A DNA stretch of 35,890 bases, from NCBI RefSeq assembly GCF_030531065.1, contig NZ_JAUNOQ010000019.1, forward strand, positions 1 through 35,890. The letters are read 5' to 3'. Source of the stretch: Phascolarctobacterium sp. Lineage in GTDB: Bacteria > Bacillota > Negativicutes > Acidaminococcales > Acidaminococcaceae. Positions 1-35,890 of the stretch are shown one piece after another. Numbering within the stretch: the first letter of the stretch is position 1; each line of letters begins with the position of its first letter. A program made the translations under genes and the position numbers. The notes beneath the pieces were generated by a model. The model was not told the origin of the DNA and ran no database searches. It saw nothing but the letters and a program-made list of their open reading frames with translations.

Positions 1-54
1 ATTGAAATTTCTTTTCTTTCTTTCAAAAATGTCCTTGACAAAGGGTACAGTTTA

Positions 55-316
55 CCTTCCCTTTTTGGCATTTTACTTTCCTTTTTTCTTATTTCTTAAT
101 AATTACATCTAAAATATCCATCAGCATTCCTTCTCAACTCCTCTCTTGCTTCTTTCACTACTTATATCTTCTTTCTCCTTCCCTTTTTGGCATTTTACTT
201 TCCTTTTTTCTTATTTCTTAATAATTACATCTAAAATATCCATCAGCATTCCTTCTCAACTCCTCTCTTGCTTCCTTTACTACTTATACCTTCTTTCTCC
301 TTCCCTTTTTGGCATT
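55..316. repeat. 122-bp tandem repeat, about 2.1 copies
   Basis: A pyrimidine-rich unit beginning CCTTCCCTTTTTGGCATTTT starts at 55, 177 and 299, giving an exact period of 122 bp twice and a truncated third copy. Copies 1 and 2 differ by only a few bases, so the duplication is recent. An open frame across it (146-475) is low-complexity Phe/Ser/Leu-rich and is not a credible gene. Nothing else is recognisable in positions 1-389. Confidence 0.9.
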
Positions 317-389
317 TTCACTTATCGTTTTTATAAAAATATCTTAAAATATAAAAAAGCAGAAGATATAACTAATAATTATATTTTAA

Positions 390-2042
390 CACTCCACCAA
401 AGCGTGTGGTGTGGTCGGCCCTCCAACATTGGTGTGGTAAAAAAACGCTCCAACATTAGTGTGGTTTCGCTTTAACATCTTGTGTGGTTTTCTTTAAACT
501 GAAATATTAATCTTATAAAAATAAGCCCCCTAGTTTAAAATAGAATTGCCAAAAAAATCTATTTTAAATCAAAGGAGGCTAGGACAAATATGTCCCTTTT
601 AGAGTTTATCACACATATCCTTAATGTCAAATCTTCGGATGTTGAGGATGCTACTACTTTAGATCAGACTGACGGCAGTCTGGTTATTAAGGTTAGGCTG
701 GTTTCTAAAATCTCGGAATGCTCTATCTGCCGAAAACCTACTAATAATCATGGTTACATTAAACGAAAGATAACCCATTCTACTTTTAATAACCGTGAAT
801 GCTACATTATCTATATGCAAAGAAGGTATCGCTGCCCATATTGTGAACATACCTTTTCAGAGACTAATCCTTTTGCCATTGGAAGTTCCCATATCTCAAC
901 AGATACTGTCGTAAATATTTTAAAAGATTTAAAGTATCCTGATGCAACCTATCTGGCCGTTGGTAAAAGGAACAATATATCTTCGACACAAGTCACTCGT
1001 ATATTCGATAAACATGTTAATATTCCCCGTAAAACCTTGCCAGAGGTACTGTCGATTGATGAGCATTATTTCCCTAATTCTGATTACGGTTCCAAATACT
1101 GCTGTTTATTAATGGATTTCACTACACGGGAAATGATTGATGTACTTCCAGACAGAAAAAAGGACCATATTGTAAGATATTTTAGCGAAATAAAAAGATT
1201 AACTACAAAAGGAACTACATGTATATCTGAGTTAAATAATGTGAAATATATTTCCATGGATATGTACGAGCCATACAGAGATATTGCCCACATATTCTTC
1301 CCAAGAGCCAAGGTGTGCGCTGATAGTTTCCATGTAATAAAGCATCTTACTGATGATTTTAGGAAAATAGTGTTGCGATGCGCTCGCAGTACAAAAGATG
1401 ATACAATGATTTATCTGTTAAAGGTTTTCAGGCATGTTTTTGACCACAACAAAGATTTAGATAATTAGCCTAAATATAACAAGAGATTTGGACGTTATCT
1501 AAACTACAGAGATATTAGGGATTTGATGTTTGATAGATTTCCTGAATTAAAGATTGCCTACGAGCTTAAGGAATACTATATAAACATGAACTCAACAACA
1601 CTGCTGAGCGATGCTCCTGAGGCTTTAGATAGGGCCATAGTGCTTTTGAGAGTTGCGGCATTGATGAGTACGAAAAATTCTACAGACTGCTCAATAACTG
1701 GCGCGAGGAGATAGTAAATTCATTTACGACTATAAATGGCCAAAGGATTAACAACAGCGTAATAGAGTCTAAAAACAGAATGATAGAAAAGCTGATTTAC
1801 AACGCTAATGGATTCACCAATTTCAAGCGTACTAGGAATAGAATTCTGTACTGTTTGAACCCAAATGATACATTTACCTTATAAATAAAGAATGGTTTAG
1901 AGAAAACTGAAAAGCCTCAGCTTTCTCTAAACCACAGTAAAGGTTAAAGCGAAACCACACTAATGGTGGAGCAAAACCACACAAAGGTTAAAGGTATGAC
2001 CACACCGATGTTGTAGCCTCGACCACAATCTTTGGTGGAATG
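390..2042 (+). mobile_element. Degenerate ISL3-type insertion sequence
   Basis: The element is bounded by imperfect inverted ends: CACTCCACCAAAG at 390-402 and, inverted, CATTCCACCAAAG ending at 2042 (12 of 13 match). Inside each end are several further copies of a short motif (TCCAACATTRGTGTGGT and TGTGGTTTCGCTTTAA types) at about 420-495 and 1930-2030, in opposite orientation, so the complex subterminal repeats run about 110 bp. Between them lies one broken ISL3-family transposase gene. No 8-bp target duplication is visible: the flanks TATTTTAA and CCTATATT differ, which fits an old copy. Confidence 0.75.
590..1884 (+). pseudogene. ISL3-family transposase, interrupted
   Basis: The reading frame starts at 590 behind AAAGGAGG and encodes an N-terminal zinc-finger-like region (CSIC near residue 44 and CPYC near residue 84), a helix-turn-helix segment, and the DDE catalytic core beginning LSIDEHYF. 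A TAG at 1466-1468 interrupts it. The same frame then continues with homologous sequence to about 1665, where a one-base frameshift moves the C-terminus (DEYEKFYRLLNNW, then INNSVIESKNRMIEKL with the likely catalytic Glu) into another frame ending at TAA 1882-1884. Two independent lesions make an active product unlikely. Family assignment rests on the overall ISL3 pattern. Confidence 0.85.
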
Positions 2043-2208
2043 CCTATATTTTCTGCCTTCTCATATTGGTTTAGTCGCCGCTATAACCATTTTTGAGATC
2101 TGATTTATTCTGTTATTCCTTTAGTTGTCACTGTACTATTATTTGTGATTTCTCTATAACATATTTTGTGACTAACCTCTTTTATCTTTATTTATTGAAC
2201 AAATAAAT

Positions 2209-2545
2209 GCTCCCTGTTTTAGGATATTACTATAACAATAATAACTTCTATAACAGGGAGCTTCAACAAAAGATCTTATGAAAATTTTATCACATCAATC
2301 CTCAATCTAAAATTACCCGATTTACTATCCGTGATGCCATTTCCTATAAAAACCGAACTATTATTTTAAAAATTAAACCTATTTGAAAAAATAAATGGTA
2401 GACGAATTAATAATAGTTACATGGAATCCAAAACAAAATCATAACTAAGCTTATTTTTAACGCAATGGTTTTAAACTCTTTTACTCAAAACCACAACATT
2501 TTCAATAGGTCCAACTATAACCATCAGTCATGTTTTATATCTCAT
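2209..2545 (+). pseudogene. Second ISL3-type transposase remnant with internal deletion
   Basis: Positions 2209-2218 and 2252-2261 form an inverted repeat (GCTCCCTGTT / AACAGGGAGC), matching the hairpin-like leader just before the other transposase. After it an N-terminal-like fragment (FITSILNLKLPDLLS) is followed directly by a C-terminal-like fragment (INGRRINNSYMESK) that matches INGQRINNSVIESK of the 590-1884 pseudogene. Most of the catalytic domain is missing and several stops are present. The rest of 2043-2586 holds no gene that I can see. Confidence 0.7.
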
Positions 2546-2586
2546 TGAAATTTATTCTTCTATTAAGCAAAGAATAAGTACATTAA

Positions 2587-4362
2587 TTAAATTTTTTTAG
2601 AAATCTCAAGCTGCTTCTCACATTTCGTAAGCAGCTTAAGCTCTTCTAAAATTTGCTCTTTAAGTGAAAGATTTTCTTCCCTTCCTGATTCTATATGATT
2701 GGCATGGTTAAGATGGTTTCTAACTTCGGTAATTTTTACATAATTATTAACCAAAGGAGCCAATAATTCAGTTGGAACGAAAAAAGTAATCGATCTTTTC
2801 TGTTCAAGCTCCATTAGATATTCAAACCTAAATTTTTTGTTCGCAGCAGTAGTATTATTATTTTTTCCTGAAACCTCAATACCAAAAAATTGGCACACCT
2901 TTTCCTTGCTTATACTGCCTAATAGTCTAAAGAAGAATTTATCGAAACACCCTTCGACGTTAGTATATCTTTTAGAAAGGAATCTCTCTATATTATTATT
3001 AGAAGGACATCCTTCTCTGATAAAGTATTTTATCCCATTATTTTCAGTTAATCTATTATAATACTTATACCAACCGGCAGCGCTATCTTCACTCCTAGAT
3101 TTAAAAGCGCTTATTTCTTCCAATAAATTATCAAGTTTTTCATTTATATGGCCATATATTTCTTTAATTTCCAAAATACTTTCATTAGAAACAGACAAGT
3201 CTTTAATCATAGTATAATTAAGTTTTATTAAACCTGCATCTTTAAGACTTTTAGCCATACTTGTTCCTAAAACCGAACGCTCTGATACATTAGCCCTTTC
3301 CTCTTGATAATTTTTTAAGAACTCAATACGCCAATCAGACCATATATTTTTACTTGAACAAACTTTTTCGATATCATGATTATTTATAATAATAAATCCT
3401 TTATCCATAATATATCCAGGTAACCATTCTGTACAAAAAGTTATAGCCTGTTGCAAAAGACCTTTTTCTACACACCATTTTATCAACACCGGAATACTGT
3501 CAAGTTTGTCGTGATAATGCAAAATACCAGCATAATCCTTTTCTATCATCGGCAACATTTTAACAAATAAATGCTCCTGTTCTGATATTTTTCCTTCCAC
3601 AGGATTCAATAAATGCCTTTTATATCCTTGTATAGCTCTGTCCAATTCATTTATAGTTTCCAACAAATAATCTCTATTTGTGCTAACCTTAATTTGTTCA
3701 GAAAAGCTTTCCATTTGCTTCAACAGATGCTCTAAATCAGCAGATTTTCCCTCTACTAATTTAAAATACTTTTGCAACTGAAATACATTACCATTTTCAG
3801 CAAACTCGCTAGCACCGCCAATCAAAGTATAAAGCTCTACTAACTCTCGCACATTTTCAATAATATGTTCAGAATAATTTGTATAAGTTATACATCCCAG
3901 CTCATAGCCTGCATATTGTAATAGTTTTAAAAGTACCAACATCAACACATTTGCATGACGAAACCCTCCTGTAAAGTCTAAATGTATCGTAACCTTATTT
4001 TGCTCTACCGGATATTTTTTCTGTAAAGCATCAAACATCTCTCCGATGCTTTTAAATGAACCGGTAAAAACAGATTTTTCGTCAAAGGGAATAGCGTTAA
4101 TTGGATAATCCTTATAAACAAAAATCCTACAAAAATTATCGAAATCTTTTGAAGCCACAGCCGAAGTAACAAAAGCATAAACGCTATCTATGCGCTCACT
4201 TTTCTTATCTAAATACCAATCAATATATTTCAAAGCAGTTTCATTAGTGTGGACACAACTTGTTCTAAAATTGCCGCTTTGATCATAATAAATCTCCGGT
4301 TTAGCGTCTTTGCGCAAGGGGCTCATAAAAAAGATTACTATGTTCTTATTGGCTGATTCCAT
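2587..4362 (-). CDS. CARF-HEPN-like protein of the TM1812/DxTHG group
   Basis: This 591-residue protein has an N-terminal Rossmann-like region (residues 1-190) starting with a hydrophobic strand (NIVIFFMSPL). It contains DFTGGFR at 129-135, the position and form of the DxTHG motif of CRISPR-associated CARF proteins such as Csx1/TM1812. A long helical region follows, and the C-terminus carries RNHLNH at 548-553, fitting the R-X4-H active-site motif of HEPN ribonucleases. In known relatives the CARF domain binds cyclic oligoadenylate and switches on the HEPN RNase. That activity is inference here, because no cyclase, cas10 or CRISPR array is in the window. It is the last gene of a three-gene operon; its ATG lies 17 bp inside the preceding gene. 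The domain-family call is fairly strong, the ligand unknown. Confidence 0.75.
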   Translation of the reverse strand: MESANKNIVIFFMSPLRKDAKPEIYYDQSGNFRTSCVHTNETALKYIDWYLDKKSERIDSVYAFVTSAVASKDFDNFCRIFVYKDYPINAIPFDEKSVFTGSFKSIGEMFDALQKKYPVEQNKVTIHLDFTGGFRHANVLMLVLLKLLQYAGYELGCITYTNYSEHIIENVRELVELYTLIGGASEFAENGNVFQLQKYFKLVEGKSADLEHLLKQMESFSEQIKVSTNRDYLLETINELDRAIQGYKRHLLNPVEGKISEQEHLFVKMLPMIEKDYAGILHYHDKLDSIPVLIKWCVEKGLLQQAITFCTEWLPGYIMDKGFIIINNHDIEKVCSSKNIWSDWRIEFLKNYQEERANVSERSVLGTSMAKSLKDAGLIKLNYTMIKDLSVSNESILEIKEIYGHINEKLDNLLEEISAFKSRSEDSAAGWYKYYNRLTENNGIKYFIREGCPSNNNIERFLSKRYTNVEGCFDKFFFRLLGSISKEKVCQFFGIEVSGKNNNTTAANKKFRFEYLMELEQKRSITFFVPTELLAPLVNNYVKITEVRNHLNHANHIESGREENLSLKEQILEELKLLTKCEKQLEISKKI

Positions 4363-5287
4363 GTCTTTTCGTCACCCTTTCCAGCGCCTGAATATGAAAA
4401 GCTTCCAGCTTCTTGATATTTTTACGAATCGTATCCGTTTGATAGTTTAAATAGCCTGCAAAAACTTCTACTTCTAAAATATCCAATAATTTTTGTACCA
4501 ATCGGCGCTGCTCATAATAATCTATGTAAGCCTTTTCCGCCAATTTCTGCAAAATCAGAGGAATCATCCGCAAATAAAGAGTATACATATTCCCCGTCCA
4601 CCAACATCTGTCCAAGGGATAAAGGGTGCGCGTCTGCTTAGTCAAGCCGTATGACATTCTAATTATATCGGCTAAAAGCTTCTGCGAATCTTCTTTATCT
4701 TCCTCTTTGCTAAAATCGTCATAAACGTCGCGCAGAACAGTTTCTCCTTCTTCATTTTCCAATATAGCGTCAACAGAAGCCAACCCATACCAGGCAAAAA
4801 TGTCTTCCACTTTTTGGCGCAATTCTTCGTACACAACATCGTCCTCCACTTGCTCGCGCAAAGAAGCGATAATCTTTTCCTTATTTGGATACAATATGTA
4901 GCTTCTATTAAGAAACAGCCCGTTCTCCATAAATAAATCTCTGCATTGATCGCTTCTATATCTGGAAAGTTCAAAATTATCCTCTTGAAATTTCTCCGCC
5001 TTAGAACCCATATTCTTTATACAGTAGCAAGCCCAAAATAATTTTTCAAATAATATTGGTTCTCCAGCATCCTCGCATGTCGCGCCATACTTAGCCAAGG
5101 AACTATTGAACGCTTCTGTAAAATGGATGGTATCAAAGTTTCGATTATACATTTTATTATACAAAAGATACGCAAGTTCCGATTTCTTAGCTTCTCTTTG
5201 ATTAACGGTAAGGCTGCTAAAACATAGCTCCCGCGCCAGCTGCTCTATTCTATCTGCTTTTGCCATAATTACACCCGCTTTACTCAT
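4346..5287 (-). CDS. Unrecognised helical protein between two CARF-like genes
   Basis: A 313-residue, charged, predominantly alpha-helical protein that I do not recognise. No signal peptide, membrane segment, nucleotide-binding loop or GGDD cyclase motif is visible. Features are an aromatic stretch (DRCWWTGNMYTLYLRM) near residues 227-242 and a basic, helical C-terminus (IRKNIKKLEAFHIQALERVTKR). Its start overlaps the stop of the upstream CARF-like gene as ATGA (5284-5287), so translation is probably coupled, and its 3' end overlaps the CARF-HEPN gene by 17 bp. The fixed sandwich position suggests a structural or regulatory partner of the two CARF proteins; this is inference. An in-frame ATG seven codons downstream (MAKADRIEQ) is an alternative start. 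Confidence 0.7.
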   Translation of the reverse strand: MSKAGVIMAKADRIEQLARELCFSSLTVNQREAKKSELAYLLYNKMYNRNFDTIHFTEAFNSSLAKYGATCEDAGEPILFEKLFWACYCIKNMGSKAEKFQEDNFELSRYRSDQCRDLFMENGLFLNRSYILYPNKEKIIASLREQVEDDVVYEELRQKVEDIFAWYGLASVDAILENEEGETVLRDVYDDFSKEEDKEDSQKLLADIIRMSYGLTKQTRTLYPLDRCWWTGNMYTLYLRMIPLILQKLAEKAYIDYYEQRRLVQKLLDILEVEVFAGYLNYQTDTIRKNIKKLEAFHIQALERVTKRHGISQ

Positions 5288-5910
5288 TCGCTGATAATTA
5301 TATCGAACAGCTTGTCCAAATCCTGCTTTTGTCCGCTTTTAGCGTTACCGGCTATAGCATTGAGATAAAATAAAGACGTAACGTCGCATAGCTTGGAAGT
5401 ATTTTTATCCAACGCCGCGTCCGTACCGGTATATTTTTGCGAGTAAAGCACGCAGCGCATTTCTGCTCCCACAGCAGCCTTTACCGCATAAGCCAAGGCG
5501 ATAAACATACTCAAAGTATAAACTTTCATGCCAAAGGTAACGTCCGTATAAATGAGATCGTTATCACGAACGAGTAAAGTAATTTCTTTAAAAAATTTGG
5601 TAAAAGTTTCAGCTTCAAATTCTTTATTAATGGCAATTTCTTCAAAATGAACTTTCGCCTGACGTTGGCTGAGTAAAGTATTTACTTCCTCATGAAATTT
5701 AGCGTAATTATCGCTTGCTTGCTGTACAGAACCGCTGCCATGCTCGACGGCAGTAATAATTTCTACTTCGTCCCCTTCTTGAACCTCATTATTAATTATA
5801 TAAGACAAAGGAAAATCAAAATGCTGCGTACTTAATTCAAAATCCTCGCTGACATAATCGGTTGGATTCAATTTTCCCAATAACATAACAGAAACAAATA
5901 CCTTACGCAT
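5284..5910 (-). CDS. Small stand-alone CARF-like protein (DxTHG type)
   Basis: This 208-residue protein looks like one CARF-type Rossmann domain without an effector domain. It has an N-terminal strand (RKVFVSVMLLG), a second strand and loop (DEVEIITAVEHGSG), the motif DVTFG at residues 123-127 in the slot of the DxTHG motif, and then a hydrophobic helix (LSMFIALAYAV) and strand (EMRCVLYS). DVTSLFYLNAI near the end resembles the D(L/V)T-x-(F/L) segment after the CARF core. Stand-alone CARF proteins can be ring nucleases or sensors; nothing here decides which. It is first in the operon, with a clear ribosome site (AGAGGTG about 8 nt before ATG). The call is from motif pattern only. Confidence 0.6.
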   Translation of the reverse strand: MRKVFVSVMLLGKLNPTDYVSEDFELSTQHFDFPLSYIINNEVQEGDEVEIITAVEHGSGSVQQASDNYAKFHEEVNTLLSQRQAKVHFEEIAINKEFEAETFTKFFKEITLLVRDNDLIYTDVTFGMKVYTLSMFIALAYAVKAAVGAEMRCVLYSQKYTGTDAALDKNTSKLCDVTSLFYLNAIAGNAKSGQKQDLDKLFDIIISE

Positions 5911-6248
5911 AAACTACACCTCTTTATATTTTATTTAATTAGTGATTTGATAAAGGCAAACGCAACAAATAACTTATTTTAAATTCTACAAAACAATAAA
6001 AAACTCCTGCTAACAATAGCATCCCTGAAAAATTTCTCTGAAACAGAAGAGATTTTTAAATTATGTCAGCCTACTCCTCCTCTGCATCGTAATTTTAAAA
6101 GCTTTCTACTATATATATCTGCACAAAAGTAGCTTAAACGGCATACTTTTCAAAAGTATTGCCTTTCAAATTATTTTATCATGTATGCAGCTCCGGCTAG
6201 TATAACTTTTCTTTTTCAAAAGCTAATATCAATTTTTATGGCAAATTG
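5911..6248. other. AT-rich spacer upstream of the CARF-like operon
   Basis: No gene is visible. The region must hold the operon promoter; on the minus strand AT-rich candidates (TAAAAT, TATAAA) lie just before the AGAGGTG ribosome site, but I cannot choose a -35. A perfect 8-bp inverted repeat, ATACTTTT-C-AAAAGTAT, lies at 6143-6159, about 235 bp before the first start codon, and could be an operator or a small hairpin. Confidence 0.5.
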
Positions 6249-6446
6249 TCAAGCTAAGTGCAACGATGTTTTAAAATAGACCTCATATGGTGTTTTAAAG
6301 CCGAGGCATTTCCTTGGCCGCAGATTTAGCTTATCTATCTGCTCTTGAATATATTCTTCCGGTATGTTAGAGATATCTTTTCCTTTAGGAAAATATTCTC
6401 TTAGTAAGCCGTTAGTGTTTTCGTTATTGCCACGTTCTCACGGATG
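6249..6446 (-). pseudogene. IS30-family transposase C-terminal remnant
   Basis: The minus strand from 6446 to the TGA at 6249-6251 reads HP*ERGNNENTNGLLREYFPKG and later KLNLRPRKCLGFKTPYEV, the conserved C-terminus of IS30 transposases (normally HPWERGxNENTNGLLREYFPKG). The Trp codon has become TGA. The first two-thirds of the gene are absent: the homology stops at 6446, exactly where sequence matching the 3' end of the neighbouring Rpn gene begins. Confidence 0.85.
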
Positions 6447-6804
6447 AAGTCGTAGAATAAATTTTATCACGAAACTAAATCGACGTTTCTAAAACCGCAA
6501 ACGCCCGGCGTACTACCGCAGTACGCGCGGGCGTTATTTTATAGGCGAACATTCTTTTAGTCGCGTTTCGCGCTAGGAAGCGCGTAAATAAATTTTTTAT
6601 GCGCCTTTCCTAGCGCGTTTGGCGAGGGGAAGTAAAAATCTTGATTTTTAGATTAGGAAGAATATGCTCTTGCCTGTAAGCGAAATTGCTGCTATACTAA
6701 AATCAGTAAATCTTTGACAACTAAAAAAAGCATTAAACGGCGCTTCTCTTGCAATGCGCCGCGATGAAGTTTGGGAATTTTTTTGAGAAATCCTAAGCGA
6801 AATT
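6447..6804. repeat. Leftover flank of a lost Rpn-type gene copy
   Basis: GAAGTCGTAGAATAA at 6447-6461 is identical to the last codons of the Rpn-type gene (7789-7803). The following 130 bp are about 90 percent identical to 7804-7926, including a terminator hairpin. The match then breaks for about 170 bp and resumes at about 6762-6804 with CCGCGATGAAGTTTGGGAAT, as at 7928-7967. The extra 170 bp contain another inverted repeat (CGCTAGGAAGCGC near 6572 against GCGCCTTTCCTAGCG near 6601). From 6805 to 6954 I see nothing but the ribosome site of the next gene. Confidence 0.8.
6500..6543 (+). terminator. Rho-independent terminator, copy 1
   Basis: The 15-bp stem AACGCCCGGCGTACT pairs with AGTACGC(G)CGGGCGTT around the loop ACCGC, with one bulged G, followed by TTATTTTATA. 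It is the same hairpin as the one behind the intact Rpn-type gene. Confidence 0.75.
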
Positions 6805-6954
6805 TAGCAGTACCAATCCGATTGCGAATTTAAACGCAGTCGGCGGTACTGCTTTTTTATTTTTAAGGCGGTGATTATCTTGCTTTAATACAGCTCGTTA
6901 AATAATTTAACTGCGCTGCCCAGCCGCAAATATGTTATAATTAAGGAGAAGAAC

Positions 6955-7803
6955 ATGACGAAATTTGAAGACCTGACTATCCAAAATAATTTTTTATTCC
7001 AGCAGGTGATGAAAAACCCGCGCATCTGCAAGCGGCTTATCGAAGAACTGCTCAATATTAAAATTGCCGAGCTTTCCTATCCTTACGCTGAAAAAACAAT
7101 CCAAACCGGCATCGATAGCCGCGGCGTTCGTCTCGACATCATCGTCGCCGACGAGAACCGCACGCATTATAATTTGGAAATGCAGGTGAAAAATACCAAA
7201 AGCGCGGATACGGGCGAACCGCTTTTGCCAAAACGCACACGCTATTATCAAGCGTCGCTAGACATGGATTTGTTGGGCAAAGGGCAGGATTTCGACAAGC
7301 TTAACGACACTTATATTATCTTTATCTGCGCTTTTGATTTATTCGGTGAAGGACGCTATATTTATACTTTCAAAAACAAATGCCTGGAAAATCCGGAATT
7401 GGCAATGGGCAACGGCGCTACGGTCGTCTTCGTCAACTCTTTAGGAAAGAAGGGCGCTATTTCGCCCATGGCCAAAAGCTTTTTAGCATATGTCAACGAT
7501 AAAACCGTGAGCGACGATTTTACGGAAGAAGTGGACGCTGCCGTGGCTGCGCTCAAGCGCGACAGCGAAGTGAGGAGGCAATTTATGTTGTTAGAAATGG
7601 CATTGCACGACGAACGCATGGAAGGACGCAAAGAAGGTCGTCAGGAAGGGCGAGAAGAGGGAATAGCGGAAAACGCACGCTATGTTGCGCTCAAGATGCT
7701 CAAAGATAAAGTGGCTCTTGCTTTTATTGTAAAATATTCTAATTTAAGTAAGGAAGAAGTCTGCGCCTTGGCGCAGGACAACGGTTTGGAAGTCGTAGAA
7801 TAA
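6955..7803 (+). CDS. Rpn-family PD-(D/E)XK nuclease / putative transposase
   Basis: A 282-residue protein of the recombination-promoting nuclease (Rpn; transposase_31-like) group. It opens with the family signature FEDLTIQNNFLFQQVM, and the nuclease core shows RLDIIVAD (Asp61) and NLEMQV (Glu75-x-Gln77), the D...ExQ form of PD-(D/E)XK active sites. The C-terminus has the typical charged run GRKEGRQEGREEG (about 224-236), often length-variable between copies. Family members nick or cut DNA and promote RecA-independent recombination in E. coli. The ribosome site AAGGAG sits 6 nt before ATG. It is a single gene on the strand opposite to its neighbours, ending in a strong hairpin terminator. A decayed duplicate flank lies upstream. 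Confidence 0.85.
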   Translation: MTKFEDLTIQNNFLFQQVMKNPRICKRLIEELLNIKIAELSYPYAEKTIQTGIDSRGVRLDIIVADENRTHYNLEMQVKNTKSADTGEPLLPKRTRYYQASLDMDLLGKGQDFDKLNDTYIIFICAFDLFGEGRYIYTFKNKCLENPELAMGNGATVVFVNSLGKKGAISPMAKSFLAYVNDKTVSDDFTEEVDAAVAALKRDSEVRRQFMLLEMALHDERMEGRKEGRQEGREEGIAENARYVALKMLKDKVALAFIVKYSNLSKEEVCALAQDNGLEVVE

Positions 7804-7842
7804 AAATTAGCGCGAAACCAAATCGACGTTTCTCAAACGACA

Positions 7843-7886
7843 AACGCCCGGCGTACTACCGCAGTACGCGCGGGCGTTATTTTATA
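7843..7886 (+). terminator. Rho-independent terminator of the Rpn-type gene
   Basis: GC-rich 15-bp stem with ACCGC loop and one bulge, then TTATTTTATA, 40 bp after the stop codon. The minus-strand reading of the hairpin is followed by TTTGTCGTTTG, so it may also stop transcription arriving from the Hsp70-like operon. Confidence 0.8.
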
Positions 7887-7961
7887 GCGAACATTCTTTT
7901 GAGTCGCGTTTCGCGCTAGGAAGCGCGCCGCGATGAAGTTTGGGAATTTCTTTGAGAAATC

Positions 7962-8363
7962 CTAATCGAGATCATCAAAATCAGGTTCCCAGAAATATTT
8001 GTTCTCTTCATAAAGTCTTCTAGCCTTATCCATATCCCCTTTAAAAAATACGAAAAACTGCTCCTTTAACGTTAATTTTTCACCGTTAAAGCTTTTTTCT
8101 TTAAGAGCCTCTATTTTTCTATTTATTTTTATCTGTTCCCTGCAAAAGGCTATTTCTTCCGGAGTAGCGTCAGAAGGTATGTCGGATTCATCCATACATT
8201 GTTTCATTTTAATCATTCTTTTAAAGGCCAGATATTCTTTGCTAGGCCCAGCCTTACGACGATAAGTTCCGCCATATGAATAATCGTCGTCATATTCGTT
8301 CTCCGAATAATCTTCTCCTCTAGATTCATATTCAAAATCGCTGTTAAAACTTTCAAAGCTCAT
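7962..8363 (-). CDS. Small acidic protein downstream of the Hsp70-like gene
   Basis: A 133-residue protein that I do not recognise. The N-terminal third is acidic and tyrosine-rich (SENEYDDDYSYGGTY) and probably disordered; the rest is charged and helical (KEYLAFKRMIKMKQ, EIAFCREQIKINRKIEAL). There is no J-domain HPD motif, so it is not an obvious DnaJ partner. The start at 8363 is chosen because GGAGGT lies 8 nt before that ATG; an upstream ATG at 8387 has no such site. It is the last gene of the operon, 72 bp after the Hsp70-like stop. Its final bases lie in the sequence that is also repeated near 6800. Confidence 0.7.
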   Translation of the reverse strand: MSFESFNSDFEYESRGEDYSENEYDDDYSYGGTYRRKAGPSKEYLAFKRMIKMKQCMDESDIPSDATPEEIAFCREQIKINRKIEALKEKSFNGEKLTLKEQFFVFFKGDMDKARRLYEENKYFWEPDFDDLD

Positions 8364-8435
8364 ACAAACTACCTCCATTGTTATCATAAATTTAAAATGT
8401 CTGCAAGTACGGTACCCTCGAAACGTAGAACTTTT

Positions 8436-11288
8436 TTAATCGCTGCAGCCTATTTCCATCTTCTCCAGCAAATACTCTTCTTCAGCTTCCGTCAGCGCCG
8501 TTCCTTCTATCATCTTGCGCACAATCCTGGCTTTCTTCAGCAAATTACGCACTACGACGCCGGAATAATTTTGCGGTATTTGCTCCAAGGTAAAGCGCAC
8601 ATATTCCAAAGTTTTGGCGTCAACCTTGCTGTACCCCCACCGCTGGTCGCAAATATAGCCCAAAGCAAACAAAGAAGAATATAAGCCGCTGAATTGACGG
8701 TATTCGTTTATATAATTATTATTTATTACGCAGCAGAGAGCCACGGCAGCTTCATTTTCATCAAAAGGAATTTGGTACTCTTCCTTACCTTTGCGCAAAG
8801 AAATTCCCAAAGCTCTGGCCCTATTGCCTAACCAACCGATATTTGCTCCATTATAAACACAATCCCTGACCTTGTCAAAAATCCAAGCGTGTTCTATTCT
8901 CGCTAAGCTAAAAGCGTACAAGCAAGCGTCCTGATAGCTGCGTAAATCGCGCAGCTTGTTTAACTCAAGCAACTGCGCCTTGCTGCCGCAAACGCCCAAC
9001 GCAAGTATCGCCTGTATGTTGACGTTTATATTTCTCGTAATATAATGATATCCTCCTAAAGGCAGCGATAATTGCTCAAGGCAAATTTTAGCCAGCGCCT
9101 CCAGCTGCTCGCTATTCCATCCCGGGGCCAAATAACGCGCCAGCAAAAGTAAATGCATTCGCAAATTTGCGTCTTGCGAACGCTTCAGCTCGTCGATGAG
9201 CGGCCAGGCAAATTCCTCCGGGTTAGCGGCTTTTTTCAGCTTTTTAATTCTTTTCTGGATATCTTTGCGAATAGAACCCGGCGACCTCAAACTATAATGA
9301 TTGCAATAGGACATTTGCAAATATTGCTGTTTCAGCCATTTGATTTCGGTATAAGGGTCATAAGCGGCGCCGCTCTTAAAGCCTTTATTATTGATAGGTC
9401 TGGACTCGCGCCCTAAAGCGTGGTCGTCGCTGTAATAACCGACCGAAATTTCCGCTTGCTGACTTTCCAAAATATTTTCGCCGTCGTAATCGCTTGTAAA
9501 TGTCATTTCCATTTTTAAAAGCTTATTGGCGTTCATTTGTAAATCAATGCTTACATAGGCGCCGTCGTCATAGCTGCCGTCGAGCGTTACGCGACCGCTG
9601 GCAATGGTCATGTATTCGTCGGCGCTGATTTTCCTTTTAATAGGAATAGCTACTTCCCGTTGCTGCGGCGCCAGCTTAAAACCTTTTAATGTTTCGGCCT
9701 TATAAGGCAATTCGCTGCCAGCGGCAATCAATTCTTGAGTTTCACCGTTGCGCATGCCCAGGTACAGGCTTTCGTTAAGTATTTGCTTACCCCATTCAAT
9801 AGCAGCCGGGCGAAAAGCTTTTCTGCTTAAACCTGCACCGGCTGCCCGACGCTCCAGCACCGCTTCCGGCAAGCTAGTATCGCCCAATAAACGCATATCT
9901 TCCTGCATCTGCTCGGCGTACTTATGCAAATAATAATGATAGACTGCCGCGCCGCGCGCAACGGATTGATCCGGATCCAAAGCTACGATGGGCTCCATAC
10001 CAAAGAAAGCTTGTAAACGTTCCGTAACCATATAAAATTTGCTCATCCCGCCGTTAACAACGACTGCGTCCACGCGCGGTTCAGCGGCTAATTTAACCGC
10101 CGCCTTTTGCAAAACGTCCAAAACAGGATAAATAATATTGCGGCCTTCAGGCAGAGTTTTCCAAATCTTATAATCGTCAAATTTTAAATCCGCGCCCATA
10201 AACGGCTGCAAAATATTTTCAATTTCTTCCTGCGAAAAGCTATCGTCGTAAGCGTAGCCAATGCCGCCCATATTGCCGCCGACAAAAAATTTATCATCGT
10301 CGTCCCACCCGAACGAATCGCTCGCAGCAGCTTGAGAACGCATTCTTTCGCTCAGCTCCAGTTTTAATTCTTCGGCATAACGTACGAGCTGCGGCAAAAC
10401 AGCCTGCTCCTGTTGACGTATTTGGCGCACGATATCGGGATACGCGGCATACTGCTGCAAATAGCGGCGATACATTTCCTGCGCCAGGGCTTCGTCAAAA
10501 TCGTCGCCGCCCAGCAAAGTATAACGATTGGCCGCAATTTCGTCTACTTTTAAAACATCCGGGCAATCTTCGCGCCTTTTTATTTTGTGCAGAGTAATAT
10601 CCAGCGTGCCTCCGCCCAAATCAAAAACCAACACGTTCTTTTCACTGTTGAAATCAATTATCTTTTCGGAAATTTCTCCGTTCTGCACTTGGTTAATCAA
10701 ATCGTAAATAACGGCGTTGGGCTCGCTGAGCAGCACCGCCCGCTCGCTGCCGTCGTCATTCAACACCTTTACCCCGGCCAACGCAGCCGCGTCCCGCGTA
10801 GCCTTGCACATGGCCGCGTCGAAATTAGCCGGCACAGTTATAACCACGTCCTCCAGCTTCGTGCGGTAAATGCGTCCCGCTTCCTGCAAAAGGTGCTGCA
10901 AGATGCGCGCCGAAACCTGCGCCGGAGTTTTGTCAGGCACAGCGTCGGCCAAACCCACGGCCAGCTTTTTGCCCATTTGGCTTTTGATGGATTTAGCAAC
11001 CAGCTGTGGGCGCAATGGATATTGTATTTTAGCAAAATCGCCGACCAGCGGCTCGTAGCCCTGCTCCTCGCGATAATAAACGCAGGAAGGCAGCAACGGC
11101 TTTTTTTGCGTGCTTAATTTGGCCTTGGTCGTAACGCTGTTATAAATATCGACAGCGCGGGAGATATCCACAACTTTGCTCACAATATCCCCATTGGCTT
11201 TCAAATTGACTGTCGCTAAAACTGAATTAGTCGTTCCCAAATCTATGCCCACGCACAACTCGTTATGTTCTTCTTTATTAATCAACAT
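8436..11288 (-). CDS. Hsp70-like chaperone ATPase with extended C-terminus
   Basis: A 950-residue protein, much longer than DnaK (about 610-640). The N-terminal actin-like ATPase domain is complete: GIDLGTTN at 14-21 (phosphate 1), VITVPANF at 149-156, LSEPNA at 187-192, FDLGGGTLD at 222-230 (phosphate 2) and VNGGMSK at 411-417 (adenosine site). An Asp/Gly-rich insertion (about 327-349) interrupts the domain. Residues 460-640 resemble a beta-sandwich substrate domain. The last 300 residues are helical, perhaps HEAT-like, and not part of standard Hsp70. AAAGGAGG lies 9 nt before the ATG, which overlaps the upstream GrpE-like gene by 11 bp. It is therefore a second, specialised Hsp70 rather than the housekeeping dnaK; the client is unknown. 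Confidence 0.85.
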   Translation of the reverse strand: MLINKEEHNELCVGIDLGTTNSVLATVNLKANGDIVSKVVDISRAVDIYNSVTTKAKLSTQKKPLLPSCVYYREEQGYEPLVGDFAKIQYPLRPQLVAKSIKSQMGKKLAVGLADAVPDKTPAQVSARILQHLLQEAGRIYRTKLEDVVITVPANFDAAMCKATRDAAALAGVKVLNDDGSERAVLLSEPNAVIYDLINQVQNGEISEKIIDFNSEKNVLVFDLGGGTLDITLHKIKRREDCPDVLKVDEIAANRYTLLGGDDFDEALAQEMYRRYLQQYAAYPDIVRQIRQQEQAVLPQLVRYAEELKLELSERMRSQAAASDSFGWDDDDKFFVGGNMGGIGYAYDDSFSQEEIENILQPFMGADLKFDDYKIWKTLPEGRNIIYPVLDVLQKAAVKLAAEPRVDAVVVNGGMSKFYMVTERLQAFFGMEPIVALDPDQSVARGAAVYHYYLHKYAEQMQEDMRLLGDTSLPEAVLERRAAGAGLSRKAFRPAAIEWGKQILNESLYLGMRNGETQELIAAGSELPYKAETLKGFKLAPQQREVAIPIKRKISADEYMTIASGRVTLDGSYDDGAYVSIDLQMNANKLLKMEMTFTSDYDGENILESQQAEISVGYYSDDHALGRESRPINNKGFKSGAAYDPYTEIKWLKQQYLQMSYCNHYSLRSPGSIRKDIQKRIKKLKKAANPEEFAWPLIDELKRSQDANLRMHLLLLARYLAPGWNSEQLEALAKICLEQLSLPLGGYHYITRNINVNIQAILALGVCGSKAQLLELNKLRDLRSYQDACLYAFSLARIEHAWIFDKVRDCVYNGANIGWLGNRARALGISLRKGKEEYQIPFDENEAAVALCCVINNNYINEYRQFSGLYSSLFALGYICDQRWGYSKVDAKTLEYVRFTLEQIPQNYSGVVVRNLLKKARIVRKMIEGTALTEAEEEYLLEKMEIGCSD

Positions 11289-12387
11289 TTTCTTTTTCCT
11301 CCTTTACCTTAGGTCGCGAAATTTGCACCTGCTTTTCGCTATATATCCAACCGGGAGAAATTACCCGAATTTGCTTTTCTTCTGCCGCGCCGGCAAAAGG
11401 ACTGCCTTCATATTGCCAAAATTCTATATCCGCCGCCTTTACCTTATGCAAAGAGCCCGGTTGAAGCTGCGGGTCGATATGATTATCCCGCATAAATTGA
11501 ATTAATTTTTTTACCAAAATCAAAAGACCGTTAAGCTCCAGCGGAATCTGGCAGCCGCTGTCGCGTAATTTTGCCATGCCCACGCGCAGCTCCAGCAGCT
11601 GGTCTAAAATGCAGCCGTATTTTTCACTGTTCAACTTAGCGAAAAATTCCGTAAGTTCCTGCAAGCGGACGCTCGCCAAACGCTCGTCGAATTCTTCCTG
11701 TAAATCTCCCAACAGCATATTGGACTGCTCCAAAGCTTTTTCTGTTTGGGATAAGCGCAACTTTAAATTTTCGTAATCCGCCTGCAGCGCGGCAGGCGCG
11801 GCCTTGCCCTGCCCCGGAACGCGGCTTTCTCTTTTCTGGCTGCTGTAAGCCTTTTCGATAACGTCATGCAAATCATACAAAAGATATTTGCAAAACGTAT
11901 CGTTAAACCCCAACGCCAAACCCCTTTCCTTTTCTCCTAAAAGCTGCGGTATCGACGCCGCCGCTACCGCCAATAATAAATGGCTGTAAATGCCGCGCCG
12001 CTGCCCGCGTTTACTTTCTAAAAAGCTTCTATAACCGCTCTGGTATAATTTTAAAGCGTTTATATCGCCTGCCAACGCTTTTTGCAGATAGATGACCGTC
12101 GTCGCCGCGTCGGCAAAAACTTCTGCGCGGCGCGGCGCGTTATTGATATAATAATTGCGGTATAATTGCACAACAGCTTCCACATCGCATTCAAAACCGA
12201 ATTTATCGACAAGACATTTACAGCAGGCCGCAGGGCTTAATTTATAGTCTTCGGCCAAAAGCTGCAGCATCGCGTTTTCTAATTTTATCCCGGCAAAAGT
12301 TTTGCGGCAGCGTTTGCTTTTTTCCGCAACGCAGCGGTGGAATTCTTCAATAATGGCCTGTTTCTTCATATCCTTTTCATTAAACAT
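11278..12387 (-). CDS. GrpE-like protein with extra N-terminal helical domain
   Basis: A 369-residue protein. Residues 1-185 are an unrecognised helical domain with several Cys (CCKC at 55-58). Residues 200-240 form a likely coiled coil. Residues 240-302 are helical (ELTEFFAKLNSEKYGC and so on), and 303-361 resemble the GrpE beta-wing: DP near 305, then GWIYSEKQVQISRPKVK, comparable to the GY...RVxRPAxVxV ending of GrpE. GrpE dimers release ADP from Hsp70, and the next gene, overlapping by 11 bp, encodes an Hsp70-like ATPase, so a dedicated exchange factor is a reasonable inference. The resemblance is weak in sequence but supported by order and context. The ribosome site GGAG lies 9 nt before ATG. 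Confidence 0.6.
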   Translation of the reverse strand: MFNEKDMKKQAIIEEFHRCVAEKSKRCRKTFAGIKLENAMLQLLAEDYKLSPAACCKCLVDKFGFECDVEAVVQLYRNYYINNAPRRAEVFADAATTVIYLQKALAGDINALKLYQSGYRSFLESKRGQRRGIYSHLLLAVAAASIPQLLGEKERGLALGFNDTFCKYLLYDLHDVIEKAYSSQKRESRVPGQGKAAPAALQADYENLKLRLSQTEKALEQSNMLLGDLQEEFDERLASVRLQELTEFFAKLNSEKYGCILDQLLELRVGMAKLRDSGCQIPLELNGLLILVKKLIQFMRDNHIDPQLQPGSLHKVKAADIEFWQYEGSPFAGAAEEKQIRVISPGWIYSEKQVQISRPKVKEEKENVD

Positions 12388-12399
12388 TTGACATTGCTC

Positions 12400-13527
12400 C
12401 TATAACATAAAAATTTGCCCCTCTTGGGGAAAGATAAATTGCGTCCGGCAAGCGCCTTCTGCGGCAAAATCCCTGGCGATACCGCCAAAATTTGGTCCGG
12501 ACGGGCAATGCACCAAAAGCGCCAGCCGCGGATTTAATATTTTTATAAACTCCTTCATTTCCGCATAGCTTTCGTGCAGCGTATAATTGCCGCCAAAAAT
12601 TTTATAGCCTTCCCCCTCCGGCGCTTCCTTGCCGCTGACGGCAATGTGCGGCTTTGCGGCGTCTTTGGCTAAACAATTATAATGGCAGCCGCTTAGAATT
12701 GGCAGCCGCAGCTTTTCGGCAATTAACGCCGCCTCCATAGCCGCGCCTTTCAAAAATACAGGGAACTGCAGTCCGTTTTGCCGCTGCCAATTATTGACGG
12801 CCAAAAGCAATTCCATTGTCCGCCCGGCGTCCGCCGTCCGGAACCATACCGAATAACCGCGCGACAAATATTCATACGCCTTTTCCAACATATCCGCCAA
12901 CGTGCGCGGCTGCTTTTCAGAAGGCCTGTTGGCGTGCAAAGCGCAAATAATTAAAATATCTACGTCTAAATCAACCGGCAGCCACGCCTGATTTTGGACA
13001 AAGCAGGAATGAAAAGAATAATCGCCGGTATAAAGAATACGCTTGCCCCGATATTCAAACAGCGTCATCATCGCACCCGGCAAATGCCCGGCAGGATAAA
13101 AAGTTACGTTGTAATTTTCTTCGCGCAGCGTTTGCAGATAACTTACCTCCCGGCAAAAGGATTGCATCTGCAAATTTTGCCGCAGCCTGCGTTTTTTTGA
13201 CTGCATAGCCAGGCTGTGCTCCGCCAAAAATTTTGTAGCCGCCGTCAGATAAACCGCAGCCTGCGGCGCCTGCTGCATAAGTTCCGGCAGATAACCGACA
13301 TGGTCGCCGTGGGCGTGCGATATATAAACCTTATCCAGCTGGCTTAGCGAATCCATAAAGGGCGAAGCCAAAAGATAATGTAGCTTAGGCAAAACCGTTA
13401 TATCATTGCGCCTGGCTACGCCGCAATCCAACAACAAATTGCTGCCGCCCAAGCGCAAATAATAACAGCTGGCCCCCACGCTCTGCGCGCCTCCCAAGGC
13501 CATAAAATAAATATTATCGTCGTACAT
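12400..13527 (-). CDS. Metallo-beta-lactamase-fold protein of beta-CASP type
   Basis: A 375-residue metal-dependent hydrolase-fold protein. GGAQSVGASCYYLRLGGSNLLLDCG near the N-terminus is the usual opening strand pair, written here as one continuous region at 12-36 with GAQSVGAS as its key part. HAHGDH at 71-76 is the zinc-binding HxHxDH motif, GHLPGA at 147-152 supplies another ligand, and TGDYS at 167-171 the bridging Asp. This arrangement resembles CPSF/RNase J-type nucleases more than beta-lactamases. Cys replaces the common final His environment (VHCPSG near 354), so activity is uncertain. The start at 13527 is supported by AGAAAGG 9 nt upstream; the open frame reaches 13947, but the extension is basic and unlike the family. 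It is the first gene of the Hsp70-like operon, 12 bp before the GrpE-like gene. Confidence 0.8.
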   Translation of the reverse strand: MYDDNIYFMALGGAQSVGASCYYLRLGGSNLLLDCGVARRNDITVLPKLHYLLASPFMDSLSQLDKVYISHAHGDHVGYLPELMQQAPQAAVYLTAATKFLAEHSLAMQSKKRRLRQNLQMQSFCREVSYLQTLREENYNVTFYPAGHLPGAMMTLFEYRGKRILYTGDYSFHSCFVQNQAWLPVDLDVDILIICALHANRPSEKQPRTLADMLEKAYEYLSRGYSVWFRTADAGRTMELLLAVNNWQRQNGLQFPVFLKGAAMEAALIAEKLRLPILSGCHYNCLAKDAAKPHIAVSGKEAPEGEGYKIFGGNYTLHESYAEMKEFIKILNPRLALLVHCPSGPNFGGIARDFAAEGACRTQFIFPQEGQIFML

Positions 13528-13764
13528 AAATCCCAACCTTTCTTCCAACGCCGTAATCCTTGCGGAAACTCGCGTTTTACGCCGCCGCTTTTTATTACCG
13601 GGTATCGCTCTTACACTATGAATATCTTTTAAAAAAGGCTCTAAACGGCACGTTCCAAAAAAATTATTATATCCCGACTTCTTTCGCGACGTTCGCAAAT
13701 GTTTTTTTGCCTTCAATATTACAGCTCGCCAACGCGCTCTAATAGGCTTTTTCCAAAAATTTCC

Positions 13765-13793
13765 TTGCCAAAAAATGTTCGTTGTGGTATAGT
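13765..13793 (+). promoter_or_regulatory. Candidate sigma-A promoter toward the macro-domain gene
   Basis: TTGCCA (13765-13770) and TATAGT (13788-13793) are each one base from consensus and are separated by exactly 17 bp. Transcription would start near 13800 and give a leader of about 425 nt containing the 36-bp repeats and a terminator-like hairpin before the macro-domain gene. Confidence 0.5.
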
Positions 13794-13982
13794 AAAGGCA
13801 TAGCCAAAAACAAATCCTTTGCCAAAACCTCGCAGCCCTTGCGCAGCATGCCTTAAAAGGGCTTTTGAAGAATTTGTGAATTAGCGGCTGCTTTAAAATT
13901 CTGCATCTACTTGATGAACAGAATTTTGATTTACTATTGTAGGGCATTTTGCCCGCTCTGGAGGCCGTGTGCGAGCCTCAGA

Positions 13983-14165
13983 GTTTAAAGGCCTGATTAC
14001 CGCTTGCGGTTTTGTAACGCCAGATTAATAATAGGATTCATAAAAGCTTGCGAGTTTAAAGGCCTGATTACCGCTTGCGGTTTTGTAACTCGGGAACGTT
14101 AAGAATGATTTGGTTGAACTCAGAAGCGGGTTTAAAGGCCTGATTATCTTAATACGCAAATAAAC
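13983..14165 (+). repeat. Three 36-bp direct repeats, the last degenerate
   Basis: GTTTAAAGGCCTGATTACCG continuing to GTAAC occurs at 13983-14018 and 14054-14089, identical over 36 bp. A third copy at 14130-14165 keeps the first 17 bp exactly and the closing AAC. The intervals are 35 and 40 bp and unrelated to each other. Each full repeat contains the small palindrome ACCGC-TT-GCGGT followed by TTTT. The geometry resembles a minimal CRISPR array, but no cas gene is near, and the repeats could also be leader-RNA hairpins. The rest of 13528-14224 has no gene that I can support. Confidence 0.8.
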
Positions 14166-14215
14166 CCCAATTACGCATTAAGCTCTTTGCTTGCGCAAAT
14201 TGGGGTCTTTTTCTA
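14163..14215 (+). terminator. Hairpin with T-run just before the macro-domain gene
   Basis: ACCCCAATT near 14164 pairs with AATTGGGGT near 14197-14206 and is followed by CTTTTTCT. It ends only about 10 nt before the ATG at 14225, so it would cut off transcription of the macro-domain gene unless disrupted. That makes it a candidate attenuator. Confidence 0.6.
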
Positions 14216-14224
14216 ACGATTTCC

Positions 14225-14743
14225 ATGCAATATTCAATTATTTTAGGAGATATCGCCACAATTAAAGCCGACGCCATTGTCAACTCGTCCAACGCCTCGT
14301 TGCAAAAAGGGTCCGGTATGTGTAAAACTATTTATGAAAGAGCGGGAGAACGCGAACTATCCGCTTATTTAAAAGATTGCGATTCCTTGCCCTGCGGGCA
14401 TGCTATCGTAACGCCGGCGTTCGCCCTGCCCGCTAAATATATTATTCATACCGTCACGCCCAAATATTATCTTGCCCAAAACGACCGCAGCATTTTGCTA
14501 AGCCAATGTTATTCGGCAATTTTGCAAGCCGCAGCCTTTTACCAAATAAATACGCTGGCAATTCCTTGTCTTGGGGTAGGGCATCACGGCTGGCCCTTAG
14601 CCGAAGCGGCAACGATAGGCGTAAAAACGCTTCAATGGCGCTTAGAAGAACTAAATACTCCGACCGCGCTGCAAAAAATTATTTTCGTTTGTCACACGCA
14701 GGAACAATATGCGGCATATAGCAAATTTATTTTTCCTCTTTAA
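14225..14743 (+). CDS. Macro-domain protein (ADP-ribose binding or hydrolysis)
   Basis: A 172-residue single macro domain. ILGDIATIKADAIVNSSN at the N-terminus is the conserved first strand and loop, GSGMCKTIYERAG corresponds to the GGG(V/M)xxxIxxxAG ligand loop, GHAIVTPAFALPAKYIIHTV is the central strand, and PCLGVGHHGWPLAEAA is the second ligand loop. Family members bind ADP-ribose and often remove it from proteins or nucleic acids, or act on O-acetyl-ADP-ribose. The length is that of a complete stand-alone domain, and the start is fixed by the domain edge. There is no clear ribosome site before the ATG, and a terminator-like hairpin lies immediately upstream. It is transcribed divergently from the Hsp70-like operon. 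Confidence 0.85.
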   Translation: MQYSIILGDIATIKADAIVNSSNASLQKGSGMCKTIYERAGERELSAYLKDCDSLPCGHAIVTPAFALPAKYIIHTVTPKYYLAQNDRSILLSQCYSAILQAAAFYQINTLAIPCLGVGHHGWPLAEAATIGVKTLQWRLEELNTPTALQKIIFVCHTQEQYAAYSKFIFPL

Positions 14744-14752
14744 AGCGCACCG

Positions 14753-14789
14753 CTTTATATTACTCATAACACTTTATATTACTCATAAC
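14753..14789 (+). repeat. 19-bp tandem duplication
   Basis: CTTTATATTACTCATAACA occurs twice back to back directly after the macro-domain stop codon. Confidence 0.85.
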
Positions 14790-14796
14790 ATAATTA

Positions 14797-14842
14797 AAAG
14801 GCGCTCAAAATGCTTAATGCAAATCGAGCGCCTTCTTTGTAT
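14797..14842. terminator. Bidirectional terminator after the macro-domain gene
   Basis: AAGGCGCTC pairs with GAGCGCCTT around a loop of about 19 nt. T-rich tails follow on both strands (TTCTTTGTATTTT on plus; TTTTAATT on minus), so it can serve the macro-domain gene. Confidence 0.7.
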
Positions 14843-14864
14843 TTTGAAAAACTAAAACTTCAGC

Positions 14865-15074
14865 TTAAAACGCCGGTTCAATCGTCCCTTTATATTTATC
14901 GGCGATGAATTTTCTTACGGCTTCGGATTGATAAGCCTTGATAAATTCCTTATACTCCGGCTTATCTTTATCCTTATTGCGGGCCGCGATATTTGTTACC
15001 GCCAACAGCTCGTCCTTAACTTCCAATTCCGGATTTTCCAGACAGCAGACAAATTTATCTGCATACCCTAAACC
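14865..15074 (-). pseudogene. MetQ/NlpA-type lipoprotein C-terminal remnant
   Basis: The minus strand from about 15074 to the TAA at 14865-14867 reads without interruption, including TNIAARNKDKDKPEYKEFI and then FIADKYKGTIEPAF. This is the characteristic C-terminus of methionine ABC transporter substrate-binding lipoproteins (…KYKGxxxPAF). About 200 N-terminal residues with the lipobox are missing, and no permease or ATPase gene is adjacent. It is a scar squeezed between the macro-domain gene and gyrA. Confidence 0.8.
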
Positions 15075-15115
15075 CTAAATTTTTAAATTGGCGTTACCGC
15101 CGCGCTTTCAAAAGC

Positions 15116-17566
15116 TTACTCCTCATCGTCCTCATGGTGAATAGCCGCTAAGGAAACTACCTTATCGTTTTCGTTCAGCGTCATCAGCTTTACGCCCTGA
15201 GCGTTGCGCCCATACTGCGAAACGCTGTCCACGTCGATGCGAATAATAATGCCGCCGGAGGTAATCATCATAATTTCCTGCGCGGGATTGATTACGCGCA
15301 TACCGACTACGCAGCCGGTTTTTTCCGTAATCTTAATATTTATGATGCCCTTGCCGCCGCGTGTCTGCTTGCGGTATTCGCTGACCGCCGTGCGCTTGCC
15401 CATACCGAATTCCGTAGCCGTCAGCACTTCGTAATTTTCGTTGGGCACGCTGTCCATGGCCACAACCTCGTCGCCATAATTCAGGCTGATGCCGCGCACG
15501 CCGTGAGCGGTGCGTCCCATAGGCCGCACGTCCTGCTCGTCAAAGCGGATAGCGACGCCGTTGCGGGTAGCCAGAATAATTTCGCTGTTGCCGTCGGTCA
15601 GCTCGACGCCAATCAAATCCTCGTTTTCATCCAGGTTGATGGCTACCAGACCGGCCTTGCGCGCGCTTTCCAAATCTTTCAGGTTGGTCTTTTTCACCGT
15701 GCCCTTATTGGTCGCCATAAACATAAACTGCTCGTCGGCAAATTCCTTCACCGGAATAACCGCCGTAATTTTTTCACCCTGCTCCAAGGGCAGCAGATTG
15801 ATAATAGCCGTGCCCTTCGCCGTGCGTCCGGCTTCGGGAATTTCGTAACCCTTCTGGCGGTACACGCGGCCCTTATTGGTAAAGAATAAAATATTATGGT
15901 GCGTGGTGGAAAGGAAGAGATGCTCGGCGCAATCCTCCTTCTTGCCGCTGCCGCCGGTTTTGCCGACGCCGCCGCGCTTTTGGTTGCGGAAGGTGTCCAG
16001 CGTCTGGCGTTTGATATAGCCCTGATGGCTGATAGTCACCACGATATTTTCCTCGGCGATTAAATCCTCCACGTCCATATCGGAGGAATCGCGGGAAATT
16101 TCCGTGCGGCGTTCGTCGCCGAACTTCTTTTTCATTTCCAGCAGGTCTTCTTTAATAATATTCATCACCTTGCGCTCGTCGGCCAGCACGCTTTCCAGCC
16201 AATCGATGGTTTCCAGAACGTCGACGTATTCCTCGTCGATTTTTTTGCGCTCCAGACCGGTCAGGCGCTGCAGACGCATATCCAGAATAGCCTGCGCCTG
16301 ACGCTGGCTTAAATTGAAGCCGCTCATTAAATTTTCCCGCGCGATATCGGCGGTGGCGCTGTTGCGGATGGTCGTAATCACGGCGTCCAGATTGTCCAGC
16401 GCAATCTTCAAGCCCTCCAAAATGTGAGCGCGGTCCTTGGCCTTGCCCAGCTCGTAGCGGGTGCGCCGGGTGATGACGTCCTTTTGATGCGCCAGATAAT
16501 ATTCCAAAATCTGTTTTAAATTTAAAATACGCGGCTGACCGTTGACCAGCGCCAGCATAATAATGCCAAAGGAGCTTTGCAGCGCCGTGTGCTTATACAG
16601 CTGGTTCAAAACCACGTCGGGCACTGCGTCGCTTTTTAATTCGATAACGATACGGATACCGTGCTTGAGGTTGGAATAGTCGTCGATATGGCTGATACCC
16701 TCGATAGCGCCGTCCTTAGCCAGCTGAGCGATATCCTTAATCAAATTGGCTTTGTTGACCTGATAGGGGATTTCGCTGACGATAATATTATGCTTGCCTT
16801 TATTGGCAGGCTCGATTACGGCCTTCGCGCGGATTTTTACCACGCCGCGTCCGGTGGTATAAGCGCTGGTAATGCCTTCTTTGCCCAAAATGCAGGCGCC
16901 GGTGGGGAAGTCGGGGCCCTTGATGGCCGTCATCAGCTGCGGGATTTCCACGTCGGGATTGTCGATGAGCATCACGAGGCCGTTGACTACCTCGCATAAA
17001 TTATGCGGCGGAATATTGGTCGCCATACCTACGGCGATACCAGCGCTGCCGTTAATCAGCAGAGCGGGAACCTTGGAGGGCAGCACGCTGGGCTCCTGCA
17101 AGGATTCGTCGTAGTTGGGCACGAAGTCGACGGTGTCCTTTTCAATATCGTCCAGCATAGCCTCGGCCAGCCTTGCCATGCGCACCTCGGTATAACGCAT
17201 AGCGGCGGCGCTGTCGCCGTCGATGCTACCGAAATTGCCGTGGCCGTCGACCATCAGATAACGTGTCGAAAAATCCTGCGCCAGACGCACGATAGCGTCG
17301 TACACCGAGATGTCGCCGTGGGGATGATATTTACCTAAAACTTCGCCGACGATACGAGCGGATTTTTTATAGGGCTTGGACGGAGTCATGCCCGCTTCCT
17401 GCATAGCGTATAAAATACGGCGATGCACGGGCTTCAAGCCGTCGCGCACGTCCGGCAGGGCGCGCTGAATAATAACGCTCATAGCGTAATCGATATAGGA
17501 TTTTTGCATTTCCTCTTCGATATACACCGGCAAAACCTTACCGGTAATCGGTTCTAAATTATCCAC
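15116..17566 (-). CDS. gyrA: DNA gyrase subunit A
   Basis: An 816-residue subunit that breaks and rejoins DNA in the A2B2 gyrase. The N-terminal breakage-reunion domain carries the catalytic Tyr in AAAMRYTEVR (about 129), and the C-terminal beta-pinwheel contains the GyrA box QKRGGVG. The quinolone region reads YHPHGDISVYDAIV: Ile86 occupies the place of E. coli Ser83, where susceptible enzymes usually have Ser or Thr. The codon is ATC at 17309-17311. The start is GTG at 17564-17566 behind AAAGGTG. The acidic C-terminus (HHEDDEE) is normal. gyrB lies upstream, separated by three small genes rather than directly adjacent. Confidence 0.98.
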   Translation of the reverse strand: MDNLEPITGKVLPVYIEEEMQKSYIDYAMSVIIQRALPDVRDGLKPVHRRILYAMQEAGMTPSKPYKKSARIVGEVLGKYHPHGDISVYDAIVRLAQDFSTRYLMVDGHGNFGSIDGDSAAAMRYTEVRMARLAEAMLDDIEKDTVDFVPNYDESLQEPSVLPSKVPALLINGSAGIAVGMATNIPPHNLCEVVNGLVMLIDNPDVEIPQLMTAIKGPDFPTGACILGKEGITSAYTTGRGVVKIRAKAVIEPANKGKHNIIVSEIPYQVNKANLIKDIAQLAKDGAIEGISHIDDYSNLKHGIRIVIELKSDAVPDVVLNQLYKHTALQSSFGIIMLALVNGQPRILNLKQILEYYLAHQKDVITRRTRYELGKAKDRAHILEGLKIALDNLDAVITTIRNSATADIARENLMSGFNLSQRQAQAILDMRLQRLTGLERKKIDEEYVDVLETIDWLESVLADERKVMNIIKEDLLEMKKKFGDERRTEISRDSSDMDVEDLIAEENIVVTISHQGYIKRQTLDTFRNQKRGGVGKTGGSGKKEDCAEHLFLSTTHHNILFFTNKGRVYRQKGYEIPEAGRTAKGTAIINLLPLEQGEKITAVIPVKEFADEQFMFMATNKGTVKKTNLKDLESARKAGLVAINLDENEDLIGVELTDGNSEIILATRNGVAIRFDEQDVRPMGRTAHGVRGISLNYGDEVVAMDSVPNENYEVLTATEFGMGKRTAVSEYRKQTRGGKGIINIKITEKTGCVVGMRVINPAQEIMMITSGGIIIRIDVDSVSQYGRNAQGVKLMTLNENDKVVSLAAIHHEDDEE

Positions 17567-17608
17567 CTAATCACCTTTCTTTCGCAAAACATTTCAAAGC
17601 TGCAAAAT

Positions 17609-18391
17609 CTATTTCCATAATATTTCATAAACCTGCTTACCGATAAGCAAAGTCGTAACCAATAAATATAACGGGCGCACATAGGACGCGCCTTTCTTAA
17701 TCGCCATGCGCGAGCCGAAAATTGCTCCGACAATCATGGCCAGCGCCATAATAACGCCGTAGGACCACATGATGGTGCCGCTCATAGCGAAGGATACCAG
17801 AGCGCCCACGCCGCTGGCAAAATTCAGCGCCTTGGCGTTGCCCGCGGCCGTTACGAAATCGTATCCCAAATATAAAAAGCCAAAAATGAGGAAGGAGCCT
17901 GTGCCGGGGCCGAAAAAGCCGTCGTAAAAGCCGATGGCGAAGGCCATGATGAAGGCGCCGACCAAAGCCCGCAGGCCCAGCTGCTGCACCGTTCCCTTAT
18001 CGCCCCAATCCTTGCGGCGATAAGTGTAAACGGCTACCAGCACCAGCAGCGCCACGATAATGTTTTTCATAAGCTTTTCCGGCAGCAGATAAACAACGTA
18101 AGCGCCCAGCGCCGAGCCGATAAAGGACAGCGGCGTCAACGCCAGCGCCGCTTTTTTGATTTTTCCGGCGCGCCAAAAGGAAAGCACGCTGGTCAGCGAG
18201 CCGACGGAGGCCGCCACCTTATTCGTTCCCAGGGCGTAGGGGACGGGCAGCCCCAGGCTGAGCAGGGCGGGCGTGGATATCAGGCCGCCGCCGCCCACCG
18301 TTGAATCGATAAAAGCCGAAACGAATCCGGCCACGATTAAAAATAAAACCGTGCCCCAATCCAAAGCTCCCAAAAAATTTTCCACAAGCAT
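17609..18391 (-). CDS. TSUP-family (TauE/SafE-type) membrane transporter
   Basis: A 260-residue integral membrane protein with about eight hydrophobic segments and the two family half-motifs: AFIDSTVGGGGLISTPALL near residues 26-44, and GFYDGFFGPGTGSF near 154-167. The TSUP family includes exporters of sulfite, sulfonates and other organic anions; the substrate here cannot be told, though the arrangement is YfcA-like. GAGGG abuts the annotated ATG, so a GTG two codons later (MLV) is an equally good start. It lies 18 bp after thiN and 42 bp before gyrA and is probably co-transcribed. Confidence 0.85.
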   Translation of the reverse strand: MLVENFLGALDWGTVLFLIVAGFVSAFIDSTVGGGGLISTPALLSLGLPVPYALGTNKVAASVGSLTSVLSFWRAGKIKKAALALTPLSFIGSALGAYVVYLLPEKLMKNIIVALLVLVAVYTYRRKDWGDKGTVQQLGLRALVGAFIMAFAIGFYDGFFGPGTGSFLIFGFLYLGYDFVTAAGNAKALNFASGVGALVSFAMSGTIMWSYGVIMALAMIVGAIFGSRMAIKKGASYVRPLYLLVTTLLIGKQVYEILWK

Positions 18392-18409
18392 CCCTCATTA
18401 TAATTCAAT

Positions 18410-19123
18410 TTATTTTTGCCAATGAATATACAAGCCGACGCTGCCCTCCAAGCATTCGCAAGTAAATTCTCCCGTCAACGGCTCGTTGCTAATCGCGTAA
18501 GGACGCGCCTGCGTTAATAAAGCGTCGTTCAACGGCCAGCGCACGCCGCCGATATTTACGCGGCATTCCGCGCTCAAGGGCAGCAGAGAAACGGCCTGCG
18601 CCGCTTTTTTATCCTGCAAATGTATTTCCGCTTTTTCGCCGCCGTCTAGGAGCAGTAAAAATTCCCGCTCGTCCGCCAGCGCAACGCGGCAGCCGCGCCG
18701 CTTCTTAAAAGCCAGCAGGGAATAGACGTTGCTGAAAAGATGGTCGAAGCGCCCGCCGAAAATTCCCGTCGCCACTACGTCGCCCGGCGGCATTTTTTGC
18801 AGCAGCAGCTGCAAGTCGGTGTCGTCCTTCGCCGGAGGATGCACAAAAACCTGCGCGCCTAAAGAAGCAGCTTGGGCATACGTTTCGTTGTCGGCGCTGT
18901 CGCAGTCGCCGACAAGCAGAGCGGGGGAGAGGCCGGCCTCCAAACAATATTGCGCGCCGCGGTCGGCGCAGTAAATTTTTTTTTGCCGCGCAATTTCACG
19001 CAGCCAGCCTGGAGCCGGAGCGCGTCCTCCCGCAACGACGACGTTAACGCCGGGCGCTACTTCGCCGCCATGTTTCACGTGAAACTTTACGCCGCATTCC
19101 GGAAATCGCACAAGCGCGGCCAT
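18410..19123 (-). CDS. thiN: Thiamine pyrophosphokinase
   Basis: A 237-residue enzyme that transfers pyrophosphate from ATP to thiamine, making thiamine diphosphate. Family motifs are VVVAGGRAPAP (about 28-38), LLVGDCDS (69-76), KDDTDLQLLL (99-108) and GGRFDHLFSN (123-132). Homologues normally begin near VNVVVAGG; this frame has about 25 extra residues, and codons 13-18 (KFHVKH) coincide with a parS-like palindrome. The ATG overlaps the upstream stop as TAATG and has no strong ribosome site, so coupled translation or a later GTG (codon 16) is possible. Confidence 0.9.
   Translation of the reverse strand: MAALVRFPECGVKFHVKHGGEVAPGVNVVVAGGRAPAPGWLREIARQKKIYCADRGAQYCLEAGLSPALLVGDCDSADNETYAQAASLGAQVFVHPPAKDDTDLQLLLQKMPPGDVVATGIFGGRFDHLFSNVYSLLAFKKRRGCRVALADEREFLLLLDGGEKAEIHLQDKKAAQAVSLLPLSAECRVNIGGVRWPLNDALLTQARPYAISNEPLTGEFTCECLEGSVGLYIHWQK
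19071..19086. promoter_or_regulatory. parS-like site within thiN
   Basis: TGTTTCACGTGAAACT matches 15 of 16 bases of the ParB-binding parS consensus TGTTTCACGTGAAACA. It sits inside the thiN reading frame about 5.9 kb from the dnaA-dnaN spacer. Confidence 0.8.
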
Positions 19124-19422
19124 TACTTTTTAGCGACGGCCGCCGGTTTTATAATAATCTGTCCGTCCTCTTTCAAAACCTTCCACGCGCAATCTCCGTT
19201 TTTATTTTTCAACCATTCCATGCTGATTTCCAATAAGAAACGATTTAAGCGCTCCCTCGCTTCCTCCGGCAGCAGCAATTCCTTTTTTGCCGGAGCTTTG
19301 GCGTTTTTGATTTTAGCCTGAGTAATTTTTTCGTCGGCGTACATGCCGTTTTCAAAGGTTAAATGCTCGTTGTAGCCCTTCAGCATATCCGCGTCGGAAA
19401 GGCCTTTTTTTATTTTTACCAT
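19123..19422 (-). CDS. Small conserved-position protein between gyrB and thiN
   Basis: A 99-residue, lysine-rich protein that I do not recognise. It has a helical middle (LPEEARERLNRFLLEISMEWL) ahead of what looks like a short beta hairpin (CAWKVLKEDGQIIIKP). No signal peptide or membrane segment is seen. GAGGTG lies 7 nt before ATG. It follows gyrB by 37 bp and its stop overlaps the thiN start (TAATG), so it belongs to the same transcription unit. Confidence 0.75.
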   Translation of the reverse strand: MVKIKKGLSDADMLKGYNEHLTFENGMYADEKITQAKIKNAKAPAKKELLLPEEARERLNRFLLEISMEWLKNKNGDCAWKVLKEDGQIIIKPAAVAKK

Positions 19423-19459
19423 TTATCGCACCTCGTCGCGTCAAATTAGCAAACGCGCA

Positions 19460-21424
<1,965 letters not shown>

Positions 21425-21694
21425 TTAAAAATTAGTATAGACAGCGCCTCCGGCAAGACCGGTTTCAGCGCGTTTTTTCAAAGTAAGGGAAGAAATGGAG
21501 GACAGATACATGGTATCTGCCGTCAGAATCAGACTGGCGTATTCCTCGCCGCCGGCCGCGTCCACGATTTTGTACCGGTCGGCGTATTCCTTAACATAGT
21601 CGCTGTAAATTAAAGACTGGCTGTGGCGCAGATTGAAAACGGCGATGATATCACTGTTTTTTACCATGCAGTCGGCTCCCAAATGCAGATACAT
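21425..21694 (-). CDS. remB: RemB/DUF370-type regulator
   Basis: An 89-residue protein beginning MYLHLGADCMVKNSDIIAVF, the DUF370 form of B. subtilis RemB (MYLHIG… with a DII-(A/G)-(I/V)F strand), and containing YLSSISSLTLKKR, like the SPISSxTLKKR ending. RemA/RemB proteins are small DNA-binding regulators; in Bacillus remB (yaaB) also sits between recF and gyrB. GGAGG is 8 nt before ATG. The start lies 44 bp inside the upstream DUF721 gene, an unusually long overlap, but both ends are fixed by homology pattern. Confidence 0.85.
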   Translation of the reverse strand: MYLHLGADCMVKNSDIIAVFNLRHSQSLIYSDYVKEYADRYKIVDAAGGEEYASLILTADTMYLSSISSLTLKKRAETGLAGGAVYTNF

Positions 21695-22448
21695 TCCGGT
21701 CCCTCCGTAAATAAGTCAATGTATTTTCGTACAGCTGCGAAGTAATTTCCTCCGGCTGCTTCCCCGTTACGAACAATACGGCCAGCAGGCTTTCCTTTTT
21801 GTCGGCGAAGCCCTGGCGCACCCGCTCGCAATAATAGCCCTTCAGGCCGTCGCGAACGGACGTAAATAATATTTTATCACAAGGATAGTATAAGCGGCAA
21901 TTTTCATAGGTCAGCCAGGGCTGAATCCTGAGCAGTTCGGCCAGCTTCTGCCGCAGCTCCTGCCGCTGCCGGCGCTCGCACACGCTGCACATTTCCAGAC
22001 CTTCCGCCATGCGGGAACCGCACTGGGGACAGACGGTATAGCGAAGCGGCGGGGGAGCTTCCTCCTTCCGCCGGGCCGCCTTCTGGCGGCGCAGCACGGC
22101 GCCGCTGCGAAAATAAACCTTTTTGATTTTCAGCCTGCCGGAAAGCACGGAATTTACCTTTTGCAAAAACAGGCTCTGCATCATATACAGCTCGTTGGCC
22201 AGAACCGAATTGGCGGTGCTGACGTAAAGCTCCTGCCCCTCTACTTTTTGAATCGAACACTTTTCGGCCAGATGCGGGCCGCAGATTTCCTCCCATCTGT
22301 CGGCCAGGCAGTGCTCTAAATACAGCTGCTTGACCAGAGGCGAAGGCGTCAGCTCCAGCGTCCGGTTGCGCCTGTCGAACAAACGCAGGCGAGGGTCGAA
22401 TAAGCGCTGCATAGCCTCCCCGGCGCTGGCAAATTTATCGGCACACAT
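21651..22448 (-). CDS. DUF721/DciA-like protein with a zinc ribbon
   Basis: A 265-residue protein. The middle (about 45-120: LADRWEEICGPHLAEKC, LYVSTANSVLANEL) is a DUF721 domain, the domain of the replicative-helicase loader DciA. It is followed by a basic, Pro-rich linker and a zinc ribbon, CPQC at 140-143 and CSVC at 154-157, then a further 100 helical residues. DUF721 genes beside recF are common in Firmicutes; a helicase-loading role is inference. The start codon overlaps the recF stop as TAATG (22446-22450), implying coupled translation. Confidence 0.8.
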   Translation of the reverse strand: MCADKFASAGEAMQRLFDPRLRLFDRRNRTLELTPSPLVKQLYLEHCLADRWEEICGPHLAEKCSIQKVEGQELYVSTANSVLANELYMMQSLFLQKVNSVLSGRLKIKKVYFRSGAVLRRQKAARRKEEAPPPLRYTVCPQCGSRMAEGLEMCSVCERRQRQELRQKLAELLRIQPWLTYENCRLYYPCDKILFTSVRDGLKGYYCERVRQGFADKKESLLAVLFVTGKQPEEITSQLYENTLTYLRRDRNVSAFGSRLHGKKQ

Positions 22449-23578
22449 TATTTTTCCTCGCTTATCACACCGTTTTCAATTTTAAAATAAGCGTTGCCTG
22501 CCAAAGCAGGAATCAGCTCCCTATCGTTGACCGTAATAAAGGTCTGCACGCGCCCGTCGATAAAACGCAGCAGTTGGGCCCGGCGGCTGTTATCCAGTTC
22601 GCTCATCACGTCGTCTAAGAGCAGCACGGGAAATTCCCCCAGCTGACGGCGCACATATTCCAGCTGCGACAACTTTAAGGCTAAAGCGCCGCTGCGCTGC
22701 TGACCCTGGGAGCCGAAGGAGCGCAGGGACGTTCCGTTCAAAAGCAGCTGCAAATCGTCGCGATGGGGGCCGACGCCCGTATTGCCGCGCAGAATGTCGA
22801 CGCGCTGGCGTTCCGCCAGACTGCGGCGGTAAAATTCTTCGCCGCAGGCCGCGCCGTCCGCCGGATACAGCAGCTGCCCGTTATTGGCCTTCAGCTCGTA
22901 GCGCACCGCCAGCTGTTCCTTATTGCTGGTAAGCGAAGCGTAAATATCGGCGGCAATGCCCTCCAGCTTAGCTAGAGCAGCCAGCCGTTTTTTCGTAATC
23001 CCGGCGGCCAGGCGGATAAATTCCTCATCCCAGGGACGCAGGGCCGCGCCGTCACCGCCCTCGTCCCGCAGCTCTTTTAACAAGCGGTTGCGCTGCAGCA
23101 GCACGCGGTTATATTTCACCAGTAAGTCGTAATAGACCGGGTCCGTCTGGGATATCTGCATATCGAAGAAGCGTCGCCGCAACGCCGGTTCGCCCTTCAC
23201 CAGCTGCAAATCCTCCGGCGAAAACATAACGGCGTTTAAGGCTCCGTAATGCTCCTTGGGGCGCACCTTGGCGCCGTCCAGCAAAATTTCTTTTTTCCAA
23301 CGCTCCTGCTGCCGGTATTTTTTCAGCCTGACCTCGTGCCTGCCGCTGTAGCTTTCGTATTCCACGCCTGCGGCCATCGCTTCCGTCCCCAGGCGCAGCA
23401 GCTCTTCTTCCGCCGTCGTGCGGTGGGAAAGGCCGAAGGCGCTGTAGAAAATAACCTCCAGCAGATTAGTTTTTCCCTGGGCGTTAGCGCCGTAAAAGAC
23501 GTTAATCATGGACGGCAGCAGCAGCTCGCAGCTGCTGTAATTACGAAAATTTACGGCGTATAAACGGCTGATTTTCAT
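22448..23578 (-). CDS. recF: DNA replication and repair protein RecF
   Basis: A 376-residue SMC-like ATPase that helps load RecA at gaps with RecO and RecR. Walker A is YGANAQGKTNLLE (about 29-41), the ABC signature region is GSQGQQRSGALALKLSQ (about 288-304), and Walker B is PVLLLDDVMSELD (about 318-330). Length is typical. The start overlaps the yaaA stop as ATGA, and the stop overlaps the next start. Confidence 0.97.
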   Translation of the reverse strand: MKISRLYAVNFRNYSSCELLLPSMINVFYGANAQGKTNLLEVIFYSAFGLSHRTTAEEELLRLGTEAMAAGVEYESYSGRHEVRLKKYRQQERWKKEILLDGAKVRPKEHYGALNAVMFSPEDLQLVKGEPALRRRFFDMQISQTDPVYYDLLVKYNRVLLQRNRLLKELRDEGGDGAALRPWDEEFIRLAAGITKKRLAALAKLEGIAADIYASLTSNKEQLAVRYELKANNGQLLYPADGAACGEEFYRRSLAERQRVDILRGNTGVGPHRDDLQLLLNGTSLRSFGSQGQQRSGALALKLSQLEYVRRQLGEFPVLLLDDVMSELDNSRRAQLLRFIDGRVQTFITVNDRELIPALAGNAYFKIENGVISEEK

Positions 23579-23799
23579 GCTTCCACAGTAACGGTAAGCT
23601 CTATCTGATTATCCACGTTGACCACGTCGCCGGGATAAACCTTTTTGCGTTTTTCGGTAATCGTTGCGCCGTTCAGTTTGACGACGCCGTCCTCCACCAT
23701 CAAAAAGGCCTGTCCGCCGGTTTCGGCCACGCCGGAAAATTTCAGCAGCTTATCCATAGTAATAAATTCGGTAGTGATAGCTACGTTTTCTTTCTGCAT
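23575..23799 (-). CDS. yaaA: S4-domain RNA-binding protein YaaA
   Basis: A 74-residue protein consisting of one S4 RNA-binding fold: TEFITMDKLLKFSGVAETGGQ, VEDGVVKLNGATITEKRKKV (two adjoining parts, each short) and PGDVVNV. This is the usual small gene between dnaN and recF in Firmicutes. The start at 23799 is chosen because AAAGGAG lies about 7 nt upstream; the open frame extends further into dnaN, but that part is not S4-like. The gap to dnaN is 11 bp. Confidence 0.92.
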   Translation of the reverse strand: MQKENVAITTEFITMDKLLKFSGVAETGGQAFLMVEDGVVKLNGATITEKRKKVYPGDVVNVDNQIELTVTVEA

Positions 23800-23810
23800 T
23801 TTACGCTCCT

Positions 23811-24920
23811 TTAGAAAACTACGCGCACGGGAGTTACGATATAAATGTAATCCGCTTCTTCCTCGCAGGTAACGCAAACCGGGCTCAAGGAGGTGTTCAT
23901 GGACAGCGTTACCTCGTCGGCTTCGATATTTTTAAGAATGTCCAGAATATATTTAGAGTTAAAGGCTACGTTCAGCTGGTCGCCCTCGGTAGAGCAGGCA
24001 ATAACCTCGCGGCCCGTGCCCACATCGGGACTGCTGGAGGTAATCGTCATTTCCCCGGCGTCCACGCTCATTTTGATGATGCTGTAATCGCCCTCGGTGG
24101 AAAACAGCGCTACGCGTTCTACGGCTCCGGCTAATTCCTTAGCGTTGACCTTGGTCTTGACGGTGAATTTGGCGGGAATAACCCGGTTATAATCGGGGAA
24201 CTTGCCTTCAATCAGGCGGGAAACGATAACCACGTTGTCGATGATAACCATGATTTGGTTATTGAGCAGGGAAATTTTTACCTCCTGCGGAATTTCGCCC
24301 GTTAAATTACGGGTAATTTCGTTCAGCACCTTGGCGGGAATAATCATGCTCATGGGCTCGGCTATAGCTTGAGCGGAGGACTTTATTGCCAAACGGTGGG
24401 TATTAGTGCCGACAAAGGTAATTTTTTCTTCCTTGGCTTCGACTAAAACGCCGGTAAAGAGGGGACGCGCTTCGTCGGTGGAGCAGGAGAAAATGGTTTT
24501 TTTAATCAGCTCCTTGATTTTTTCGTCGGCGATAGTAATAGTTTTATTGCCGTCAAAATCCGGGAATTTAGGATAATCGTCCTCGTTCATCAGCAGCAGG
24601 TTAAATTCCGATTTACCGGAGCTTACCTTGATGGTTTTTTGCTCGCTGTTTTTCGTAATAGTCAGGCTTTCGCAGGGCAGCTTACGGATAAGCTCGGATA
24701 AATGCTTAGCGGAAACCACTATTTCCCCCGGTTCGGTAATATCTGCGTCGATAGTGCAGGAAATAGCCATATTAAGGTCCATTGCTTGTACGGCTAATTT
24801 ATCTTGATCGGTAAAAATATGAATGCAGGAAAAAATAGGCGTACTTGGTTTGGAAATAATAGCTCTTTGAGCGGTTTGGATAGCTTTATTCAAAGCGTTG
24901 GTGTTGCAGGTGATCAGCAT
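23811..24920 (-). CDS. dnaN: DNA polymerase III beta sliding clamp
   Basis: A 369-residue clamp subunit that tethers the replicative polymerase to DNA. It has the three-fold clamp domain plan with recognisable stretches such as ISCTIDADITEPGEIVVSAK, TDEARPLFTGVLVE, TNTHRLA and a C-terminus reading YIYIVTPVRVVF, close to the usual MPMR(L/V) end. Length is standard. GGAGG lies 11 nt before ATG. It is transcribed away from oriC, downstream of dnaA. Confidence 0.97.
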   Translation of the reverse strand: MLITCNTNALNKAIQTAQRAIISKPSTPIFSCIHIFTDQDKLAVQAMDLNMAISCTIDADITEPGEIVVSAKHLSELIRKLPCESLTITKNSEQKTIKVSSGKSEFNLLLMNEDDYPKFPDFDGNKTITIADEKIKELIKKTIFSCSTDEARPLFTGVLVEAKEEKITFVGTNTHRLAIKSSAQAIAEPMSMIIPAKVLNEITRNLTGEIPQEVKISLLNNQIMVIIDNVVIVSRLIEGKFPDYNRVIPAKFTVKTKVNAKELAGAVERVALFSTEGDYSIIKMSVDAGEMTITSSSPDVGTGREVIACSTEGDQLNVAFNSKYILDILKNIEADEVTLSMNTSLSPVCVTCEEEADYIYIVTPVRVVF

Positions 24921-25178
24921 TTGTTCACAGTCCTCCTTAAAGATATTATTACTATATAATTTTATAAAAGTAGTCGACGTAGTAGTAGAGCCTGTTAGTT
25001 ATGTGGAAAAGACCTCTGAGCCTGATGGTACTGCGGTTTTCCACTTGTAGATAAACCTGTGTATAAGCGGGAAATATTTTACACGGAATCTACAGGCAAA
25101 ATTTCTATCAACTTTTTTTGAAAGTTATACACAGTTTGGAGCTGGGTTATCAACAGTTTTTGTGGATAACTTTTTGCT
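24921..25178 (-). other. oriC: DnaA boxes, DnaA-trio-like run and unwinding zone
   Basis: The dnaA-dnaN spacer holds clustered DnaA boxes. One is perfect (TGTGGATAA, 25161-25169). Others have one mismatch: TTATCAACA 25147-25155, TTATACACA 25125-25133, TGTGTATAA 25058-25066, TGTAGATAA 25046-25054 and TGTGGAAAA 25002-25010. Reading the minus strand, the last box is followed by a short spacer, then CTACTACTAC (24979-24988) and more triplets to 24971, and then AT-rich DNA (24940-24970). Box, spacer, trio and AT-rich zone is the B. subtilis unwinding order. Confidence 0.85.
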
Positions 25179-26561
25179 TTATTGGCGCAGGATATTAGTC
25201 ATTTCCTGCAGCTCGTTTTGCAGCGCTAAATTGGTATTTTTATTCTTGCTGATTTTTTCGTAAGCGTGAATGACGGTGGTATGGTCGCGTCCGCCGAAAA
25301 GCTCGCCGATGCGGGGATAGGAAAGGTCTGCCAGCTCGCGGCACAGGTACATGGCTATCTGCCGGGGATAGGCGATGTTCTGCGTGCGCTTTTTGTTGAA
25401 CAGCTCTTCTTCTTTGATATTGTAATGTTCGGCTACGACCTTGATGATGCCTTCAAAGGTAATGGTGCGTGTTTTAACGGTATTGCCCATGTCCGTGAGT
25501 ACCTTTTGAGCGGTTTCAACGGTGATGGGCATATGCATAAGCGAGGTGTAGGCGACAATTTTTGTGTAGGCGCCTTCGATTTCTCTGATATTGGTGGCGA
25601 TATTGGTAGCCAGCAGGGTAATGACGTCGTTGGGCATTTGAATATGGTCGGAGGCCGCCTTGGTGCGCAGAATCGCCATGCGGGTTTCTAAATCCGGCGG
25701 CTGGATATCGGCGGTCAGGCCCTGGTCGAAGCGGGAGCGCAGCCTGTCCTCCAGAGTTTCAATTTCGCGGGGAGGGCGGTCGCTGGAAATGATGATTTGT
25801 TTGTTGGCGTCCTTGAGCGCGTTGAAGGTATGGAAAAATTCTACCTGCGTCTGCTCTTTGCCCTTCAGAAATTGAATATCGTCGATGATTAAGCAATCGA
25901 TATTGCGGTATTTTTGCCGGAACGCTTCCGTGTTTTTATTTTGGATGGAGTTGATGATTTCGTTAGTGAATTTTTCGCTGGAGGTGTACAGCACCTTCAT
26001 GCTGGGATTATTTTGCTTGATGCGGTTGCCGATAGCGTGCATCAGATGGGTTTTGCCTAAGCCTACGCCGCCGTACAGGAACAGGGGATTGTAGGCGTGG
26101 GCCGGGTTGTTGGCTACCGCCTGGGCGGCGGCGTGAGCGAAACGGTTGGAATTGCCGATGACGAAGGTTTCAAAAACGAATTTGGGATTTAAATTGCTTT
26201 CCACCGTTTCCTGAGCGCTAGTCTTTTCGTTGAACAGCTGCTGCTGCTGGCTTTTGGGCTGCCTGGCTTCCGGCGTTTGTTCCTGGGGTGCCGCTTCGGG
26301 TACGCCGTTATCCATGGTTTCGATGAGCAGCTTGACGTTCTTTCCCATAATGCCGGCCAGAATGCCTTCGATGACGGGGGCGTAATTTTCCTCCAGCATA
26401 TTTTTAAAAAAGGTATTTTTGACGGCGACCTTATAATAAGCGTCGGTTACTTCCAGCGGCATAATGGGCTTAATCCAAACGTCGAATATCTTTTCGTTGA
26501 CCGATTCCTTGAATTTTTCCTTGCATTTCACCCAGATTTCTGCTAAATCATAGGAACTCAT
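25179..26561 (-). CDS. dnaA: Chromosomal replication initiator DnaA
   Basis: A 460-residue AAA+ initiator. It has domain I (1-80), a Gln-rich linker (about 90-120), a Walker A motif GGVGLGKTH at 164-172, Walker B CLIIDDIQFL (about 229-238), and the domain IV DNA-binding helix with GGRDHTTVIHAYEKI near the C-terminus. ATP-DnaA binds the boxes in the adjoining spacers to open oriC. The start at 26561 (MSSYDLAEIW) has AAAGG 9 nt upstream. An ATG three codons earlier (26570) is directly abutted by that same purine run and is less likely. Confidence 0.97.
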   Translation of the reverse strand: MSSYDLAEIWVKCKEKFKESVNEKIFDVWIKPIMPLEVTDAYYKVAVKNTFFKNMLEENYAPVIEGILAGIMGKNVKLLIETMDNGVPEAAPQEQTPEARQPKSQQQQLFNEKTSAQETVESNLNPKFVFETFVIGNSNRFAHAAAQAVANNPAHAYNPLFLYGGVGLGKTHLMHAIGNRIKQNNPSMKVLYTSSEKFTNEIINSIQNKNTEAFRQKYRNIDCLIIDDIQFLKGKEQTQVEFFHTFNALKDANKQIIISSDRPPREIETLEDRLRSRFDQGLTADIQPPDLETRMAILRTKAASDHIQMPNDVITLLATNIATNIREIEGAYTKIVAYTSLMHMPITVETAQKVLTDMGNTVKTRTITFEGIIKVVAEHYNIKEEELFNKKRTQNIAYPRQIAMYLCRELADLSYPRIGELFGGRDHTTVIHAYEKISKNKNTNLALQNELQEMTNILRQ

Positions 26562-26676
26562 AGGGAACATCCTTTCCTTGTTTATTTAGAAAAAATAAAA
26601 ACGACAGCCTGCATGGCTCTGCCGTGAGCTGAGCAAGTGCCGAGAATTGCATTTTAGCTTCTAATTATCCATATAT

Positions 26677-26705
26677 ATTTTAGCAGACTGTGGATAACTT
26701 CGCAA
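26677..26705 (-). promoter_or_regulatory. Candidate dnaA promoter overlapping a DnaA box
   Basis: On the minus strand TTGCGA (26700-26705) and TAAAAT (26677-26682) are separated by exactly 17 bp, and the perfect DnaA box TTATCCACA (26689-26697) lies wholly within that spacer. Binding by DnaA would block polymerase, so autorepression is the simple inference. Confidence 0.55.
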
Positions 26706-26754
26706 ATTTCTTAATAAAATTTCTTGGAAGCGCCGTAAAATGAGCGTTTTCTAC

Positions 26755-26783
26755 TTGACGAAATTTTTATTTTCTCATATAAT
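26755..26783 (+). promoter_or_regulatory. rpmH promoter
   Basis: TTGACG (26755-26760) and a perfect TATAAT (26778-26783) with a 17-bp spacer, about 130 bp before the rpmH start. This is the best sigma-A promoter match I saw in the window. Confidence 0.75.
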
Positions 26784-26920
26784 ATTTCAGTAATACCGTT
26801 CATTGCTCTAGGTGCGCGCTTTTTCAGGCGACGCTTGGCTGCGTTGCGGCGCTAAAACAGCTATCAATTCAGGTGCATAGAATTTGATAAAATTTTGCGG
26901 TGGTAAGGAGGGAATACTGA

Positions 26921-27055
26921 ATGAAACGTACTTTTCAACCTAATAATCTCAGAAGAAAAAGAACTCATGGTTTCAGAGAAAGAATGAAAACTTTGGGCGG
27001 TCGTCAAGTTCTCAAAAGAAGACGTGCTAGAGGCAGAAAGAAATTGTCTGCATAA
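26921..27055 (+). CDS. rpmH: 50S ribosomal protein L34
   Basis: A 44-residue, strongly basic protein that reads [18 protein letters not shown] at its start and ends GRKKLSA, the full-length L34 signature. L34 is a late-assembling component of the large ribosomal subunit. AAGGAGGG lies 8 nt before the ATG at 26921. It stands at the head of the rightward replication-arm cluster, followed by a terminator before rnpA. Confidence 0.98.
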
Positions 27056-27060
27056 CATTA

Positions 27061-27093
27061 TAAAATAGGCCGCGCAAGTGGCCTATTTTTTCC
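27061..27093 (+). terminator. Terminator between rpmH and rnpA
   Basis: AAATAGGCC pairs with GGCCTATTT around GCGCAAGT, followed by TTTT, 8 bp after the rpmH stop. It is likely partial, letting abundant rpmH message exceed rnpA. Confidence 0.8.
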
Positions 27094-27114
27094 ATGCGGG
27101 CAGGTGCGCATTTA

Positions 27115-27474
27115 ATGCAGAAGAAAAAGTATACGTTAAAAAAAATCAACAGACTGAAATCCAGGAAAAGTTTTCAATGCGTCTATGGCAAGGGACGTAC
27201 CGTAGTGGACGGTATGTCGGTCTTTTATATTCTTGCGGATCAGGGCGACGATGTGAAAATCGGTCTGGCCGTAGGCAAAAAATTAGGCTGCGCCGTGGTG
27301 CGCAACAGAGTCAAGCGAAGGATGCGGGAGGCTTTCCGCATGCATCGTGCAGAGCTTAAAAAAGGGTATCATATAGTTTGGGTGGCCCGTCGCAAGCTGA
27401 CGAAGGCCGATTATAGGACTTTTGAACGTGTTTTTTTAAGACTGGCAAAAAGAGCAGCGCTGCTGCAGGAATAA
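27115..27474 (+). CDS. rnpA: Ribonuclease P protein component
   Basis: A 119-residue basic protein that assists the RNase P RNA in cutting 5' leaders from tRNA precursors. The RNR signature is clear: VRNRVKRRMREAFR (about 71-84), with the N-terminal LKSRKSFQCVYGKG. The start at 27115 (MQKKKYT) has AGGTG 9 nt upstream; an ATG seven codons earlier lies in the terminator tail with no ribosome site. Confidence 0.95.
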   Translation: MQKKKYTLKKINRLKSRKSFQCVYGKGRTVVDGMSVFYILADQGDDVKIGLAVGKKLGCAVVRNRVKRRMREAFRMHRAELKKGYHIVWVARRKLTKADYRTFERVFLRLAKRAALLQE

Positions 27475-27486
27475 GGATAAAAGGCT

Positions 27487-27696
27487 ATGAGCAGGATATT
27501 GATTTTATGTATAAGATTTTATCAGCTCTTTATTTCGCCGCTGTTTCCGCCGACGTGCAGGTTTTATCCCACCTGCTCCGCCTACGCTATCGAGGCGATA
27601 CAAAAAAAGGGGCCCGTCAGGGGCTTATGGCTGGCGCTGAAGCGCATTGCCAAATGTCATCCCTATCATCCCGGCGGTTATGATCCTGTTAAATAA
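27487..27696 (+). CDS. yidD: Membrane protein insertion efficiency factor YidD
   Basis: A 69-residue protein with the family motifs [20 protein letters not shown] (about 11-30), SAYAIEAI and [12 protein letters not shown] at the C-terminus. It has an amphipathic N-terminus rather than a true signal peptide and assists YidC at the inner face of the membrane. It lies 12 bp after rnpA and 43 bp before yidC. Confidence 0.95.
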
Positions 27697-27739
27697 TATC
27701 TAAAAATGAACCAACGCTTTATTTTCGAGGAGTGATATT

Positions 27740-28369
27740 TTGGATTTTCTCAGCAATATAGTCCAGCAGGTAATTACGATACTCTATAATTTGACCAGCA
27801 GCGTGGGGATGCCCAGCTACGGTCTGGCCATTGTGCTTATGACTATTATCGTCAAGCTGATTTTGTATCCGCTTTCCAAAAAGCAGATTGAATCCACCAA
27901 GGCTATGATGGAGCTGCAGCCGAAGATGAAGGCGATTCAGGAAAAATACAAGGACGACAAGCAGCGCCTGAATATGGAATTGGCTAATCTTTATAAAAGC
28001 GAGGGCGTAAACCCTTTGGCAGGCTGCCTGCCTCTTTTGATTCAAATGCCGATTATGATCGGTATCTTTTACGGCATCCGCGATTTCCAGTATGCGGGCT
28101 CCGCGGCTTTTTTGTGGATGGAAAGCATTTCCAACCCCGACCCGACTTATATTTTACCGGTGCTGTCCGCGCTGACGACCTTCATTTCGTCCAAGCAGAC
28201 CATGCCCGATACCGGCAATCCGCAAAATAAGATCATGCTCTACTTTATGCCTTTGTTTATTGGTTACATCAGCTTATCCTTCCCGGCAGGCCTGGTGCTG
28301 TATTGGGTAGTAATGAATATTATGCAGATTGCTCAACAGACTATGATGAACAAGGCTGCCGGCAAGTAA
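27740..28369 (+). CDS. yidC: YidC/Oxa1-type membrane protein insertase
   Basis: A 209-residue short-form insertase with about five hydrophobic segments: SYGLAIVLMTIIVKLILYPL, then the cytoplasmic helical hairpin (ELQPKMKAIQEKYKDDKQRL), GCLPLLIQMPIMIGIFYGI, and the C-terminal pair around MPLFIGYISLSFPAGLVLYW. The conserved Arg/Lys in the groove (KLILYP) is present. The start is TTG at 27740 with GAGGAG about 7 nt upstream. It lacks the large periplasmic domain of proteobacterial YidC and any visible lipobox. Confidence 0.95.
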   Translation: MDFLSNIVQQVITILYNLTSSVGMPSYGLAIVLMTIIVKLILYPLSKKQIESTKAMMELQPKMKAIQEKYKDDKQRLNMELANLYKSEGVNPLAGCLPLLIQMPIMIGIFYGIRDFQYAGSAAFLWMESISNPDPTYILPVLSALTTFISSKQTMPDTGNPQNKIMLYFMPLFIGYISLSFPAGLVLYWVVMNIMQIAQQTMMNKAAGK

Positions 28370-28394
28370 TCAGATCAAAAGGAGTGAAAGAGAG

Positions 28395-29291
28395 ATGGCT
28401 TTTGTTGAAAAAACTGGCAAGAGCGTAGAGGACGCTGTTGCCGAGGCTTTAAAGGAATTAAACATCACCGCCGAACAGGCTGAGGTGGAAGTTATTGAAG
28501 AAGGCAAAAAGGGCTTTTTCGGTTTTGGCCGCAAGGACGCCAAGGTGCGCGTAAGCGTGAAGGAGCAGGCGGCTCCCGCGCCGCAGGCTCCGGAAAAAAC
28601 CGTGGGCGAAGCTACGGCCGAGGCTGTCAAGGCAGTGAAGGAAGCCGCCGCTATCGCGGTGAATACGGTATCGAAAAAGGCCGACAGCGTTAAAACGGAA
28701 GCGGTTAGCGCCGCCGACGAATTTACGAAAAAGGCAGCAGCAGCTAAGGAGCAGGCTGTGGATTCGGCTATTTCCGCTTTGGAATCCTTAAAAAGCGAGC
28801 GTCCGGTCCGCGAACCCCGTAGATATGCGGTGAACGACGAGGCTGTCAACGCCGCGAAGGAATTTTTGCAGAAGGTCTTCAACGCGATGAAGATCGATGT
28901 GGTCATGGAGAAATTCATCAATAAGAACGACGGCAGCGTTACCTTTAAGCTGCACGGCGACGATATGGGCATTTTGATCGGTAAGCATGGCCAGACTTTG
29001 GACAGCTTGCAGTATCTGACCAATCTGGTGGCTAATAAAAACAGCAGCGAGCGCGTGCGCGTAATTATCGACGTGGAGGATTACCGCGACCGCCGCGTAG
29101 AAACCTTAAGCCGTTTGGCTATGCGTCTGGCCGATAAGGTTAAACGCACCGGCGAGCGCGTGGCGCTGGAGCCGATGAATCCCCACGAGCGTAAGATCAT
29201 CCACATGGCCCTGCAGGGCGATCGCCGGGTTACGACCCTTAGCGAGGGCGACGATCCTTACCGTCATGTAGTAATCGAATTGAAAAAATAA
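28395..29291 (+). CDS. jag: KhpB/Jag-type RNA-binding protein
   Basis: A 298-residue protein with three parts. The Jag-N domain (1-52) contains GKKGFFGFGRKDAKV. A long Ala/Lys/Glu-rich linker (about 57-145) is probably helical or disordered. The RNA-binding half has a KH domain with the loop GILIGKHGQ (192-200) and an R3H domain with HERKIIH (264-270). KhpB pairs with KhpA and affects cell-wall synthesis and sRNA biology in other Firmicutes. It follows yidC by 25 bp, the usual order. Confidence 0.93.
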   Translation: MAFVEKTGKSVEDAVAEALKELNITAEQAEVEVIEEGKKGFFGFGRKDAKVRVSVKEQAAPAPQAPEKTVGEATAEAVKAVKEAAAIAVNTVSKKADSVKTEAVSAADEFTKKAAAAKEQAVDSAISALESLKSERPVREPRRYAVNDEAVNAAKEFLQKVFNAMKIDVVMEKFINKNDGSVTFKLHGDDMGILIGKHGQTLDSLQYLTNLVANKNSSERVRVIIDVEDYRDRRVETLSRLAMRLADKVKRTGERVALEPMNPHERKIIHMALQGDRRVTTLSEGDDPYRHVVIELKK

Positions 29292-29297
29292 AGATTT

Positions 29298-29335
29298 TAT
29301 AACCCAGTAAGCTTTTACTGGGTTATATTTTATCC
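29298..29335 (+). terminator. Terminator after jag
   Basis: TAACCCAGTAA pairs with TTACTGGGTTA around GCTT, followed by TATTTTAT, just after the jag stop. Confidence 0.85.
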
Positions 29336-29367
29336 TGCGGCATTTAAAGCGAAGGGAGGGCGAGCGA

Positions 29368-30747
29368 ATGGCGGAGGAAACTATCAGCGCGGTCATTACG
29401 GCTTTAGGCGAGGGCGCCGTGGGCATTGTGCGCGTCAGCGGCGAGCGGGCGCTGGCGGTGGGCGAGCGCTTATTCAAGGCTGCGAGCGGCAGGCCCTTGG
29501 CCGATTATCCCGTCAATACTTTGGTTTACGGTCACGTTTACGACCGCGACGGCAGTCTGGTGGACGAGGTTTTAACCGTATATATGCGCGGGCCCCGTTC
29601 CTACACGGCGGAGGACGTGGTGGAAATTCAGTGCCACGGCGGTCTGCAATCCTTGAAAAAAATTTTGGCGCTGACTTACGCCGCCGGTGCGCGGCCTGCG
29701 GAGCCCGGCGAATTTACCAGGCGCGCTTTTTTAAACGGACGCATAGATTTGACGCAGGCAGAGGCGGTCATGGATATTATCCGTTCCCGCAGCGAGGCCG
29801 GCCTGAAGCTGGCGGCCCGGCAGCAGCAGGGCCAGCTGGCGCGTACTTTGCGGGAGCTGCGCCGGGCTTTGCTGGACGTGGTGGTAAATTTAGAGGCGGT
29901 TATCGATTATCCGGAGGAAGATATCGAGGACGTGACCTACGGCAGAGTGCGGGACAGCATCGACGCTTGCAGCGCTAAAATCGCCGCGCTTTTGGCTAAC
30001 GCTCATACGGGCAAGATTTTGCGCGAAGGTTTGCGCACGGCCATCGTCGGGCGGCCCAATGTGGGCAAGTCCAGCCTGCTGAACGCTTTATTGCAGGAGG
30101 ACAGGGCCATCGTTTCCCAGTACGCCGGAACGACCCGCGACGTTATCGAGGAGCAGCTGCTGTTGGACGGCGTGCCGCTGGTGCTGGCGGATACGGCGGG
30201 CATTCGCAGTACGGAGGATTTTGTGGAAAAAATCGGCGTAGAAAAAAGCCGCAAGCTTTTGCAGGAGGCGGAGCTGGTAATCTGCGTTATCGACGGCAGC
30301 GAGGGCTTGACCGAGGAGGACGAAAGCGTTTTGCAGGCGGCCGCAGACAAGCCCTGCGTGATTATCGTCAATAAAAGCGATTTAGCTTTGCAGGTGGATA
30401 TCGAAGCTTTGCGCCGGCGCTTCGGCGGCGACAAGGTGATGACTCTATCCGCAAAGACCTTGAGCGGCGTGGAAGCTTTCGGCGCCTGGCTGAAAAATTA
30501 CGTTTACGGCAGCGAGGGAGCCTTGGGCGACGGCGCTTATGTGCAGAACGCGCGGCAGGAAAATCTTTTGCGGCGGGCGCTGCAAGCTTTGGAGGACGCG
30601 GGCGGAGCCGTCGCAGACGCGCTGCCCTACGATTGTATCGAAATCGACGTGCGCGCGGCCATCGATTTGCTGGGCGAAATTACCGGCGACGCCGTGCAGG
30701 ACGAGATTATCAACGAAATTTTTTCCCGCTTCTGCATCGGCAAGTAA
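29368..30747 (+). CDS. mnmE: tRNA uridine-5-carboxymethylaminomethyl GTPase MnmE
   Basis: A 459-residue GTPase that with MnmG modifies U34 of certain tRNAs. The N-terminal folate-binding domain starts ISAVITALGEGAVGIVRVSG; the G domain shows GRPNVGKSSLLNALL (about 226-240), the AGTTRD switch, DTAG and NKSD; the C-terminus is FCIGK, the catalytic Cys motif. Length is standard. GGGAGG lies 7 nt before ATG. Confidence 0.98.
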   Translation: MAEETISAVITALGEGAVGIVRVSGERALAVGERLFKAASGRPLADYPVNTLVYGHVYDRDGSLVDEVLTVYMRGPRSYTAEDVVEIQCHGGLQSLKKILALTYAAGARPAEPGEFTRRAFLNGRIDLTQAEAVMDIIRSRSEAGLKLAARQQQGQLARTLRELRRALLDVVVNLEAVIDYPEEDIEDVTYGRVRDSIDACSAKIAALLANAHTGKILREGLRTAIVGRPNVGKSSLLNALLQEDRAIVSQYAGTTRDVIEEQLLLDGVPLVLADTAGIRSTEDFVEKIGVEKSRKLLQEAELVICVIDGSEGLTEEDESVLQAAADKPCVIIVNKSDLALQVDIEALRRRFGGDKVMTLSAKTLSGVEAFGAWLKNYVYGSEGALGDGAYVQNARQENLLRRALQALEDAGGAVADALPYDCIEIDVRAAIDLLGEITGDAVQDEIINEIFSRFCIGK

Positions 30748-30767
30748 AACGAGATATAAGAAATATT

Positions 30768-30879
30768 CTCCCTCCGCTTCGCTAACGCTCAGCACCTCCC
30801 TCTAGGAGGGAGGAAAATTATAAAGCTAAAAATTTTGCCCCCTCTAAGAGGGGGCTGCCGTCGAAGGCGGCTGGGGGAG
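30768..30879. repeat. Inverted pair of REP-like palindromic units
   Basis: The left unit (30768-30815) carries CCTCCCTCTAGGAGGGAGG; the right unit (30833-30879), inverted, reads CCCCCAGCCGCC… then CCCCCTCTTAGAGGGGGC. Each begins with a CTCCC-type box, has a variable middle and ends in a CTCTNNGAG palindrome, so they are two diverged copies in opposite orientation. The rest of 30748-31010 has no gene. Confidence 0.8.
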
Positions 30880-31010
30880 ATTAGATTAAATTATACCTGT
30901 TACCCGGCGATTGGCGAGCTGAAGGCGAAGACTGAGCCGTGGTAAACATGGTGAAATAATTGCTTCTTAAAAAATTTTTTCTAAGATATTTTTGAAAGAG
31001 ATTATTGAAA

Positions 31011-32894
31011 ATGAGTTATGTTACAGATAAATTTGACGTAATCGTAGTCGGAGCGGGGCACGCCGGCGTGGAGGCTGCTCTGGCGGCGGCGCGCCTGGGC
31101 GGCAAAACGCTGCTGGCTACCCTGTCCCTGGACAACGTGGCTTTAATGCCCTGCAATCCGTCCATCGGCGGCCCGGCTAAAGGCCATTTGGTGCGGGAGC
31201 TGGACGCTTTAGGCGGGCAAATGGGTATCAGCGCCGACTTGGCCTGCATCCAGATGCGCCTATTGAACACGGGCAAGGGCTACGCCGTGCATGCGCTGCG
31301 CGGGCAGGAAGATAAGCCCTACTACCACACGCTGATGAAAAAAATCGTCGAGGGGCAGGAGGGCTTGGAGCTGAAGCAGCTGATGATCGATAAGCTGCTG
31401 GTGGCAAACGGTCAGGTCGTAGGCGTGGAGGCCGAAACAGGCGAAGTTTTTGAAGCTCCCTGCGTTATTCTGGCTACCGGAACATATTTGCGCGGTCGTA
31501 TTGTTTACGGTCAGGTTAATTACGAGTGCGGGCCCAACGGGCTGCGCAGCGCGCAGAAGCTGTCCGCGTCCCTCGCAGAGCACGGCGTGGAGCTGATGCG
31601 CTTTAAAACCGGTACGCCTGCGCGTATCGACGCCCGCAGCCTCGATTACAGCAAGATGGAGCCCCAGTACGGCGACGAAGAGGTACGCAATTTTTCCTTT
31701 ATCAGCGATATTCGGACCAGGGAGCAGGTACCCTGCTATCTGACCTATACTAATGAAAAGACGCATAAAATCATTCGCGATAACCTGCATCTTTCCGGTA
31801 TGTTCAACGGCATGATTGAAGGCGTGGGCCCGCGCTACTGCCCGTCCATCGAATCGAAAATCGTGCGCTTTGCCAATAAGGAGCGGCATCAGCTGTTTAT
31901 CGAGCCGGAGGGACGCAGCACTTACGAAATGTATGTGCAGGGCATGAGCTCGTCCTTGCCGGCCCATGTGCAGCTGCAATTTATGCAGACCATTCCCGGC
32001 CTGGAGCATTGCAAAATGATGCGCGCCGGTTACGCCATAGATTACGATTGCCTTGACCCCTTGCAGCTCAAGCCGTCCCTGGAGCATAAGGCTATCGGCG
32101 GTTTGTTCAGCGCCGGGCAGTCCAACGGCACCAGCGGCTACGAGGAGGCCGCGGCCCAGGGCCTGATGGCCGGTATTAACGCCATGATGAAGCTCAAGGG
32201 CAAAGCGCCTTTGGTGCTGCGGCGCGACGAGGCCTATATCGGCGTGCTGATCGACGACCTGGTGACGAAGGGAACGAACGAGCCCTACCGCATGATGACT
32301 TCGCGGGCCGAATACCGCTTGCTGCTGCGGCAGGACAACGCCGACCTGCGCCTGACGGAAAAGGGCCGCGAGCTGGGACTGGTGGACGACCGTCGTTACG
32401 CGCGCTTTACGGAAAAGCGCACGGCTCTGGAGCGCAGCGTCAGCCGTCTGGGCAAACAGAATATTGCGCCCAGCGAGGAAAATAACGCCAAGCTTGTGTC
32501 CATGGGAACGGCTCCTATCCGCAGCGGCAGCAGTTTGCTGGATTTGCTGCGCCGCAAGGAAGTGACTTACGCCAAGCTGCAGGAGGCCTTCGAGCTGCCG
32601 CAGTTGGCGCCGCAGGTGGCCGAGCAGGCGGAAATTTTCGCTAAGTACGAGGGCTATATTACCAAACAGCGGCAGGAAGTGGAACGCTTTATGAAGCTGG
32701 AAAATAAACGGCTGCCGGAGGATATCGATTATCATGCCATTAAGGAGCTTTCCAGCGAGGCGGCGGAAAAACTGGACAAGGTGCGTCCTGCCAATATCGG
32801 GCAGGCCTCGCGTATCAGCGGCGTATCGCCGGCGGACGTCAGCGTGCTCATGATAGCTTTGGAACTGCGGCGCAGGAGGGAGCAGGAGCAATGA
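31011..32894 (+). CDS. mnmG: tRNA modification enzyme MnmG (GidA)
   Basis: A 627-residue FAD-dependent partner of MnmE. FAD binding is shown by [21 protein letters not shown] near residue 10, with GAGHAG at 14-19. Further family motifs are [30 protein letters not shown] and [17 protein letters not shown]. The C-terminal helical domain ends with [22 protein letters not shown] at 31011 is preferred over TTG at 31005, with the purine run GAAAGAG upstream. It overlaps rsmG by 4 bp (ATGA). Confidence 0.98.
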
Positions 32895-33610
32895 CCTTTG
32901 AAGAAATTTTGGCGGCCCGCGGCGCCGAAGCGGGGCTGAGCTTTACGCAGCGGCAGCTGGAGCAGTTCGGCAAATATTACGAGCTGCTGGTGGAAACAAA
33001 TAAGGTAATGAACCTGACGGCTATAACGGAGCCGGAGGAAGTAGCCGTTAAGCATATGATCGACAGCTTGCTGGCCTGCGAGGCGGGTATGGAAGGCAAG
33101 CTTTTGGCCGACGTGGGCACGGGCGCGGGCTTTCCCGGAGTGCCGTTGAAAATTTACCGCCCCGGCCTCAAGGTCGTGCTGATAGATTCTTTGGGCAAGC
33201 GTTTGAAATTTTTGCAGCAGGTTATCGACGCGCTGGAGCTAAAGGATATTTGCTGCGAGCATTTGCGGGCGGAGGACGCGGGACGCAATCCAAAGCACCG
33301 TGAAAAATACGATTTCGTAACCGCCAGAGCCGTGGCCCGCTTAAGCGTGCTGTCGGAGTATTGCCTGCCGCTGGCGAAAAAGGGCGGCAGCTTTATCGCC
33401 CTCAAGGGCAGCAAATACGCCGACGAAATAGAGGAAGCAAGCGACGCCGTAAAAATTTTGGGCGGAAAAATTATCAGCGCCGAGCCTGTAAAATTACCCG
33501 GTCTTGACGACGGACGTGCTATAATAAAGATAAGCAAGATTAAAACTACTCCGGCCCAGTATCCGCGCAAGGCGGGTACGCCGGAAAAGCAGCCCTTGGG
33601 CGGCAGATAG
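32891..33610 (+). CDS. rsmG: 16S rRNA (guanine-N7) methyltransferase RsmG
   Basis: A 239-residue SAM-dependent enzyme that methylates a guanine (G527 in E. coli numbering) of 16S rRNA. The SAM-binding loop is [10 protein letters not shown] at 74-83; NLTAI and KHMIDSL precede it, and [13 protein letters not shown] is the usual catalytic-domain strand. The start overlaps the mnmG stop as ATGA. The C-terminus has about 25 extra basic residues ([17 protein letters not shown]). Confidence 0.97.
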
Positions 33611-33620
33611 GGGGAAAAGA

Positions 33621-34499
33621 ATGTTAGTCGACGACGGATTTTCTGTATTAGATACTGATTGCGGAATTATTGGCGACCGTCAGGCCGTTAATGAGGTCAA
33701 GGTTGTGAAAGTACCTATCGAGCAGATTTTTCCCAATCCTTACCAGCCGCGAAAAACCTTTGACGAAGAGGCGCTGGCGGATTTGTCTGCGTCCATTGCG
33801 CAGTACGGGGTATTGCAGCCCCTGCTGGTGGCTCCTGCCGAAAACGGGCGTTATCTTTTGATAGCCGGCGAGCGCCGCCTGCGCGCCAGCAGAATGGCCG
33901 CGCTGACCGAGGTGCCGGTAATTATCAGCGAATATACCTCGCAGCAGATTGCAGAAATTGCGCTCATTGAAAATTTACAGCGCGAGGATTTGCATTATCT
34001 GGAGGAAGCCGAGGGCTACGAGCAGCTGATGGAGCAGTTCCACCTGACGCAGGAGGCCATGGCCGCCAGAGTTGGTAAAAAGCAATCCACCATCGCCAAC
34101 AAGCTGCGCTTGCTGCGTTTATCCCAGCAGGTGCGCAAGGTGCTGGTAGAGGCGGAGCTCAGCGAGCGTCACGCCCGCGCTTTATTAAAGCTGGAAGACG
34201 ACGCTAAGCGCTTGGAGGCGTTAAAGGTTATTATCGCCCGCCGCTATAATGTGCGCCAGACGGAAGAATATATCGACAAGCTGCTCAGCGATAAGCAGCA
34301 GGAAAAGAAAAAGCGCCTGGTCATCGTCAACGACGTGCGCATTTATCTCAACAGCATTAAGCAGGTAGTCAGCGCTATTAAGGACGTGGGTATCCCCGTA
34401 AATATGGAGCAGACCATCGACGGCGACGAGGTGGTCGTAAGCCTGCGCATTAAAAATCAAAAGAAGCCTAAGGGAGGCAACAGCAAGCCGCTGTTTTAA
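33621..34499 (+). CDS. noc: ParB-family nucleoid occlusion protein Noc
   Basis: A 292-residue ParB-fold CTPase. The N-terminal CTP-binding domain has NPYQPRKTF and GERRLRASR (83-91), then ENLQRED (117-123), a helix-turn-helix (about 143-165) and a dimerising C-terminus. In the specificity helices it reads KKQSTIANKLRLL and ERHARAL: Gln155, Lys161 and Arg183, which I recall as Noc-type rather than ParB-type residues. Position after rsmG is also as for noc. A membrane-binding amphipathic N-terminus is not obvious. Noc protects the nucleoid from division. ParB remains the alternative. Confidence 0.85.
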   Translation: MLVDDGFSVLDTDCGIIGDRQAVNEVKVVKVPIEQIFPNPYQPRKTFDEEALADLSASIAQYGVLQPLLVAPAENGRYLLIAGERRLRASRMAALTEVPVIISEYTSQQIAEIALIENLQREDLHYLEEAEGYEQLMEQFHLTQEAMAARVGKKQSTIANKLRLLRLSQQVRKVLVEAELSERHARALLKLEDDAKRLEALKVIIARRYNVRQTEEYIDKLLSDKQQEKKKRLVIVNDVRIYLNSIKQVVSAIKDVGIPVNMEQTIDGDEVVVSLRIKNQKKPKGGNSKPLF

Positions 34500-34530
34500 A
34501 TTCAAAACGCAGCGGCAGAATGCAAAACGC

Positions 34531-34568
34531 AAGGCGATGTTTCACGTGAAACATCGTCTTAATTTTTT
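34531..34568 (+). terminator. noc terminator built around a perfect parS
   Basis: AAGGCGATGTTTCAC pairs with GTGAAACATCGTCTT (a G-T pair near the base), followed by AATTTTTT, 31 bp after the noc stop. The stem is the parS palindrome itself, so one sequence can serve both purposes. Confidence 0.75.
34538..34553. promoter_or_regulatory. Perfect parS centromere site
   Basis: TGTTTCACGTGAAACA is identical to the 16-bp ParB-binding consensus. It lies about 8 kb right of dnaA, opposite the thiN site on the left. Confidence 0.92.
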
Positions 34569-35879
34569 ACGCGCGGGCGGAAAATAAATTGGAAAAACCT
34601 GGCAGCAGATTATTTTTAATTTTGCTTTGCAAGCTGCATTGTCAAAAAGACAGACTGTAATAAAGTTTAAAGAGCTGAAATTGTTTTTCAAAGCTAAATT
34701 ACTGCTTCTGGATTATTAAATATTCGTTGCCTTTGTCAGAAGCCTTTATTAAAATAATCTTATCAAAGATAACAAGTTCATAATAAACTGAGCTGATAAA
34801 AATATTCGTGCGTGCGGCTTTAGAGTCGCGAAAAGATACTGGAAAGAATGTTCGTGGATATTTTTTGAGATAATAAAATCTTTACGTAATTTTTCTTGTG
34901 TTACGTTAGGCGTGTTTGTATTTACTTCTTTTGTCGGCAAAAGAAGTAACAAGAAAACCGCAAACTTTTAAAAAGTTTGACAAATTTCCGCTTTTTTGTT
35001 CGCACAAAAAAGCTTAGCAAAAAATGCTTTACCATTTGCCGGATTGGTTGGCGTGGGCGTGAGGTTATAGTTTTTCACAACGGTAGCAAGGCCGCGCAGA
35101 CCGGAACGTACGACGGCTATGGTCGTTTTTCGATGTGCAGAGAAAGTTGTGTCGCAACGGACCAAAGGGACGCCCGTTCACTGCGCGTGTGTTCTGCGCT
35201 TCTATTTTCGTTTTCCTTAGCGCATACGCGGAATGCAGCGGGGCGTGACAGTAGGCGGCGGAATCCGGCAAGCGGCTAAAGCTTCTTTTTGCATACTTTT
35301 TACCCTAAAGGGCACACGTCTTACATTAAGAAAAAGTATGGATAAGAAAGAGTTAAGGGGAACGAAACGATACCGAAAAGAACGTTCGTAAAAAGCTTAG
35401 CAAAAAAGGCTTTACTATTTGGCGAATTTGGTCGGCGTGAGTTGTAGGGTAGTTTCTCTGTTCTTTTGAGTGTCTATAAAACGGGGTTTGTATTATATTT
35501 GTTAAGCCTGGGCCTTACGCTCTACTACTACCTTTAGGAAGTATAAAGCTTTACTAGCCAATAGGTATATTTACTTACGTAAATATTTTAGAATAAAAAT
35601 TTAGCAAGAAGAAATAAGAAGAGAAAAACCAGCAAAAAGAGAAGAAAAAGAAGAATCTATTTAATAAACTCCATTTTTTGTCCAAAATCTTTACATGACG
35701 CTGAAAAATATTTTTTTAATTTTTTTTGATTACGATGTAAAGATTTCGGCCTTTTTTTGGCATTTATTATATAGAGGGGGTTTTCGGCGCGAGCGTGGCG
35801 CGGAATTTTAGCGGAAGGCACGTTGGTGTGGTATAATAATTATATTATTATAGCGCGTTTGCGGGGACGAGGTAGGAAG
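34569..35879. other. Long non-coding stretch with degenerate repeats
   Basis: No credible gene lies in 1.3 kb. Visible structures are a perfect 12-bp hairpin TTACTTCTTTTG/CAAAAGAAGTAA (34922-34949), a 10-bp inverted pair CATACTTTTT/AAAAAGTATG (35292-35340), a direct repeat of about 65 bp (35006-35073 and 35390-35455), and a perfect 12-bp inverted pair AAATCTTTACAT/ATGTAAAGATTT (35685-35746). Short Arg/Cys-rich open frames at 34977-35279 follow the repeat and look spurious. Confidence 0.65.
35829..35837 (+). promoter_or_regulatory. Extended -10 promoter for the gene at the right edge
   Basis: TGGTATAAT is an extended -10 element with a perfect TATAAT (35832-35837), about 43 bp before the ATG at 35880. 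No good -35 is seen at the expected distance. Confidence 0.5.
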
Positions 35880-35890
35880 ATGAGCGAGGT
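35880..35890 (+). CDS. Start of a further gene, cut by the window edge
   Basis: GAGGTAGGAAG is followed by ATG at 35880 and three more partial codons (MSEV or similar). Soj/ParA usually follows noc in this order, so it is the natural guess, but the coding sequence shown cannot identify it. Confidence 0.4.

Follow-up and report, generated by a model that had tools for sequence, protein, structure and literature searches.

Four open reading frames coding for a nuclease-like, a GrpE-like, an Hsp70 and an acidic protein are located one after the other on the minus strand of the window, that is the whole stretch of 35,890 nucleotides of Phascolarctobacterium sp. DNA that was analysed, at the positions first described for them. 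The nuclease-like frame starts with an ATG at 13527 and ends at 12400, with a GAAAGG about 10 nt upstream of the ATG as a plausible ribosome site. It is separated by 12 bp from the GrpE-like frame, which overlaps the Hsp70 frame by 11 bp; the gap between the Hsp70 and acidic genes is 72 bp when the latter starts at 8363 and 48 bp when it starts at 8387. The sequence-only reading of this DNA, which had described four same-strand genes spaced by 12, -11 and 72 bp, is thus borne out by the positions of the frames. The features of the locus are as follows.

12400..13527, minus strand: compact CPSF73-type metallo-beta-lactamase/beta-CASP predicted nuclease, 375 aa (Pfam Lactamase_B 1e-11, profile against the PDB, motifs)
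11278..12387, minus strand: GrpE-like nucleotide-exchange-factor candidate, 369 aa (AF2 model, VIA fold comparison, Pfam GrpE in relatives)
8436..11288, minus strand: Hsp70 with a C-terminal solenoid, 950 aa (Pfam HSP70 3.9e-38, AF2, VIA)
9909..11258, minus strand: nucleotide-binding domain (NBD) of the Hsp70, residues 11-460 (ATPase residues invariant in 48 sequences)
9441..9791, minus strand: SBD-beta substrate-binding sandwich of the Hsp70, residues ~500-616 (beta-sandwich in the model, aligned with the DnaK SBD)
8451..9356, minus strand: helical alpha-solenoid, residues ~645-946, replacing the SBD lid (only helices in the model)
7962..8387, minus strand: acidic 141-aa protein, outside the conserved unit (without a credible homologue in related loci)
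5284..5910, minus strand: neighbour, CARF-domain protein of the cyclic-oligoadenylate-sensor type (PADLOC CARF2 2.2e-66)
4346..5287, minus strand: neighbour, 313-aa protein between the two CARF genes (no family match)
2587..4362, minus strand: neighbour, CARF-HEPN (Csx1-like) predicted ribonuclease (PADLOC CARF_HEPN 3.3e-75)
14225..14743, plus strand: neighbour, protein of the macro-domain ADP-ribose hydrolase family, divergent to the trio (Pfam Macro 3.8e-25)

Searches of the core genes with Pfam and NCBIfam assigned the two outer proteins to the metallo-beta-lactamase and Hsp70 families, and gave no match for the middle, 369-aa protein or for the acidic protein, the latter being also without a match in PADLOC. 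The acidic protein was considered as a fourth member and rejected, since tblastn brought up no credible homologue in the related loci (best E 0.72), and the unit consequently comprises three genes rather than four. The four-gene cassette first proposed therefore stands for the nuclease, the GrpE-like protein and the Hsp70, found together in 50 of 51 loci (see below), and falls for the acidic protein. The three proteins of the trio gave either no match or a best E of 0.01 only against the PADLOC models, none of which describes the trio. A CIRCE heat-shock element was searched for and is absent, an Rfam scan of positions 5900-15200 gave no match, and the window contains no CRISPR array.

The HAHGDH and TGDYS metal motifs that had been noticed in the first protein are present and belong to the invariant ligand set of the metallo-beta-lactamases (MBL). 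The ligands D34, H71, H73, D75, H76, H148 and D169, together with His318 and His340 of motifs B and C, are invariant wherever they are aligned. The glutamate of motif A (ESTYG) is absent and Cys195 stands in its place, a cysteine in all 46 aligned sequences, in a CGxHAxH context; with this replacement, the chemistry of the nuclease may differ from that of CPSF73. One early branch of the nuclease family (L064) carries CESTYG at motif A, directly after the cysteine. The NCBIfam matches were aCPSF1 (5.3e-27) and Cas14 (8.3e-24), both below the cut-off. When the profile of the nuclease family was compared with the PDB, it met CPSF73 (8.8e-52), INTS11 (4e-48) and Cas14 (8.8e-33), with RNase J2 at 3e-15, so that CPSF73, INTS11, aCPSF1/FttA and Cas14 all come ahead of RNase J. 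Membership of the RNase J family was rejected, since CPSF, INTS11 and Cas14 score far higher by profile. With its MBL ligands and the histidines of motifs B and C, the 375-aa protein is a predicted beta-CASP nuclease of the CPSF73 group, and judging from these sequence relationships its substrate is probably RNA.

The AF2 model of the 369-aa protein (pLDDT 86) consists of a helical N-domain (residues 7-187), a long helix of 54 residues (199-252), two bundle helices and a beta wing (304-363); the elements of GrpE, i.e. the long helix for pairing, the short helix bundle and the beta wing, are all present in the monomer model. In the VIA comparison the first six rows are without exception GrpE structures, either bound to DnaK or mtHsp70 or modelled with them, with moderate Z values of 6.3-8.0, and the next row has a Z of 4.4. 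A plain Foldseek search placed GrpE at position 16 only, with an E of 0.8, and the likeness is thus topological and moderate. Among 46 relatives, 4 matched Pfam GrpE weakly, at best with 1.2e-4; the protein of the window gave no match. The GrpE-like wing that had been proposed is supported by the model and by the fold comparison, and modelling of the protein alone, which the earlier reading had put forward as a check, gave a GrpE-like fold. On the basis of this model, the protein is likely a GrpE-like exchange factor for the Hsp70 of the trio.

The 950-aa Hsp70 had been described as having all the nucleotide motifs and about 300 extra C-terminal residues, and both points hold. The ATPase residues D16, T20, K102, E189, D223, T228 and D230 are invariant in 48 sequences, and in the AF2 model (pLDDT 82) the extra residues form an alpha-solenoid at 645-946. 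The VIA comparison with DnaK gave a Z of about 32 over residues 7-617. The canonical alpha-helical SBD lid was not encountered, the region 645-946 being modelled as a longer helical solenoid. The protein is, as judged by its NBD and the modelled SBD-beta, a DnaK-like ATPase with a substrate domain. As had been pointed out, no J protein is encoded near the trio, and the only J-domain gene detected in the host genome is on another contig, together with grpE and dnaK of the canonical set. The trio is therefore an extra, dedicated chaperone set, and the 'self-contained' cycle first suggested is unproven, because the DnaJ of the host could serve the trio; J function may be supplied in this way.

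Relatives were not found by the first searches with single sequences. A plasmid search with the Hsp70 led to pNCT2_2 of Priestia megaterium, with the order MBL, unknown, Hsp70, HEAT and then two coiled-coil genes, and the middle protein of this set led to pNY3A of Klebsiella grimontii, with the same gene order. Searching species genomes with an alignment of a short Hsp70 stretch, built from the three sequences of the window and of the Priestia and Klebsiella plasmids, then gave 199 relatives, and the best 80 of them were retained. Two forms of the locus were distinguished. The compact form, with the nuclease (~385 aa), the GrpE-like protein (~360 aa) and the Hsp70 (~930 aa), occurs in Negativicutes, in Lachnospiraceae and other Clostridia, in Treponema, in Synergistaceae (Synergistetes) and in one Thermotogae MAG. 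The long form has five genes, coding for the nuclease, a GrpE-like protein (~500 aa), an Hsp70 (~595 aa), a HEAT protein (~570 aa) and a coiled-coil protein (~450 aa), and is hosted by Bacillaceae and relatives and by the Priestia and Klebsiella plasmids; its nuclease has an N-terminal extension and a full beta-CASP plus RMMBL. The GrpE-like regions of the two forms align colinearly (hhalign profile E 1.6e-4). By profile, the Hsp70 tail gave no detectable match to the HEAT protein that the Bacillus form encodes separately, and homology between the two was not retained, their folds looking alike in kind only. The compact form gave no match in plasmids and phages, and the Klebsiella form no DNA match in E. 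coli genomes. The nearest beta-CASP relatives in other Bacillota were rejected as carriers of the module, having no Hsp70 nearby.

Some loci depart from these two arrangements. In Caloramator (L059) the order is Hsp70, a 541-aa protein and then a 623-aa MBL protein. In the complete genome of Allobaculum sp. Allo2 (L113) the copy of the trio has broken frames and is apparently a module in decay. In some Selenomonadaceae genomes (G685:C45, G720:C229 and G697:C191) a full copy of the GrpE-like gene has an additional N-terminal half of the gene close by.

Among the 57 compact loci, all found through the Hsp70 only (from the best 80 of the 199 relatives), 51 had enough upstream DNA to be tested, and 50 of these carry both partners upstream of the Hsp70 in the order nuclease, GrpE-like, Hsp70. 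The gaps are short or the genes overlap in most of them, and the pairwise divergences of the three proteins correlate (r 0.94-0.96). Conservation of the three-gene order is far beyond chance. The linkage could be an evolutionary accident of one conserved operon whose products do not interact, and the co-divergence could then reflect common descent within lineages; however, two divergent architectures keep the same order and the testable compact loci are complete with a single exception, which makes this explanation very improbable. The trio is almost certainly a conserved functional unit. The sequence-only reading had named a gene order not conserved in relatives as grounds against it, and the survey found the order kept; its other ground, the lack of a predicted GrpE-like interface between the 369-residue protein and the Hsp70, is likewise opposed by the GrpE-like fold of the protein modelled alone. 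The conserved linkage supports its proposal that a dedicated Hsp70 and GrpE-like factor would be tied to one nuclease-like enzyme.

The distribution of the unit is patchy. The middle protein is found in only 1 of 59 genomes of the window's own family, that of the window itself, in 23 of 300 genomes of the class and in 40 of 66 genomes of one genus. In the Hsp70 tree the sequences group by lineage, with the window sequence apart from other Negativicutes (weak support). The patchy presence, the grouping by lineage and the co-divergence fit an accessory module that is inherited at the level of lineages and occasionally transferred. The left end of the window consists of an IS region that encodes an ISL3-type transposase (590-1468), and a 122-bp tandem duplication (55-298) is present at the contig end.

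In the window, the CARF and CARF-HEPN genes adjoin the trio away from any cas operon, and a PD-(D/E)XK (Rpn) transposase-like gene (6955-7803) separates them from it. The genome has a complete type III-A locus on another contig (C20), around which no CARF protein was recognised among the open reading frames. Elsewhere, in L062, two pieces of a CRISPR array flank the trio, which comes after a type III-D operon that includes CARF and Cas6 and has a homologue of the window CARF protein (5284..5910) encoded beside it. In L095 the trio follows Cas10, Cmr3 and RAMP genes and is itself followed, after about 4 kb, by an array of 17 repeats, in L066 Cas6 is directly upstream, and in L165 Cas6 and Csm1 are 3.8 kb away, beyond recR/dnaX. 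Linkage to cas genes was found in 4 of 77 trio loci and in none of 41 control loci treated by the same method, a difference that is not significant alone, the control being small. Apart from these four loci with cas genes and the window with its CARF genes, most trio loci show no type III cas linkage. Most compact loci, notably those of Selenomonadaceae and Treponema, have housekeeping neighbours such as tatC, ffh and dnaX. The long form has plasmid and defence-gene neighbours; several defence models are represented among them, the pPIWI-associated and ShosA/PsyrA types included.

Enzymes removing ADP-ribose recur near the trio: in addition to the macro-domain gene of the window (14225-14743), two Epulopiscium-group genomes (L091 and L127) have a macro domain and a SIR2-like protein upstream of it, and the Thermotogae MAG has an ADP-ribosylglycohydrolase nearby (L095, 12457-13704). 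In three Bacillus genomes (L055, 13960-15963; also L054 and L056), a 670-aa protein with dsRNA-binding (dsRBM) and RNase III-like domains is encoded directly after the long-form cassette.

The Hsp70/GrpE-like pair might act in maturation only, folding or metal-loading an unstable metallo-nuclease as HscA/HscB do for Fe-S proteins, with the nuclease serving housekeeping RNA processing. The NCBIfam match of the Hsp70 to HscA (1.5e-44, below the cut-off), the intact ATPase and the many loci in housekeeping neighbourhoods all agree with this. However, the presence of the trio is patchy within one genus and one family, unlike that of a housekeeping processing factor, other beta-CASP relatives do without an Hsp70 partner, and mobile and CRISPR contexts occur; we consider maturation alone rather unlikely. 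The reading that we prefer goes beyond mere folding, and we give about even chances to gating of the nuclease by the pair. The trio would be an accessory three-gene module in which a CPSF73-type metallo-endonuclease, acting most likely on RNA, is matured, held back or released by a private Hsp70/GrpE-like cycle on infection or stress, a proposal that we hold with a confidence neither above nor below the midpoint.

Hsp70 machines are usually general. Here the Hsp70 would work as a clamp driven by ATP, its sandwich binding peptides and its solenoid protein or RNA, and on the simplest reading its client would be the nuclease or what the nuclease acts on. Through its substrate domain and solenoid, the Hsp70 would keep the nuclease, or a complex of nuclease and target, in a single state, which would be locked when ATP is hydrolysed; the host DnaJ or the client may trigger this hydrolysis, and the GrpE-like dimer would reset the Hsp70. 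The activity of the nuclease could so be matured, held back or released upon infection or stress, and in several genomes the module may work beside type III CRISPR. A function in defence or RNA turnover is plausible given the CPSF type of the nuclease and the contexts with type III CRISPR, with many relatives lying among housekeeping genes, and a role of the trio in immunity or stress has in our estimate slightly less than an even chance. In a broader reading, the trio would be a widespread undescribed immune module: its Hsp70/GrpE-like cycle would turn a CPSF-type RNA endonuclease on and off, and type III CRISPR would have recruited the module on several occasions as an effector arm. This reading is speculative and on balance doubtful. 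The trio travels together through many unrelated gut and soil bacteria. If the preferred reading is true, bacteria of several phyla would offer a clear example of a chaperone cycle serving as a regulatory switch, with a private Hsp70 and exchange factor bound up with a single nuclease, and this nuclease would represent a bacterial branch of the enzymes that cut pre-mRNA in eukaryotes. With the compact form, the question comes down to three genes and is thereby testable.

A different role for the Hsp70 is suggested by CnuD of the CoCoNuT type III systems, in which an Hsp70 NBD/SBD is combined with HEAT-like repeats, McrBC partners and degenerate ATPase motifs (PMC11090510). The Hsp70 of the trio could likewise be chiefly a targeting subunit that binds RNA or ribosomes, a role proposed for CnuD, and delivers the nuclease to aberrant or viral RNA; its chaperone cycle would then be secondary. 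The architecture of NBD/SBD and helical repeats is alike (PMC11090510) and there are RNA-centred neighbours such as the dsRBM-RNase III-like gene. However, in contrast to the degenerate motifs of CnuD (PMC11090510), the ATPase residues of the trio are all invariant and an exchange factor is always encoded with its Hsp70, and we regard a mainly targeting role as quite improbable.

The statement of the sequence-only reading that no described system has this composition holds, for the trio, in the open-licence literature, where no published system of this composition was found. The CoCoNuT type III systems are similar in having an Hsp70 and a helical repeat in a predicted RNA-targeting system with CARF neighbours (PMC11090510), whereas the trio has an intact ATPase and GrpE-like and MBL partners instead of McrB/McrC; scans of the trio and of adjacent genes of the window found no McrB-like GTPase or McrC/CnuC domain. 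Conflict systems with a GAP1-N2 GTPase may carry HSP70 and GrpE, which are then encoded together in a predicted conflict system (PMC7159879), but the trio has neither the GTPase nor the FNIII/DnaJ protein and has a nuclease partner instead. In the MBL nuclease-trypsin protease pairs, a ComEC-like DNase is gated by proteolysis (PMC12799240); a partner controls an MBL nuclease there, whereas the trio has a CPSF-type enzyme with a chaperone partner. Cas14 is the beta-CASP CRISPR effector (PMC12669027) of type VII systems, and with CPSF73, INTS11 and aCPSF1 (FttA) it shares the metal ligands and beta-CASP motifs B and C of the trio nuclease and provides its nearest PDB profiles. The trio nuclease differs from all four in its compact size of 375 aa, its reduced beta-CASP cap and the replacement of the motif A glutamate by a cysteine with CGxHAxH, and from type VII CRISPR in lacking a Cas10-like C-terminal tail and any Cas5 or Cas7 in the unit or adjacent to it. 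The canonical DnaK-GrpE(-DnaJ) machine resembles the trio in its DnaK-like NBD and SBD-beta, in all ATPase residues and in a GrpE-fold partner, here encoded just upstream. Unlike it, the trio encodes no J protein, has a 300-residue solenoid in place of the lid and a GrpE-like protein with an added helical N-domain of 190 residues, and is always coupled to a nuclease, while the genome keeps a separate canonical set. We therefore file the trio as a variant of the Hsp70-GrpE machine and not as a member of the CoCoNuT, GAP1-N2, MBL-protease or Cas14 systems.
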